Shown here: piece by piece, positions 1-64,000 of the stretch
Layout: the number at the start of each line of letters is the position of its first letter
Position numbering within the stretch: the first letter of the stretch is position 1
The notes under the pieces: generated by a model
The model's input: the letters and a program-made list of their open reading frames with translations, nothing else
What the model was told of the DNA's origin: nothing
Databases searched by the model: none
Position numbers and translations under genes: made by a program
Assembly (NCBI GenBank): GCA_016935665.1
Contig: JAFGQN010000051.1
Location: forward strand, 1 to 64,000
Source of the DNA: Deltaproteobacteria bacterium
GTDB lineage: Bacteria > Myxococcota_A > Polyangia > JAAYKL01
Length of the DNA: 64,000 nt
Reading direction: 5' to 3'

Positions 1-411
1 GCAATGTCGTTTATTTTTCCGGCTTCAAGTGTATTGGAATCTATGATTTCACCGGCGGCATTGAGGCGAAAAAGAACCTGATTTTTGTTTTTGTCACAGT
101 ACCCAACGAACGTGCCATTGCGCTGGTACACCACCCAATCGTCAAACCAAAACTGAATAGTGAAGAGAATTTCATCAGAGGGAGTAATTGACATGGAACT
201 GCCCATATCGTCCTTTGGTTCGCCAATGGTGATGGCAAATATTGAACAATGTAAAAGTCCTTATCCAGCCGACACGAAAGGCGTTGGGGTTACCCACAGG
301 ATTCTCGGTGACATCAATTGCGGTGAGTTCAAGCGGGGCGCACTGGAGATTGGCAGATATAATTACACCAAACAACAGGGCGTGCATCGGTTGTTGTAAA
401 CAGATTGTCAT
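1..411 (-). pseudogene. Edge-truncated exported protein, frameshifted
   Basis: The reading runs off the left edge, so the C-terminus is missing. A hydrophobic N-terminus (LLFGVIISANLQC) with a possible lipobox Cys is followed by a sequence that reads well only if two frame changes are accepted. One lies at about 262-275 (the first frame ends near NPNAFRVG) and one at about 225-240. The last frame reads as folded protein (FTIQFWFDDWVVYQRNG) and stays open to base 1. No family is recognised. It could be a decayed lipoprotein, or an intact one carrying base-call errors. The start was placed at an ATG preceded by GGGGGT. The apparent frameshifts are seen directly; the family is unknown. Confidence 0.45.
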
Positions 412-739
412 GGACCCCCACATAGTATGAAATGACCGCGTCCAGGTCAACCCGCAAAGGAGACGATAAGCAAATCGATTATCGCATCGAACCTGTCGAC
501 TTCAATTCCACACCTGGGCAGATGTTCATCAGCCTCCCGGAAGTCGTGTTTAGCGTGGTGAACCATGGGGATGCAGATGAAACAGGGATGACATTTGAGA
601 TAACTCTTGAAAGGCGTGGTATCTGAATTAATAATTTTGAAGTCATCCATTTCGAAAATGATAACCTGCGTTTATTGATACTGAAATGACGGGTGGTACA
701 GTTGCCGAGATTGCATTGTTTTTTAAAGGGAACTCAACA
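412..739. other. Intergenic stretch without a supported gene
   Basis: Short ORFs on both strands here have no recognisable domain, signal peptide or convincing ribosome site. The stretch separates the broken left-edge gene from the sigma-54 promoter. Confidence 0.5.
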
Positions 740-754
740 TGGCACATACTTTGC
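740..754 (+). promoter_or_regulatory. Sigma-54 (-24/-12) promoter
   Basis: The bases read TGGCAC, five bases, then TTGC, which matches the RpoN consensus (TGGCAC-N5-TTGC) essentially perfectly with the invariant GG and GC correctly spaced. Transcription would start near 766, giving a leader of about 100 bases before the small Cys-rich gene at 865. No second match was noticed in the other intergenic stretches. A sigma-54 activator is encoded about 10.5 kb away; a link between the two is only a possibility. Confidence 0.7.
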
Positions 755-864
755 GCATGACGAGTGCCGGTTAATGGAGCCCTCCATTTCACGTCTATTT
801 TGGGCCCACCTTTTATCTCCTGCTACACCACGTCAGGTATCGCTGACATTCGAAAGGAAACTGC

Positions 865-1074
865 ATGAAGAAACTGGACACGACACTGACCGAACGGGAA
901 GCTTTATTGCACCGAAAAGATGATTGCTGCAATTACGACCGCTGCCTGGACAAGGCGGCAATAAAGAGTTGGCGATCATTTTCATGTATCGGATGCAGCG
1001 AGTACAAACAGGACCGACATCAGTTCATGCCACGGCTTAGAAAATCGAGTCCCCTGGCGGGTGAGTTGCTTTAA
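865..1074 (+). CDS. Small Cys-rich, probably metal-binding protein
   Basis: A 69-residue protein starting at an ATG with AAAGGAA about six bases upstream. Five Cys are clustered at 21, 22, 27, 41 and 44 in the pattern CCNYDRCL, then WRSFSCIGC. This resembles small zinc- or iron-binding knuckles seen in delta-proteobacterial type small proteins. No signal peptide is present, so it is probably cytoplasmic. It lies about 100 bases downstream of the sigma-54 promoter, so it is probably induced by a dedicated activator. The function is unknown. The Cys spacing, Shine-Dalgarno site and promoter together argue that this is a real gene. Confidence 0.6.
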   Translation: MKKLDTTLTEREALLHRKDDCCNYDRCLDKAAIKSWRSFSCIGCSEYKQDRHQFMPRLRKSSPLAGELL

Positions 1075-1249
1075 ATCCCCACTTTTTACCCGCAATCCTC
1101 TGACGATGAGTAATCATTATTGCGTTTATCTGCAGACGCCATATCCCCTCATTGACCGAAAAACGATCCTTTTCAATTGCTTTGTGATACGATGCCATCC
1201 ATACCCGCTGTGATGTGGCGCGGGTAGAATGATTGTTGAAAGGATACGT

Positions 1250-2156
1250 ATGAATCGAATTGGAGCGCCCCTTGTTTTTGCATTTCTTGCTTTGATACTG
1301 GCCTGTGGCAATTCATCAAAAGGAACCTTGGACACGGACGAAAAACGAGGTAGCAACGATGCCAACACCGATGCGGGCGCTTTGTCGCCATCAATGGATA
1401 CTGAAACGGAAACAGCCGCCGACACCGGCATCGACACAGGTTCGGGGCGCAGCGATACTGCCGCCTGTCCCAACGACGCATTTACGTGTGCCGACAACGT
1501 ACTTTTACAATCAAATCGCATCTGCGTATATGCTATCAGAGCCGTACCAGAACACCCCCACACCAGAGGCTGTTGTGTTGGCCACGCAGCTACTTGAAAG
1601 TGATATACCGGATTCGTCAAAGATTATCGTTCTGGTGACCGATGGTTTACCGGACACCTGTGCAGATCCCAGTGCTCAGGATCCTGTGGCGGCACAGAAC
1701 GCCTCTGTGGCGGCGGTGGCGGCGGCTTACATCAATGGAATTACCACCTACATTATCAGCGTTGATTGGGAGGGCGAATCAGCGCATTTTCAAGCGCTGG
1801 CAGACGCCGGCCAGAATACCGCCAACGCGACGTATTACGAAGCATTCAGTCAGACTGAGCTGAAACTGGCGCTCGAAGAAGTGATTGAAATGGCGCGCGT
1901 ACGTCCCTGCGAGCTGGAGTTTACGGCCAGCGTTTCCGAAAATGACGCTGCAGGCTGTGATGTACGCTTCAGCTACAGCAATGGATCTCCCGATTCCGTG
2001 TTTGCATTTGGAGACCCCGACGGATGGACGGCGACAACAGTTAATGAATCCATGCGCCTGTCGTTCACAGGAGAGGCGTGCAGAACCCTCAAAAATGACA
2101 TCGGGCAACTTGTTGTCAAATGTCCGTGCGGCGCTTTCGGAATCGATATGAACTAA
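1250..2156 (+). pseudogene. vWA-domain lipoprotein missing its metal site
   Basis: The N-terminus is a clean lipoprotein signal (FLALILACGNSS, Cys in the lipobox) followed by an Asp/Thr-rich linker, read in one frame from an ATG with GAAAGGA upstream. At about 1490 the coherent sequence jumps to another frame. From there it resembles the C-terminal half of a von Willebrand factor A domain (IIVLVTDGLPDTC), then a Cys-containing C-terminal module of the kind found in myxobacterial vWA lipoproteins. The first half of the vWA fold, including the DxSxS metal-binding motif, is absent. A frameshift plus an internal deletion of a few hundred bases explains this. Adhesion or surface binding is the family role; this copy is probably dead. 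Confidence 0.65.
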
Positions 2157-2223
2157 AGCATATCAGAAAACTGAAAATTGATTCGGAACAGATGGCGGCG
2201 GGGAATATTACCCAACTGCAGTA

Positions 2224-3999
2224 TTAATCGGGGTGATATTCGTACGCCCCGATGTCCACGCTGTCACCTTCAATGCGGCTATTGCCGGAAATATCAGTGT
2301 TTAACATCTCGCCCAGTGTCTCGCTCAGGGATGCCCAGCTGAGGTAGTCGTTATTGCCGCCATTGATGCAGATTGAATTTGGGGCAGGGCAGAGGTCGTT
2401 TTTATGAGCCAGCCTAAAAAGATCGTTTTCGACGGTGATGGTGGTGTCTACTTTTGAGGTGCCGCCGTATTGCAAATAGTGGCCCACAATACTGTTGGAA
2501 ATAACGGGCTGTGTGAGGTTGTAATTGTAAATATCCAGCGCTTCGTCAGCTTCATTGCCCCAAAAGACGGTGTTATACACATATACGGCGTGGTCCGGAC
2601 CGACTTCGTTAAATAATGCACCACCATTAATGGCACGGTTGCCATAGGCGGAACAGTTGATGATTGCCGTGTGGGCATAGTAGTTTCGGATGGCGCCACC
2701 GTGGCGGCTGGCGTAGTTGTTTATGAACACGCAACCCACAATCAGCGAATGACTTTCTTCTTTATTGTAGATGGCGCCACCGTCGTAACCGGCATTGCCG
2801 TGATAGATGGTTTTATTGCTGTCGAAAAAGGAATTGAAAAAAATGTGTGTATCTTCACCGGCGTTATTGGCAACGGCGCCACCGAATTGCGCTTCATTGC
2901 GCATAAATGTGGAATCGGTTACCGTCAGAGCAGCGCCGGAAAGTGAATACAGGGCGCCCCCCGTGTAGGCGTCATTACCGACAAATGTGCAATTGGAAAT
3001 AGTGGTTGCCCCCATTGCCGCCACACCGCCACCCATGCGAAAATTTGTGATTGTGCTGTGTTGGGCGTTGCCGCCGGCAATCACAAATCCGTCCAGCCGT
3101 GTATTTTTCTGGGTAACCACCACATGGTACGCATTGTCAATGTCACTGTTGGTAACGGCCGCGTCGTTTTGTAAAAAATCACCACTCAGCGTGGAGGCCA
3201 GTGTGTCAAAGTTTCGAATGCACGGCTGGGTATTCTGTGGCGAAAAGCTGCCATAAACAGATACCCCCGAAGTGAGATCAAACGCGCGGGTCCTCTCGTC
3301 GTCCGCCAATTGGTCAAAATGCATTTTCCTGCTGGGAAGGTATGTCCCATGGGCGACCCATACATCGCAGCGCCCATCGGAGGCGGCATCGATACCGTCC
3401 TGCAGGGATCGGTATGCGGTTGCCCATGACTGGCCATCCTGTTTTTCCAAAGACGCGGTAGTGCTCCCATCCACGTGCATCACACAGGTTTTCACAACCG
3501 GACACGGGTCGTTTTTCTTGATTTCAGTTGTGTCCCAGCCGCTGTCCGAGTCGAGGGTTGTATCCGAGTTGCTGTCGAACTCTTTGGGTGTATCTGTAGA
3601 CAGTTCTCGCGTGGTAGCCGTATCTGTTGCCGTTGTGGTATCGCTGTCAATGCTGCTGTCTCCAGAGTCGCTGTCGTCGCTGCCGGATGAACTGTCCAGT
3701 TTGACCGAGTCCGTTGCGCTATCTGTGTCACTATCGGGGAGAAATGTTGTATCCGACATGGAATCTGTTTCACCCTCACCATCGGTGGCTTTTCCGAATG
3801 CGCTGCTGGAATCCGATCGGTCGCCGGGGCAGATTTCGTATTTGAACAGGCAAACATTTGCTTCCCTGCAGCATTTGTACGTCGATTCGTTACAGGGACA
3901 TGCTTTTCCTCTCGGTTCCAATTTGGGTACACATGCCACAAAAAGAGACCCACTGCATATAACAATGACATATAAAGCGACTGCGGTTGGTCGTATCAT
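2224..3999 (-). CDS. Beta-helix surface lipoprotein (anchor-Q type)
   Basis: A 591-aa lipoprotein. The ATG used has AGGATATTGTTGAA just upstream and places a proper signal peptide first, with lipobox LFVAC and Cys at 23; a longer upstream reading would bury the signal. Residues 30-56 are Cys-rich. Residues about 65-165 are a Ser/Asp/Thr linker. From about 170 onward the pattern is a right-handed parallel beta-helix: a SLQDGIDAA entry motif, repeated Gly-Gly-Ala-rich rungs (GGALYS, GGAIYN, GGAIRN, GGALFN) and the ending DIGAYEY. This matches the choice-of-anchor Q type. It is expected on the outer membrane surface. It faces the broken vWA gene convergently. The ligand is unknown. Confidence 0.85.
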   Translation of the reverse strand: MIRPTAVALYVIVICSGSLFVACVPKLEPRGKACPCNESTYKCCREANVCLFKYEICPGDRSDSSSAFGKATDGEGETDSMSDTTFLPDSDTDSATDSVKLDSSSGSDDSDSGDSSIDSDTTTATDTATTRELSTDTPKEFDSNSDTTLDSDSGWDTTEIKKNDPCPVVKTCVMHVDGSTTASLEKQDGQSWATAYRSLQDGIDAASDGRCDVWVAHGTYLPSRKMHFDQLADDERTRAFDLTSGVSVYGSFSPQNTQPCIRNFDTLASTLSGDFLQNDAAVTNSDIDNAYHVVVTQKNTRLDGFVIAGGNAQHSTITNFRMGGGVAAMGATTISNCTFVGNDAYTGGALYSLSGAALTVTDSTFMRNEAQFGGAVANNAGEDTHIFFNSFFDSNKTIYHGNAGYDGGAIYNKEESHSLIVGCVFINNYASRHGGAIRNYYAHTAIINCSAYGNRAINGGALFNEVGPDHAVYVYNTVFWGNEADEALDIYNYNLTQPVISNSIVGHYLQYGGTSKVDTTITVENDLFRLAHKNDLCPAPNSICINGGNNDYLSWASLSETLGEMLNTDISGNSRIEGDSVDIGAYEYHPD

Positions 4000-4322
4000 T
4001 TCAACAATATCCTTTTTTTGCGCCGAACAGAATTCAGCAGATGATTGTGCACCGCTGTTTTTTGTTCTGGCATCCACATTTGGAGTCAGGTCGACCGATC
4101 AACTATTTTGGAATTCCAGATCCACTAATTTGGTATGTTTTTCAATGATTAATGGACCATTTTGTGAATTATTATCAGTCGTTAAAAAATATATTCGGAA
4201 TTAATCCGGAACGGAACCGCGCTGGATGCTTTTCACCGGATTTGACAAACCCCTGTTATAACTGGATGGAGATCAATAGGATATTGTTGAAAAAGGCGCA
4301 AAGGCCTTTGAGATAGCGGCGA
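4000..4322. repeat. Intergenic region with distant inverted repeat
   Basis: The stretch upstream of the beta-helix gene contains the 15-mer AGGATATTGTTGAAA on the + strand at about 4276-4290. The same 15-mer on the - strand, at about 3998-4014, forms the ribosome-binding region of the beta-helix gene. The two copies are inverted and about 260 bases apart. Nothing else that looks coding was found. Confidence 0.4.
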
Positions 4323-6656
4323 TTACCAGATATTCCGAATCACGTCTCCCCAACACACTTCCACTCCGTCGGATTCGCGAATCGCACAGAATACATTACC
4401 CGCCGCGGAGATTTGGGTAAACGTTTTTTCGTTAAGGATGAGCTCTTCGTTTACGTTCGAATTTCCCCAACACTCGATGGTGTGCGTATCGCTCCTTATG
4501 GCGCATGTGCTTACTGCACCCGCAGCTATACTCTCGGCCTGGAGACCCTTGCTTACGCAGGTTTGGCAATCGGTATTGATTCCCCAGCAGTCAACCGCTC
4601 CATCTTTGAAAATAGCGCACGTGTGTTGCACGCCTGCAGAGAGATGCAATATCTGTCCGTCTTGTGGCAATTGCGTTCGCCCTGTACCATCATCCATATT
4701 TCCCCAACAGCTCGCATAGCCGGTCCCTTCTTCGATGCCACATGTGTACCCCGCCCCAGGGGCCAGTTCAGAAAAAACGATGCCAGAGGGAACGACCATC
4801 TGAGAGTCGGTATCCTGTCCCCAGCACCTGACATTGCTTTGGTAACTGTCTGTGTCAATTGCTGATGTGTCCTGCAATGTCAACGAGTTCGTGTCAACGC
4901 CCGCATCTGAATCCGGTACACTCGGTATTGAATCGACATTACCACTTTCCGTATTTTGCGCGTTGTCAGTATTCACGTCCGAAAGAATTCCACAGGTATG
5001 GGTTCCCGATGCCACAACAGCCTTGAATTGTTCATCCGGCGTTGGACTGCTCTGGCCTCCGGTGTTGTCCCCCCAGCACTGGATTTTGCCATTGTCCTCC
5101 CGAATCCCGCAGGAATGCAGGGAGCCAACGGCAATATCGGTGAACTTGACAGACAGCGGTGGAAAGGTCTGCTCCTCCCTGGCCCATCCAAAACACTGAG
5201 CAGCGTGACCGTTGGCCAAAATGGCACATACGTGTCCAGTACCCGTGGCTATTTGGACCAAAGGCTCACTGCCGGGGGGAGTCGCCTTGCCAAACCGATC
5301 GTTCCCCCAGCATTCCAGATGACCATCTTCACTACGCAGGCCACATGTATGGGTTCGTCCTGCGGAAATGTGTGTAAAACTGACGCCGACGGGTTGATCG
5401 CATTGATGCGAACTATTGTCTCCCCAACACCTTACTCTGCCGCCGTCACGGCGAATGCCACAGGTAAAATAACCACCGGCGGATATTTCACTGAAAGACA
5501 TATTCACGGGAAGATTGAGCTGACCACTGTCATTCTCTCCCCAGCAATGTACAGCACCATCGCTGCTGACAATACCACATGCGTGATAATCTCCCACAGT
5601 GATACTGTCAAATACGTCCGGGGACGGTTGAACCGGAAAGAGTCCCCCCACCGCGGGATCGGGATTCCAGCATGATGCAAGACCATCTGCCTCGCGGATA
5701 CCGCAAATTTGAAAATTGCCAACTGCGACCTGTGAAAATGCGCCCTCTGCGGGAGTCTCAATCACGCGGGTGGTTATGGTATCCGAAACGTGGCCCCAGC
5801 AGTAAATCCCCCGTTGTGTTTTTTCAATTCCGCAGCTGAAATACGCACCCACGGCAATTTGATAAAATGTCATCTCCGGGGGCGGTGCAGTTGTTTCATC
5901 GGTTGTGGCGCCCCAGCAGGTAACGGTATCCGAGGGGCCGATGCCACAGGTGTGTCGTTCACCCGCCGCCAGGGATTTAAACGCGATATTTTCCACAGGT
6001 AATGATTGACCAAACAGGTTGTAGCCCCAGCAAAGGACGCGGTTATCATCTGCGCGAATACCGCAGGTGTGATGGACTCCCGATGAAATTGTGGAAAACA
6101 AACGCGGCATGCAGTGCAGCTGGTTCGTCCCGGAAGTGGTGCTGTTGAGGGGGCATGCCACACACACCCGATCGGTTAAGGCTGTCCCCTCTTTAGCCAA
6201 ATAGCTCCCTGCCCCGCAATCCGACCATGGCTGGCAGATGTCGCCGCTACCCCAGTATCCAAACTGGCATACGCACTGTTCAACGTCATTGGTGATTTCA
6301 CATTCAGCGTTGATATCACAGCCGATATTGTTACACGACGCCACTGAATCGGTGGTGGCATCCGATGCGCTCGAACTGTCAGATAGCGGTTTTGCGGAGT
6401 CAGTGCCCCCCCAAAAAGAAAGTGAATCGGAGCTGCTATCGGTATCTTTGCGTGAAATATTTTCGTTAATTCTGGCGTTTTCTGCATTTTCAATGTCATC
6501 TAAAAAAGCAGTGCAGGACAGGGTGCCAAATATGCAAACGGCAACAAGTCCACACAATGCATCATGATATACACTGCGGCGAAATCTGATTTTCCTTTGA
6601 AAAAGTATAATTCTTTTAAATTCATTTTTTAAAGAATGATTGCTCTGTTTGCACAT
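4323..6656 (-). CDS. RCC1-repeat surface lipoprotein
   Basis: A 777-aa protein. An upstream extension would overlap the preceding gene, so the ATG just after that gene's stop was chosen; GGGGGGA lies upstream. A long basic N-terminus precedes a hydrophobic stretch ending in FGTLSC (lipobox Cys at 48). After an acidic Ser-rich linker come an EGF-like segment (CNNIGCDINAECE) and a Cys-rich TNFR-like segment (about 140-185). The rest is roughly fifteen RCC1-like propeller repeats of the form HTCGIR, then CWG. A second Ser/Asp/Thr linker interrupts the repeats at about 565-620. This architecture is common on myxobacterial cell surfaces. The binding partner is unknown. It sits 47 bases after the TPR-PEGA gene and is probably co-transcribed with it. 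Confidence 0.85.
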   Translation of the reverse strand: MCKQSNHSLKNEFKRIILFQRKIRFRRSVYHDALCGLVAVCIFGTLSCTAFLDDIENAENARINENISRKDTDSSSDSLSFWGGTDSAKPLSDSSSASDATTDSVASCNNIGCDINAECEITNDVEQCVCQFGYWGSGDICQPWSDCGAGSYLAKEGTALTDRVCVACPLNSTTSGTNQLHCMPRLFSTISSGVHHTCGIRADDNRVLCWGYNLFGQSLPVENIAFKSLAAGERHTCGIGPSDTVTCWGATTDETTAPPPEMTFYQIAVGAYFSCGIEKTQRGIYCWGHVSDTITTRVIETPAEGAFSQVAVGNFQICGIREADGLASCWNPDPAVGGLFPVQPSPDVFDSITVGDYHACGIVSSDGAVHCWGENDSGQLNLPVNMSFSEISAGGYFTCGIRRDGGRVRCWGDNSSHQCDQPVGVSFTHISAGRTHTCGLRSEDGHLECWGNDRFGKATPPGSEPLVQIATGTGHVCAILANGHAAQCFGWAREEQTFPPLSVKFTDIAVGSLHSCGIREDNGKIQCWGDNTGGQSSPTPDEQFKAVVASGTHTCGILSDVNTDNAQNTESGNVDSIPSVPDSDAGVDTNSLTLQDTSAIDTDSYQSNVRCWGQDTDSQMVVPSGIVFSELAPGAGYTCGIEEGTGYASCWGNMDDGTGRTQLPQDGQILHLSAGVQHTCAIFKDGAVDCWGINTDCQTCVSKGLQAESIAAGAVSTCAIRSDTHTIECWGNSNVNEELILNEKTFTQISAAGNVFCAIRESDGVEVCWGDVIRNIW

Positions 6657-6703
6657 CGTTGGTATCCCCCCAGGTATCGATTCAACTTTGAATTTGACAC
6701 GTT

Positions 6704-7801
6704 TTAAAAACGTGCCTGGACAAATGCTCCCCCATAACCGGGTTGTGCCACTGGCGAAACCGACAGTATCTGTGGAAGATTCTCCCTGTGCCATTTCGAA
6801 AAAAGCAGCATGGTCACCCCTCCGGACAACAGAACTGCCCCGGTAGCAAACAGAAACGTACTTGAATTTGCCAGATTCATTTGTTTATCAATTCTGTCCG
6901 AATTGTTGGTTCTGCAAAAATCATCCTGCTTACACTTTTTTTGCAAATCGTTGTTAATGGACAATGCTTTGGCGCCAAGGATGGTTCCTGTCAGCAGCGA
7001 TGCGGCGCCCACCCCCGAAATAATCCAGCCCGCCATTTCGAGTTTCCGTGTTTTCGCCATTTCAATTGCAATTTTCTTTTTGTCAGCATCATCATTTTTA
7101 AGCGGATACAGTGGCGCCTGTTTTGTCTGCAGAATAATGCGGGACGGAGGACTCGCTTTTTTTTCCGGGGCGTTGGTCGTCACCGCATCATCCCCGTCGC
7201 CATTCTCGTCGTTGTTGTCGACGTCGCCGGATTCGGCGTCCTCCGGTACAATTTCAGCACCAGTGGCGTTCAGAATAATTGAGTCACCGCCATTGACCGA
7301 AAAAGTATATGTAAACGTACTGTCCTCACCTCGAACAACAAGGTGATGATCCACACTGGCCGCAACGCGTAATTTCACATCCAATGGCGCGATGCCTCTT
7401 TCAATATCGTCGACAATCACCAACGCCCCTTCCGGTGCGCGAATCTCCACGGACCCCACCCGGGCGCGCAACAGATTTATTTCTTCCACCACGTCTTTTT
7501 CGCGTTGTTTGTCAATCTCATCCCCGCCTTCGGCCAGATACTTTTCAAAAGCGCTGATGGCGAGGCCGTATCGTTTGGCAGCAGCCTCGGACTGAGCGAT
7601 GTTAAAAAGCAATTTCCACGACGGCTTTAAAAGATAGGATTTGCGAAACGCCACAACGGCCTTTTCGAAATCCCGGTTTTCAAAATGTAAAGCGCCTTCA
7701 TCAAATAAAATCCGCGCCTTTTCATCGTTCGCTCCCTGTGCCTTTGCGGAAAAGGGAACAAAACAAACGAGCATCGGCAAAAATATGGCGGCCAGTTTCA
7801 T
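6704..7801 (-). CDS. TPR-PEGA envelope protein with membrane segments
   Basis: A 365-aa protein with a signal peptide (about 1-21, cut after AKA), TPR-like helices from about 25 to 110 (FDEGALHFENRDFEKAV), a PEGA-type domain at about 115-180 (SVEIRAPEGALVIVDD), an acidic Asp/Asn linker and two hydrophobic helices (about 258-280 and 315-335). Proteins of this layout are abundant in Myxococcota and probably scaffold envelope assemblies. The precise role is unknown. It heads the operon with the RCC1 lipoprotein. A decayed relative of the same architecture lies near 53.7 kb. Confidence 0.8.
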   Translation of the reverse strand: MKLAAIFLPMLVCFVPFSAKAQGANDEKARILFDEGALHFENRDFEKAVVAFRKSYLLKPSWKLLFNIAQSEAAAKRYGLAISAFEKYLAEGGDEIDKQREKDVVEEINLLRARVGSVEIRAPEGALVIVDDIERGIAPLDVKLRVAASVDHHLVVRGEDSTFTYTFSVNGGDSIILNATGAEIVPEDAESGDVDNNDENGDGDDAVTTNAPEKKASPPSRIILQTKQAPLYPLKNDDADKKKIAIEMAKTRKLEMAGWIISGVGAASLLTGTILGAKALSINNDLQKKCKQDDFCRTNNSDRIDKQMNLANSSTFLFATGAVLLSGGVTMLLFSKWHRENLPQILSVSPVAQPGYGGAFVQARF

Positions 7802-8125
7802 ACAAATACCTCACTCCAAACGGGTTATTTTTGAATTTCTGGAAAATATTGACATAGAAATATAGTTTACACAATGCATTAGGTTTTCGGATGACGCGAT
7901 AAATACACGATAATTTTACGTTTTTTTTATTGGCGGTTTCCGAGTCGAACACACAACGTCGGCAAAAGGATATAAAAACAGCGCGTTTAGTTTTCTGGAA
8001 AACAGTTGTTTTTTACGCAGGGATGGTTCACTTATGCAACGATGTATCGCAGAAAAGTTCCATCGTTGGTTGTGACAGATGCATCTGTGTCCGAAAATGA
8101 TGAATTGAAATTCGCTGCGGATTTT
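7802..8125. other. AT-rich intergenic region
   Basis: An AT-rich stretch between the start of the TPR-PEGA gene and the end of the flavodiiron gene. It should hold the promoter of the TPR-PEGA/RCC1 pair, but no confident -35/-10 pair was found. A small hairpin (GTTTTC/GAAAAC) near 7990-8005 is followed by TTTTTT on the + strand. No gene is seen. Confidence 0.4.
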
Positions 8126-9328
8126 TTATTGGACAATGCGTTTGGCCACCAGCAGGCCCAGTTCGCGGCAGGCCATGAGGGCGTCTTTGGTGGGGACGTA
8201 CTTGTGTTTGATGCCCTCGTCGAGAACATCGATATTAATCTCTTTCATCATGGCATCGAGATGTTTGGTGGCTTCGCCGCTCCAGCCGTGGGAACCGAAT
8301 GATGCGCCCACCAGATTTTTAGGCTTTAATCCCTTAACGTAATTCATGACATCGGCCACGGTGGGATAAATCTGGTTGTTCATGGTGGGAGAGCCCACCA
8401 GAAGCGCGCCGGCGTCCAGAAGTTCGGTGACCACATCGCTGCGATGAGTGCCTTCGAGCGGCATCAATTCCACCGTTGCACCGCCGCAGATAAGCCCGTC
8501 CGCCACAGCTGCCGCCATTTTTGCGGTGCTTTCCCACATGGTGTCGTAAATGACAACGGCTTTACGAGTGGGTTTCTGCTCTGCCCATTCCCGGTACCAG
8601 TCCAGAATCATTTGAATGTCGTTTGGACGGCGCCAGATGGGGCCGTGATCGGGCGCAATCATCTTGATGTCCAGGTTGAAGGACGGCAGTTTGTTCAGCA
8701 GGTTGAGTACGATAGGCGAGAGGTGGAGCAGAATGTTGGCGTAGTACTTGGCGGCCTCATACCGTATAATCCATGGGTCGAGTTCCTCGGCATAGCGTTC
8801 CGCAGTGGCCAGGTGCATTCCGAATGCGTCGTTGGAAAACAGAATGCCTTCTTCTTCGTAAAACGAGAACATGCTGTCTGGCCAGTGGAGCATTCGGGTT
8901 TCGATGATGCTTAAGGTGGCACCTCCCAAACTGATCTTGTCGCCGGTTTTTACCGTTTCCAGAATATCGCCCAGCGCGAAGTGTTCATTGAGCGCTTCCA
9001 CTCCTTTGGGGGATGCAAACACCTTTTCGATGTTGAGATCTCGAACCACCTGCGGAATGGCGCCGGAATGGTCCATTTCCGAGTGATTGGACACAATGTA
9101 TTTGATGTCTGCCGGATCGATGACGCTTCGGATGCGGCTCATCATTTCGTCGTAAAATTTGGGCTTTACTGTATCGATGAGCGTCACCTTTTCACCCAGA
9201 ACAAGAAACGCGTTGTAGGTGGATCCGCGCGATGTTTTATATCCGTGAAAGTTGCGCAGACCCCAGTCGATTGCGCCAACCCAGTACACTTTGTCTGATA
9301 TTTTTAATGCAGAGAATGCATTATTCAT
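8126..9328 (-). CDS. fprA: Flavodiiron protein (O2/NO reductase)
   Basis: A 400-aa A-type flavoprotein that reduces O2 to water or NO to N2O in the cytoplasm. The N-terminal metallo-beta-lactamase fold carries the complete diiron set: His82, Glu84, Asp86 (in HSEMDH), His148, Asp167 and His228 (in APDHGPIW). The C-terminal half is a flavodoxin domain that binds FMN (VVIYDTMWEST at about 255). No fused rubredoxin domain is present; rubredoxin is encoded separately in the same operon. The ATG with GGAG nine bases upstream was preferred over a TTG five codons earlier. The key residues are all present, so the assignment is firm. Whether O2 or NO is the main substrate cannot be read from the sequence. 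Confidence 0.95.
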   Translation of the reverse strand: MNNAFSALKISDKVYWVGAIDWGLRNFHGYKTSRGSTYNAFLVLGEKVTLIDTVKPKFYDEMMSRIRSVIDPADIKYIVSNHSEMDHSGAIPQVVRDLNIEKVFASPKGVEALNEHFALGDILETVKTGDKISLGGATLSIIETRMLHWPDSMFSFYEEEGILFSNDAFGMHLATAERYAEELDPWIIRYEAAKYYANILLHLSPIVLNLLNKLPSFNLDIKMIAPDHGPIWRRPNDIQMILDWYREWAEQKPTRKAVVIYDTMWESTAKMAAAVADGLICGGATVELMPLEGTHRSDVVTELLDAGALLVGSPTMNNQIYPTVADVMNYVKGLKPKNLVGASFGSHGWSGEATKHLDAMMKEINIDVLDEGIKHKYVPTKDALMACRELGLLVAKRIVQ

Positions 9329-9369
9329 ATGCTTGAACTCCAATTCACGTGATGGGGTGAGCCCGCCTG

Positions 9370-9891
9370 TTAGAATACGCCTACGAGTTCGGGCGGCATC
9401 ACGAAGGTTCGGGCGTCCATTTCACGGTCCAGCATAAACAGGCCACCCTTGTTTCCTTCCACCAGTTTCAGTTTCTGCACAGCGGTATCGGTGTTGGATT
9501 CCTCTTCGATTTGTTCATCCACAAACCATTTCAGAAAACTGACAGTGGCGTGATCACGCTCTTCGAGGGCCACGTCCATGAGATTGTTGATAAGCTCAGT
9601 GACCTTGCACTCGTGCGCATACACTTCTTCAAAACACGCCAGGGGAGACTGCCAGTCTGTGGGAGGACCGTCCACTGCTTTCATGACAGCGCGACCGCCG
9701 CGCTCCGTCAGATACCCGGTGATTTTCTGCACATGGGTCAGTTCCTCAAGTGCCTGCACCCGCAACCAGTGTGCGAATCCTTCCAGCGAAATGGAGTCAA
9801 ACCACGCCGCCATAGAGTAATACATATACGAAGAATAAATCTCCGCATTGATTTGCTCATTCAGAGCGTCCTGAACGCGTTGCTTAATCAT
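9370..9891 (-). CDS. ftnA: Ferritin (FtnA type)
   Basis: A 173-aa non-haem ferritin storing iron as a ferric core in a 24-mer. The ferroxidase ligands fall at exactly the positions of E. coli FtnA: Glu17, Glu50, His53, Glu94, Gln127 and Glu130. No bacterioferritin haem Met is apparent. The ATG preceded by GGGGGAGG was taken. It is the middle gene of the rubredoxin, ferritin, flavodiiron unit, with about 40 bases to each neighbour. Sequestering Fe(II) while O2 or peroxide is removed fits that context. Confidence 0.95.
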   Translation of the reverse strand: MIKQRVQDALNEQINAEIYSSYMYYSMAAWFDSISLEGFAHWLRVQALEELTHVQKITGYLTERGGRAVMKAVDGPPTDWQSPLACFEEVYAHECKVTELINNLMDVALEERDHATVSFLKWFVDEQIEEESNTDTAVQKLKLVEGNKGGLFMLDREMDARTFVMPPELVGVF

Positions 9892-9930
9892 GGTCAACCT
9901 CCCCCGGTTGTGTTGTTAATATCCTTGATT

Positions 9931-10092
9931 TCAATCGATTTCTTCAAATTGATCTTTTCCCACACCGCAAAGGGGGCAGGTAAAATCATCGGGTACGTCT
10001 GCCCAGTCGGTTCCAGGATCAATTCCCTGGTCTGGTGCGCCAACTTCGGGATCATATACCCAGCCACATGCCATGCATTCCTGTTTTTTCAT
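9931..10092 (-). CDS. Rubredoxin
   Basis: A 53-aa one-iron electron carrier. The four ligands are Cys6, Cys9, Cys39 and Cys42 (CMACG and CPLCG), with the usual aromatic core (WVYDPEVG). The start is an ATG with AAGGAGAA eight bases upstream; a longer reading adds an unrelated N-terminus. It is the first gene of the operon and is the expected electron donor to the flavodiiron protein two genes downstream. The NADH-rubredoxin reductase that would complete the chain is not in this window. Confidence 0.95.
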
Positions 10093-10458
10093 TGTAAATT
10101 CTCCTTGATATGTTTGAGCGTTGAGCATCCGTTTCGCACGTTGACTTTAGCAATCATCATGCCATAGTGTCCTTATTTTATGTTCATAGTGCAATTGCCG
10201 TTGCCCGTACATATCAAAACCGCCTGGCGCCTTCAAGTATAACCACTAAAGTCGTGTTTAAAATGTTTCAAAGCCAGGTGGTGAGACACTGCGATTGCAC
10301 AATGAGACGTTTCAACGGGTTCGTCTGCAATTTCTGAACATTTCGGCGCCACCGCCAGATGACACGGTGCATCTTTATGGTGGCAGGATAAATAATTGAG
10401 CGTATTATATCACGGATTTGCAAATCACAGGTGGCAAACCGCAGCAAGGAGTGTGGCC
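10093..10458. other. Divergent intergenic region
   Basis: This region lies between the divergent rubredoxin operon and the outer-membrane type gene and should hold both promoters. No confident promoter boxes, operator palindromes or coding remnants were found. Confidence 0.4.
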
Positions 10459-11103
10459 ATGTTTTTCCGGAATTCAGTTTTAGCGTTTTTTTTCGTCTTT
10501 GCGACTTTATTTGTTTCAACGAGTGCCAGAGCACAGCTGACTGACGGCACGGGGAATGCGGACCAGTCGATTTTTGGATTTAAGGTGAGTGTGGGCGGCA
10601 GGTATGATGACGTCCGCATGTGCGTGGCCACTCCTCCCGGCAAGAAGGGCGGACCGGCGATGGACATTTCGTTTTTTTCCGAAATTGGGCTTAGAGAAAA
10701 TGTATCTCTCTGGGTGAACATTCCGGTGATGCGCCCCATTTTGTTTGGCGCGGCGTTTAAAATGCTTCAGTTTGAGCCGGAGGTGGGGTTGCTGTTTCGA
10801 AAGGCGACCGATGGCAAAGTGGATGTGGTGGCTGGCCCGACGCTGGGTATTATGCTCCACTATGGACCGGATTACAAATCTGACAGAAGCGGAAATGACA
10901 GGGGCCCGTCGTTCTTTGCCATGGGACCCAAAGTGGGGGGATATGTGGGACTGGACTTTAAACGACCGAACGAAAAGTTCAATTTTCAGCTGGGTCTGAG
11001 CCCGTATGTCGCGCCTCTGTTCGGCATCAACGACGAGGATGATCATAGCGGCGTGGTGCTGGGTGGTTCCATCGACGGTCTGTTTCGGTTCTCAACCCAT
11101 TGA
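10459..11103 (+). CDS. Probable outer-membrane beta-barrel protein
   Basis: A 214-aa exported protein with a signal peptide of about 25 residues (cut after SARA-Q) and AAGGAG ten bases before the ATG. The mature part is rich in Gly, aromatic and alternating hydrophobic residues (FKVSVGGRYDD, KVGGYVGLDFK), as in small outer-membrane barrels, and ends in a short charged tail. No specific family is recognised. It is monocistronic, divergent from the rubredoxin operon. The function is unknown. Confidence 0.65.
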   Translation: MFFRNSVLAFFFVFATLFVSTSARAQLTDGTGNADQSIFGFKVSVGGRYDDVRMCVATPPGKKGGPAMDISFFSEIGLRENVSLWVNIPVMRPILFGAAFKMLQFEPEVGLLFRKATDGKVDVVAGPTLGIMLHYGPDYKSDRSGNDRGPSFFAMGPKVGGYVGLDFKRPNEKFNFQLGLSPYVAPLFGINDEDDHSGVVLGGSIDGLFRFSTH

Positions 11104-11352
11104 GTCTTCCTCCTTCGAGACGTGATTCCCGTCCGCCTTATTGCTCCCGCCGCCGTTTGCTGCAAGCTGGCGCATTTTCGTAACTTCTTTTCATAAATTC
11201 AATGCGTTAACGATTATTTTACATTAGAGTGTGATGGCGCATGGGTGTGTTCGGAGAAATAGTACAATAATTATATTTTCACCTTTGAAGTAAATGAGTG
11301 CCCATGCCAGGGGAAATGATCTATTGATTTTGTGAAAGGGTTTGAACGCAAT

Positions 11353-13125
11353 ATGCCTACGCTCAGCTGGTGGACTAAAGATGAGGGAAAAAAAGTTCTG
11401 GCAATCACAAAACCGATTACCACAATTGGTTCGGCGGACGAAAATGATGTGGTTATCAAATCGTTGGAGCTGGAGTCTCATCATGCCCATGTGGTGTTCG
11501 ACGGTCGGGATTTCTGCCTCACGGATTTGGGCGGAAAAGGCGATGTCAAAGTCAACGGCAGGAAGAAAAAGAAAATCAAGCTTGTGCACCAGGATCACGT
11601 CTCCATTGGCAAGGCAGAACTGGCGTTTCATTTGATTGACAGCACCCGTGCGCCCGAGACGCGGGACGCCTCATCGGATATTGAGGGGCTAAAGAAGCTG
11701 CAGCAGTTTTCAGAGGCGCTGCTGGAAAAGAATTCGGTGGACGAATTGTTGGAGACGCTCATGGATTCCGTGATTGAGCTCACCGGTGCGGCCAAGGGTT
11801 TTCTGATTCTGTTTGAGGGGGAAACACCCCATATCAAGGTGGCGCGCAATCTTATGCGGGAAAATCTGGGCTCTGCGGTCTCGCAGCTGTCGGATAGCAT
11901 TGTGGCGCAGGTGGTGCAGACCCGTTCGGCCATCATTGTGACCGATGCTCAGAGTCATACCCGCTTTTCCCACGCCCAGTCGGTCATTAACCTTAAACTC
12001 AATTCGGTGATGTGTGCCCCCCTGATGAATCGCGGTCAGATGCTGGGGTTGATTTATGTGGGAAATGACACGGTGCGGGGTCTTTTTGAGTCGGAAACCC
12101 TGGAGTTGTTAAAGGTGTTTGCCTCCCAGGCGTCTCTGCTGGTGCAGAACGCTATTTTGCTGGATGAACTGAAATTGCGGAATGTGGAGCTTTCCCGGGA
12201 ACTGGACCAGCAGCGTTTTGGACAGATTATCGGGTCTTCAGAGGCCATGGAAAAAGTGTTCAGAAAGGTGGAGAAAGTGGCCAAAGCCGATGTGTCGGTG
12301 TTGATTAGTGGTGAAACCGGTACTGGCAAGGAACTGATCGCCCACGAAATTCACCGTCGCAGTGGCCGTGCCGGTGGGGCCTTTATCACCGTGAACTGTG
12401 GCGCCATTCCCGAAACCCTGATGGAAGCAGAATTCTTTGGGCACGTCAAAGGGGCGTTTACCGGTGCGGATGCCACACGGGAGGGGAAATTTCAGGCCGC
12501 CAATGGGGGAACGATTTTTCTGGACGAGATTGGGGAGATGCCGCTGTCGCTGCAGGTAAAACTGTTGCGCGTATTGCAGGAGCACCAGGTGATGAAAGTG
12601 GGGGCCACCAAAACGGAGTCTTTGGATATCCGCGTCGTGGCCGCCACCAACCGCGACCTTGAGGAGGAAATTCGCAAAGGTAATTTTCGCGAGGACTTAT
12701 ATTACCGCCTGAATGTGATTCATATCGATTTGCCGCCACTTCGCGACCGCGGGGACGATGTGGTGCTGCTGTCCCGATATCTGTTAAAAAAGTACCGGGA
12801 GGAATTTGACTCCAAAGTCAAAGGCTTTACCCCCGGGGCGATGATGGCTATAAAAAAACATACCTGGCCGGGGAATGTTCGGGAGTTGGAGAATCGGTTG
12901 AAAAAGGCAATCATTCTTTGTGATTCCACGATGCTGGGTCAGGGGGATATGGATTTGTTGGATGACAATCTGCCGTCGGTAATGACGCTATCCGAAGCCA
13001 GGGAGGAGTTTCAGCGCAAATATGTGCTTGAAGTATTGGAGCGCAACAATGGCAATCGAACCAAAACAGCGGAAGAGCTGGACGTGGATCCTCGGACCAT
13101 TTATCGATATCTGGAAAAGGCCTGA
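11353..13125 (+). CDS. FHA-GAF-AAA+ sigma-54 transcription activator
   Basis: A 590-aa enhancer-binding protein. An N-terminal FHA domain (about 15-90) binds phosphothreonine, a GAF domain (about 120-265) is a small-molecule or redox sensor, and the AAA+ domain (about 290-520) has Walker A GETGTGKE, the sigma-54 contact loop GAFTGA, Walker B GTIFLDEIGE and the arginine-finger region. A Fis-type helix-turn-helix ends the protein (NRTKTAEELDVDPRTIYRYL). FHA-type sigma-54 activators are typical of myxobacteria, where they respond to Ser/Thr kinases. No kinase is adjacent. The ATG with AAAGGG upstream was chosen over an in-frame GTG seven codons earlier. Its target could include the sigma-54 promoter at 740, but that is only an inference. 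Confidence 0.93.
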   Translation: MPTLSWWTKDEGKKVLAITKPITTIGSADENDVVIKSLELESHHAHVVFDGRDFCLTDLGGKGDVKVNGRKKKKIKLVHQDHVSIGKAELAFHLIDSTRAPETRDASSDIEGLKKLQQFSEALLEKNSVDELLETLMDSVIELTGAAKGFLILFEGETPHIKVARNLMRENLGSAVSQLSDSIVAQVVQTRSAIIVTDAQSHTRFSHAQSVINLKLNSVMCAPLMNRGQMLGLIYVGNDTVRGLFESETLELLKVFASQASLLVQNAILLDELKLRNVELSRELDQQRFGQIIGSSEAMEKVFRKVEKVAKADVSVLISGETGTGKELIAHEIHRRSGRAGGAFITVNCGAIPETLMEAEFFGHVKGAFTGADATREGKFQAANGGTIFLDEIGEMPLSLQVKLLRVLQEHQVMKVGATKTESLDIRVVAATNRDLEEEIRKGNFREDLYYRLNVIHIDLPPLRDRGDDVVLLSRYLLKKYREEFDSKVKGFTPGAMMAIKKHTWPGNVRELENRLKKAIILCDSTMLGQGDMDLLDDNLPSVMTLSEAREEFQRKYVLEVLERNNGNRTKTAEELDVDPRTIYRYLEKA

Positions 13126-13132
13126 CATCCAG

Positions 13133-13633
13133 GTGTGGAAATGTCTGCCCATTGCATTGTTGTTCCTCACCGCCTGCGTGGCGGACAAAATTGAGTTCCA
13201 CGAAACACTCAATTCGACGCCGGAACTGGTGCTTGTGCTACCGCCCAACGAAACGGTTCAGGTGGTCACAGAGCCTGGTGAACATTTCACTGTGGTGGTA
13301 TGGGATAGGGACGTGCGGGATACGTCGCTTTATGCGGCATTTGTGACTGTGATTCATACCAATAACGCCGGAGTGATAACTGCGGATGAGTCCAATCTCT
13401 GCGACCAGCCCACTTTTGAGGTTGCGGATTCTGAACTGTACGACGAAGGGGTGCTGGTCACGATTGAGTGCACGGCATCATATATACTGGAGTCGGTCCC
13501 TAAAGAGACAACTGTCATGGTTGAAGTTGACATTTCCGATAGAGGTTTTGGCGATTCCCGGGAGGATGTGAGCCCGGGGGCGCGACATCTAAAGGTGAGC
13601 TGGGGACGGGAGTTGTACCCTCGGAACAATTAA
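13133..13633 (+). CDS. Small lipoprotein of unknown function
   Basis: A 166-aa predicted lipoprotein with signal LPIALLFLTAC and a lipobox Cys. The GTG seven bases after the activator's stop was chosen because it gives a normal-length signal peptide and has GGAAAAGG about twelve bases upstream. In-frame ATGs further upstream would put the signal deep inside the protein and overlap the activator. The mature part (FTVVVWDRDVRDTSLY) looks like a beta-sandwich, but no family is recognised. It is probably co-transcribed with the activator and the large lipoprotein that follows. Confidence 0.7.
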   Translation: MWKCLPIALLFLTACVADKIEFHETLNSTPELVLVLPPNETVQVVTEPGEHFTVVVWDRDVRDTSLYAAFVTVIHTNNAGVITADESNLCDQPTFEVADSELYDEGVLVTIECTASYILESVPKETTVMVEVDISDRGFGDSREDVSPGARHLKVSWGRELYPRNN

Positions 13634-13655
13634 TGCAGTATGGAGTTTTTGACAA

Positions 13656-15512
13656 GTGTTGCCGATAATCCACAGATTTCTCTCTCATGTTGCGATGTGG
13701 GTTCTGATGATTGGTATTCCGGTGATTTCCGCATGCAACCGCCATGAGTCGGAGTCGACGACAGGATATACGGGTCCACGCAACACCTGCAGCAGGAACA
13801 GCGACTGTTATTCGGAGATCTGCTATTTAAAAAAAGGCGTGTGCGTCACGAATATCCAACGCCCACAGGCGAGAATGTTTGCCCGGGTAACATCGGAATC
13901 ATCTCAAATGAAACCACAGCTGTTCTCACTGGATCTTGCGAGTAACGAAAACCTTGTGCTGTCATTGAAAACACCGGTGGAAATTCAGAATATTATCAGT
14001 GAACAGGATGCGGATATTCTGTTTTTCGATTTATCCAATACGCTTCCCGGTCAATCTCCGGATGTTATTGTGCACAGAACGTATTCTTCCCCCGATAGCC
14101 TGCGCATCCTGCCGGGTGAGTACGATATAACCATTTATCCGGTGGGAGACGACAGCGAAAATTATCCGGTGGAACATTTCAAGGGCGTGACCATTGGCTC
14201 CGAAGGCGTCGTATCGCAGGTTGGTGAGGTGATTGAGTTGGGAATGATGGAGGGGGGACAGCAGTGGTCGGGAAGAATTTTCTATTCAAACGGTGTCGAC
14301 AATAGTGTGCCGGCGCTGGCAATGACCGCACAGGCATTTGATGCGAATGGAACACTGATTCTCTCGAGACCATTTGAAGCAAAATGCGATGAATTTGCGA
14401 CGGGTGATTGCAATTTGATAAAAATTCCTCTTTCAAAGCAGACCCGGACGATGGAGTTGCATTTGTTTAAACCGGATGAACCGTTTTTTCCCACGTATCG
14501 CTATTACATCGCTGATGTCGCATCCAATAGCATTTCCTCGGCTGCAGTGGCATCCAGTAGCATTTCCTCGGCTGCAGTGATTGAGCTGCCGCCTCACGGC
14601 ACTCCGGTTGAAGTATTTGGAAAAGTTTTTACCAATAATGGCTCGCCACCGCCCAAATGTCGCGTTCTGTTTGAGATGCCGTATGATGAGCCGGAAAAAG
14701 ATAAAGAGAAAGAGAAAATTAATAAGGAACCGCAGCTGACGTACTGGGTGGAAACCGATCAATACGGGGAGCTGGAACGTTTTGAAGGAGCGGCTGGGGT
14801 GTATCTGTATCCGGGAAAATATCGTGTGAAAGTCTATCCTATTCAGAGTGCCACCAATACCTCTCAGCGCTACGCCTACACCGAACTGCCGCTGGTGGTT
14901 CCTGCTCCCGGCGACAATAGTGCATCGGAAAACTCCGGGAATCCTGTGAATTTCGAAGTGGCGCTGCAAAACAGACGGCACATCACCGGCACAGTCATCT
15001 ATAACGCTGAAACAGAGGCCGACACAGATGATGACGTACTCATTCCGTCTGTCTCGCTGAATGCGTACGCCATTGGGAGTGCGCATCCATTTACCCGGGT
15101 GCGTGGCACGCTGTCTCGACAGAACGGGAACTATCAGATATGGATGGATAATACCCAATACTATGTGATTGCGGTGCCCCCGCTGGAGAGCGGTTTTGCG
15201 GCGGGAGTTGAGCTATATAAACTGGCGGCGTTGGAAAATTCGGTGATAAATATCAGCGTGCAGACACCATTTGTCATCGCAGGAAAAATTGTTGAGGAAA
15301 CAACCGTGGTGGATACCGATGGCGGTCCGGGCCCGAAAACTGATACGACATCCGATTCGACAGGCGCCTCTGCGATTGCCGGTACACCCGAAATAGCATC
15401 GTCTCAAATATCCATGGAATGGTACCTGGATTTCGGAAATTCGGCATATCTGGTGGCACGCACATCGGTTGACGAGGATTACACGTTCACCGCACTGTTG
15501 CCATCGAACTGA
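13656..15512 (+). CDS. Large lipoprotein of unknown function
   Basis: A 618-aa predicted lipoprotein with lipobox VISAC (Cys27) and an early Cys-rich segment (NTCSRNSDCYSEIC). The remainder is beta-rich, with several segments resembling carboxypeptidase-regulatory or PEGA-like beta-sandwiches (GEYDITIYPVG, GKYRVKVYPIQ). The start is uncertain: the TTG used gives a full signal peptide and has GGAG upstream, whereas an ATG 13 codons later leaves a very short signal and has no ribosome site. A perfect-phase 30-base duplication lies within it (see repeat). It follows the small lipoprotein by 22 bases. A surface role is likely. Confidence 0.75.
   Translation: MLPIIHRFLSHVAMWVLMIGIPVISACNRHESESTTGYTGPRNTCSRNSDCYSEICYLKKGVCVTNIQRPQARMFARVTSESSQMKPQLFSLDLASNENLVLSLKTPVEIQNIISEQDADILFFDLSNTLPGQSPDVIVHRTYSSPDSLRILPGEYDITIYPVGDDSENYPVEHFKGVTIGSEGVVSQVGEVIELGMMEGGQQWSGRIFYSNGVDNSVPALAMTAQAFDANGTLILSRPFEAKCDEFATGDCNLIKIPLSKQTRTMELHLFKPDEPFFPTYRYYIADVASNSISSAAVASSSISSAAVIELPPHGTPVEVFGKVFTNNGSPPPKCRVLFEMPYDEPEKDKEKEKINKEPQLTYWVETDQYGELERFEGAAGVYLYPGKYRVKVYPIQSATNTSQRYAYTELPLVVPAPGDNSASENSGNPVNFEVALQNRRHITGTVIYNAETEADTDDDVLIPSVSLNAYAIGSAHPFTRVRGTLSRQNGNYQIWMDNTQYYVIAVPPLESGFAAGVELYKLAALENSVINISVQTPFVIAGKIVEETTVVDTDGGPGPKTDTTSDSTGASAIAGTPEIASSQISMEWYLDFGNSAYLVARTSVDEDYTFTALLPSN
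14520..14579 (+). repeat. 30-bp tandem duplication inside lipoprotein gene
   Basis: Two adjacent 30-base units differ at one position and encode SNSISSAAVA then SSSISSAAVI. The duplication stays in frame and adds ten residues to what looks like a flexible linker. It appears to be a recent slippage event. Confidence 0.85.
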
Positions 15513-15551
15513 GTGGAGCGACAATTGGTTTTTTTATAGACAGGGTAACAA

Positions 15552-16376
15552 ATGGAAACGCTTTCAGACATATTGCGAATTGCACTTCCCATTTTATATG
15601 GCACAGGCGCCATTCTGTATGTGTCGTATTTTTTCAAGCGAGTGGACCATTTGAAATTTGCCGCTACCGGTGCGCTTGTGACCGCCATACTGGCGCATCT
15701 CTGGTACGTAATTCTTCTGGGCGTTCTTCTGGGGCGTCATCCCATGGCCAATATTTTTGAGTTTTTGTCCTTTGTGGCCATGACCATGGCGCTGATTTAT
15801 CTGTTTTTGCAGATTTGGTATCGCAATGGATACATCGGCGTGTTTATCGTTCCCGCTGTATTTTTGCTTCAGTTTGTGGCGACGCTGGGGCTGGATTCAT
15901 CTGCACCCTTGCGCCCTCTGTTGCAGGAGGAGCGCTTTGCATTGCATGCCACCGCCATCGCGGCGGCCTATGCGGCGTATTTTCTATGCATGATGTACGC
16001 GGTGATGGTTCTCCTGTTTGAGCGATCCATTCGACGACATCGGTTCGGCATTCTGTTTGAGCAACTGCCGTCGCTGGACGTGCTGGCCAAAATGACTACT
16101 GTAACGCTGCTGATTGGATTTGGAATGATGAGTATTGGCCTTGGACTGGGGGCCCTTGGGGCACTTGATGCCCCTCCTCCGGTGCATCTGGACACCAAAG
16201 TAATATTAACAGTGCTGGTTTGGCTGCTGTACGGCTTTGCCGTTGTTAGCCGCTTTGTCCTGCGCTGGTCGGATCGGGTCTGCGCGATGCTGAGTATTAT
16301 CGGGTTCATTTTTCTTGTTCTGACGACAGTGACCAGTCACGTTACTTTTTCCAGCTGGCACAATTTTATCGGGTAG
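15552..16376 (+). CDS. HemX/CcsA-family haem membrane protein
   Basis: A 274-aa integral membrane protein with about eight helices, of the cytochrome c assembly CcsA/CcmC/HemX family. The family pattern is visible in LGRHPMANIFEFLSF, in FALHATAIAAAYAAYF and in a terminal VTFSSWHNF, which place His residues at membrane edges. Family members handle haem for cytochrome c maturation or modulate HemA level (HemX). It lies two bases before hemA, so the HemX role is favoured by context. No CcsB partner lies next to it, which weakens a cytochrome c synthase assignment. A GGGT-type ribosome site precedes the ATG. Confidence 0.8.
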   Translation: METLSDILRIALPILYGTGAILYVSYFFKRVDHLKFAATGALVTAILAHLWYVILLGVLLGRHPMANIFEFLSFVAMTMALIYLFLQIWYRNGYIGVFIVPAVFLLQFVATLGLDSSAPLRPLLQEERFALHATAIAAAYAAYFLCMMYAVMVLLFERSIRRHRFGILFEQLPSLDVLAKMTTVTLLIGFGMMSIGLGLGALGALDAPPPVHLDTKVILTVLVWLLYGFAVVSRFVLRWSDRVCAMLSIIGFIFLVLTTVTSHVTFSSWHNFIG

Positions 16377-16378
16377 GC

Positions 16379-17674
16379 ATGGTCAACGTAAATCGTATCC
16401 CTTTTGTTATTGGTTGCAGTTTTCACAGTGCACCCATGGACGTCCTTGGCGAGTTGGCCATTGGAAAGGATGACCTGCAGTCTGTCGTCAAAGAGATTTC
16501 CGGCTGGATTCACACCCCGGACCTGGTGGTACTGTCCACCTGTAATCGTACGGAAATAGTCGGGACAACAAAAGATGTCGACGCCACAAAACAACAGATT
16601 GCCACGTATTTCAACACGGTATCCGAGAATGCGATGATTCAGCCGGAGTACATGTACTGCCATTCGGAGCAGGCCGCGGTGACCCATTTGTTTCGCGTTA
16701 TTGGCGGGCTGGATTCCATGATGATTGGTGAAACTGAAATTGTGGGGCAGTTGCAGTATGCATTTGGCGTGTCGCAGTGTGAAGGATTGGCCACGCGCTT
16801 TTTTGTGCAGTTGTTTGACGCCGCCTTTCGCGCCAGCAGGCGGGTGCGCGGTGAGACGGGCATCGATAAGGGGATTACATCGGTGGCCAAAGCCGGTGTG
16901 CATATGGCCAGACGGATTATGGGGGATTTGTCCAGACGTCGGGTACTGATTGTGGGCGCCGGGGAGACCGGAGTTTTAACGGGGACGTATTTGTCGGAAG
17001 AGAACGCGACCATTTATGTCACCAATCGCTCCCATGAAAAAGCGGTGAGATTGGCTGCGGATGCGGGTGGAACGGTGGTGCCGTTTGATGCGCTGGAAAA
17101 TGCGATTGCAGGTGTGGATATGGTATTTTTGGCCACTGGCGCAAAGCTGCCTTTGGTGACCCGGGATCTGGCCTCTCGGGTTCAGAAGCGGCGTAAAGGG
17201 GAGATGTTGCTGATAGTTGATATTTCAATGCCTCCCAACGCGGCGCCGGACATTGTGGATGTGGGAAATGTATTTCTGTTTAATATGAGTGATTTAAAAG
17301 ATATGGTGGCCCGATCGTTGTCGCAGCGGGCCAAAGAACGAAAACGGGCGGAGCTGATTGTGGCAGAGGAAGTGGCGCTGTTTTACAATCGGCAGCGAAC
17401 CATGGAAGTGGGACCTCTGATTGCACAGTTGCGTGCGTCATTTGAGGATATCAGTGCGCGGGAACTGGCGAAGTACGAAAATCGATTGAGTGAGGCGGAA
17501 AAGGAGGTGTTTCGTCAGTTTGCAGGAAGTCTGGTGAATAAACTGTTGCATCATCCCACTGTGGGGGTGCGCGAACTGGCCGAAGAAGCGGGCGCACCGG
17601 CGGACAAAGTACAGTGGTTTGAAAAATTGTTTGGTCTGGACAAGGCTCCCGACGTTCGAAACCGGAGAAAGTGA
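16379..17674 (+). CDS. hemA: Glutamyl-tRNA reductase
   Basis: A 431-aa first enzyme of C5 haem synthesis, reducing glutamyl-tRNA to glutamate-1-semialdehyde with NADPH. The catalytic Cys55 sits in VLSTCNRTE. The substrate region GGLDSMMIGETEI and the nucleotide-binding loop VLIVGAGETG are intact. A dimerisation helix ends the protein. The start ATG lies two bases after the upstream stop. Full length for the family. As the committed step it may be controlled by the preceding HemX-like protein. Confidence 0.97.
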   Translation: MVNVNRIPFVIGCSFHSAPMDVLGELAIGKDDLQSVVKEISGWIHTPDLVVLSTCNRTEIVGTTKDVDATKQQIATYFNTVSENAMIQPEYMYCHSEQAAVTHLFRVIGGLDSMMIGETEIVGQLQYAFGVSQCEGLATRFFVQLFDAAFRASRRVRGETGIDKGITSVAKAGVHMARRIMGDLSRRRVLIVGAGETGVLTGTYLSEENATIYVTNRSHEKAVRLAADAGGTVVPFDALENAIAGVDMVFLATGAKLPLVTRDLASRVQKRRKGEMLLIVDISMPPNAAPDIVDVGNVFLFNMSDLKDMVARSLSQRAKERKRAELIVAEEVALFYNRQRTMEVGPLIAQLRASFEDISARELAKYENRLSEAEKEVFRQFAGSLVNKLLHHPTVGVRELAEEAGAPADKVQWFEKLFGLDKAPDVRNRRK

Positions 17675-17681
17675 TTAAAAC

Positions 17682-18653
17682 GTGAATGCAAAAGTAATTC
17701 GACTGGGCACCCGCAAGAGTCGTTTGGCCATGTGGCAGACGGCCCATGTGGCGACGCGGCTGAAACAGATGGCCCAACAACAGAAAGTGGACCTGGAGGT
17801 ACAGATTGTCCCCATTGTAACGTTGGGTGATCGCGTCACAGATCGGCCTCTTTCCGCATTGGGGGGGACGGCAGTGTTTACCAAAGAGATAGAAAATGCA
17901 CTGCTGAACAATGAGTGCGACATGGCGGTGCACAGCCTTAAGGATTTGGCCACGGAGATGCCCGATGGCCTGCACATCGCTGCATATCTGCCACGGGAAG
18001 ACCCCAGGGACGTGTTTGTGTCCAGAGACGCCACCTCTTTCGATGCATTGCCTGCGGGGAAAATGATTGGAACATCGAGCCTTAGGCGGGCGGCCATGGT
18101 GAAAAACGTCAGACCGGATTTGGAAGTGGTATCCCTTCGGGGAAACGTGCCCACCCGACTTGGGGCAGTGGGTAAAGAAGTGGCGGATGCCAGACCGTAT
18201 GATGGTCCCCCGCTGGATGGCACCATCATGGCGGCGGCGGGACTAAAGCGGCTGGGGTATCAGGCCCATGTCACGGATTATCTTTCGCCCGCACGATTTT
18301 TGCCCGCGCCAGGGCAGGGGGTGATTGCACTGCAAACCCGCAGCGATGATGCCGAAACGAGCACCTTTGCCGAAGGCCTCAATTGTGACCGCAGCCAAAT
18401 GGCCGCGGTGGCAGAGCGGACGTTTCTCAATGTGGTGGAGGGGGGGTGCCGGTTGCCCATTGGCGCCTTTTCCATGTTTTCCGGCGATGCAGTCGAGCTG
18501 ATGGGCGTTATATTATCGCTGGACGGCACGCGAATGGTGACCGGACGCCAGGAAGGCAGCGATGCGGTCCGCGTGGGCAAACAACTGGCCAGGGAACTGC
18601 TCCAAAACGGGGGGCAGGACATTTTAAACGAAATTAATCAGGAATTGAAATAG
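17682..18653 (+). CDS. hemC: Porphobilinogen deaminase
   Basis: A 323-aa hydroxymethylbilane synthase joining four porphobilinogens. The dipyrromethane cofactor Cys is Cys256 (VEGGCRLPIG), the catalytic Asp is Asp88 (VHSLKDLA) and the N-terminal RLGTRKSRLAMWQ motif is complete. The start is GTG, because the nearby ATG is out of frame. It follows hemA by seven bases. Confidence 0.97.
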   Translation: MNAKVIRLGTRKSRLAMWQTAHVATRLKQMAQQQKVDLEVQIVPIVTLGDRVTDRPLSALGGTAVFTKEIENALLNNECDMAVHSLKDLATEMPDGLHIAAYLPREDPRDVFVSRDATSFDALPAGKMIGTSSLRRAAMVKNVRPDLEVVSLRGNVPTRLGAVGKEVADARPYDGPPLDGTIMAAAGLKRLGYQAHVTDYLSPARFLPAPGQGVIALQTRSDDAETSTFAEGLNCDRSQMAAVAERTFLNVVEGGCRLPIGAFSMFSGDAVELMGVILSLDGTRMVTGRQEGSDAVRVGKQLARELLQNGGQDILNEINQELK

Positions 18654-18663
18654 ACGAGGCGCT

Positions 18664-19422
18664 GTGAACACCGATAAACCATTGCGGCAAAAACGGATTC
18701 TGCTGGGGCGACCTCCCGGCGATGGGAGCGATTTAAGCCACATGCTGGAGCAAAAGGGGGCAACAGTGACCTGCGTGCCCCTGATTCAGGTGGAACCCCT
18801 GTCGTCCATGGACCTAAGTTCTGTAAATAAAAATCCGGACATTGTTGTGATAACCAGCAAAAACAGTGTGCAGGGATACAGGTGGCTCTGCGACGCGCTA
18901 TCGCCCCATGTGCTGGCTGTGGTGGGGGAACGCACCGGCCGTGAGTGTCGACGACTGGGGTTTTCGCCCGATGTGGTGGGCAGCGGCAAAGGCGCTCTGG
19001 CCCTGTTGGATGAACTGGCGTCCCAAATGGATTTAAACCGGAAACATATTTTGTATCCCTGCTCCAATCTGGTGGCCGATGATTTTACAGAAAAGGCGTC
19101 CGCCCTTGGGGCAACGGTTCAGATAGTACCGGTGTATCGCACCATAATGCCCGAAACACTTTGTGCCAACGATGTGAAAGGTTATGATGCCACCGTATTT
19201 TACAGCAGCAGCGGCGCAGAGAACTTCCATTCGCATTTGCCCCTGCCGTCCGTGACTGGCATGGTGGCCGTGGCCATGGGGGAGCAGACTGCCGCCACAC
19301 TGCGACAGCTGGGGGCAACCCGTGTGATGGTGGCCGAGGAACCCGGTCTGTCGGCGCTGCTCAACGCCGTGGTGGAGAGTGTGGGGGAATCTGAACAGAC
19401 CGATGAGGGAGACATTCAATGA
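18664..19422 (+). CDS. hemD: Uroporphyrinogen-III synthase
   Basis: A 252-aa enzyme that closes hydroxymethylbilane into uroporphyrinogen III with ring D inversion. This is a weakly conserved family; the two-domain HemD fold is supported by [30 protein letters not shown] and [11 protein letters not shown], and by position between hemC and hemB. It begins with GTG. Its last four bases overlap the start of hemB (ATGA), which suggests translational coupling. Confidence 0.9.
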
Positions 19423-20402
19423 CTTTTCCAATTGTACGAATGAGACGCAACCGGCGCACGCCGCGTATCCGAGAGCTGGTGCGCGAGACAGAAATTGGGC
19501 TGCACAAGCTGGTCTATCCCCTCTTTGTGGTGGACGGCGAAAACGTGAAATCCCCCATCGGCGCCATGCCGGGGTGTTTTCGGTTTTCCATCGACACGCT
19601 GGTGGCCGAAGTGAATGAATTGGCCCAAATGCACATTTACAATGTGATTCTCTTTGGCGTGCCAAATCACAAAGACGACGTGGGCAGCGGTGGCTATGCG
19701 ACGGATGGATTGATACCCCGGGCCATTGCCGCCATTAAAAAAAGCGTTGCGGATATGTGCGTCTGGGCCGATGTGTGTCTGTGCGAATACACCAGTCACG
19801 GCCATTGCGGTGTGATTGAGAATCAGACGGTGAATAACGACAAAACCCTGCCATTGCTGGCAGAGGCAGCACGGGTGTACGCCGCGGCGGGGGCCGATAT
19901 TATCGCGCCTTCGGACATGATGGATGGACGCGTGGACGCCATTCGCACCGCGCTGGACGACAACGGCTTTGAAGACATTGCCATTTGCGCCTACAGCGCC
20001 AAGTATGCCTCCGCATATTACGGTCCCTTTCGGGATGCGGCCCACAGTGCGCCCGGATTTGGCGACCGAACGAGTTACCAGATGGATCCGGCCAACAGCG
20101 ATGAAGCGTTGCGTGAAGTGGAGCTGGATTTGGATGAGGGCGCAGACATGGTGATGGTGAAGCCGGCGTTGGCGTACCTGGATATTGTGCGACGGGTCAA
20201 AGAACAATTTATGGTGCCGGTGGTGGCGTACAATGTGTCCGGGGAATATTCCATGATAAAAGCGGCGGTGCAAAACGGATGGATTGATCACGATCGCGTG
20301 GTGATGGAAACACTGCTTTCCATGCGCAGAGCGGGCGCGGATATTATTATTACGTATTTTGCAAAGGATGTGGCGCGGATACTGAATTCGCAGCCGAAAT
20401 GA
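19419..20402 (+). CDS. hemB: Delta-aminolevulinate dehydratase
   Basis: A 327-aa porphobilinogen synthase condensing two aminolevulinate molecules. It is the zinc type: the Cys cluster [14 protein letters not shown] supplies three Zn ligands. The two active-site lysines lie in [15 protein letters not shown] and [12 protein letters not shown]. Full length, overlapping hemD by four bases. The Zn dependence is read from the Cys pattern; Mg-only enzymes have Asp there. Confidence 0.97.
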
Positions 20403-20409
20403 GGTGGAT

Positions 20410-21711
20410 ATGAGTAACTGGACACCAGGAAAAAAAAGTCAGGCGCTGTTTGCCGCGGCGCAAAAACATATTCCGGGGGGCGTCAACTCGCCGGTGCGCG
20501 CATTCAAATCCGTTGGTTTGTCGCCGTTTCTGGTGCAGCGGGCAGACGGCCCCTTTGTGTATGATGTGGATGGCAACGAATATATCGATTTTATGGGGTC
20601 GTGGGGGCCGCTGATTCTGGGACACAACAACGATGAGATTCGCGACGCATTGGTGGCGGCGGCGGCAAACGGCACGTCGTTTGGTGCGTCCCACGCGGCG
20701 GAAGTGCAGATGGCGGATTTGATTGTGGACATGATGCCCCATATCGAGATGTTGCGCCTGGTCAATTCCGGCACGGAGGCCACCATGAGTGCGGTGCGTC
20801 TGGCCCGAGGTGCGACCGGTCGCGATAAAATTATCAAGTTTGACGGTTGTTACCACGGTCATGCGGATTCGTTTTTGATTAATGCGGGATCGGGTCTGGC
20901 CACTCTTGGGGTTCCCAGTTCTCCGGGCGTTCCCAAAGGGGCCGCGCAGGATACATTGACTGCCGCGTTTAATGATTTGGCATCGGTTCAGGCGCTTTTC
21001 GATGCCAATCCGGGTGAAATTGCGGCGATTATTGTGGAACCGGTAGCGGGCAATATGGGCTGTGTCCTGCCCAATAAGGGGTTTCTGGAGGGATTGCGAA
21101 CGCTGTGCACCAAAGAAGGTGCATTGTTGATTTTTGACGAAGTGATCACCGGATTTCGCGTGGCCAAAGGCGGTGCCAGGGAACGTTTTGGTGTGGAAGC
21201 GGACCTGACCACACTTGGTAAAATCATCGGTGGCGGTATGCCGGTGGGCGCATTTGGGGGCAAACGCGAGTTCATGAAATTAATGGCCCCGGAGGGGCCC
21301 GTGTATCAGGCGGGGACGTTAGCGGGAAATCCACTGGCCACTGCCTGCGGTATTGCGGCATTAACACAGCTGGGCGCACCAGGCGTGTACGAACAGCTCG
21401 AAGAAACCGGCCAACAGATGGAGCGCATCCTCAGGGAGGCGGCGTCTGCGGCGGGTGAAACCATTTGCGTCAATCGGGCAGGCAGTATGATGGGCTTTTA
21501 TTTTCAGGATGGCCCGGTGCACAGTTTCAGTGATGTGAGTAAATCCGATATTGCTAAGTTTAATGCGTTGTTTAAGGGGTTGCTGGCCCATGGTGTTTCT
21601 ATTGCACCGTCGGGCTATGAGGCGCTGTTTGTGAGCCTTAGTCACTCTGATGCAGTGTTGAATCGGGCCAGGTCAGCGTTTATGGCGGCGTTTGCGCGCC
21701 TGAAAGGATAG
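20410..21711 (+). CDS. hemL: Glutamate-1-semialdehyde aminomutase
   Basis: A 433-aa PLP enzyme making 5-aminolevulinate from glutamate-1-semialdehyde. The PLP lysine is in TTLGKIIGGGMPVGAFGG, the cofactor Asp region in LIFDEVITGFR, and the substrate loop in HIPGGVNSPVRAF. The ATG with GAGGTGG upstream was used, not an in-frame GTG two codons earlier. It follows hemB by seven bases. With HemA it confirms the C5 route rather than an ALA synthase. Confidence 0.97.
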   Translation: MSNWTPGKKSQALFAAAQKHIPGGVNSPVRAFKSVGLSPFLVQRADGPFVYDVDGNEYIDFMGSWGPLILGHNNDEIRDALVAAAANGTSFGASHAAEVQMADLIVDMMPHIEMLRLVNSGTEATMSAVRLARGATGRDKIIKFDGCYHGHADSFLINAGSGLATLGVPSSPGVPKGAAQDTLTAAFNDLASVQALFDANPGEIAAIIVEPVAGNMGCVLPNKGFLEGLRTLCTKEGALLIFDEVITGFRVAKGGARERFGVEADLTTLGKIIGGGMPVGAFGGKREFMKLMAPEGPVYQAGTLAGNPLATACGIAALTQLGAPGVYEQLEETGQQMERILREAASAAGETICVNRAGSMMGFYFQDGPVHSFSDVSKSDIAKFNALFKGLLAHGVSIAPSGYEALFVSLSHSDAVLNRARSAFMAAFARLKG

Positions 21712-21714
21712 GGT

Positions 21715-22749
21715 ATGGCCAGCGAAAAGAACGATTTGTTTCTGCGCGCCTGCCTTGGAAAATCGGTTCCAAGAACGCCCGTCTGGATGATGCGGCAGGC
21801 GGGGCGATATATGGCCGAGTACAGAGCCATTCGCGAAAAACACGACTTTTGGGAAGTCTGTCGCACGCCGGATTTGGCCTGCGAAGTAACGATGCAACCC
21901 ATAGATCGTCTGGCGCCCGACGCAGCCATTTTGTTTTCGGATATTCTGGTGGTGCTGCCGCCTTTGGGACTGGATGTGAAATTTGCCCCTGGACCCATGT
22001 TGGACAACCCCATTCGCACCACAGCCGACATCGCCCGTTTGCAGCGATTTGATGTGCAGCAGCAGTTGGGTTATGTATTTGACGCGTTGCGGCAGATTAA
22101 GTCGTCCCTTTTGGGGCGCGCCAATCTGATTGGGTTTGGCGGGGCGCCATTGACGCTGGCAGCCTACATGGTGGAAGGGGGCAAAAGTCGTAATTTCGAG
22201 AACTTAAAAAAACTGTTTTATCAGGAGGAAAAAGCGGCCCATCAGCTGCTGGATTTGCTGGTGGAGGTGCAAAGCGACTTTTTAAATGCGCAGATAGATG
22301 CCGGCGCTGAAGCGGTGCAGATATTCGATACCTGGGGCGGAAGCATGCCGCGAGCGGTCATTGAACGATTCATCATTCCCAAAGTGGCCAGGCTGGTGGC
22401 CAATGTAAAGCGCCCGGGAGTACCCGTTATCTATTTCATGAAAGATGCCGCCCATGCATTGGACCTGCTGGCATTCACGGGGGCAGATGTGCTTTCCATT
22501 GACGAAAAAATTACACTGCGCGAAGCGTCCAAAAAAATTGGCAGCGGTCCGACATTGCAGGGAAATCTCGATTCGGCCGTTTTGTTTTGCAGCCATGAGG
22601 TGATTACCCGTGAAGTAAAAAAAGTGCTGGACAGCGTTCCCGAAGATCGCGGTCATGTGTTCAATCTCGGCCATGGCATATTGCCGCAGACGCCGGTGGA
22701 AAACGCCGCGTTCATGATAAACGAAGTCAAGCGGCTTGGCGCAGAGTAA
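21715..22749 (+). CDS. hemE: Uroporphyrinogen decarboxylase
   Basis: A 344-aa enzyme removing four carboxyls from uroporphyrinogen III to give coproporphyrinogen III. The signature RTPVWMMRQAGRYM and the second motif GFGGAPLTLAAYM are intact. AAAGGATAGGGT precedes the ATG. It lies three bases after hemL. Confidence 0.97.
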   Translation: MASEKNDLFLRACLGKSVPRTPVWMMRQAGRYMAEYRAIREKHDFWEVCRTPDLACEVTMQPIDRLAPDAAILFSDILVVLPPLGLDVKFAPGPMLDNPIRTTADIARLQRFDVQQQLGYVFDALRQIKSSLLGRANLIGFGGAPLTLAAYMVEGGKSRNFENLKKLFYQEEKAAHQLLDLLVEVQSDFLNAQIDAGAEAVQIFDTWGGSMPRAVIERFIIPKVARLVANVKRPGVPVIYFMKDAAHALDLLAFTGADVLSIDEKITLREASKKIGSGPTLQGNLDSAVLFCSHEVITREVKKVLDSVPEDRGHVFNLGHGILPQTPVENAAFMINEVKRLGAE

Positions 22750-22751
22750 TC

Positions 22752-24161
22752 ATGACAACCCACTCCACCGAATTTATTACTCCGGAACTGCTGGCGCGCT
22801 ATGATGTCCCCGGCCCGCGATATACGTCTTACCCCACGGCGCTTGAATTTCACGAGGGCGTGGACGAATCCCATTATCTGCAGCACCTGGAAAAGCTGGC
22901 GGCAAGTGGCGACGCCATCAGTATGTATGTACATATTCCATTTTGCAAAAGTCGTTGCCATTTTTGTGGTTGTCACACGGCTCTGTGCAACGACACATCC
23001 GAAATGACCGCGTATGTGGACAACCTGCTGGCGGAGTTGTCCCTCCTGGCAAAGCGAGTGTCGCAGCGTTTGCCACTGGTGGCGCTGCACTTTGGCGGAG
23101 GCACGCCCACGTATCTGCCAGATGTGCAAATGGGCCGCATCATGGACAAAGTGCAAAAATTGTTTGATGTCCAACCCGGCGCCGAAGTGTCCATCGAAGT
23201 GAATCCCGCCGTGAGCAGCCCGACGCAGGTATCCTTTTTGCGCTCCCTGGGATTCAACCGCATCAGCGTGGGGGTGCAGGATTTCAATCCCATAGTGCTC
23301 AAAGGCATCGGTCGTCATCAGCCCAAAGAGACCACGCTGGCCATCATCGATGCCGCGCGAGCGAGCGGGTTCAATTCGGTGAACCTGGATTTGGTGTATG
23401 GCCTGCCATTTCAAACCCCGGCGTCATTTGCACACACCCTCGATGAGGTGCTGGCCGTTCGCCCGGACCGGGTGGCGTTGTATTCGTTCGCATACATTCC
23501 ATGGATTCGCGACAATCAAAGTCACATCGACGAAACAGCATTACCGGGACGGGACGACAAATTCGCCTTTTTTGCCATGGCCATGAAAGCGTTTGGGCAA
23601 AAGGACTATCTGCAGATAGGCATGGATCATTTTGCCCTCTGCGAAGACGAGCTGGGGCAGGCGGCGTCCAACGGCACACTGTTTCGCAATTTTATGGGAT
23701 ACACGGTGACCAAAAGCCGCAATATTCTTGGCGTGGGCGTTTCGTCCATCGGTTATGTGGACAGTGCGTTCTTTCAAAATGTAAAAGATAACAACACCTA
23801 TTATCAGCGGATTGGCAGTGGCCTTTTGCCTGTTGAAAAGGGGGTGGTTCTATCCACGGATGATTTGATGCGGGCCCAGGTTATCACGGAGCTGATGTGC
23901 AACTTCCGGTTGGATTTTGCGGCGTTTGAACAGCGCTTTGACATTTCCTTTGAGCGGGTGTTTGCCCATGAGCTGGGCCAGCTGAAAGCCCAGCGGGAGG
24001 CGGCGGCGGCAGGGAATGAACTGGCGTTCACCGAACCGCCCACCCATGAACTGAAATTGACTCCGGTAGGGCGGATTTTTGTGCGAAACGTTTGTATGGT
24101 TTTTGATCGGTATCTCAAAAACAAAACGGAAAACAGACCGCTGTTTTCGAGGACTGTGTAA
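22752..24161 (+). CDS. hemN: Oxygen-independent coproporphyrinogen III oxidase
   Basis: A 469-aa radical-SAM enzyme decarboxylating coproporphyrinogen III to protoporphyrinogen IX without O2. The 4Fe-4S Cys motif is present with the extra HemN Cys (PFCKSRCHFCGCHT), preceded by the HemN N-terminal GPRYTSYPTA. The length and the C-terminal domain are those of true HemN, not of the shorter HemW/HutW relatives. It starts two bases after hemE, and its stop shares one base with the start of hemY. Confidence 0.96.
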   Translation: MTTHSTEFITPELLARYDVPGPRYTSYPTALEFHEGVDESHYLQHLEKLAASGDAISMYVHIPFCKSRCHFCGCHTALCNDTSEMTAYVDNLLAELSLLAKRVSQRLPLVALHFGGGTPTYLPDVQMGRIMDKVQKLFDVQPGAEVSIEVNPAVSSPTQVSFLRSLGFNRISVGVQDFNPIVLKGIGRHQPKETTLAIIDAARASGFNSVNLDLVYGLPFQTPASFAHTLDEVLAVRPDRVALYSFAYIPWIRDNQSHIDETALPGRDDKFAFFAMAMKAFGQKDYLQIGMDHFALCEDELGQAASNGTLFRNFMGYTVTKSRNILGVGVSSIGYVDSAFFQNVKDNNTYYQRIGSGLLPVEKGVVLSTDDLMRAQVITELMCNFRLDFAAFEQRFDISFERVFAHELGQLKAQREAAAAGNELAFTEPPTHELKLTPVGRIFVRNVCMVFDRYLKNKTENRPLFSRTV

Positions 24162-25528
24162 TGAAACAAACCGTAATCATTGGTGGTGGTGTTTCGGGAC
24201 TTTCCATTGGCTTTGCGTTACTGGAAAAGGGAAAAACTCCTGATGAAGTGGTGGTGCTGGAAAAGTCCAACGTTGCAGGGGGCAATGTGCGTACGGATTC
24301 CATTGATGGCTACACTATCGAACAGGGCCCCAATGGATTTTTGGACAATTCCCCACCCACCTTGCAACTGGTGGATAAACTGGGGATTGATTATATTTTG
24401 CAAAGCAATGCCAATGCCGCGCGCCGTTTTATCTGGCGCGACGAGAAGCTTCGGGAAATCAAGCCCAATCCGCTGGCGTTCATGACAAGTGGTGTGCTGC
24501 CATTGTTTGGAGCGTTGCGCGTTGCGCTGGAGCCGTTTCAAAAAAAAGCGGGCAGCGATTCGGAGTCGGTGTTTGATTTTGCAGCGCGACGGATTGGCAA
24601 AAGTGCTGCCAAAAATCTGGTGGGCGCCATGGTGCAGGGCGTGTTTGCCGGCGACGCGCATAAGATAGAGTTGAAGAGTGCTTTTCCCAAAATGTACGCC
24701 ATGGAGCAACAATACGGCTCGCTGGTCAAAGCCATGTTTGCCAAAAAGCGAGCCCGCAAACAACACGGTGGTCCAGCGGGACCATCGGGAAAATTGACAT
24801 CGTTCGACGACGGTATGCAGACGCTGCCTGGCGCATTGGCGGGTCGACTGGGGGACATGGTGCAGTTGAATCGAGAGGCTGTGTCCGTAGTAAAAAAAGA
24901 TGATCGATTCATTGTGACACTGGCCGATGGGGAGGTCATGGAGACCCAAACAGTGGTGTGTGCACAACCCGCCTGGAGTGCTGCGAATCAGCTGGCGGGT
25001 TTGTCGCCATCGCTGTCACAAGAGCTGGCGGCCATTCATTATCCCTCCGTTCTGGTGGTGGCCACGGGGTTTAGCGCAGATGATTTGCCGCGAGTCCCCA
25101 ATGGATTTGGGTACCTGGTGCCAAGGGGAGAGGGGGTTCGCTCGCTGGGATGTCTGTGGACTTCATCGGTGTGGAAGTATCGCGCGCCGGAGGGTAAGGT
25201 GTTGCTGCGCAGCATGGTGGGTGGATCCGTGGATCCCGATGCCCGGGACTTAAGCGACGATGAAGCAATTGCCTGTGTGTTGAGTGATTTGAAAAATACC
25301 ATGCATATCAGCGCATTGCCGGAACTGACCAAAGTATATCGACATCCGCGTGCCATTGCCCAGTATGAATGCGGACACGGCGCGCGGGTGAAACGGATTG
25401 AATCTGAATTTTTAAAATTCCCGGGATTGTTTTTAAGTGGCAGTTCCTACGGCGGCATCAGTGTCAATCACTGTGTGGATGAAGCGCCCAGGGTAGCCGA
25501 GGCCGTCACCGCTTTTCTGGACCGTTGA
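24161..25528 (+). CDS. hemY: Protoporphyrinogen oxidase, FAD type
   Basis: A 455-aa flavoprotein oxidising protoporphyrinogen IX to protoporphyrin IX, normally with O2 as acceptor. The FAD dinucleotide motif is VIIGGGVSGLSIGFAL. The substrate-side EQGPNGFL and the C-terminal FAD-closing SSYGGISVNHCV are typical of HemY. The start overlaps the hemN stop by one base. It is the last gene of the haem operon here; ferrochelatase is not encoded in the window. The gene ends three bases from a convergent gene with no obvious terminator between them. Confidence 0.95.
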   Translation: MKQTVIIGGGVSGLSIGFALLEKGKTPDEVVVLEKSNVAGGNVRTDSIDGYTIEQGPNGFLDNSPPTLQLVDKLGIDYILQSNANAARRFIWRDEKLREIKPNPLAFMTSGVLPLFGALRVALEPFQKKAGSDSESVFDFAARRIGKSAAKNLVGAMVQGVFAGDAHKIELKSAFPKMYAMEQQYGSLVKAMFAKKRARKQHGGPAGPSGKLTSFDDGMQTLPGALAGRLGDMVQLNREAVSVVKKDDRFIVTLADGEVMETQTVVCAQPAWSAANQLAGLSPSLSQELAAIHYPSVLVVATGFSADDLPRVPNGFGYLVPRGEGVRSLGCLWTSSVWKYRAPEGKVLLRSMVGGSVDPDARDLSDDEAIACVLSDLKNTMHISALPELTKVYRHPRAIAQYECGHGARVKRIESEFLKFPGLFLSGSSYGGISVNHCVDEAPRVAEAVTAFLDR

Positions 25529-25531
25529 TGT

Positions 25532-25930
25532 TCAGTTGAGCTGCGCTTCCACCGTGGCCGTCGACTGGGGGCCAATCAGAATATTCCGAATGATGCCTTT
25601 TTGAACGGTCACCAGCGTGGGGGTTGCCATGATTTTAAACTTCTTCGCTGTTTCCATGTCTGTAGATATATCCACCGTCAGGACATTGGGATTGCGGGTG
25701 GAAAGACGCTCAACAACGGTGTTCATTTCGCCGCAGGCGCCACAGTTGGGCGTGTAAAAATACAGCAGCGCAGTGGAACTCTCTTTCAGGAGCCGTCCCG
25801 CATACCCTGCCAGAGACGGCGCGGCAGTGCCTTTAAGCGAAAATGCTCTCAGTCGCATAAACAGTCCAAGTAAAAGAAAAAATGCAAGGATACTGCCAAG
25901 GGCGATGGGGATAATATAAATAAGCTGCAT
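25532..25930 (-). CDS. Membrane-anchored thioredoxin-like protein
   Basis: A 132-aa protein with one N-terminal transmembrane helix (IYIIPIALGSILAFFLLLGLF cut short here as residues about 3-25), then a thioredoxin fold with redox motif CGAC in FYTPNCGACGEM and the cis-Pro segment MATPTLV. The active site probably faces the periplasm, as in cytochrome c maturation or disulfide-reducing proteins. Proximity to the haem operon invites such a link, but it is on the opposite strand. The ATG with AGGAG upstream was chosen over a start twelve codons earlier. Confidence 0.82.
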   Translation of the reverse strand: MQLIYIIPIALGSILAFFLLLGLFMRLRAFSLKGTAAPSLAGYAGRLLKESSTALLYFYTPNCGACGEMNTVVERLSTRNPNVLTVDISTDMETAKKFKIMATPTLVTVQKGIIRNILIGPQSTATVEAQLN

Positions 25931-26056
25931 ACCAGACTCCTGATGCCCCCACCTTATATATGGCACAGTACCCTACATTAAGAGAAGAGTGCAGACTTTT
26001 TTGTTGCTATCGCTGCGTTTCCGGTTTCGAATGCAATATCGAGCCATTGCGGGATG

Positions 26057-26092
26057 AAAAAAATTCAGTTGAAATTTTGAATATTTCAACTG
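26057..26092 (-). terminator. Rho-independent terminator, minus strand
   Basis: A perfect 10-bp inverted repeat (CAGTTGAAAT / ATTTCAACTG, 7-base loop) is followed on the - strand by AATTTTTTT. It would stop transcripts arriving from about 26.1-26.4 kb before the thioredoxin gene. The stem is AT-rich, so the strength is moderate. An operator is an alternative. Confidence 0.55.
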
Positions 26093-26147
26093 GGATGAAG
26101 AGGGCGCCTGAGTTGCGCTGGACATTTTCCGGGGAGATTCCAGAGTC

Positions 26148-26340
26148 TCAAATCAGTGTCTCGATGCGCCGTGCAGCGGATGTGCCTTGAAAAACTTCAA
26201 TGACGTTCATCATTTCGCTCAGTTTCTGATGCATTTTCCTCTGAATGAATGTAATTTTTGCGCCCATGAGTTCACGCTCAAATGAAAAACCGCAATTATA
26301 CCGAAATGAAGGCAGAGGCAAAATGACTTTTATCTTCCTG
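26148..26340 (-). other. Possible small ORF or gene remnant
   Basis: The open frame on this strand reads as plausible amphipathic helix near its end (KMHQKLSEMMNVIEVFQG) and stops 56 bases before the minus-strand terminator. Its start is unclear, since the frame runs back into the palindromic element. No family is recognised. The terminator is the main reason to list it. Confidence 0.25.
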
Positions 26341-26342
26341 GC

Positions 26343-26448
26343 TGGGCAATCAAGTTCTGCCCAAAAAAACGAAAAAACGTAGGGCGGTAGTTTATCTGCC
26401 GCCTTGCACTGACAGCAGCCGGGGATAAATCCCGGGCCCTGCATTTTT
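26343..26448. repeat. REP-like nested palindromic element
   Basis: Two internal hairpins (GGCGG...CCGCC, and CCGGGGAT...ATCCCGG) are enclosed by an outer arm pair, AAAAACGTAGGG (26373-26384) and CCCTGCATTTTT (26437-26448), which pair with two mismatches. A further 6-bp hairpin (TGGGCA/TGCCCA) lies just outside at 26343-26363. The GTAGGG...CCCT(G)C arrangement resembles bacterial REP/MITE-like repeats. Only one copy was noticed in this window. It lies upstream of the glycosyltransferase gene. Confidence 0.6.
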
Positions 26449-26488
26449 AGAACTCGATTACCCTGTCTTCCTGGAGACTTAAGCAGAT

Positions 26489-27691
26489 ATGGAATTTAAT
26501 TTTAAAAAGATAACCTCTGATGAAGACTTCGATTTTATTCTGGAAAATATTGAAGAATATAAACACTATTTGGACGGCAACCTGAAAATCGGATGGTTCG
26601 AAGAATCCAGGTGGCGTCCGGAGCTGCAATGGAAAATGCCCGACGGTTATCAGTTTCAACACAAAAAAGTCGGAACCATTGTGGTGGCAAACCCAGTTGT
26701 ATTACGATATAAAAAAAAAGAGATGCGGTTAATAGTTGATCTTGCACGCAAAGTGTATTTTTGCGGGGAGATACTGGGGCATCCCAACAAGTTGCTTTCC
26801 AGTGTGCAGTCCGGGCCGGAACGATCCATAAGACTCCCGGACGATTTTGCTCCTTCCGGATGTTTGACCACACCTGACCGGGATACGCTCTGGGTGCTTT
26901 TGGAAGCTCCTGGCATTAATTTCTTTGGGCATTGGATAGTAGATCATTTTCCCCGACTCTACCTTTTATACAAACAAGGATTAATCGATAGAGTCAAATT
27001 TGTTTTTTTTGATCAACCACCGAAGTGGGCCGACATTTTTTTTGAAATTTTTTCGATTTCAAAATCGAGAATAGTCGTGGTTGAAGATAATTGTGTCCGT
27101 GCCGACGTACTGATTATTCCCGCGTTTTTCAGAGAACGGAAACATCTGTATATCGAATACACCGCTGAAGCATGGCAGTTTTTACAACAAAAACTGCGTG
27201 AAAAAAGATCGAACGAAAGCTTCAAAACAACGTTTTTCCATCGAAATCGTCACCTTAAAAAAGTGCAAAAAAATATTGGTAAAAAAAATTTGCGTGTCTA
27301 CATTTCAAGGGAAAAGTCAAAATGCTTCATGGAGAAGGAGAACGAGTTGAAGAGACTGCTTGTGCGGCATGGATTTTTTGTATTTTTTCCGGAAGAGGTC
27401 GATCTGCCGACCACTGCCGCCTTTCTCGAACATGCCGATATGGTCGTCGGCGAAGATGGTTCCGGCATGCACAATGTCGTTTTTTGTAGACGAAGCTGTG
27501 ATGTGATCGTTATAGGTTCACGGACACTTACAAAGAGCAGCCAGCAGAGGGAAAACAGATACCAGCGGGTAATCAATGCCAATCTATTCGATAGAAGTTG
27601 GTTCTATACACCCCGGCTGGAAGCAGGAAAAGCTATTTTGGATATAGAAAATTTTGAAAATTTTTTTAATGGCATTATCGATGCGTCATAG
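26489..27691 (+). CDS. Family 61 (DUF563-type) glycosyltransferase
   Basis: A 400-aa predicted glycosyltransferase. The two family blocks are visible: FGHWIVDHFPRLYLL at about 145, and the C-terminal RVYISREKS, LPTTAAFLEHADMVVGEDGSGMHN. Family 61 enzymes transfer sugars such as xylose or GlcNAc; bacterial members sit in polysaccharide loci. No membrane segment is seen, so it is cytoplasmic. The gene is clearly more AT-rich and Lys/Phe-rich than the haem operon beside it, suggesting transfer. The acceptor is unknown. Confidence 0.8.
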   Translation: MEFNFKKITSDEDFDFILENIEEYKHYLDGNLKIGWFEESRWRPELQWKMPDGYQFQHKKVGTIVVANPVVLRYKKKEMRLIVDLARKVYFCGEILGHPNKLLSSVQSGPERSIRLPDDFAPSGCLTTPDRDTLWVLLEAPGINFFGHWIVDHFPRLYLLYKQGLIDRVKFVFFDQPPKWADIFFEIFSISKSRIVVVEDNCVRADVLIIPAFFRERKHLYIEYTAEAWQFLQQKLREKRSNESFKTTFFHRNRHLKKVQKNIGKKNLRVYISREKSKCFMEKENELKRLLVRHGFFVFFPEEVDLPTTAAFLEHADMVVGEDGSGMHNVVFCRRSCDVIVIGSRTLTKSSQQRENRYQRVINANLFDRSWFYTPRLEAGKAILDIENFENFFNGIIDAS

Positions 27692-27858
27692 TTTGTGTTT
27701 CGAAAGTGGATTTTCATAAGAGTGTTTAAATTTTGTAATATTCAATGAGAGCGATGCCCTGGTACAAACAGAAGTGCAACATCCGTCGCAAGTCCAGTGC
27801 GCCATAGCGGACAGTTAATAACGAATAGTGGATTCATTCCCGCAACACGTTTTTTCTA

Positions 27859-28605
27859 TCACTTAATGAAGTATTCACCGTTGGACGGTATCAGAGTATA
27901 TCTGGGGGGTTTGAGCATTGTAATCTTTTTCACGGCGATGTTGTTCTCAATCAGATCGATGGCTTTTTCTATGTTACTGTAGTCGATTTTTTTTGCAACT
28001 GGCGCCAACTCATAGTTCCACCATTTGAGTTTAAGAAGTTTGGCAATGATGTCGTCTGGAAACCGAAGCCGTATGGTCTTCGCAGGGATTCCCCCCACGA
28101 TGGTATACGGTGGCACATCTTTGGTAACCACAGCGCGAGACGCAACTACTGCGCCATCACCAATGGTGACACCTCGTGAGACCGTCACTCCATGGCCTAT
28201 CCATACATCGTTTCCAATTCGGATACGCCCTTTGGGCTGACTGAAAACCCTTGTACCCACTATTGAATCGAATGCTTTTAGTCCCAAAAAGCTTTTGTTG
28301 CCGCCATATTGAAATGGATGGGTGCTGAGCCAGTCTGTTGGATGCTCTCCACCACCAATATACGCTTCGGGGGCGATGCCACAAAACCTGCCAATATCTA
28401 CCAGCGAGAGGTACCCTCGCCCCCGGAGATAACTGAGATATCCGATGGAGCATTTGCCATGAATGACAGGTGCAGAAATGGATATGGGCGATTCGAATGT
28501 AAACTCATCCGAAAAGGCCTGGAGATGACGGTACTTAACCTGAAGACCGAATTCTTCCAGTTCCGCAAGTGTTGATATCTTTCTTCTTTTAAACATTCCG
28601 AACAT
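27859..28605 (-). CDS. Hexapeptide-repeat acetyltransferase (CatB-like)
   Basis: A 248-aa left-handed beta-helix acyltransferase. Hexapeptide rungs run through [19 protein letters not shown] and [13 protein letters not shown], followed by the CatB-family closing motif [15 protein letters not shown] and the downstream WWNYEL. The catalytic His is in the [12 protein letters not shown] region. Such enzymes acetylate sugars of surface glycans or antibiotics. The neighbouring family 61 glycosyltransferase favours a glycan role. The first ATG was kept; an ATG three codons later is possible, and neither has a good ribosome site. Confidence 0.8.
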
Positions 28606-28780
28606 TTGACGGAATTAAGCATTTTGTTTGTCTGTGGTCAACTGCTAAAAGGACCATCTAAAGCAATTGTAAACCAGTGAATCCAGAGCAATATGGAAAA
28701 CCAATTAAGTCAGAGAGATACACGGAGACATACCTCTCAACGGCAGTGAAATTTTCAGGTGATGGCAAAGTGGCGGTGGT

Positions 28781-30400
28781 TCAGAGCGCTGATTCCATGG
28801 CCGCCTGATGGGCTTCGATGAGTCGCTGCAGAGAATCTTTCAGGTTTTTCATGTCGAACGGTTTTTGAATGAAGGCATCGGCGCCCTGGGTTAAAAGTTG
28901 TTCGGCTTTTTCTTCCTTGCTGTAGCCGGAGGACAACAGCACCGGTACGTCAGAAGATATTTCACGCAGTCGAAGGAAGGTTTCTTCACCATCCATTACG
29001 GGCATCATCATGTCGAGAATGACAACAGACAGTTTTTCCTTGTGTTCGGAAAATACGCGAATGCCTTCCAGACCGTCTGACGCCAAAAGGACGCGGTATC
29101 CCATTTTTTCAAGAATGCGCTTACCCGCCATGCGAATCATTTCTTCATCATCCACCAACAGTACAGTTGGCGTGGGCGTGTTGGATGGATTTTTTCGTTC
29201 AATGGATACACTTGTTTCCTGCGATATATATTTGGAAAGGGGCAGCAGCAGCGAAACAGAGGTGCCCACACCTGGTGTACTTTCCAAAATCACTGCGCCA
29301 CCGTGGTTTTTCACTGTGCCATACACCATGGGCAGTCCAAGGCCGGAGCCTTCCCCAAGTGGTTTGGTGGTGAAAAACGGTTCAAACGCCATATTGATGA
29401 CTTCGGGCTCCATTCCCCGCCCGGTATCGGTGACAACTATTTTTACGTAGTCTCCTTCTTCCAGTTCTGCCAACTCGCCATCAATCATATGCCCGTCCGA
29501 AATGGTCATTTTTCCCACGTGAATACCCAGATGACCGCTATCCCCCATGGAATCCACAGCATTGATACAAATGTTCATCAGTGCGTGATGCAACTGGGTG
29601 GGATCGCCGTACACTTCGAATTCTCTGTCCCCCATCTTTTGTGTAATGGCAATTTTTTTGGGAATCGAATGAGACAGAAGATCAATGGCATCGTTGACGA
29701 TATTGGCAATGGAAAAGTTTTCACGGCGGTACTTCCCGCGCCTGGCAAAACCCAGAAGATTCAGCATCAGATTCTTCCCTTTTCGACAGGCTTTTAAAAT
29801 CTGTTCCAGATCTTCCAATGCGGGACTGTCCGGATCTGTTTCAGCGTGCAACACCGATGCGAAACCCATGATGGCGCCCAGAGTGTTGTTCATATCGTGA
29901 GCGACGCCACCGGCCAGACGACCCAGCGCCTCCATTTTGTGTGATTGTCGTAACTGCTGTTCTACAACCTTGTTCTTTTTCTTTCCTTCTATATCACTGA
30001 GAAAGCCGGCTATCGCAGGGGAGCCATTCCAGGTCGTACAGACGAAATTGGCATTGAACCAGCGATGCGGTGCATCTTTGGGGCTCAGTTGAATATCGAG
30101 CATCAGATTTTCACCGTTGTCGAGAGAGCAGGAAGTCAACCAGCATTGCAATTGCTCCAGACATCTGGCTTCAAACACATCGTCGATGGTCGCGCTGACA
30201 AAAGACGAATGCGAGGTGTTGAACAAACAGGCCAGCGCTGTATTGACAAACTGAACCTTCCCTGACGTTAAGACGATAATGGGGGTTCGATTGCATTCCA
30301 ACAGTGGAATGTCTTTCACGCCAAGGTGCAGCTGTTCTGCGGCTTCTTCCAGACGGCTAACTCCGGAATCCTGTAATGCGTACTCATTGTTCCCTATCAA
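28781..30400 (-). CDS. Hybrid histidine kinase, PAS-HisKA-HATPase-REC
   Basis: A 539-aa cytoplasmic sensor kinase. A PAS-like domain (about 35-140) precedes the dimerisation helix with phospho-accepting His168 (GGVAHDMNN), the ATP-binding boxes NICINAVDS, DTGRGMEPE and GEGSGLGLPMV, and a C-terminal receiver with Asp463 (ILDMMMPVMDG) and Lys in QKPF. No membrane segment is seen, so the signal is probably intracellular. The start is TTG with AAAAGGGG seven bases upstream. It is divergent from the SLC13-type transporter, which could be a target. No output domain or separate partner regulator is adjacent. Confidence 0.93.
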   Translation of the reverse strand: MIGNNEYALQDSGVSRLEEAAEQLHLGVKDIPLLECNRTPIIVLTSGKVQFVNTALACLFNTSHSSFVSATIDDVFEARCLEQLQCWLTSCSLDNGENLMLDIQLSPKDAPHRWFNANFVCTTWNGSPAIAGFLSDIEGKKKNKVVEQQLRQSHKMEALGRLAGGVAHDMNNTLGAIMGFASVLHAETDPDSPALEDLEQILKACRKGKNLMLNLLGFARRGKYRRENFSIANIVNDAIDLLSHSIPKKIAITQKMGDREFEVYGDPTQLHHALMNICINAVDSMGDSGHLGIHVGKMTISDGHMIDGELAELEEGDYVKIVVTDTGRGMEPEVINMAFEPFFTTKPLGEGSGLGLPMVYGTVKNHGGAVILESTPGVGTSVSLLLPLSKYISQETSVSIERKNPSNTPTPTVLLVDDEEMIRMAGKRILEKMGYRVLLASDGLEGIRVFSEHKEKLSVVILDMMMPVMDGEETFLRLREISSDVPVLLSSGYSKEEKAEQLLTQGADAFIQKPFDMKNLKDSLQRLIEAHQAAMESAL

Positions 30401-30533
30401 AATATGACCCCTTTTGAGCTTTGTTATTATCTGGCGATGTTCTATATATCTTCAAACATCAGGCTTGCAAGGCATGCGCAGTCTACGCAACAAATTAATT
30501 TGAGTAAATTTTTTATATGGGAAATAAATGCTT

Positions 30534-30542
30534 GTGGATAAA
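30534..30542 (-). promoter_or_regulatory. Single perfect DnaA-box sequence
   Basis: The - strand reads TTATCCACA, the consensus DnaA box, in the AT-rich divergent region between the hybrid kinase and the transporter. No cluster of boxes, dnaA/dnaN or other origin gene is nearby, so it is not evidence for an origin. It could bind DnaA as a regulator or be chance. Confidence 0.3.
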
Positions 30543-30600
30543 CTGTGAACAACATGTGTTTTTGTGTTTATAGTGGATTTATTTAAATTGGATTGGAAAC

Positions 30601-32415
30601 ATGACTACAATTGAAGTTGTAACGTTGACCTGGCAGGGATGGTTGGCGTTGTTCGTGGTGCTGGCCACAGTGGTGATTCTGATTCAGGAGTGGCTCTCTC
30701 CGGAAGTGGCATTATCCAGTGCGTTTGGACTATTGCTGGCAAGTGGTGTCATCGATGTCAACAGTGCGATGGATGGCTTTGCCAATCACGGCGTACTCAC
30801 CATCGCCGCGTTGTTTATCGTGGCGCAGGCAGTCTCCGAAAGCGGTGGCCTTACCACCGGGGCCATTCAGGTCATGGGAAAATCGTCGTCGCTGATTCGC
30901 GTGTATGCGCGCATGGTGTTTCCAGTCACCGCTATTTCTGCATTCCTGAACAATACACCGGTCGTGGCCATTTTTGTACCGGTGGTGCGCGCCTGGGCGG
31001 AAAGGTTCAATGTATCGCCGTCCAAGCTGCTGATTCCGCTTTCCTATGCATCCATTCTGGGGGGAATGTGCACGCTGATAGGCACATCCACCAACCTGGT
31101 TGTCAGCGGCATGATGAAAGATCATGGCGCCGAACCCATTGGTATGTTCGAAATTACCTGGATTGGCTTGCCCGCGGCGGTGGTGGGAATTGTCTTTTTA
31201 GTTTTTGTTGCCCACAGACTCCTGCCCAATCGCGAAGATTTGACAATGCGCATGGCCGGCGAAGCCAGAGAGTATTTGGTGGAAATGGTCATTCAAAGTA
31301 ATTGCGGCCTTATTGGTCAGACTGTGGAGGAGGGTGGTCTGCGTGGATTGCAGGGACTGTATCTGGTGAGTGTTGAAAGGGATGAAAAGGTATTTGGTCC
31401 GGTGGCACCGGACTTCGCTTTGCGGGAAAAGGACAAGCTGAGATTTACCGGTCTTGTGTCCACCATCGTGGATTTGCAGCAGATAAAGGGACTGGTGCCG
31501 GCAGAAGAAGCCGAACTCCAGCAATCGTCAAAGCGCGACCCGCGTGAGATTCGACTTTTCGAAGTGGTTGTGGCCACAGGTTCACCGCTGGTGGGACAGG
31601 GAATTCGACAGGCGGGATTCCGATACCGTTACGATGCGGCCATCATTGCCGTGCATCGTTCCGGGCAGCGTATCGTTTCAAAGATTGGCGATATTATTTT
31701 AAAAGCCGGTGACACGCTGATGCTGGAAGCACCACAGGATTTTGCACAGCGCTGGTACAACTCTACGCACTTTTATCTGGTATCCCAAATCGGAGATATG
31801 GGCCGGGTGCGACACGAACAGGCGGGGCGCGTGTTTCTGACAATTGCGGCAATGATTCTGATGCCAGCGTTTAATATTTTGCCCATGGTGATTTCGGCGT
31901 TTTGTGCGGCGGTGTTCCTGGTGGTGACAAGATCCATTTCCGTTGCATCGGCCGCGCGTTCCATAAATCTGCCCATTTTGGTGGTCATTGCGTGTGCATT
32001 GGGAATTGGCAAGGCGATAGAGAGTACTGGTCTTGCGCATATTGCAGCGGCTTTTCTTGTCAATGCAGTGCAGGACTGGGGCGTCGTTGCGCCGCTGCTG
32101 GCCGTCATGGTGCTCACCAATGTGTTTACGGAACTGGTCACCAACAAGGCATCTGCCGCCATGTTCTTTCCGGTGGCCATCGCCACGGCCAGCGAAATGG
32201 GATACGGGATGGAATCGCCCCAGATGCGCGCATTTCAAATGTGTATCGCGCTATCGGCGGCGGCGTCATTCGCCACACCCCTTGGGTACCAGACCAACCT
32301 GATTGTTTATGGCCCGGGTGGGTATCGGTATACCGACTTTCTTAAAGTGGGCATTCCCATGAATCTGCTGACTGTGGTAACGGGGGCCGTCGCGGCGTGG
32401 TACTTTTTCTTTTGA
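30601..32415 (+). CDS. SLC13-type transporter with TrkA-C domains
   Basis: A 604-aa inner-membrane ion-coupled anion transporter of the DASS/SLC13 (divalent anion:Na+) group. Two blocks of helices (about 12-210 and 400-604) each carry the family's clamshell motif (FLNNTPVVAIF and TELVTNKASAAMFF; GTSTNLVV). Two cytosolic TrkA-C (RCK-C) domains lie between them (about 215-395; RYRYDAAIIAVHRSGQ). This domain order is shared with putative sulfate transporters, but the substrate could also be a dicarboxylate. TTGGA precedes the ATG. Confidence 0.9.
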   Translation: MTTIEVVTLTWQGWLALFVVLATVVILIQEWLSPEVALSSAFGLLLASGVIDVNSAMDGFANHGVLTIAALFIVAQAVSESGGLTTGAIQVMGKSSSLIRVYARMVFPVTAISAFLNNTPVVAIFVPVVRAWAERFNVSPSKLLIPLSYASILGGMCTLIGTSTNLVVSGMMKDHGAEPIGMFEITWIGLPAAVVGIVFLVFVAHRLLPNREDLTMRMAGEAREYLVEMVIQSNCGLIGQTVEEGGLRGLQGLYLVSVERDEKVFGPVAPDFALREKDKLRFTGLVSTIVDLQQIKGLVPAEEAELQQSSKRDPREIRLFEVVVATGSPLVGQGIRQAGFRYRYDAAIIAVHRSGQRIVSKIGDIILKAGDTLMLEAPQDFAQRWYNSTHFYLVSQIGDMGRVRHEQAGRVFLTIAAMILMPAFNILPMVISAFCAAVFLVVTRSISVASAARSINLPILVVIACALGIGKAIESTGLAHIAAAFLVNAVQDWGVVAPLLAVMVLTNVFTELVTNKASAAMFFPVAIATASEMGYGMESPQMRAFQMCIALSAAASFATPLGYQTNLIVYGPGGYRYTDFLKVGIPMNLLTVVTGAVAAWYFFF

Positions 32416-32514
32416 CAGCACAGCTCACCTCAAATGTGAACAGAAAAAAAAATTTTGCGGAACTTCTTTTCAAGGTGCATGTCTGTACCGGGTGAGCGTC
32501 GACACGTAACGCGT

Positions 32515-32528
32515 AAGCCGGCCGGCTT
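32515..32528. promoter_or_regulatory. 14-bp perfect palindrome, possible operator
   Basis: AAGCCGGCCGGCTT is a perfect inverted repeat about 100 bases upstream of the AgmX/PglI-domain gene. It might be a dimer-binding site for a regulator. No other copy was noticed. Confidence 0.3.
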
Positions 32529-32629
32529 GAATGACCAATGACAACACCGCAAAAAAGTTTTCGGGGACTCCCGTTGCAGAGCTGCGTGTGGTGACTGCAA
32601 CCCTTTTTCGCAAACAAACAGGAGGCAAT

Positions 32630-34084
32630 ATGAGCCAATGGAATTGGCGCAGGGCTCTGGGTGCGCCTAAAACAGCAGAGCAACAGACAGAGACACAGTG
32701 CATTGAAGCCGCAGTTTATTGGAATGGGACATGCGTTCGGCAGGACCAGTACGACATCGTGCAGGACAAACCATTTCAGTATCAAGTCGGTGAAACGCCG
32801 CAATGCCAGGTGATGGTGGCCAGTGAGTTCATTCAATGCAGTGAATTTGTTCTTTTGGAAACGATGAAGGACGAGGTGACCGTGCATATTCCCGCGTTTT
32901 GCCAGGGGACGGTGCAACAGGGCGATGTTTCAGATCGATTTAAGGAATGCGATCATTTACGTACTCACAATCTGGCGCTGCATGGCCGTTTGGTATGTGA
33001 CATCGGCCCGTGGACGTTTATTTTCTGTCGCATCCTCAAAGAGGACGTGGTCGTTGGCGGTGCCGGATTTTCTTTGATCCCCAATCGCTGGACATATATC
33101 TCCGTGGCGTTTCACGCCGTTTTCTTTTTACTTATCGGAATGGTGCCACCGCAAGCCTCCGGAATGAACTTTGATGACCAGATGCAAACGAATCCCATGA
33201 TGAAGTATATGATCGATGCCACAGAGCAGCCCGCGGTGGAAGATGTGAATATAGAACCCGAAGCGGTCGCCGAAGGAAATTCCGGAAAAGCTCAGGCGGG
33301 ATCGTCTGGAAAGGCGGGCGACAGAACAGCACCAAAGAACGGTGGACGCATGGCTGTGAAAGGACTCGTAGATACGAAGCGACCGACAATTGGCAGAGAG
33401 GAACTAAAAAAGATGGCGAGTCAATCGGGGATTCTCTCGATGTTGAACACCCCCACCATCACTTCGCCGTTTGGAGAAGGCGCCACTATCGGGCGTGACC
33501 CGGAGAACGTACTTGGGGATTTGATTGGCAATCAAATTGGAATGTCATTTGGCGTGGGCGGTATGGGACCGGATGGGGCGGGGCGTGGTGGCGGTGGAAA
33601 TGGGGAAGGGACTTTGGGCGTGGGAAATATTGGCACCGACAGCTTTGGTCACAATCGATTTGGAAACTGTGTGGGGGCATTGTGCGGTGGTGGACACGCA
33701 GGACTGAAAGGCGCAAAGGACATTGGCGGCGGTCGTCCAATCACGTCCAGGATAATCACAAATCCTGGGGACGGAGATGTGCTGGGGTCGCTTTCCAAAG
33801 ACGTGATTCGCAGATATATTCGCCAGAGAATTTCACAGATAAAGTTTTGCTACGAAAGAGAGCTCATCGCCAACGAAGGGCTGTCTGGCCGTATATCTAT
33901 CATGTTTATGATAAGCGGCAATGGTTCGGTCATCAAATCCGCAGTGAAGGAAAGCACCATTGCCAATGCCAATGTGGAAAGCTGCATTGCCAACGTGGTG
34001 CGTCGAATCACCTTCCCCAGCCCTCCCGATAAAGGTACAGTTGTGGTGACTTATCCGTTCAATCTGATTCAATCCGGCAAATAA
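32630..34084 (+). CDS. AgmX/PglI C-terminal domain protein
   Basis: A 484-aa protein with one membrane helix (about 153-172), a low-complexity linker with Gly-rich runs (MGPDGAGRGGGGNGEG) and a C-terminal AgmX/PglI domain (about 385-484: RRYIRQRISQIKFCYER through TVVVTYPF). This domain is found in Myxococcota gliding and envelope proteins and resembles a TonB C-terminal fold. The N-terminal 150 residues are a Cys-containing cytosolic part with no recognised family. The start was moved to the ATG eight bases after a perfect AGGAGG; earlier in-frame codons lack such a site. It may act as an energy-transducing or linking protein in the periplasm. Confidence 0.82.
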   Translation: MSQWNWRRALGAPKTAEQQTETQCIEAAVYWNGTCVRQDQYDIVQDKPFQYQVGETPQCQVMVASEFIQCSEFVLLETMKDEVTVHIPAFCQGTVQQGDVSDRFKECDHLRTHNLALHGRLVCDIGPWTFIFCRILKEDVVVGGAGFSLIPNRWTYISVAFHAVFFLLIGMVPPQASGMNFDDQMQTNPMMKYMIDATEQPAVEDVNIEPEAVAEGNSGKAQAGSSGKAGDRTAPKNGGRMAVKGLVDTKRPTIGREELKKMASQSGILSMLNTPTITSPFGEGATIGRDPENVLGDLIGNQIGMSFGVGGMGPDGAGRGGGGNGEGTLGVGNIGTDSFGHNRFGNCVGALCGGGHAGLKGAKDIGGGRPITSRIITNPGDGDVLGSLSKDVIRRYIRQRISQIKFCYERELIANEGLSGRISIMFMISGNGSVIKSAVKESTIANANVESCIANVVRRITFPSPPDKGTVVVTYPFNLIQSGK

Positions 34085-34288
34085 TCCAACACCTCGGTGG
34101 GGCTATAAATACCCATCGGTCACTTTATACTCGTCGTTGCCATGTTTTTCCTCAAACGAAATGAATTATTGCCTGACGATTTGCGCATGGCTCGCTTTGG
34201 TGACATTTTTTCATCATTGGAACAAATAGAGTTGTTGATGACACAACGTAAATCACATTTCAGACATGTTCGCTGAGCGCAGTAAGTA

Positions 34289-36430
34289 ATGAAGGAATTT
34301 TTTTTCAAGTTTTGGGCTGCACCTGTTTTCCCCAATAATGAGGATAAAACCCGGAGTGCCGCAATTTTGCAGGTGCTTTTTATTCACTGGCTCATCGGTG
34401 CGATTTTTATAATGGCGATTTCTGCAACTCTGGAACGAACGGATTCGGCGATTCTCGTAATGGGGTTGAACATTCTGGCAATGCTGGCGTTGCAAATTCC
34501 TCTGCGCAAAGGATACGTCGACCAGACGAGTGTATTGTACCTGTTGCTGATATGGTCTGCAGGAACCTTTGTGGTTTTTGCCGGCAGCGGTATCCGCAGT
34601 GCGTGGCTTGGCATTTATATAACCACCGCAGTGACCTCTGCGGTACTGCTGAGTTTTCGGTGGGCGATTGTTTTTTCAGTTATGAGTGTTGTGGTGATAT
34701 TCGTGGTGGTTTGGCTGGAGCAGAGCGGATATGTATTTCCCCGGTTTTTCCATTCGGTACCGCTTGGACGGGGAGTGTTTTTTTCTATCCAGATGTATCT
34801 GGCGCTCGTTCCGGTGTATTTGATGGTGAAATACCTGAAAAAAACCCTTGTCATCGCCAATGAGGAAAATGTTCGGCGTGTTCGAATTCAGGAGGCGCTG
34901 AGTCAGAGTGAATTGAAGTTCAGAAACATTTCGGAACACATTCCAGGGCTGGTATTTCAGTATAATGTGCCCAAAGAAGGCGCACCGTATTTTCAGTATT
35001 TGAGCGCGAAAGGATTGTCTCTTTTTCAATTTGAACTGGATCTGGCCAATCAACCTGATCGGCTGGCGGAAATTATAGTGCCGGAGCATCGGCAGCGATT
35101 CGAACAATCGTTGCGTAAGGCGATTGAGGGTCAGGCCAACTGGGAGTTTGAAGGACGATATTTATCAGGTCGCAATCGCATCGGCTGGCTTCATGGTCGG
35201 GCGACACCGGTGATTGCAGTGGATGGATTGCACTATTTTGGCGTGCTGATGGAGACTACCGAACAGTATGAGATGAATGAGCGCATGTTGCAGAGTCAGA
35301 AAATGGAAGCGTTGGGTTCGCTGGCGGGCGGTGTGGCACATGATTTCAATAACCTTCTCACACCCATTTATATTTATTCAGATATGTTGTGTGCGGAGTT
35401 CGATAAAGATACCGATGTAGGCGCCCAGGTGCACGAAATCAGAAAGGCGTCTGAGCGCGCTGCCGTGTTGACGCGGCGGATTCTGGCGTTTTCCAGACGC
35501 AAGGTATCGGATATGGCGCCTCACGATCTGAATGATGTGGTTCTGGATGTTAAACGGATGCTGGAAAGGCTTATCGGTGAAACTGTGGAGATGGCCACGC
35601 TCACTGCACGAAAGCCCATCCATGTGGTGTGTGATCAGGGGCAGATTGAGCAGATTCTGATGAATCTGGTGGTGAACGCCAGGGACTCCATGCCCAGTGG
35701 GGGGCGCATCATTCTGGATGTCAGTGCCAGACGTCTCGATGAAGGCAGTTCGGTGTTCCAGGGAACTACCGCCCGTCCGGGACCATACGCCGTGTTGACT
35801 ATTGCCGATAATGGCTGCGGCATGGGCGAGGAAACAAAAAAACAGATCTTCGAGCCATTTTTTACCACCAAGGAAGAGGGCAAAGGCACGGGGCTGGGGC
35901 TTGCCACAGTGAAGGATATTGTTCTGCATCACAAAGGATATATTGACGTTCACTCATCCCCCGGGACGGGTACCACGTTTTACATTTATCTGCCCATTGC
36001 CGTCAGCACCAGCATTGTCCCAAGACTTACCTCAATATCGGATATGACTATCCAGATGAATGCGAGTATTTTGCTGGTGGAGGATGATGAACAGCTGCGT
36101 CATCTTCTAACAAAACTGCTGCCGTCATTTGGACTTGCCGTGGAGGCTGTGGCAAATCCCCGGGATGCCATTGATATTCTGGCATCGGGGAAGACGGATT
36201 TTGATTTGCTTTTAACAGATGTCGTTATGCCGGGGATGAACGGGGTGCAGTTGTTTCGCGAAATGCAGGATTGGGTGCCGGACATCAAGGTCCTGTACAT
36301 GTCGGGGTACACCGGTGATGCCTTTGAAAAAAACAACATCTCCATGGAAGGATTGCCCCTCATCTACAAACCATTCACCGCCAGCGAACTTAATGCCATG
36401 CTCAACCAGGTGCTTGAAAAAATTCATTGA
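34289..36430 (+). CDS. Membrane hybrid histidine kinase with PAS and REC
   Basis: A 713-aa sensor kinase. About six helices span residues 25-185, then a PAS domain (about 205-325), the HisKA helix with His351 ([11 protein letters not shown]), the HATPase boxes [20 protein letters not shown] and [11 protein letters not shown], and a C-terminal receiver with Asp644 ([13 protein letters not shown]). The membrane part lacks a large extracytoplasmic loop, so it may sense the membrane or a lipophilic signal. In the 204-base upstream gap a 44-codon ORF (34142-34276) without a ribosome site is seen but not called. Confidence 0.93.
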
Positions 36431-36460
36431 GCATTGCTTTCCGTTACGTGGGAGGGATTA

Positions 36461-37681
36461 CTAACCAAATCGCAATATGCGTTGAATGACCAGAGTGCCC
36501 ACGGCGTCGCCCCAGACGTTAACGGTGGTGCGGCATCGGTCGAGGAACCAGTCCACAGCCAGGATCATGCCAATTCCTTCCACAGGCAGTCCTGCGGTTT
36601 GCAGCACCATTACCATAGTGACCAGTCCTGCCTGGGGAATTCCCGCCGCGCCAATGGCGGCCAGGGTGGCCGTCAGTACAATGACCAGCTGAGTGGGAAA
36701 GCTCAGTTCGATACCGTAGCATTGCGCCACAAACACGGCGGCCACGGCTTCGTACAGAGCAGTGCCATCCATATTGACAGTGGCCCCCAGCGGCAGCACA
36801 AAGCTGCTGACGCGCTGATCCACGCCCAGATTCTCCTGAACCGATTTCATGGTGACCGGCAACGTGGCGCTGGAGCTTCCGGTGGAAAACGACAGCAGCA
36901 GTGGCTCCGCCAGCAATGCCATCACACGAATGGGCGTTTTTCCACTGCCGAAAAAGGCCAGAGTGCCCAGAATCAGAATGCTGTGGACGGCCAACCCAGC
37001 CAGCACAGTAACCACATACCAGCCGGTGGCGGACAATTCCCTGCCAAAGGCATCAAATCCCCCGGCCGCGCCGATACGGGTGGCCACCAGCGCAAATACG
37101 CCAACCGGTGCGGCTGCGATGATGATGCGCACCATGGTCATGCTCACCAGAAAAACACCGTCCACCGCTTCCCGCAATACTTTCACGCGGTCTCCCAGTG
37201 TGGACATGACGACGCCGAAAAAGAGGGCGAAAAAAATCAGTGGCAGAATATCGCCATTGGCCATGGCGGAAAACAGGTTGGATGGAATCATGCCGCGCAC
37301 TACATCCAGAAACGAATAATCGCCCACGGACGGCGCACTGGCGGCGCCGGCATCCACTCCAGCCCCTGGTTGAATCACGTTTACGGCGACAATGCCAATC
37401 GTCACCGCCAACACAGTGGTGGTTATGTAATATCCTGCTGTTACTGCGCCCAGTTTTCCCAGTTTGCGAATATCGCCCATCGAGGTGACGCCGTTGATGA
37501 TGCTTGAGACGATGAGTGGCACAATCATCATTTTCAGGGCGTTTAAAAAGAGATCCCCCAACAGTGCGATAATCGCAATTTCGGTTTGTGAAAAACCACC
37601 CACCAGCGCCCCGAGCACCATGCCTACCATAATCAGAGTGAGCAGTAGCGTGTGTTTGCCGGCAGCAGTAGAATCAGACAT
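36461..37681 (-). CDS. Dicarboxylate/glutamate:cation symporter
   Basis: A 406-aa inner-membrane transporter of the DAACS (GltP/GltT/DctA) family. The serine-rich hairpin signature is FSTGSSSATLPVT, the Na+/substrate motif is GATVNMDGTALYE, and the C-terminal RTTVNVWGDAVG supplies the substrate-binding Arg/Asp. It imports glutamate, aspartate or C4 acids with Na+ or H+. It lies three bases before (downstream of) the PLP-homeostasis gene on the same strand, so it is probably the third gene of a maf, yggS, symporter unit. Confidence 0.93.
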   Translation of the reverse strand: MSDSTAAGKHTLLLTLIMVGMVLGALVGGFSQTEIAIIALLGDLFLNALKMMIVPLIVSSIINGVTSMGDIRKLGKLGAVTAGYYITTTVLAVTIGIVAVNVIQPGAGVDAGAASAPSVGDYSFLDVVRGMIPSNLFSAMANGDILPLIFFALFFGVVMSTLGDRVKVLREAVDGVFLVSMTMVRIIIAAAPVGVFALVATRIGAAGGFDAFGRELSATGWYVVTVLAGLAVHSILILGTLAFFGSGKTPIRVMALLAEPLLLSFSTGSSSATLPVTMKSVQENLGVDQRVSSFVLPLGATVNMDGTALYEAVAAVFVAQCYGIELSFPTQLVIVLTATLAAIGAAGIPQAGLVTMVMVLQTAGLPVEGIGMILAVDWFLDRCRTTVNVWGDAVGTLVIQRILRFG

Positions 37682-37683
37682 AT

Positions 37684-38382
37684 TTATTCCTCTGGTTTGG
37701 GCGGACGGTCACCGAAGATGGCGGTGCCCACCCGGACCATGGTGGCGCCTTCAGCAATGGCTTCCTGAAAATCGTGACTCATGCCCATGGATAAATGGGG
37801 CAATTCATTTTGCCCCCCCATGGAATCGCGAAGCTCTCTGAGCGCACTGAAATAAAGGCGGGTTTCGTTTGCCTCCAGGTGAAACGGGGGGATGGTCATC
37901 AGGCCTGTTAGCCGTATTCCGGGCAGTTGTCGTATCTGCCTGGCAATGGCGGGCGCGTCTGTTTTGGCACATCCCGACTTTTGTTCTTCCTCGCCCACAT
38001 TCACCTGTAAAAAAACATCCACTGTCCGCTGTGCCTGTCTGGCCCGCGCGGAAAACTCCTGTGCAATGCGAACGCTGTCAATGCATTCCATGACCGCCGC
38101 GGTGGGAGCAACATATTTCACTTTGTTGCGTTGCAGGTTGCCAATGAAATGCCAGCAGATGTCTTTCAGATGCGAAAGCGCCAAAGCCTTGTCGCGCAAC
38201 TCCTGTGCGTAGTTTTCGCCAAAATGACGCTGCCCGGCGTCATAGGCCTCCAAAATGGACTCGATGGGCTGACGCTTGGATACGGCCACCAGGGTGATGC
38301 TTTGGGGGTCGCGATGAGACCGGATGGCGGCATCGTGAATCATGGATTGAATCTGCATCAGGTGTTTGGAAACAGTGCTCAT
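37684..38382 (-). CDS. yggS: PLP-binding homeostasis protein (YggS family)
   Basis: A 232-aa TIM-barrel protein that binds pyridoxal phosphate and balances vitamin B6 and amino-acid pools; no catalysis is known. The PLP lysine is Lys36 (VAVSKRQP), with the conserved RHFGENYAQEL and HFIGNLQRNK, and the phosphate site SMGMSHDF. Its start overlaps the end of maf by four bases (ATGA). Confidence 0.95.
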   Translation of the reverse strand: MSTVSKHLMQIQSMIHDAAIRSHRDPQSITLVAVSKRQPIESILEAYDAGQRHFGENYAQELRDKALALSHLKDICWHFIGNLQRNKVKYVAPTAAVMECIDSVRIAQEFSARARQAQRTVDVFLQVNVGEEEQKSGCAKTDAPAIARQIRQLPGIRLTGLMTIPPFHLEANETRLYFSALRELRDSMGGQNELPHLSMGMSHDFQEAIAEGATMVRVGTAIFGDRPPKPEE

Positions 38383-38978
38383 TCGTGCAAAAATCCTTTC
38401 AGTGCGCCCCTTTGTATCAGGGAACGAACCACCTGTGAGATGGGGAGTCCCACCACGTTGTAAAAATCTCCGGCCACTTCACTGACTAAATATCCACCCA
38501 GTCCCTGTATGGCATAGGCCCCGGCCTTGTCATCGGCATCACCGGTGGCGATGTAGGCATCGATTTCAGCCTCGCTAAGCGCGTGAAACGTCACACGGGT
38601 TTCACAGTGGGAAACGGTCCAGGCCTCCCCCATTTTACCAATGGTCCAACCCGTGATCACTGTGTGACTGTTTCCGCTCAGTTGCTGCAGCATCGCTTTG
38701 GCGTGGGCGCGATCGGTTGGCTTTCCCAGAATCTGACGGTTCAGCACCACGATGGTATCTGCGGCCACCACAAACGGTGTCTCTCCGGCCCGTGAAAGGG
38801 CGGCCGCCACGGTCATGGCTTTTTCGCCGCACATACGTCGGACAAAATCCACCGGCGATTCCTCGGGGAGCTGTTCTTCTTCAATATCTGCTGGAATAAT
38901 GCGTACGGCAATGCGCTGTTCTTCGAACATGCGGATGCGTCTGGGCGACTGTGAAGCCAATACGATTCGAGGTGTCAT
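38379..38978 (-). CDS. maf: Maf nucleotide pyrophosphatase
   Basis: A 199-aa house-cleaning enzyme hydrolysing non-canonical or pyrimidine nucleoside triphosphates. The N-terminal IVLASQSPRR, catalytic-region VVAADTIVV and C-terminal GGYLVSEVAGDFYNVVGLP are intact. The ATG with AAGGA seven to eight bases upstream was taken. It is the first gene of the unit with yggS and the symporter. Confidence 0.95.
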   Translation of the reverse strand: MTPRIVLASQSPRRIRMFEEQRIAVRIIPADIEEEQLPEESPVDFVRRMCGEKAMTVAAALSRAGETPFVVAADTIVVLNRQILGKPTDRAHAKAMLQQLSGNSHTVITGWTIGKMGEAWTVSHCETRVTFHALSEAEIDAYIATGDADDKAGAYAIQGLGGYLVSEVAGDFYNVVGLPISQVVRSLIQRGALKGFLHE

Positions 38979-39446
38979 GTGTTGTCCTTGTTGGGTTCGC
39001 AAATGGTCATTGTGGGGACAGTCTTACGCACATTGGCCTGGACAATCAAGGTTCAACAGGCATGTTTGCGACAATTTGAGATTGCCAAAATTAATAATTG
39101 ACGCCTGTAGCCGTAAATGAAAGAAAGGCCAATCGGGACGAAAACGATCCCCAATACGCGCCCACACTGATTTGGGAAGGTGCCTCCATTGTTAGCAGAT
39201 GTCGGGCTTGTGCCATTGGAAGTTTTATTGGAAAGGCAATTTCCATGAGCGAAAGCGGCCACTTTGAACACCGTGGAAATGCTGTCGCGCCATTTTTTTC
39301 TTTTTTTTCATTCCAAAAGGGGGGATTCCAGTTTTTAATAGGGTCAATACGGAATTGTATCTGGTGTTCGGTTTTCGTATCGATTTTTTGGGCCACTGAC
39401 TGTTTTTGATATTTTTTGGGATCTTCGGTAGTTGAGGGATTTGGTT
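38979..39446. other. Intergenic region without a supported gene
   Basis: This divergent gap between maf and the zinc-ribbon protein contains a T-rich tract near 39300 and short ORFs on both strands without family features. The promoters of both neighbours should lie here; none could be identified with confidence. Confidence 0.4.
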
Positions 39447-41801
39447 ATGAGCAACACAAAGGTATGCCCCGCCTGTCATAAGGAATTGCCTGTTCTGGCA
39501 GTGCGCTGCAAATATTGCGGTTTTAAGCAACCGTTGGCGAGAGACGACAACGATGACGCTGAAAACGAAGGGGTACCCATATCCAATCTGGCGACCGGGC
39601 GCCGCAGCAGTGTTGGGGCCGCCAGACCCATTAGTACTATTCCTCCGGCCAAAAATCCCTCGCTGGGTCCACAGAAACGTCGGCAAATCATCAGTGCGGC
39701 GCCTTCTTCTGAACGACGCCTGACGAGTATTAAGGATAAGGCCACCTCGATGCCGCCGGATGCTACGACGGGAAAAAACCGGAAAAAGACACAAAGCATC
39801 CATACCGGACTAAAATCATTAGCCAAAGATGCCCTGGATTCAACCAAAGCCAGAGATGGGGCCCGAAAAGATAAAAAGAACCTGTTTTCCTCACCGGATA
39901 TTGCGCCTGAAAAGAAAGTGGGTTCAGCCTTTGGGGATTCGTCGGGGAAATTCGGAGACGGGGGACGCAAATCAACCGTATTGATGCACGCCCCCAAATT
40001 TGCCGGAGCAAAATCAAAAAAGGCCGAACCGGTTGACACTGCAAAACGCTCAGGGGACGCGGCGGCGTCCATGGGGGACAAGCCGGATACATCCTCCGCA
40101 AAAGTCAGCGGGACAAGCATTCCCGAGCAACTTGCCGTAAAGTCCCAGGCGGCGGAGCCTTCAATACGGATTTTATCTTCGGATTTGAAAAAAGGCAGCG
40201 AAGACAGCCTTATTTTATCACTGGACGACGATTCTCAACTGGTGCTGCTCAACGATGGCGACGAGGGGACCGAGGAATTGGATTTGGACAATCTTCCTCC
40301 GGATGACGGGATAAACGAGCCCGATGTGGAGGGTGACGCAGAGGATAGCGTCACAGTATCGAAAGACGATGGGAAACCGCCAGTATCTAAAGCGCAGCAC
40401 GCCTCAATCGGGTCTGGTATCCGAAGGCTTTTTGCCGGTTCTGTTCCGGCCTTGAAACGCGTTCTGATGTCGCTGGCGTCAATTTGGGGAAGATTTCAGT
40501 CGATTGTGCGCAAGGCGCCACTGAAAGTCTGGCTGATTATCGGTAGTGTAACGCTTGTCGGCGGTGTGAGTGCGATGCTCGTCAACAGCTGCGACGCGCC
40601 AAAGCAGGCAGGCCCCTCGTCAGATGCTCAAATAGCGAAATCGGAAGCGGATGATGCCAAAGGAGCGGTCGGTGCGAATCAGAATCGAAAACCGAAAGAA
40701 ATGGCGCCAGCGCAGACAAAAATGACTCAATCGAATCGAAAATGCGGCCTTTTGGACAGTTATGGGCCATTTTTATGGAAATCCGATATTAATAAATTGC
40801 TGAAACAATCGAACACAACCGCCATTTGTCAGCTGATGGGTCATTCTGTACAAGCGATGAAAAAATTAATTGCGGGCAGGGAAGGGGCATTTTATCCCGG
40901 TGTCGATGGATTGCCGGAGAGCAGCGCACTGTTTTTTGTGCCGGATGACGAAGTAGACGCCGGTGGCCGTGGTATTGAGTTGATTTTTTATCGAGATCAG
41001 TTGTTTAGAATACTTCTCGACTATGGGGCGGATCGCAATATTGAGTTCGAATTTAATATTTTAGAGGAAAGCCTGGACGTGGAAACAGTACGGGAGACCG
41101 ATGGGGACGTCGCTGTTTCGCGGATTGACGATGGTGATTTGCGCACGGAGCTGGTGACGATTCGAGATGGTCAGCTAAACCGACAATTGACATTTACAGA
41201 CTTGAAAATCCAGGTCGCTCTAAAGGAACGTGTGGCGTCATTGCGAAAAGCCCAACAGCTGGCCGAAAAAGGAGAGCGACTTTTGGCGCAAAAGCAGTTT
41301 GGCAGTGCAGTGGATGCGTTCCAACTGGCCATTGAGGCCAACGATGCATTTGGCAGAGCACTTGCCGGCAGAGCCATGGCGCAGGCGTTTATGGAAGACT
41401 ACACGGGCGCCCAGGCGGCGGCGGAGCGGGTGACCGAGGTGACGAAGGATACGCGGGTTATCGCACAGGCAAGGCAGGTTCTTTCCATTGTGGCGTTGCG
41501 AAATGGCGATGTGAAAAGTGCGATATCCCATTTGGCAAAGGCGGTGGAACTGGACCCGCAAAACAGCGACGCGGTTCGCTCCCAAAAAGAATTGGAGACC
41601 GGTAAATATTCAACGGAACGGGTGGCCCTGACTGCGGCCAGAATGTCGTGTGCGGGCAAATTGGGCGCTACTCCGGCTGGACTGCTCGCGGTGGGCAACT
41701 TCCCGGATACACAAACATTTTTTGATGCAATGAAAGCGGCAAAACAGGACATTCTGTTTGAACGGTTGAAGCGCGGCTGGGTTTCCAGAGAGTGTCGTTG
41801 A
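39447..41801 (+). CDS. Zinc-ribbon, transmembrane, TPR protein
   Basis: A 784-aa protein. A zinc ribbon (Cys7, Cys10, Cys21, Cys24 in KVCPACHK and RCKYCGFK) starts the chain. About 300 residues of low-complexity Ser/Lys/Asp follow, then one membrane helix (about 358-376), a globular segment of unknown type (about 430-580) and TPR-like helices to the end (about 591-750; AFQLAIEANDAFGRALAGRA). Zinc-ribbon plus TPR proteins are typical of Myxococcota. The ribbon should be cytosolic and the TPRs periplasmic. The ATG with GAGGGA upstream was chosen. The role is unknown; a signalling or assembly scaffold is likely. Confidence 0.8.
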   Translation: MSNTKVCPACHKELPVLAVRCKYCGFKQPLARDDNDDAENEGVPISNLATGRRSSVGAARPISTIPPAKNPSLGPQKRRQIISAAPSSERRLTSIKDKATSMPPDATTGKNRKKTQSIHTGLKSLAKDALDSTKARDGARKDKKNLFSSPDIAPEKKVGSAFGDSSGKFGDGGRKSTVLMHAPKFAGAKSKKAEPVDTAKRSGDAAASMGDKPDTSSAKVSGTSIPEQLAVKSQAAEPSIRILSSDLKKGSEDSLILSLDDDSQLVLLNDGDEGTEELDLDNLPPDDGINEPDVEGDAEDSVTVSKDDGKPPVSKAQHASIGSGIRRLFAGSVPALKRVLMSLASIWGRFQSIVRKAPLKVWLIIGSVTLVGGVSAMLVNSCDAPKQAGPSSDAQIAKSEADDAKGAVGANQNRKPKEMAPAQTKMTQSNRKCGLLDSYGPFLWKSDINKLLKQSNTTAICQLMGHSVQAMKKLIAGREGAFYPGVDGLPESSALFFVPDDEVDAGGRGIELIFYRDQLFRILLDYGADRNIEFEFNILEESLDVETVRETDGDVAVSRIDDGDLRTELVTIRDGQLNRQLTFTDLKIQVALKERVASLRKAQQLAEKGERLLAQKQFGSAVDAFQLAIEANDAFGRALAGRAMAQAFMEDYTGAQAAAERVTEVTKDTRVIAQARQVLSIVALRNGDVKSAISHLAKAVELDPQNSDAVRSQKELETGKYSTERVALTAARMSCAGKLGATPAGLLAVGNFPDTQTFFDAMKAAKQDILFERLKRGWVSRECR

Positions 41802-41831
41802 CTCCCTTCGGACAAGTGATACATTTCAGCT

Positions 41832-42560
41832 ATGAGAAGCAACTCCATCATCCAGGCGTGGCCAATGACGAAGGTCGTCAAATACCTCATGATAATCAAT
41901 GCAGGGTTGTGGCTGCTGACGGTGTTGGCCGGTCACTTTCAAAATTGGGTTGTGTATGAGGAGATGGCGCTGACGCCGGCAAAGGTGTTTCCAGGATTTC
42001 ATGTATGGGAGTTATTTACATACATGTGGTTTCACTCTCTGACCGATTATTACCACATTCTTTTTAATATGCTGTTCCTGTGGATGTTCGGTGGGACGCT
42101 GGAACAGAGTTGGGGCAGTCGGGCATTTTTGAAATTTTATCTGATTTGCGGTACTGGAGCGGGCCTGGTGGTGTTTGTTATAGGCATTCTTTTTTATCCA
42201 ACAGTTCCGACAGTTGGCGCATCTGGCGCCATTTACGGATTGGTGGCCGCGTGGGCAATCGCATTCCCGGATAGAATGGTATATCTGTTCGGCATTTTCC
42301 CTATCCGGGGACGATACTTTGCGTTGATTCCCATTGGTTTTGCGGTTCTTGATTTTATTGTGGGCGGCAGTGGCATCAGTCACGCAGCGCATCTGGGCGG
42401 ATTGGCCATTGGCGCCATAATGGTGACTGGTCTGTGGAGACCTTCCAGAATGCGCAATCGCCTGAGATATCTTTACTTGAAACGAAAATTGAAGGTAATT
42501 GATGGAGAACAGTATCGGCGGCGTAAGAATCCGCCTGGGAGCGGCGGCTATTGGAATTGA
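41832..42560 (+). CDS. Rhomboid intramembrane serine protease
   Basis: A 242-aa six-helix membrane protease cleaving transmembrane substrates. The catalytic dyad is Ser131 (GASGAIYG) and His187 (HAAHLGG), and the oxyanion region is HILFNMLFLWMFG. A basic C-terminal tail follows the last helix. It lies 30 bases after the zinc-ribbon/TPR gene, and a membrane-anchored neighbour could be a substrate, which is inference only. Confidence 0.93.
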   Translation: MRSNSIIQAWPMTKVVKYLMIINAGLWLLTVLAGHFQNWVVYEEMALTPAKVFPGFHVWELFTYMWFHSLTDYYHILFNMLFLWMFGGTLEQSWGSRAFLKFYLICGTGAGLVVFVIGILFYPTVPTVGASGAIYGLVAAWAIAFPDRMVYLFGIFPIRGRYFALIPIGFAVLDFIVGGSGISHAAHLGGLAIGAIMVTGLWRPSRMRNRLRYLYLKRKLKVIDGEQYRRRKNPPGSGGYWN

Positions 42561-42854
42561 GTCGGGTTTCGGGTCGCGGCGTCGCCCGGTGGTAGAGTTG
42601 CAGTGATAAGATTTTTGTTTTAAATAGCTATGCGAATGTTCAGGTGCTAAACCGTTTTAAAAGATTGTTTTTTCTGGTCCCTCGAATGTAGTGCCTTACG
42701 ACTTATAACTTATTGATTTTAAATTACTTGTTAGTTAGATTGATTTCCGATCTTGAAAAGAATCTGCTATGTTGTACGGTAACGATACCATTTCGTCATA
42801 ATTTGTCGACGCGTATGCGACACGCATATTTTTCGTTTTTGGGAGGCTTTTATT

Positions 42855-43403
42855 ATGTTTGGAAAAGCAATTTTGGGTTTATCGATCGTAACAATGGTGT
42901 TTGCGTTGAGTGCATGTGGGGACAAGGAACCGGAGCCGGTCGCGCCTGCGGAACCGCCTCCAGCACCTGTCCCCGTGGCAGAACCAGTGGAAACAGATAC
43001 GGTTGATACCGAAACAGCGACAGAGCCCGAACTACCCCCGGTTGAGGAACCTGCAGATACCGGACAGGCGGGTGGCGGTATCTCGAAAGCGAGTCTGATT
43101 GGCAACTACAAATGCAGTGTAACCGGAGATTTTCCCGTTACCCCTCCGCCCGCGACCTGTAAAATTTACGAAGGGTCTGGTGGAAGTTTGAAAATTGGAC
43201 CAATTGGAGGTACTGGGATTAATGGAACGGTAGCGATTAAGGGGTCGCGCCTGAAGGTATCCGGGGCTTTTAATATTGGGATTGGGGAACTCAAGATAAA
43301 TGCCAACCTGGCCAAACGCAGTGCCAAACTGTACAAAGGCGCGGGAACTGGTTCCTTTGCCGGCGCTTCCGTAAAATACACGTTGACTCTAAAGAAAATG
43401 TAG
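42855..43403 (+). CDS. Small Pro/Glu-rich lipoprotein
   Basis: A 182-aa lipoprotein with lipobox LSAC (Cys21) and GGGAGG eight bases before the ATG. A Pro/Glu/Thr linker (about 25-75) precedes a Gly-rich beta domain with one Cys pair (NYKCSVTGD, ATCKIYEG). The domain repeats a G-x-G pattern (GPIGGTGINGTVAIKG) compatible with a small beta-barrel or sandwich. No family is recognised. It precedes the PilZ-PEGA gene by 49 bases. Confidence 0.75.
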   Translation: MFGKAILGLSIVTMVFALSACGDKEPEPVAPAEPPPAPVPVAEPVETDTVDTETATEPELPPVEEPADTGQAGGGISKASLIGNYKCSVTGDFPVTPPPATCKIYEGSGGSLKIGPIGGTGINGTVAIKGSRLKVSGAFNIGIGELKINANLAKRSAKLYKGAGTGSFAGASVKYTLTLKKM

Positions 43404-43452
43404 AACGCTCAAATGCTGTAACTGTTGTCTTGCCTACATCTGGAGGGACCGC

Positions 43453-45033
43453 ATGAGTAACGACGAACGACGCGAAAAACGAGTTCAAGCGTCATTGAAG
43501 GTGCGATACAAGAGCGCCACGGTGACTGATTTTATTGAGAAACACAGTCACGACATTAGCCCTGGCGGGGTGTTCATTCGCTCTCAGAAGCCTTTGTCCA
43601 AAGGATCACTGCTGAAAATCGATTTTCGGCTGGAGGATGATACTGCGGTCATTCAAGGCGTGGGCCGCGTCGTTTGGACGCGGGAAGATTCCCTTGAAGG
43701 CAAACCTGCCGGGATGGGAATTAAGTTCATCCGACTGGATGAGGATTCCAGGGACAATATTCTCAAAATTATCACCATGCAGCGCTCGGGCCGTGCCATC
43801 ACACGGGAGTCCGTGTTCGGCGAAGGCGAAGACATAGACGGGTTGGATGCCACCGTACCTGACGGAAAATCCGTTAGAGACAGTATTATTCCCTCCGTGG
43901 AAAATATGGATGACGCCGACATCTATGAAGACGGTATTGCCGATGAAGACATGGATGATGCCACCGCCTCTGCCACCAAAGAAGAAGTTCCGCCATCGAA
44001 ACCGGTGCCGGCGTTTGAAGATTTGGATCATACTCAACCCTCGCAGAGGATTAGCAGAGAAGATCTTAAGGCAAAGAAGCGCGACGGCGAGCGGTCAGCG
44101 GTGGGTTATCCAACCGAAGAGGAGAAGGGGAGCAACTGGGGGATAATCCTGGTGGTGCTGCTGGTTGTGGCGGGCGCCATTGCGTTTATTTTGACTCGGG
44201 AGCCGGAGCGGGAACGGGTCGTCGTGGATTCTGACGGAGCATCTGCGGTAACTCCCGATGCGTCGGAGGATGCCGTCAAAGATGACGCGTCAGCAAAAGA
44301 GGAAACCGCACCCGCCGCCAATGACGTGTCTGAAACAGTCGTCGATGAGGACACCCAGGCGATGACTGAAACTGATTCGACAGCAGGTACGGATTCCGAT
44401 ACGGCAGCGGATTCAGATACATCCATGGACAGCGATTCCTCAATGGATTCGGCACCGGATACCGCATCAGAGGACATAACCACTGACGCAGGCGATAACG
44501 CATCGGCTGAACTGGCGAGTTCTTCCGGCGATTTGTCGGGCCCCATATCCATTCTGGTGAGTGAACGGGATGCCATTGTTTATGTCGATGGCGTTGCACA
44601 GGAAAACGAGCGCCCTCTCAAACTGGCTGGACTGCCGGTTGGCGAGCACACTATTCGCGTTGATTTGTTTGCTTACAAACCGATTGAAGAAAAAATAGTC
44701 GCGGTCGCCGGCGAACCACTGGTGTTGTCGTATGCGCTGAAACGAGCGCGATTCGCAACTACAATTCGTGCCAATGTGGTAGGAGCGAGAATTATGCTTG
44801 GCGAAAAGCAGATTGGTCGTACCCCTATGCGCACGGTGAAACGTTTCAAAGATTCTTTCGAATATCGGATTGTTAAGCCCAAATTCAAGGACGTTGAGGG
44901 CGCTGTGACGCGGGACGATTGGGTATACAGCGGCGGAGTGTACACCTTGGAGATTAAGGCGAACCTGGAACCCGAGGAACCCGTGGCGAACACGACCGAA
45001 GACACCAGCGCCACAGCTGGCGGCGCCAATTAA
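43453..45033 (+). CDS. PilZ-transmembrane-PEGA protein
   Basis: A 526-aa protein. The N-terminal PilZ domain (1 to about 115) has both c-di-GMP motifs intact: RxxxR (RREKR) and DxSxxG (DISPGG). An acidic linker follows, then a single membrane helix (about 229-248), a long Ser/Asp/Thr linker (about 255-360) and two tandem PEGA-like domains (about 364-505: IVYVDGVAQ, LPVGEHTIRVDL, then RIMLGEKQIGRTP). With this order the PilZ end is cytosolic and the PEGA end periplasmic, so c-di-GMP binding could be passed to the envelope. GGAGGG precedes the ATG. Its stop is twelve bases before mfd. Confidence 0.88.
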   Translation: MSNDERREKRVQASLKVRYKSATVTDFIEKHSHDISPGGVFIRSQKPLSKGSLLKIDFRLEDDTAVIQGVGRVVWTREDSLEGKPAGMGIKFIRLDEDSRDNILKIITMQRSGRAITRESVFGEGEDIDGLDATVPDGKSVRDSIIPSVENMDDADIYEDGIADEDMDDATASATKEEVPPSKPVPAFEDLDHTQPSQRISREDLKAKKRDGERSAVGYPTEEEKGSNWGIILVVLLVVAGAIAFILTREPERERVVVDSDGASAVTPDASEDAVKDDASAKEETAPAANDVSETVVDEDTQAMTETDSTAGTDSDTAADSDTSMDSDSSMDSAPDTASEDITTDAGDNASAELASSSGDLSGPISILVSERDAIVYVDGVAQENERPLKLAGLPVGEHTIRVDLFAYKPIEEKIVAVAGEPLVLSYALKRARFATTIRANVVGARIMLGEKQIGRTPMRTVKRFKDSFEYRIVKPKFKDVEGAVTRDDWVYSGGVYTLEIKANLEPEEPVANTTEDTSATAGGAN

Positions 45034-45044
45034 TCTGAATCGTT

Positions 45045-48000
45045 TTGTCCCGATTGATTCCACAGGCAGGTTTTGGAATTCCCCTGCAAAAAATTGTTGA
45101 ACACTGGTGCAGCACCGGCAGTGTGGAGTTGTCGGGGATGCATGGGGGCGCTGGTGCGTATTTGCTGCATGCGCTGCAAAAGGCCGACGGTCGCCCTATG
45201 GTGGTGGTGGAAAACGATGCCCGGTCGGCGACGTTAATGGCGGAGAATCTGTCATTTTTCTGCAGTGCACAGAGTGCGGATGGAAAGGACGCGTCTGGCG
45301 ATATTCTGTTGTTTCCAGCATACGAGATGGGACCGTATGATGAGGTGGTGCCGGACCAGAGTGCGATACTGCGACGAACGGCGCTTCTTTTTCAGCTGTG
45401 CGTTTCTTCGCGTATTCCCTGGCGGTTTCTGGTGATTTCACAGGATGCATTGCAAAGACGGGTGGTGCCTAAACCCATTTTCGAATCCGCGGTTCGGCAA
45501 CTGGTGGTTGGGGAAATGATTCCCAGAGAGGTGTTGGTCGGGTTGCTGGAGAGAGGCGGATACCATCACACACCGGTGGTTGAAGACCCGGGCACATACA
45601 GTGTCCGCGGTTCTCTGGTGGATATTTTTGTGCCGTTTATGGACACACCGGTGCGAATGGATTTTTTTGGGGATGAAATCGAAGGCATTGATACGTTTGA
45701 TCCGGGTACTCAGGGACGCATTGCGCCCCTTGGCGATGTGTGGATTCATCCGGCACGGCAGGCGTTGCAGCCCGATACGGTGGATGCGATGGACGCGGTG
45801 AAGCGACGGCTTCGGGCCGTGTGTGACACTGTGAATTATCCCACCGCTCAGACGGAATTGCTCATAGAGGATATGCTGGAAGGCAGAACCTTTGTGGGGG
45901 CGCACGGTTTTTTGCCGGCGCTGTACCCGGCGCTGGATTCCCTGTTTGATTATCTGCCGGACGTGACGTTTTGCATTGGCAATCCAACCGGGCTGAAGAT
46001 GGGTTGGCATCGAATGCGGCTACAGGCGGATACGGATTTCGACAGAAAACAGTCCAATGGCGCTCCGGCGTTTTTACATAGCGCGTTTTATTGCGCGGAT
46101 GATGTGTTGTCGAAAGCGCTTTCCAAAACAGCGACGGTGCGATTTCACGCGCTCGAAGTAATGGGGACTCCCGATGGAGTGGGAGAGACATCACCTGCGG
46201 ATGGTACGGATTTCATGAATCCCGCCACCCTGGGATTTGCGGAATTTCGCCAGAAGCTCGAAGTGCAGGCGGCCAGAGAGGGATCTGTGGACGTTTTGGA
46301 TGCACTGGCAAATCAGCTGGAGACGTTCCGTGATGCAGGGTATGGCGTTGTGCTGGTGACACACTCCACAGGACAATCCCATCGACTGGTGGAAATGCTG
46401 TCCCATCGCGATGTGGAAGTCGCGCCCATATCCACACCCGCGCATCGGTCCGAAGGGGTGTATCTGATGGAGGGGGAGCTGGCCAGTGGATTTTTATGGC
46501 CCGCCGAGGGGCTGTGTTTTATTACCGAAGAAGAAATTTTTGGTAAAAGTGCCCTTCGCAAACGATCAAAATCCAAACCCAAAGAGGTGTTTTTTGACAT
46601 TACCAGTCTGAAACCCGGTGACCTGGTGGTGCATCGGGACCACGGCGTGGGGCGTTACGAGGGATTGGTGCACCAGGAAGTGCGCGATGTGGGGATGGAT
46701 TTTCTGCTCATCACCTATAAGGGGGACGACAAGTTATATTTGCCGGTCTATCGGCTGGGACAGATTCAAAAGTATCGCAGTGCGACCGATAAATTGACGA
46801 CTCTCGACAAACTGGGGGGCGTCAGCTTTACCAAAACCCGGGCGGCGGCGCGCAAACGGGCCATGCTGCTGGCGGCTAAACTTCTCGATGTGTATGCGCG
46901 CAAAGAGCTGACCACCCGCAAGCGCGTGGACCCCGTGGATGATTTGTACCTGGGTTTCGAATCGGCATTTCCGTTCGAGGAAACACCGGATCAATTGGCA
47001 GTTATTAACGAGGTCATGGTCGATTTGGAAAGCGCTCGCCCCATGGACCGGCTGTTGTGTGGCGATGTGGGCTTTGGGAAAACCGAAGTGGCACTCCGGG
47101 CGGCGTTTCGCCAGGTGAATTCCGGACGACAGGTGGCCGTGCTGGTGCCCACTACCGTGTTGGCGCAGCAGCACTATCTGAATTTTAAAAAGCGGTTCGA
47201 CCATTATCCGGTGCGGGTGGAAATGCTCAGCCGATTTCGCACGACGGGTCAAAATGCCAATGTGGTCATGGGGGTAAAAGAAGGTACGGTGGATATTGTG
47301 GTGGGGACGCATCGATTACTGTCTGGGGATGTGCATTTTAAAAACCTGGGATTGCTGGTTATCGATGAAGAACACCGCTTCGGGGTGGCGCACAAAGAGC
47401 GCATCCGGGCATTGCGTACCAGTGTGGACACACTTGCCATGACTGCCACGCCCATTCCGCGCACGCTGCATATGGCTTTTTCGAAATTGAGGGATTTGTC
47501 CATTATCAGCACCGCCCCGGTGAATCGCCTGCCCATCCGCACCATGATTTGTCACGACGACAGTACACTGATTCGGGAAGCCATTGAGCGGGAGCTGGCC
47601 CGAAACGGACAAGTGTATTTTGTGCACAATCGCGTTAAGGACATTGGCCAGGTGGCCGACCGCATCCAACGGCTGGCGCCCGAGGCGCGCGTGGGGGTGG
47701 GTCATGGTCAAATGAAGGAAGACGCGTTGGAACGGGTGATGCGCGACTTTATCGACGGTCGCTACGATGTGCTGGTGAGCACGGCCATTATTGAATCCGG
47801 ACTGGATATTCCAAGGGCCAATACCATTTTAATTGACCGGGCCGATACCTTTGGTTTGGCCCAGCTGTATCAGATTCGCGGTCGGGTGGGGCGCAGTGAT
47901 GTACAGGCGTTTGCGTATCTGATTGTGCCGCCTTTGGCCTTGCTCAAGGACGACGCCAAAGAACGCGTGGAAGCGATGACCACACATACCGCGCTGGGCA

Positions 48001-48605
48001 GCGGCTTTCAGGTGGCCACCATGGACCTTGAGATTCGCGGTGCGGGCAATCTGCTGGGAGCGGAACAGTCGGGGGATGTGGATGGCGTGGGTTTCGAAAT
48101 GTATATGGAGTTGCTGGAGGAAGCCACTGCGACCTTGAAGGGCGAGGATTTTGAGGTGGCGTTCGAACCGGAAATCAATCTGGAAACGCCGGGCTTTTTG
48201 CCGTCGGACTATGTGGCGGACGTGGGATTGCGGCTGCATTTTTACAAAGAACTGGCCACATCGCGCAGCGAGGAGGAGGTGAATCAGATTGCCGCGTCGC
48301 TGGTGGACCGATTCGGTTCGCTCCCGGACGAGGCCAAACAGCTGATTGACGGCATGGTGGCCAGAGCATTGTGTCGACAACTGGGAATACTGGGGCTGGA
48401 GACCACAAAAAAGAAAGCCACGCTGCACCTGGGTGCAAAGGCCAGTGTTCAACCCAATGTCGTGATGGCCCTGGTGCAGGCGCAGGAAGGAACGGTGCGG
48501 CTGACAAAGGACTTCAAAATCATTGCAATAAAGGTGTCTGACACGGAGACCATGACGCGTCGGGCATTGGGAGTACTAAGGCGGTTGCACACTTTCAAAC
48601 ACTGA
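45045..48605 (+). CDS. mfd: Transcription-repair coupling factor
   Basis: A 1186-aa ATP-dependent translocase that removes stalled RNA polymerase and recruits UvrA. The order is standard: a UvrB-like N-terminal part, the RNA-polymerase-interacting domain (LKPGDLVVHRDHGVGRYEGL at about 525), helicase motifs with Walker A GDVGFGKTE, DEEH (VIDEEHRFG) and TATPIPRTLHMA, the TRG-containing second RecA lobe, and the UvrA-binding C-terminal domain. The start codon is uncertain: the TTG used sits right after the PilZ-PEGA gene and lacks a clear ribosome site, but the sequence from it fits the family. Confidence 0.96.
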   Translation: MSRLIPQAGFGIPLQKIVEHWCSTGSVELSGMHGGAGAYLLHALQKADGRPMVVVENDARSATLMAENLSFFCSAQSADGKDASGDILLFPAYEMGPYDEVVPDQSAILRRTALLFQLCVSSRIPWRFLVISQDALQRRVVPKPIFESAVRQLVVGEMIPREVLVGLLERGGYHHTPVVEDPGTYSVRGSLVDIFVPFMDTPVRMDFFGDEIEGIDTFDPGTQGRIAPLGDVWIHPARQALQPDTVDAMDAVKRRLRAVCDTVNYPTAQTELLIEDMLEGRTFVGAHGFLPALYPALDSLFDYLPDVTFCIGNPTGLKMGWHRMRLQADTDFDRKQSNGAPAFLHSAFYCADDVLSKALSKTATVRFHALEVMGTPDGVGETSPADGTDFMNPATLGFAEFRQKLEVQAAREGSVDVLDALANQLETFRDAGYGVVLVTHSTGQSHRLVEMLSHRDVEVAPISTPAHRSEGVYLMEGELASGFLWPAEGLCFITEEEIFGKSALRKRSKSKPKEVFFDITSLKPGDLVVHRDHGVGRYEGLVHQEVRDVGMDFLLITYKGDDKLYLPVYRLGQIQKYRSATDKLTTLDKLGGVSFTKTRAAARKRAMLLAAKLLDVYARKELTTRKRVDPVDDLYLGFESAFPFEETPDQLAVINEVMVDLESARPMDRLLCGDVGFGKTEVALRAAFRQVNSGRQVAVLVPTTVLAQQHYLNFKKRFDHYPVRVEMLSRFRTTGQNANVVMGVKEGTVDIVVGTHRLLSGDVHFKNLGLLVIDEEHRFGVAHKERIRALRTSVDTLAMTATPIPRTLHMAFSKLRDLSIISTAPVNRLPIRTMICHDDSTLIREAIERELARNGQVYFVHNRVKDIGQVADRIQRLAPEARVGVGHGQMKEDALERVMRDFIDGRYDVLVSTAIIESGLDIPRANTILIDRADTFGLAQLYQIRGRVGRSDVQAFAYLIVPPLALLKDDAKERVEAMTTHTALGSGFQVATMDLEIRGAGNLLGAEQSGDVDGVGFEMYMELLEEATATLKGEDFEVAFEPEINLETPGFLPSDYVADVGLRLHFYKELATSRSEEEVNQIAASLVDRFGSLPDEAKQLIDGMVARALCRQLGILGLETTKKKATLHLGAKASVQPNVVMALVQAQEGTVRLTKDFKIIAIKVSDTETMTRRALGVLRRLHTFKH

Positions 48606-48647
48606 TTATCATGAAGACCAAAACCGGACGGAGACAGGAGAGAGCCC

Positions 48648-50774
48648 ATGACAACCTCGGCAAAGCCAATTGCGCCTTACATTACGCAGAATGTGAATCT
48701 TTTAAGCGGTGATGTGCCACAGAAGCGGCAGGAAATTCGCGCGTATTTTTTATCGACATTTGATTTGTACGAAACGTTGTTTGAATCGTTGCGCGACGAC
48801 ACGGTGTTTTACGCGCGCCCCCAGCCCCTTCGGCATCCTCTGATATTTTATTTTGGGCATACAGCGGTGTTCTTTGTAAACAAGCTGATGCTGGCCAAAC
48901 AGCTCACTGGGCGTGTGGACGAACGAATGGAATCCATTTTTGCCATTGGTGTGGATGAGATGAGCTGGGACGATTTGAATGACAAAAACTATGACTGGCC
49001 GTCTGTTGCCGATGTGCGCGCCTATCGACAAAAGGTGCGAAACACGGTGTTGGGCGTTATTGACAGGATGGATTTCACCATGCCGGTGGATTGGAAAAGT
49101 CCCATGTGGCCTGTAATGATGGGCATTGAACACGAGCGCATTCATCTGGAGACCAGTTCTGTGCTCATTCGACAGCTGGATATATCGAAAGTGCGGGAGC
49201 ATCCGCTGTTTCAACCGTGCCCCTTTGCCGGAGAGGCGCCGGAGAATGTACTTATTCCCGTTAAAGGCGGCCAGGTGGAACTGGGGAAATCCAGGTCGCA
49301 CCACTTGTACGGCTGGGACAACGAGTTTGGCCATGCCACGCTTTCGGTATCGGATTTCGAAGCATCCCGCTTTCTGGTGTCCAATCAGGAATATCTGCAG
49401 TTTATGGAGGCCGGCGGCTATACCACCGATGAATGGTGGGACGAGGAAGGACTGGCCTGGAAGCGATACCACAACGCGCAAATGCCCGAGTTCTGGAAAA
49501 AGGGCAAAGACGGGCTTGTGCTGCGGCTGATGACACGAGAAGTGCCACTGCCCCTGAACTGGCCGGTGGAAGTATGTTACCTGGAGGCCAAAGCGTTTTG
49601 CAACTGGAAGAGCAGCGTGTTGAATCGCCCGGTGCGCATGCCCGATGAAGGAGAGTACCGGCGGCTGTTACAAGTATGCTCTCTGGAAAAAGAACACTGC
49701 GATACGCCCATCGACGCCAACTGGAATCTGGAGCATTTTGCCGGTAGTATGCCGGTGGACACCTTCTTTCACGGCGATTTTTGCGACGTGGTAGGTAATG
49801 TGTGGCAGTGGAACGAGACGCCCATCTACGGCTTTGATGGATTCGAAGTGCATCCTCTTTATGACGATTTTTCCACGCCCACCTTTGACAACCGTCACGC
49901 GATCATCAAAGGGGGCTCCTGGATTTCCACCGGCAACGAAATTGCTCTGCACAGCCGTTATGCATTCCGGCGTCATTTTTATCAGCATTCCGGCTTTCGC
50001 TATGTGGTGTCGGATAAGCCGGTGAAAAAAGAATTCAGCACCTACGAAACCGATGCCGCTGTGGCCATGTATCTGGAGGCCCACTATGGCAGGTCGTATT
50101 TTGGGGTGCCCAATTTCGCCAAAACCATTGCGCAAATAGCGCTTCGTCAGGTCCCCGAAAATCGCCGTGGCAAGGCGCTGGATATCGGTTGTGCCACAGG
50201 GCGGCTATCGTTTGAACTGTCGCCGTATTTCGAACAGGTGGATGGGCTGGACTTTTCGGCCCGATTTATCCGCCAGGCCATCGCACTGGCAAAAGAGGGG
50301 CGCACCCGTTATGAACTGGTGACCGAAGGGGAGCTGGTGGAATACCGGGAATGTGCCCTCGCCGATTTGGGTGTAAACGTGCAAAGAGATCGCATCACCT
50401 TTATGCAGCAGGATGCGTGCAATATGAAACCGCAATACCGCGGCTACGATTTGGTGGTGGCAGCCAATCTGGTGGACCGCCTCACCGATCCCGTCCGATT
50501 TTTGTTAGAAATCGGACATCGCATGAATGACGGCGGTATTTTGGTTATTGCTTCTCCGTTTACGTGGATGACCGAGTTTACCGCAAAGGAAAAATGGCTG
50601 GGCGGATTTAAAAAAGATGGCGAACCGGTAACGGCATTGGATGGTCTTCATCACTGTTTGGACCAAAGGTTTGCTCTGGTGGCAGAGCCGTTGGATGTAC
50701 CCTTTGTCATTCGCGAAACGGCGCGAAAATTTCAGCACACCCTCTCGCAGGTGACCCTATGGAGAAAAAAGTGA
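48648..50774 (+). CDS. ovoA: 5-histidylcysteine sulfoxide synthase/methyltransferase
   Basis: A 708-aa bifunctional ovothiol enzyme. The N-terminal DinB-like part plus the FGE-type central domain form the mononuclear iron oxygenase that joins cysteine to histidine C5: the ligands are His162, His166 and Glu168 in EHERIHLE, with an additional conserved His71. The C-terminal Rossmann domain (about 490-708; ALDIGCATGRLSFELS) methylates 5-thiohistidine at N1 using SAM. The fusion distinguishes OvoA from the single-function EgtB of ergothioneine synthesis. GACAGGAGAG precedes the ATG. It overlaps the downstream PLP lyase by 16 bases. Confidence 0.93.
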   Translation: MTTSAKPIAPYITQNVNLLSGDVPQKRQEIRAYFLSTFDLYETLFESLRDDTVFYARPQPLRHPLIFYFGHTAVFFVNKLMLAKQLTGRVDERMESIFAIGVDEMSWDDLNDKNYDWPSVADVRAYRQKVRNTVLGVIDRMDFTMPVDWKSPMWPVMMGIEHERIHLETSSVLIRQLDISKVREHPLFQPCPFAGEAPENVLIPVKGGQVELGKSRSHHLYGWDNEFGHATLSVSDFEASRFLVSNQEYLQFMEAGGYTTDEWWDEEGLAWKRYHNAQMPEFWKKGKDGLVLRLMTREVPLPLNWPVEVCYLEAKAFCNWKSSVLNRPVRMPDEGEYRRLLQVCSLEKEHCDTPIDANWNLEHFAGSMPVDTFFHGDFCDVVGNVWQWNETPIYGFDGFEVHPLYDDFSTPTFDNRHAIIKGGSWISTGNEIALHSRYAFRRHFYQHSGFRYVVSDKPVKKEFSTYETDAAVAMYLEAHYGRSYFGVPNFAKTIAQIALRQVPENRRGKALDIGCATGRLSFELSPYFEQVDGLDFSARFIRQAIALAKEGRTRYELVTEGELVEYRECALADLGVNVQRDRITFMQQDACNMKPQYRGYDLVVAANLVDRLTDPVRFLLEIGHRMNDGGILVIASPFTWMTEFTAKEKWLGGFKKDGEPVTALDGLHHCLDQRFALVAEPLDVPFVIRETARKFQHTLSQVTLWRKK

Positions 50775-51943
50775 GCGTTGATTTTGACAGGGAAATATCG
50801 AGGCTGGGCACGGGCGCCGAAAAATATGAAGCGCGTCAGGCTCTTTTTGGAAAAGCGGATGTCGAACCGTTCTGGGTGGCGGATATGGACCTGCCAACGC
50901 CGCCGTTTGTGACAGAAGCGTTGCGCACGCGGTTGAACCACAGTATGTTCGGCTACACCACCGTGCCGCCCACGTTGAATGACGCCATCGTCTGGTGGCA
51001 AAAAACACAGCACGGCGTGGATGTTGAGCCAGGGTGGATTCGCCTGTCGCCCTCGGTGGTGACCAGCATCGCCATGGCGGTTCAGGCGCTCAGTCAGCCC
51101 GAAGACGGCGTGGTGGTTTTTTCGCCGGTGTACGGTCCGTTCTTTTTTGTGACGGAACATAATCAGCGCAGGATTATTGACTTGCCGCTGAGGCTGCGCG
51201 GTGACGAATATGTGATGGATTTCGAGGCATTGGAAAAGTGCCTGCAAGCCGAGCGTCCCAGTCTCCTGTTGCTGTGCAATCCCCACAATCCCGGCGGACG
51301 GGTGTGGCGACGGACAGAGCTGGAGCAGTTGGTGCAGCTGTGCAACCAGTACAATGTGAAGATTTTCAGCGATGAAATCCACTGTGATATTGTGTATGCC
51401 CCCCATCGCCACACATCCCTGTTGAATATTGATGGGGCGCGGGATAATTGCATTGTGGCCCACTCCATTGGCAAAACATTCAATACCAGCGGATTGAATG
51501 CATCGTTTGTCATCATTCCCAATTCGTCGATTCGAAAAGCGTTTGTGGACGCGCAGGAGGTGTCCCATTGTGGCGGAGTGAATCTGCTGGGGAAGATTGC
51601 CCTGGAGGCTGCGCTATCCCCGGATGGCGCCGATTATAAAGCAAAACTGGTGCAGTATCTGCACAACAACGTCAGAGATGCGGTGGCCAGGCTTCGAGCG
51701 ATTCCACAGGCAACGGTGATGATGCCCGAGGCCACTTTCCTGGTGTGGTGTGATTTTCGTGCATTTGGCCCCTGGCCCACAGTGATGAAAAAGCTCATTC
51801 ACGAAGCGGATGTGGCGCTCTCCGGGGGAACCTTTTTTGGACCAGCCGGTAAAGGGTGGTTTCGTTTGAATTGTGCCCATCCAAGCCAAAAGCTGCTGAA
51901 CGCGGTGGATAGAATGGTAACGGTGATGACGGCCGGTTACTGA
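50759..51943 (+). CDS. ovoB: PLP-dependent C-S lyase, probable OvoB
   Basis: A 394-aa fold-type I PLP enzyme of the MalY/PatB cystathionine beta-lyase group. The cofactor lysine is in SIGKTFNTSGLNASF; the PLP-stacking and Asp regions are SDEIHCDIVY and NPHNPGGRVW. In ovothiol synthesis OvoB cleaves the histidylcysteine sulfoxide to 5-thiohistidine, and this gene overlaps ovoA with AGGTGA six bases before its ATG, so that role is the best reading. On sequence alone a general cystathionine or cysteine beta-lyase cannot be excluded. Confidence 0.82.
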   Translation: MEKKVSVDFDREISRLGTGAEKYEARQALFGKADVEPFWVADMDLPTPPFVTEALRTRLNHSMFGYTTVPPTLNDAIVWWQKTQHGVDVEPGWIRLSPSVVTSIAMAVQALSQPEDGVVVFSPVYGPFFFVTEHNQRRIIDLPLRLRGDEYVMDFEALEKCLQAERPSLLLLCNPHNPGGRVWRRTELEQLVQLCNQYNVKIFSDEIHCDIVYAPHRHTSLLNIDGARDNCIVAHSIGKTFNTSGLNASFVIIPNSSIRKAFVDAQEVSHCGGVNLLGKIALEAALSPDGADYKAKLVQYLHNNVRDAVARLRAIPQATVMMPEATFLVWCDFRAFGPWPTVMKKLIHEADVALSGGTFFGPAGKGWFRLNCAHPSQKLLNAVDRMVTVMTAGY

Positions 51944-53043
51944 CTTTGGGGCAGAGGGGAAAGGGGCAGGGCGCGCAGGGCGAGTTGGTCGTCGCCGATT
52001 TCACTCAGCCAAACGACCAGGTGGTCGCTGGCGGCGATGTTCACCGTGAGCCCCATGGGAATATTGGCCAGCACTTTTTGGTGAGTGCCCTGTTTGGTCA
52101 TTTCGAAAATGCCTTCCACTCTGGCGCACAGTACGCGATTGGATACCGCAAACGGCGTACAGACGATATGGTTCCCAAGGGTGGTCTCTTTGGACAAATC
52201 CGGCGTTACACTGCGGACAGTACGCCCAGGCAAGTCATAGAACATCACGTTGTCATTTCCATTGAGCATGGCCGGCGTGCGTTCCGGGTGCAGAGCGCCA
52301 AAAATGACATTCGGTTCGCCTTTGGTGGAAACGCTGCCGATTCGCCAGCCGGATGGCGCTGTGTCGCTGTTGTCTGGTGACTCGAATTTTTCAACAAAAT
52401 AAATGCGTTCGCCGATCATGGCAGGGGTAGTGACCGGGTTGATGGTGCGGTAGACCATGTGCCCTTTGCCTTTGCGAAGGACATGGAACGTATACGACCC
52501 GCCTTCGCTCAAATCAAACCACGAAAAGTTGTTGCCACTGGAGAGAATTTTGCGGGGCTGGTGGGCCACGTTGCTCAGCTTCCTGGGAGTCCCCCCTGTT
52601 TTGGGCATGGCAAACAATGCCCCATTTTGCCAGAAAATGAGCGATGTGTCCGTAAATGCGGCGTCGTGGCCCGCCGTTACCGGGAAGCTCTGCGGCGCAT
52701 GATCCGGTGAAAACCGCCAAAGTGCATCGCTGACCAGCAGATATACGGTCGTGTCGTCAACTGCGATAAATTTGCCGTACGGCGCTTCATTCAATTTAAT
52801 AAGCGTTTTGAAGGGCGGGAGCTTTGGTTCGGTGTTCCTCGTTTCGGTCTCTGTGTCCGGCATTGCCGTTGCGGCTTTCTCAATGGCTGCTTTTCGGCGC
52901 TTCTGTTGTTGGGGAGTTTGCTGTTTTTCCGGCGCGCAACTTTGGCAACCCATTTGAAAAATGAACATAATCATCCCGGGGAACCACCATGGAAACGGCA
53001 AAACAGCGCGGGATTGTGCTGGCGTCTTTCGAATTGTTCTCAT
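51937..53043 (-). CDS. Propeller-like lipoprotein
   Basis: A 368-aa predicted lipoprotein with signal PWWFPGMIMFIFQMGC (lipobox Cys at about 33), a Gln/Lys-rich linker and a repetitive beta-strand domain with alternating short blades (GKFIAVDDTTVYLL, DALWRFSPDH, TSLIFWQNGALF), consistent with a beta-propeller. No exact family is recognised. AAGGAGGTG nine bases upstream fixes the start, sixteen codons inside the longest frame. It is convergent with ovoB, and the two stop regions overlap by seven bases. Confidence 0.75.
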   Translation of the reverse strand: MRTIRKTPAQSRAVLPFPWWFPGMIMFIFQMGCQSCAPEKQQTPQQQKRRKAAIEKAATAMPDTETETRNTEPKLPPFKTLIKLNEAPYGKFIAVDDTTVYLLVSDALWRFSPDHAPQSFPVTAGHDAAFTDTSLIFWQNGALFAMPKTGGTPRKLSNVAHQPRKILSSGNNFSWFDLSEGGSYTFHVLRKGKGHMVYRTINPVTTPAMIGERIYFVEKFESPDNSDTAPSGWRIGSVSTKGEPNVIFGALHPERTPAMLNGNDNVMFYDLPGRTVRSVTPDLSKETTLGNHIVCTPFAVSNRVLCARVEGIFEMTKQGTHQKVLANIPMGLTVNIAASDHLVVWLSEIGDDQLALRALPLSPLPQSQ

Positions 53044-53205
53044 TGTCGAGGCACCTCCTTGGGACTTTGAAACATACCACCGTCCCCCCAAAAAAGATAT
53101 CGGGTTTCACGTTCAGGGACGGGTCATTTGATTCAGTATACGAAACTTAGGCGCTGCACATCCTTTGGTTTCAGACGAACAATGGAAACGAGGCCTCCTG
53201 GTAAA

Positions 53206-53487
53206 TGTTTCAGATGTGTACAATACGTCATCGATATTGTGAAAGCCATCCAGGCCGGTGGCGCTCCCATCGACACGGTCGGTGCACAGGCCCATGCGTT
53301 GGACCTTGAAGGCGTCCCCTCCGCCACCATGAAACAGCTGCTGATCAAACGGCACGCCGATACCGGACTGCCTGTGCACATTGACCAATATTATATCGGC
53401 ACGGTTGGCGACGACGCGCAGCTGGCAATATGCATGGAACATATCCCCCAATTTCGTGCACACGGCATAACCATTTTCACTGTGTAA
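53206..53487 (+). pseudogene. GH10 xylanase C-terminal fragment, decayed
   Basis: The + frame resembles the last third of a family 10 endo-beta-1,4-xylanase: DIVKAIQAGGAPIDTVGAQAH, then TGLPVHIDQYYIG, then QFRAHGITIF. In active enzymes the segment LPIxITEYDI carries the nucleophile Glu; here the aligned residue is Gln (HIDQYYI) and the following Asp is Tyr. The upstream part, including the acid/base Glu, is absent, and the expected closing WG motif is lost. It is therefore inactive. It lies about 2.3 kb from an intact GH43 gene. Confidence 0.6.
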
Positions 53488-53499
53488 TTCCCATGGTAC

Positions 53500-53640
53500 G
53501 GGTTGCTCACCCATTCCGATACGTTTCCCGCCATGTCGCACAAATCCTGTTCTGTATTTCCGGGTTTTGAACACACAGGCCAGGTGGAATCGTGATTGCA
53601 TCCACAATTCGCGGCATCTGGTGCTGTCGATTCGCACATT
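53500..53640 (-). pseudogene. Formylglycine-enzyme-fold (FGE-sulfatase) fragment
   Basis: About 44 residues in one frame match the characteristic FGE segment of myxobacterial proteins: CNHDSTWPVCSKPGN then LCDMAGNVSEWV. Both flanks are lost abruptly, at the GH10 fragment on one side and at the TPR-PEGA remnant on the other. The fragment is too short to function. Confidence 0.65.
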
Positions 53641-54045
53641 ACCGCATATTATATCCATCAAGGGCGATTTCCATTTTATGTTTCTCCCGGAACGAGCATC
53701 ACAGACTCCAAAAGGGGAGTAACACCGAACTTTTTACCATCAATCGTGACAGTTGCATTTTTTTGATTCACCACCACTTTCAGCCTTGAAACGGACGCAC
53801 TAATTCTCTCAATAAACTCGTCAATTTCAGCTTTCAGCTTTTCATCGACATCGTGCTCATACTTGTTCAATATTTTTTGATATTGAGTATACGCCTCAAC
53901 AGGTCGTTCGAGTTTCATATAGCAATATGCCAAATTGATGAGATTGCAAAGGTTCTCATAGAGCTTCACTGAGTAAGCGAATGGCGAAATACGGATTGAG
54001 TCTTCATTCTGAGAAGACCCGTCTGGTGGATTTTCAGTGACTATC
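53639..54045 (-). pseudogene. TPR-PEGA protein remnant, frameshifted
   Basis: The frame reads TPR-like helices (NLINLAYCYMKLERPVEAY) followed by a PEGA domain (VTIDGKKFGVTPLLESV). A one-base insertion in a run of three A on the coding strand (53681-53683) ends the frame at LVPGET; the neighbouring frame continues correctly as HKMEIALDGYNM. The N-terminal signal and the C-terminal membrane part are missing. Architecture and order match the intact protein at 6704-7801. Confidence 0.6.
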
Positions 54046-54309
54046 TCTAAAACAGAAGGGCAAAAAAGGCGGCGGAAATTTCGATTTTCTGGGATTTACA
54101 GTGTACTGGAGAAGGAATCGGAATAAAAAAGGGCGGCACATGTCCTGCAAAACCCGCAAGGCCAGAATAAGAGCCGCGATAAATGCGGCAATCACCAATG
54201 TCGTCGCGGGCGGCACGCGTCGGTGCCAAAGCAGCACAGAGCGCTCGTAGAGAAAATCAAATTCAGAAATTACTGGAATCTTTCAACATTGGGCATCTTT
54301 GGAACTGCG

Positions 54310-54724
54310 CGGATGCACAATCTTTCATCGACTGTTGTCCGTGACAGTAACTATTATTGTATGAATCCAACCCATTCCAGTAAAACGATCACAGCAGCAG
54401 ATTTAGATAAAGACGAAGACGATGATTTGATCCTGTGGGCTCCGTACGCATCCGTGTTTATTGGCGCTAAAAGTAATCTCTCCTCATTTGCAGCTGCAAA
54501 GCCACGGTCGGATACTTCATCCAGTGCGTTTGACGGTGGTGCGTTTCTTTATGGTGATTTTTTCCAATGATGACCTGACAGATGTGATCGTCTGTTTTGG
54601 TGTGAATAGCAGCTGGGACATTCTGCCGAACAAATAAGGTTCCTACTTCGATGTTTCTGCGGGATATGAATACATCTCGACAAACGGTTTTGGCAATGTG
54701 AGTGCCACATCCACATATCGATGA
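54310..54724 (+). pseudogene. FG-GAP/VCBS repeat protein remnant
   Basis: A calcium-loop repeat is visible (ITAADLDKDEDDDLILW), followed by a second repeat that continues only after a slip in a six-T run at 54558-54563 (SNDDLTDVIVCFGVNSSWDI). An in-frame stop then interrupts the rest (GSYFDVSAGYEYIST). FG-GAP/VCBS repeats form surface propellers. One frameshift and one nonsense change mark it as dead. Confidence 0.6.
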
Positions 54725-54750
54725 TTCCCTGAACCCCTTGACATCTTTTG

Positions 54751-55503
54751 TCACATCACTATCTGGCCGACAATCAGATACAGCGCAGCAAGAAGCGCCA
54801 AAATTATCACCACACGGTTAAATCCTTTTTGAGTTACACGGTGCACTGTATAAATTCCAATTATTCCGCCAATGGCAATGGTTGGCAATAATATAATGTT
54901 AGTCGTAAATGATGCTGTGTCTATAAGGTCAAGACCCAGACTGAACGGCAGTTTTGACAGATTGATTATTCCAAAAAACCATGCGCTGGTGCCAATAAAG
55001 TCTTCTTTTGAAAGCTTCATTGCCATCAGATAAATAACCATCACTGGACCGGCCGCATTGGCCATCATGCTCGTGGCACCAGCCAGCACGCCCATAAACG
55101 CAACGAAAAGAAGATGATTGGGTACCCGATCGTCCGAAAAATAATGATTCCGCACCCAGGACAATCCCATGAGCAATATGACAGTTACGCCAATAAATAT
55201 TTTCAGTTGATTGTTTGAAATGAGGTTCATTCCCCAAAAACCGGTCACCACACCCGCCCATGCCCATGGCAGCAACCGGATAAGTTTTTTCCAATCCACA
55301 TGTCTTCGCCAGTACGCAATGGCCATAATGTCTCCCATGACAAGCATGGGCAACAAAAATCCAGTTGATTCCCTGGCCGGTATAATTAGCGCTGCCAGGA
55401 CGGGCAAAAGGATACCGCTACCAGGAATCCCTGTTTTGGCAAAACCAACCGTTGCGCCGCACAAACCGGCGATGATCCATTCTGTTATCGTAAAATCGAG
55501 CAT
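54751..55503 (-). CDS. TauE/SafE (TSUP) family membrane exporter
   Basis: A 250-aa inner-membrane protein with about eight helices of the sulfite exporter TauE/SafE family. The repeated family motif is seen at the start of each half (GATVGFAKTGIPGSG and GVLAGATSMMANAAGP). Members move sulfite, sulfoacetate or related organosulfur anions across the membrane. It is intact despite lying among remnants. The substrate is unknown. Confidence 0.88.
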   Translation of the reverse strand: MLDFTITEWIIAGLCGATVGFAKTGIPGSGILLPVLAALIIPARESTGFLLPMLVMGDIMAIAYWRRHVDWKKLIRLLPWAWAGVVTGFWGMNLISNNQLKIFIGVTVILLMGLSWVRNHYFSDDRVPNHLLFVAFMGVLAGATSMMANAAGPVMVIYLMAMKLSKEDFIGTSAWFFGIINLSKLPFSLGLDLIDTASFTTNIILLPTIAIGGIIGIYTVHRVTQKGFNRVVIILALLAALYLIVGQIVM

Positions 55504-55835
55504 TGAATTAACCTTTAACTGTTCAATAGTCCTATTTAAGTTAGTTGGGCATCGGTTTTTTTGAGGTGCGCCGCGCGCTGGTATACTTTTATAAAATAGT
55601 TCATGTGAATTCGCTGGATTTAGCTGGTTGTTGTGTAACGCAAACGGTGGTGACTATACATCTTGTGATAAACAAAGGAAACTATCCCCTCATTTCCTGA
55701 TAGTCTCGGGGTTGGATAAGGAAAGAAACATGGACTCAATGAAGAGGGATTTGGCACTTTTACCGCCAGTCCATTTGCGGGCCGCATAAATATCTGTAGA
55801 AAATTTGAAACCGGTGTATTTTAACGGGGGAAAAA
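55504..55835. other. Intergenic region with a hairpin
   Basis: No gene is supported between the exporter start and the GH43 stop. A 6-bp hairpin (ACTATC/GATAGT, 55681-55704, 12-base loop) lies downstream of the GH43 gene, and ATGGACT/AGTCCAT flank a 34-base spacer a little further on. Neither is followed by a convincing T-run. Confidence 0.35.
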
Positions 55836-57146
55836 TCAGGGCTGGACGGGATTGATGTCGCCGTTGGCTTTGTAGGTGAGTTCGGCGTACTTCACACACC
55901 GCTGTGTAGTGTTGCCGCTGGAGCACTGGGAATCGTGATAAAACAGGTACCATTTCCCCTGAAACGCAACAATGGAATGATGGGTGGTCCATCCCAGATT
56001 GCTCTGGCTGGCATCGTCGGGCAGTACGGTTCCTTTGTGAGTGTACGGCCCCATGGCACTGCTGCTGGTGGCGTAAATGACATTGCGGGACGGGCCGGTG
56101 GAATATGACAGATAATACGTATCATTGTACTTGTGCAACCAGGCGCCTTCGAAGAATGTTTCGCCACCGGTTAGAACCAGTTGTTTTGGCGCGCCGTCAA
56201 ACTCAATCATGTTGTCTTTGAATTTGGCTATCCATGGGTTCTGCCACGGCACGCTGGATTGACCGCCGTTATCTCCGGTGCAATCCGATTCCTTGTACGA
56301 GCCGCTGACATAACACTCCAATTGTCCGCCCTGGTTGCCGCCAAACACCATGTAGCCTGTCCCATCGTCATCAACAAAAACCGTGGGATCGATACTGAAA
56401 CTGTTTGGAATCGGCTCGGCTTCGGCTTTGTACGGGCCTTCGGGTCTGTCGGCGACAGCGACCCCCATATGGAAAATGCCGCCATTGTCTTTGGCAGGGA
56501 AGTAAAAGTAGTACTTGCCGTTTTTATACGCCGCGTCCGGCGCCCAGGCGTACTGTTTGGCCCAGGGAACGTCGTCCAGGCTGAGAATCACACCATGATC
56601 CCTGAACGCGCCGTTTTCCTGCAGCGAAAATACATGGTAATCAATCATGTTAAATCCGGATGCATTGTCCTGGTCGTGGGATGGAAAAAAATACAGACCG
56701 CAATCAAAGGCGTGGGCCGAGGGATCTGCTGTGAACTGGCCGTCGATGAGCCGCGTTCTCTCAGGAGGCATATTGTATGCAACCTGTGGGCACATTGCAG
56801 TGTCCGAATCACCATCGGAGTCCGTATCTCCATCGCTGTCCGTATCGCCGTTTGTATCGGAGTCGCCATCCGTATCGGAGTCGCCATCGGAATCCGTATC
56901 CCCGTCGCTGTCCGAATCGCCGTCCGTATCGGAGTCGCCATCCGTATCGGAGTCGCCATCTGTATCGGAATCACCATCCGTATCGGAGTCGCCATCTGAA
57001 TCGGAATCACCATCGGAGTCGGAGTCGCCATCTGAATCGGAATCACCATCCGTATCAGATGCATCAGTATTAACGTGGTCTGAGGATGAAGAGGAACAAC
57101 TTGTCCAGACAGCGAAGGATAGGAGTGCCAATAAAAAATAGTTCAT
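55836..57146 (-). CDS. GH43-family glycoside hydrolase lipoprotein
   Basis: A 436-aa lipoprotein (lipobox VWTSC, Cys17) with a long Asp/Ser/Thr/Gly linker (about 30-117) and a five-bladed GH43 domain. The inverting triad can be placed: base Asp141 (TADPSAHAF), pKa-tuning Asp253 ([12 protein letters not shown]) and acid Glu333 (FFEGAW). GH43 enzymes are beta-xylosidases, arabinofuranosidases or arabinanases acting on plant hemicellulose; the exact substrate is not readable. AAAGG precedes the ATG. It is intact, next to a dead GH10 fragment, suggesting a once larger xylan-degrading set. Confidence 0.88.
56795..57066 (-). repeat. 18-bp tandem repeats encoding Asp-Ser-Asp-x-Asp-Gly linker
   Basis: About fifteen near-identical 18-base units encode the hexapeptide DSD(T/S)DG between the lipid anchor and the GH43 domain. 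Third-base differences separate some units, so the array is not fresh throughout, yet it is regular enough to expand or shrink by slippage. Such acidic linkers may bind Ca2+. Confidence 0.85.
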
Positions 57147-57895
57147 GGGTCATGCCTTTCTAAAAAAGGATCTGTATTGATGAATCAACGCATATGTCGG
57201 TCAATATCAAATCTTTGAATATACGCAACGAATGCAACATGTCCCATTTTGACGGAATAAGGCGATGCCGTAAAGCAAAGAAGACAATCATACTGTACAA
57301 AATGGTATGCAGAACGCCCCAAAAATCGTTTCCTCCATGGGGTGGCAGGGGACGAGGTTTGCGCCGGGACAAAACCGGTGGAGTATAAAGAATGAATGTT
57401 TCTTACTTTAGAAGGTTTAGCGAGCCATAAAGGCCTCGAGTCAGGCGTATATGCGGTTAGCTTCATATGCGAAGCGTTTACAGGGGGAGTGCAGGCCAGG
57501 TATTGAGCGGCGAAAAAACCCGTCTGGAGTGCTGATGTTGTATGGTGAAGCGGATTTTTTCGGGTTCTCTCACGGATCGAGAACGTCACGCAGTGCGCAC
57601 AGTGCACTGGATACGGTAACCGCGGTGCTGCAAGGCGATGTGAATAGAATGACAAAATTTTCATAATTTCAGAGCCTTTTCCTTTAGGGCGTTTCATCTG
57701 GCGACAGGACACATGCATAATCGGTTTAATGGGGGTAAATTTGTTAATTGATTTCGAAAACCAAACTCGACGACAACACCCCCTTCCGACGCCTCTTTTT
57801 TTTTGCACCGCCTTTTTGTCACGGTATATTTACGCGCATTCGTACAAAAAATGTGATCGGTTATTTTTTTGTTCTAACCAACAGGGAGGATTCAA
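57147..57895. other. Block with protein-like ORFs on both strands
   Basis: A block without any recognised gene. The + strand has a 71-codon ORF at 57451-57666 (RLASYAKRLQGECRPGIERR, then SAHSALDTVTAVLQGDV), preceded by another short frame (PPWGGRGRGLRRDKTGGV). The - strand is open for 207 codons (57185-57808). None has a good ribosome site, signal peptide or domain. The wording resembles short hypothetical ORFs I associate with unrelated marine proteobacteria, but I cannot verify this. It could be a conserved non-coding or mobile sequence. Confidence 0.35.
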
Positions 57896-58255
57896 ATGAA
57901 AGCGAAAAAAAATGTTATTCTGTTTGTGGCTGCGGCGGCATTGAGTCTGTTGCTGATGCCAAACGTTTCTGAGGCGAGCTACACAGGCTATGTCTGCAGT
58001 GCACCGTACTTTGCGATTGGCGACTATATCTATTTAGCGGTGTATTCACAGCCAAACTGCGGGGGCACTTATCAGGGAACCGCTTATGCGTATGGCGAAG
58101 ATGCGACGGCGGGGGACTCATCAATGTACTTCCCCCACGAGATGCTCGCCGCCCTTTATCAGAATTTACTGATTGCGGCACAGGACGACATTCAGGTCAC
58201 CTGTTATACGTCTGGCTCATCAACCCAGACGTACAACGTCTATTTCAAGCCGTAG
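57896..58255 (+). CDS. Small secreted protein
   Basis: A 119-aa exported protein with a clear signal peptide (basic start, LFVAAAALSLLLMP, cut near SEA-S at about 27). GGGAGG lies seven to eight bases before the ATG. The mature part is rich in Tyr, Ser and Gly and has three Cys (YVCSAPYF, PNCGGTY, QVTCYTSG). No family is recognised. It appears to be transcribed alone. A periplasmic or surface role is likely. Confidence 0.75.
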   Translation: MKAKKNVILFVAAAALSLLLMPNVSEASYTGYVCSAPYFAIGDYIYLAVYSQPNCGGTYQGTAYAYGEDATAGDSSMYFPHEMLAALYQNLLIAAQDDIQVTCYTSGSSTQTYNVYFKP

Positions 58256-58319
58256 CGTTTACCTTTGGCAGCGTACCGATTTGACCGGTTTGTTTTCGCG
58301 ATAGATTAAATCGGTGCCG

Positions 58320-58620
58320 ATGAGCAGTCCCAGCCGTTCATTAAAAGAGAGCGCTTCGCTGAAGTGCTGTCAGTCAATGCATCAATTGAGGCGGCGTCAC
58401 CCGGTTGTTTTGGGGCTCGGATTGGAAGCCGTCGCCACGAGGGCGCGCAGAGACGGGTATTCCATTTCGAAACAATGAACCATACTGCAGCGCTTTTGGG
58501 GCGGATAGCACACCGTTTCACCAACAACACATTCAAGAAAATGACAAGATTGCAGCGTCGATCAGTGAACAGGAAGCGGGCGTACTCCAGGTCACCGCGG
58601 TTATGGAATAGTCAGCCCTG
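58320..58620 (+). pseudogene. Chemoreceptor (MCP) signalling-domain remnant
   Basis: One + frame reads RFAEVLSVNASIEAA, matching the hairpin-tip helix of methyl-accepting proteins (usually LLALNASIEAARAGE). After a frame change a second segment reads QENDKIAASISEQEAGVLQVTAVM, like the adaptation-helix region. The stretch between them is scrambled, and the receptor's sensor and membrane parts are missing. Inference from short matches. Confidence 0.4.
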
Positions 58621-58839
58621 AATTGTTTGTCATGTCTTCAGTAAAAGGCAGTAACGCATCATAGCCCTGACCTTCAGAAAGCTCACATAACAAATCCAAC
58701 GGTCCCAGTTCTGTCATGAGATTATTATGCCCGGTCCCTGTCAACGCGTGATGAGAAGGAAACAGAATACGACTTTTGGGCTGTCCACATAAAGATAGAT
58801 TCCCCACTTGTGTTTCTATGTTCATCCAATGAAATGGGA

Positions 58840-59172
58840 GTTCCCTGGGGTGTTATCAAGGCATATTTACTATAATAGTTTGGAAAAGCGAAGTTTGAAT
58901 CCGGCAGCAAAAAATTTGGAACCATTGCCGTGTATCTGTTGGCAGCCATTGGAATGCATGGATTGTATGATTTTATTGTTTTCAGTACCCGCGGCAATGA
59001 AAATTCGGTTGTGCACGTATTGATCTGGCTTAACGTACCGTTGGTCGTCGGGATGATTTTTGTGTCGCGGAAGCTGATACGCCGCCATGTGACGGCCGAT
59101 GCGATAATGATGGGAAAATCATTAAACGATACGTCTCTCAACAAAAACCAGGTCGCATCCGCCTCAGATTAA
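58840..59172 (+). pseudogene. PrsW-type membrane protease remnant
   Basis: One frame reads PWGVIKAYLL, then two adjacent stops, then FGKAKFESGSKK and the helix AAIGMHGLYDFIVF, in which HGLYDF matches a conserved PrsW/CAAX-type protease motif. A final membrane helix (VLIWLNVPLVVGMIFVS) and a charged tail follow. The N-terminal half with the Glu-Glu motif is absent. It is probably dead. Confidence 0.45.
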
Positions 59173-59330
59173 CCCCAGACGGGTCTCCAATCGAGGTTTC
59201 CGAAGGGTAAACCAAAGCCATTAAAACACCAATTTATAGACGGATTTAAATGTAATGTTTAAAAATGTCTGAATAATCCCTATGGACGAACATATTGAAT
59301 TGTCGCGCCAGCTTCATTGAAAGGATAGAT

Positions 59331-59590
59331 ATGACAGTCCGACCAATAGCAGGCGAAACATTTCTATCTGCGAAGGAATACCCGGTGATAACAGTTGTGG
59401 GACCACGGCAGTCAGGCATGACCACGCTGGTAAAGATGATTTTTCCAGAACATGTGTATATTAGTCTTGAGCAACTCGAGAATCGTCAACTCGCTGTGTC
59501 AGATCCAAAGACGTTTTTATAAACATATTCGGTACCCGCTATTCTCGACGAAATACAAAATGTCCGGAAACTTCTGTCCTGGATTTAAAA
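59331..59590 (+). pseudogene. AAA_14/DUF4143-type ATPase, truncated
   Basis: The start resembles the ATPases fused to DUF4143: PVITVVGPRQSGMTTLVK, where Walker A (normally GPRQSGKTTL) has Met for the essential Lys, then VYISLEQLENRQLAV. A stop follows at 59520-59522. In the same frame Walker B is still readable beyond it (PAILDEIQNVRKLLSW), then another stop. The rest of the gene, including DUF4143, is missing. An inactive Walker A plus stops mark a pseudogene. Confidence 0.65.
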
Positions 59591-59843
59591 ATATTCTGTC
59601 AAATAAGCGTTGAGACAACAATGTCGCTGGTCCCGTTTGTGTTCGATTTATTTTTTAATGAGCCGCGGTATCTGCCGGATGGTTCCTGTTGGCGTGGCGT
59701 TTTCAGGTACGCGATTAATGCCTTGATAATTCATTTAAAATACTGCAAAAAACGCAGCAGACAGAGTTGTTGTCGAAATGACGGTAATTATAACAGATTA
59801 CTTAATTTACATACTCAATCAGAAGCAGGAAGAAGCATATCGG

Positions 59844-60509
59844 ATGAAAGGAAAGCAACATAAACCAATCAGTAGTTTTTTTTGTTCCGATTCTTTAGGG
59901 CTGGCATATTTGCGTATTCACAAATCGGGATGCACCACGGTTGAATACTGGATGGCCAGAAACCACCCTGCCTACCAGAGGGAACAATCGTTTGCCATTC
60001 ATTCGCGCGGTGCCAATAAAACATATTTCGATAAGGTAACTGCAAAGGAACAGGCGTGTGAAGATTACCTTCGATTTACATTTGTGCGCCATCCCCTTCG
60101 ACGACTGGAATCCTGCTACCGCGACAAAATTGCACCCGGTACCACTCGAATTCCGCATATTTTTAAAAATCTGGAAAAATATGGCATTGAGCACGGAATG
60201 CCCTACCGTGAAGTGGTTCATAATCTGTTAAAAGTCAAAAATCCGGCCGAGCTGAACCCCCACATTGCTCCTCAATGGTATTTTTTATTCAGAAATAATC
60301 GGCTGCGTGTGGACTTAATCTGCAGGCTGGAACAGTTTCAGTTATATATGGATAAACTGCGTCAAATGACCCATTCGTCGATTGATCCGAACATAAGAAA
60401 CAGCACATCAAAAAAATCGGAACCGTTGACCCTGACTGACCGGGAAAAGCGCTCGCTGGCGTGTTTCTTTCGACCTGAATGTGAATTTCTTGGATATCGG
60501 ATAGAGTAA
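59844..60509 (+). CDS. Sulfotransferase family 2 protein
   Basis: A 221-aa PAPS-dependent sulfotransferase of the carbohydrate type. The 5'-phosphosulfate loop is IHKSGCTTVEYWM and the 3'-phosphate motif is FTFVRHPLRRLESCYRDK. The C-terminus ends normally (ECEFLGY). No membrane anchor is seen. Bacterial relatives sulfate surface glycans or lipids. An ATG with AGGAAG about eleven bases upstream was preferred over one 22 codons earlier. It is intact in a region of remnants, so it may be a recent arrival. Confidence 0.8.
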   Translation: MKGKQHKPISSFFCSDSLGLAYLRIHKSGCTTVEYWMARNHPAYQREQSFAIHSRGANKTYFDKVTAKEQACEDYLRFTFVRHPLRRLESCYRDKIAPGTTRIPHIFKNLEKYGIEHGMPYREVVHNLLKVKNPAELNPHIAPQWYFLFRNNRLRVDLICRLEQFQLYMDKLRQMTHSSIDPNIRNSTSKKSEPLTLTDREKRSLACFFRPECEFLGYRIE

Positions 60510-61523
60510 ATTCATTGCATCAGTCACACACGGTTTGCTGTTTTAAGAAAGACAATGGGGTCAAAGACAATGGTTATAGGGGTCAAGTGTTGTTGAACAG
60601 CTGGCAGATATGTTGAGTGAGATATTTCCCGAAACGGATGACTTTCAGGAATTTTTAAAAACGCCGCAATTGAGGTTGGCTCGGAAGGCCGGTGTACGCA
60701 ATGGTCCCACGGTGGTTCCGCTGGAATTGTCGAGTCATACAGTTGCGCGTACAACATCTGTATTGGCATATCGAATAGCCCCTGGTGCCGCCCAGTGTCC
60801 GGGGAGACAGTGGGAGAAGCAGCTGCATGCAAGTCATCGGCGACCACCTGCACGGAGTACGTTGGAATGGATTGCTAAAAAAATTTGAACAATGGCCACA
60901 CAGGAAGCGCCAACAATTCTTCCATTTGTTCGAAAGGAAGAAACAGTGGACATGGATGCTGTCGCTGTTTGCGCAGGTCTGGACAGAACCACCTTCCAAT
61001 GGAGGAAAAACGTCGTTTTTCGAAGATGGCTCCACAAAAACGCAGAACCAAACCTTATGTGAGAAAAAAAGCCGGACGCAGTGATGCAGGGGGTAGCCCC
61101 AAAGATTTCACTCCCGGTGGGTGCGCAGCGTCCCCCCCCGCGCAGCGACAACGCCCCAAATAACCAACGTACTTTCTCCTAAATCGTTTTTTTCAAAAAT
61201 CTTTTGGGCTTCCCCCGGAATCGCAAGACTGCGGAGCGCGCCACTGCACTCGCAAAAGAACGGTGTGTCAGTGCGGCAGTGGCAAGCGCTGCGGCGGTTT
61301 GCGGTAGTGGCGGTTTACATGAAATACACAACGGTGAATTTGCCACGGACAATAAATGATGGGACCAACGCATGACAATCACACATAGTAATTTTACCGT
61401 CCTGACAACGTCCCCTTCTTCCGCAACGTCCCCTTCTTCCGCTCCTATGGTCGCATGCGCCCTCCCCGGGACCGCGTAGCTCCAGCTGCGCCCAACAGTG
61501 ACAGGGCATAGCACTTCGTCGAT
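60510..61523. other. 1-kb stretch without an intact gene
   Basis: Near 60590-60700 the + strand reads VVEQLADMLSEIFPETDD, which might be an effector-associated-domain scrap, but it soon loses coherence. The rest has no recognisable reading on either strand. A 2x18-base tandem repeat lies inside (61406-61441). It is probably decayed DNA. Confidence 0.4.
61406..61441 (+). repeat. 2 x 18-bp tandem repeat
   Basis: CAACGTCCCCTTCTTCCG occurs twice with no gap. It lies in non-coding DNA and no function is apparent. Confidence 0.7.
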
Positions 61524-62069
61524 TCAACATCCAACGTGAATGACTACGTTGGTGAGTTTTTTTAATGCGTCATCTCGGGTGAGTTCGTCTAGGATGCGAC
61601 GGTTGAGGACGCTTTCCCAGTAGTTGGTTTGGAACAGGCCCTTTTCGTATACCGCTTTTATAATTCTGTTGACGCGGTAATAGATCCGCTCCGAATCGGA
61701 AGCGATCAGGTCGAGTACGTTTGGGTCTGTGGAGACAAAGTGAATCCAGTACACCAGGTCGATGCCTTCATCCACATTGGCGACAAAAAAGCGACCGTTG
61801 GGCACTGTAACAAACGTCTCGCCCGTTCTGAGCAGTTTCATATCGGCATTGTCATCTGCGCTGGGGGGCGCCACTGACTCGTCGGTTTTGAACTGCTGTT
61901 CCAACGTTTCATCGGTGGGAATCATTTTTGATTCAATGTTCACGATTTGGCGGGTGCTTTTGCAGTAACTGGAGGCATCGTCAAAATCCACGTACCTGAG
62001 CGGTGAACACGCTGCAAGAATGCTGAACAAAATGAGTGTTGTTTCAATTCCGTTTGCCGTATGGACCAT
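61524..62069 (-). CDS. Lipoprotein of unknown function
   Basis: A 181-aa predicted lipoprotein with lipobox LAAC (Cys21) and GAGCAGGA upstream of the ATG. The mature part is mixed alpha/beta (TFVTVPNGRFFVANVD, IYYRVNRIIKAVYEKG) with Cys residues near both ends. No family is recognised. It is an intact, apparently single gene in the decayed region. Confidence 0.65.
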   Translation of the reverse strand: MVHTANGIETTLILFSILAACSPLRYVDFDDASSYCKSTRQIVNIESKMIPTDETLEQQFKTDESVAPPSADDNADMKLLRTGETFVTVPNGRFFVANVDEGIDLVYWIHFVSTDPNVLDLIASDSERIYYRVNRIIKAVYEKGLFQTNYWESVLNRRILDELTRDDALKKLTNVVIHVGC

Positions 62070-62163
62070 GGTATCCTGCTCTAATCAGTCATAACTATTT
62101 GCACCTTGGCGCAAACTGTAATGCGGCTGTTTTGGGGGAAATAACTCTGGCGGAGACTATCGT

Positions 62164-62304
62164 ATGCAAATCGAACAACTTTCCAATAACAGCCGAATGA
62201 AAATTAAACCGCTTTGGGAAGAGCTTAATCGGGACCATGAGCTCTTGTCGACTCATTTTAAATCTCATTTTGCATCATTTACAGCTGCTATCGCTTTAAA
62301 TTGA
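62164..62304 (+). pseudogene. GNAT acetyltransferase N-terminal fragment
   Basis: A 46-codon frame with GGAG eight bases before its ATG reads KIKPLWEELNRDHELLS then HFKSHFASFT, the start of a GNAT-type N-acetyltransferase. It then stops, so the acetyl-CoA-binding half is missing. Its end overlaps the end of the convergent haem-type membrane gene. The short length makes the family call tentative. Confidence 0.4.
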
Positions 62305-62716
62305 ACAATTCAATCCGTTGTCTTCGTTTCCAAACATGCATAACCGGAAATACGAACAGAAGCAGTGTCAACTTGTCGTGGACTTCCACCAGAAGGTGGT
62401 GGAGTGCGGGGGAAAGACCACAGTCGACGCCCCAGGCGATGAGTCCAATCACAGCGGCGATGATGAAAATGGCGGTCAGTGTCAGCACCTGTTTGTGGTT
62501 GCCCATCCGCCTTCGCCAAAGCACACCCTTTATCCATTTTGAGTTGTTGAAAAAATGATACACAACAGCCCCCAAAAACAGGACAGATGCGATTTTGTGA
62601 CACCAGGACCAGAACGGATAGGACTGCCCAAAGACAACATGTGCCGGACCTTTGCCACCTTCCCCATGTGATAGTTGATTTGCAGCAAAAATCCGGCCTG
62701 TCGTTTTCTCAATCAT
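62288..62716 (-). CDS. Small haem-type membrane protein (DUF4405-like)
   Basis: A 142-aa integral membrane protein with about four helices. Histidines at helix ends (HVVFGQSYPFWSWCHK, VVYHFFNN, EVHDKLTLLLFVFPVMHVW) could ligate haem b, as in cytochrome b561/DUF4405-type proteins. The ATG used lies 17 bases after the preceding gene's stop; a longer frame would run through that gene. The partner and substrate are unknown. It is probably co-transcribed with the upstream exported protein. Confidence 0.6.
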   Translation of the reverse strand: MIEKTTGRIFAANQLSHGEGGKGPAHVVFGQSYPFWSWCHKIASVLFLGAVVYHFFNNSKWIKGVLWRRRMGNHKQVLTLTAIFIIAAVIGLIAWGVDCGLSPALHHLLVEVHDKLTLLLFVFPVMHVWKRRQRIELFNLKR

Positions 62717-62733
62717 AAAACACCCGGTCAATT

Positions 62734-63300
62734 TTAAAAGGATAGCGTCGCTCCCACCATGGCGCTTCGGGGAGTGCCTGTCACGCCAATCGCTGACAAT
62801 TGAAGTCGTTTCTCTGCCGAGGACGCGTAATGCTTCATATACGGATGTCGGTTTCCCACAACGGATTTGGCATTGATCATTCTGGCGCTGCCAATAATCA
62901 GCAATACCAAACCGGGGCATGCCAGCCCGGCACCAGCCAGCCCGACAAGTCCGCCCAGCATTTCGTATGCAGCCCCAGGGTACTGGTCATCCTCGATCGC
63001 CTGTTTTTTATTCATTTCTTCTCCTCGTTTGATTACAACGCCGCTCGTGATAAATACCGGAATCGAAAGAGCCAGCAACACACCCCCACCAATGGCCTGC
63101 CGACGGCCGCTTTTATATCTGCGCGAATACCTCTGGATATATAAGTCGTCGAAACAATCATCATATCCCTGTTCCACCAATACAGGTTCATCAGGCGAAG
63201 GGGGCAGCGTATCCTCAGCGCGAGCAGAAACGGTGACTGTAATTATGGCCAGCATTCCCAGTTTAATGACCAACGGTCGGTTTTGTGTAAAATGCATCAT
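62734..63300 (-). CDS. Exported protein with membrane segments
   Basis: A 188-aa protein with a signal peptide (LGMLAIITVTVSARA, cut near residue 27), then an acidic segment and two hydrophobic stretches (GGGVLLALSIPVFITSGVV and GLVGLAGAGLACPGLVLLI) with a basic C-terminal tail. This resembles the C-terminal half of the TPR-PEGA proteins in the window, but without TPR or PEGA. One of two adjacent ATGs starts it; the choice is arbitrary. The function is unknown. Confidence 0.6.
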   Translation of the reverse strand: MMHFTQNRPLVIKLGMLAIITVTVSARAEDTLPPSPDEPVLVEQGYDDCFDDLYIQRYSRRYKSGRRQAIGGGVLLALSIPVFITSGVVIKRGEEMNKKQAIEDDQYPGAAYEMLGGLVGLAGAGLACPGLVLLIIGSARMINAKSVVGNRHPYMKHYASSAEKRLQLSAIGVTGTPRSAMVGATLSF

Positions 63301-63444
63301 GACCGGATCGATAAGGCAATTATGAGACCAACCGCCCACCGATGCGAAATTCCGCAATTTTTTTTAGTCAGCCGTGAAAATCCGATACGTCAGTGAGAAT
63401 CGAATGTGCATCGGAGATACACGGGCAAAAGACATTGCATCCTT

Positions 63445-63720
63445 AACAGTGGCCAGCCTTGAGGGTGAGGGTGACGTTTGTTTCGGTGGTGAGGGTCAGG
63501 TTGGCGTCCAGAGTGAAATCCACGTGGCAGACGGTTTGCGTGATGGTATCAAGATCGATACCAGAGACGCTGGATCGGCGCCGGCCATAACCGATTCCAA
63601 ATCCACAATGGCGTATCCTCCCGATGAATCCACTCCCGGACCGCCGGTTTGGATGGCCTGGTAGTCGGCGTCCATAACCGTTTCGGTTGGGGCGCCTGAG
63701 GACTCGGTGGATTTTTATCG
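63445..63720 (-). pseudogene. Surface beta-protein fragment, frameshifted
   Basis: Two - strand frames carry coherent pieces: ETVMDADYQAIQTGG with GYAIVDLESVMAGADP, and after a frame change SGIDLDTITQTVCHVDFTL with TETNVTLTLKAGHC and a stop. Both ends are cut. It looks like the tail of a secreted beta-rich protein. Family unknown. Confidence 0.35.
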
Positions 63721-63809
63721 ATCGGCCTCCAGAGGAAATAATATGTGTATTGCCGTCGCCTGTTTAGCGTCGCGCTGCGATGGGCAATGGCATCGATGTG
63801 AAGGAAACA

Positions 63810-64000
63810 GCTTTTCGAGTGTGACGGAAATTCGCTGTGGGAACGCAATTGCGGTGTGCTGCTGAAACTATGCAACGCGGGAGATGTGCGTATCGCAATG
63901 AGGTGCGGTGTGCAAAAAATCACTCCCGGTGTAATGGAAATGGGCTGGTTCAATGCCATGCCGAGCCAGTGGATTCAGCATCCGCGGAAGGGTGGGAAGT
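63810..64000 (+). pseudogene. Cys-rich surface protein fragment at right edge
   Basis: One frame reads FECDGNSLWERNCG with KLCNAGD. A second frame takes over with RCAYRNEVRCAKNHSRCNGNGLVQC (Cys every 4-8 residues) and stays open to the edge. The C-x-G-N-x-L-x-x-C pattern recalls Cys-rich modules of myxobacterial lipoproteins. The frame change suggests decay. Confidence 0.35.

Follow-up and report, generated by a model that had tools for sequence, protein, structure and literature searches.

A predicted bitopic protein joining a PilZ domain to tandem PEGA domains recurs within a class of Myxococcota_A

Alg44, the alginate co-polymerase of Pseudomonas aeruginosa, has an N-terminal PilZ domain, a single transmembrane helix and a C-terminal periplasmic domain in one chain (PMC8461298). 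LapD reads c-di-GMP in the cytosol and has its output in the periplasm (PMC3032545). Among the 24 PilZ proteins of Myxococcus xanthus, 14 consist of PilZ only, and the others carry signalling or DnaK/DnaJ domains (PMC8316039); neither PEGA nor transmembrane is mentioned anywhere in the main text of that paper. In the literature searched, no description of PilZ and PEGA in one protein was found, and only Treponema annotation papers mention the two together, on separate proteins.

Here we analyse a protein encoded in a 64,000-nucleotide stretch of DNA from a Deltaproteobacteria bacterium (GTDB class Polyangia), referred to as the window. Its coding sequence (43453..45033, + strand, as are the features of the protein given below) was defined from the open reading frame, Pfam and NCBIfam matches and an AlphaFold model built from 27 homologs; it encodes 526 aa and starts with ATG, with a GGAGG site immediately 5'. 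The PilZ domain, of the TIGR02266 subtype (residues 5-107, 43465..43773), was matched by Pfam PF07238 (E 1.3e-14, 54.8 bits against a cut-off of 22.5) and NCBIfam TIGR02266 (E 1.8e-23, 82.5 bits against a cut-off of 68.7), in addition to a genome match. It contains the RxxxR motif (R6-R10, 43468..43482) and the DxSxxG motif (D34-G39, 43552..43569). An acidic linker of about 116 aa follows (residues 113-228, 43789..44136), disordered by composition, mostly with pLDDT <50 and absent from the initial annotation. It leads to a single transmembrane helix (residues 229-248, 44137..44196), which is strongly hydrophobic (mean KD 2.98) and helical in the model. Beyond the helix lies a predicted extracytoplasmic linker (residues 249-360, 44197..44532; mostly pLDDT 40-60) containing 22 Asp, 19 Ala, 18 Ser and 13 Thr in 112 residues, followed by two PEGA domains, residues 366-432 (44548..44748) and 437-503 (44761..44961). 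Pfam PF08308 matched the PEGA region in two stretches (E 8.4e-12, 45.3 bits against a cut-off of 20.8); the second match ends at 44913, and the model strands reach residue 503.

In the AlphaFold model, most of the PilZ domain has pLDDT 83-95, the helix about 82-89 and both PEGA domains mostly >95, while the two helix-flanking linkers, about 110 aa each, are of low confidence (pLDDT mostly <60). No solved structure was matched by sequence at E <0.01. The initial annotation had described PilZ and PEGA in one transmembrane chain, with both c-di-GMP motifs intact and with a Ser/Asp/Thr linker and two PEGA-like domains beyond the helix, and all of these elements were recovered here. The PilZ-TM-PEGA layout is far beyond chance.

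A Pfam scan of the protein returned no HlyD-like, HAMP, GGDEF or EAL domain. Unlike Alg44, which has a membrane-fusion (HlyD-like) domain and works with Alg8 in the alginate operon, the window protein has tandem PEGA domains and long disordered linkers, and lies in a housekeeping (mfd) neighbourhood with no adjacent polysaccharide synthase. It is not an Alg44, and at most works like one. LapD binds c-di-GMP by an EAL domain and relays by HAMP, whereas the window protein has a PilZ domain, a single helix and no HAMP. Its PilZ domain belongs to the same TIGR02266 subfamily as myxobacterial PilZ proteins. Ser/Thr kinases with periplasmic PEGA domains (e.g. L251 and L257) have the same order of a cytosolic signalling domain, one helix and PEGA beyond, and end in DNPY as the PilZ relatives do, but carry a kinase where the window protein has PilZ. 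The PilZ-TM-periplasmic kind of protein is already known from Alg44; what is new here is the PEGA output.

The 8.2-Mb draft genome gave 22 PilZ and 30 PEGA matches, and the window ORF was the only one on both lists. A match to the protein was found in 58 of 59 relatives, the weaker cases covering the PilZ part only. Pfam detected PilZ in 25 members of a first homolog set (n = 27; the other two sequences are fragments from the C-terminal end) and PEGA in 21; in a second set from a phylum-wide profile scan (n = 24), PilZ was detected in 24 and PEGA in 13. Six candidates were scored per genome in that scan. Among the matches listed, all full-length matches fell within the window's own class; the full PilZ-TM-PEGA layout was not seen in the 150 genomes sampled from other classes of the phylum, whose listed matches cover either PilZ or PEGA alone. 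A survey of this architecture had been proposed in the initial annotation, and the layout indeed recurs across the class, in several of its families. The PilZ-TM-PEGA protein is not a one-off fusion. PEGA is missing in family f11 and in genome G008, where PilZ and the helix are retained, which presents PEGA as a module on a PilZ-TM chassis.

In same-family orthologs, the gene lies upstream of mfd wherever contigs reach that far, and in many family loci it lies downstream of rhomboid and lipoprotein genes, in the order seen in the window. There, these neighbours encode a rhomboid-family intramembrane protease (41832..42560, +; PF01694, E 5e-28; GASG and HAAHLGG motifs read by eye), a lipoprotein-like protein (42855..43403, +; signal and lipobox read from the sequence) and the transcription-repair coupling factor Mfd (45045..48605, +; TRCF and CarD_TRCF_RID domains). 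Operon partners were considered as a functional clue and set aside, since mfd, rhomboid and lipoprotein genes flank the gene only in its own family; in other families, folK-, accC- or kinase-like genes (annotated by eye) flank the PilZ gene. With neighbours that differ between families, no function follows from the neighbourhood. Further out in the window, positions 39432-41801 encode a zinc-ribbon-like protein that has a single hydrophobic stretch, carries TPR repeats at its C-terminus and is a neighbour kept in several family loci. The product of 48648-50774, judged by eye, resembles an OvoA-like (ovothiol-type) sulfoxide synthase with a methyltransferase fused to it.

Residues R6, R10, D34, S36, G38 and G39 were all invariant in alignment A2. 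In alignment A4, comprising 24 further homologs with a mean column identity of ~24%, R6, R10, S36, G38 and G39 were again invariant, and D34 was >90% conserved. As judged from these alignments, the c-di-GMP motifs are under purifying selection. The same genomes also encode a group of PilZ paralogs with a recognisable PilZ domain but no RxxxR, and mostly with NxS in place of DxS. The constancy of the motifs amid divergence, together with their loss in paralogs, is the best evidence here that c-di-GMP probably matters to this protein. A second long PilZ family was observed (L092-L106; the own-genome copy, G000:C97, is cut by a contig end), with no c-di-GMP motifs, no helix detected, long charged repeats and a basic-hydrophobic C-terminus (GFFGKLFGK-like).

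Analysis of the charges flanking the helix revealed that Lys and Arg are commoner before it than after it in 15 of 24 homologs and rarer in 5 (p = 0.012). By the positive-inside rule, an N-in/C-out orientation, with PilZ inside and PEGA outside, is likely across these homologs. The initial annotation had given the same sidedness, which is favoured by the homolog charge bias and is ambiguous from the window protein alone (2 Lys/Arg before the helix and 3 after). In f11 loci (L091, L233, L243 and others), the cytosolic linker contains a short conserved segment resembling PPPEDRTVMKQAAELLxDALREAGGS, which may be a helical docking site. A conserved phosphothreonine (FHA-type) motif in this linker was also considered, and was rejected because it occurred in 8 of 20 homologs compared with 6.1 in shuffles (p = 0.24).

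Most relatives have a Pro-rich tail past the PEGA domains that ends in [D/E]NP[Y/F]-COOH, and the PEGA-less f11 members are also tagged, ending in SDNPY. The tag was counted by DNA pattern, as [DE][DE]NP[YF]-stop, DNP[YF]-stop or DNP[YF]-TGA. The [DE][DE]NP[YF]-stop pattern gave 1-3 matches in 12 of 14 family genomes, with control matches almost nil; besides PilZ proteins, the matches included membrane-anchored PP2C phosphatases, small membrane proteins and one SecG. SecG was rejected as a tag sharer, since among the SecG tails read only that of G005 carries it, probably through chance or convergence. The DNP[YF]-stop pattern was counted in seven genomes drawn from three other families, where 14 matches had a true stop: six PilZ proteins, five Ser/Thr kinases in which a helix is followed by PEGA or a disordered part, two other single-helix proteins and one likely spurious frame. 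In those genomes, DPN[YF]-stop, a control matched for composition, had a single match with a true stop. Phylum-wide, DNP[YF]-TGA was found in 19 of 39 genomes of the class and in 18 of 150 others (Fisher p = 2e-6), a value to be read as indicative, since the genomes are related; the PilZ gene itself gives part of the signal. The PP2C phosphatase of the window's genome (G000:C117; L202:7433-9220) is membrane-anchored and ends in EENPY; its gene adjoins one for a zinc-ribbon Ser/Thr kinase and one, annotated by eye, for an FHA/GAF/cyclase-like protein. In genus g2 of the family, a small single-helix protein with no domain assigned ends in LDDNPY (L126, L136 and L140).

The final residue of the tag, Tyr or Phe, agreed between the PilZ and PP2C proteins in all 11 family genomes compared; in one of them the PP2C tail was assigned only from a contig end. 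A reading of this concordance as repeated switches was rejected: in a FastTree phylogeny the Phe genomes form one clade, within which the change occurred in both proteins, and the agreement therefore counts as one joint switch. In G008, the tag is absent from both the PilZ and the PP2C protein. The C-terminal end of the window protein (residues 505-526, 44965..45030) is without the Pro-rich tail or [DE]NP[YF] end in alignment A2, and the same holds in the sister genome G001; in both genomes the tag was lost from the PilZ protein and kept on PP2C. An assembly error or frameshift was dismissed as the cause, because G001 also lacks the tail and no tag codons occur in the DNA that separates PEGA 2 from mfd.

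No mention of a shared tag was found in the open-access literature, to which the search was confined. The pattern of tagged proteins suggests one shared periplasmic receptor as the simplest reading. Taken further, [D/E]NP[Y/F]-COOH in this class could be an address tag on unrelated single-pass signalling proteins, read by one periplasmic or cell-wall receptor that would bring second-messenger signalling and phospho-signalling together at a single site in the envelope. The carriers would be PilZ receptors with or without PEGA, PP2C phosphatases and Ser/Thr kinases, with the window protein a member whose tag has been lost. We offer this wider proposal tentatively, at slightly less than even odds.

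As a whole, the protein is best read as a bitopic inner-membrane c-di-GMP receptor acting as a tether, to which we assign a probability of about 0.6. On this reading, the PilZ domain would lie in the cytosol and bind c-di-GMP, and the PEGA domains, joined in relatives by the C-terminal peptide, would anchor the chain to a partner in the periplasm or cell wall. Binding of c-di-GMP may change which cytosolic partner is recruited, or the oligomeric state of PilZ, and this change could in turn cluster the periplasmic domains. Its likeliest role is to keep a c-di-GMP-reading domain at whichever envelope site the periplasmic part determines. The loss of PEGA in f11 and G008, with the DNPY end kept in f11, is more readily explained by a modular tether than by a fixed signal relay. 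Counting against this reading, the window protein has lost the C-terminal tag, so that the tag anchor, at least, is not essential in this species.

The initial annotation had proposed instead that the signal is carried directly to the periplasm, without a partner protein. Such inside-out signalling, in which PilZ binding alters the state of PEGA via the helix within one (dimeric) chain, would resemble LapD and Alg44; it draws on the LapD precedent (PMC3032545), on the linear PilZ-TM-periplasmic plan shared with Alg44 (PMC8461298) and on the conserved c-di-GMP motifs. However, disordered linkers of ~110 residues lie on either side of one helix, there is no HAMP or coiled coil, and the cytosolic linker of homologs can be as short as 111 aa or as long as 359 aa. 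With linkers this long and disordered, a conformational change in PilZ could not easily cross the helix, and allosteric relay is not to be expected. This part of the initial annotation is not supported, and we regard direct relay as quite improbable. From the predicted structure, tethering, clustering or recruitment appears more likely than direct relay, and would need partners.

The PilZ domain could also be a c-di-GMP-independent protein-protein module, like type IV pilus PilZ or PlpA, in which case the protein would constitutively connect the cytosol to the envelope as a structural element. The closest solved folds to the PilZ model include the Xanthomonas type IV pilus PilZ (XC1028/XAC1133, Z ~8), and XC1028 shows only trivial c-di-GMP binding; c-di-GMP-bound PilZ folds score slightly lower (4xrn, Z 7.0, and Alg44 4rt1). 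PlpA has the ligand residues, yet was reported not to bind c-di-GMP (PMC8316039), and intact motifs therefore do not guarantee binding. The motif-less PilZ paralogs in the same genomes are consistent with such a module as well. Near-invariance of the ligand residues over deep divergence is nevertheless hard to explain without a ligand, which makes a c-di-GMP-independent role unlikely. Regulated proteolysis, with the adjacent rhomboid protease cutting the helix and freeing the PEGA ectodomain, would fit with many family loci having a rhomboid gene two positions upstream and with an Ala/Gly-rich helix (VVAGAIAF). Against this, no rhomboid gene was found in the L079, L081 and L085 loci, the one nearby in L082/L083 is on the opposite strand, and neighbours differ in other families; we consider this explanation highly improbable.

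PEGA domains are widespread, yet the term occurs in only 11 papers of the literature searched. A conserved c-di-GMP receptor with PEGA domains would help to find what these domains bind. If the shared tag is real, it would tie kinases, phosphatases and c-di-GMP receptors to a single receptor in the envelope.
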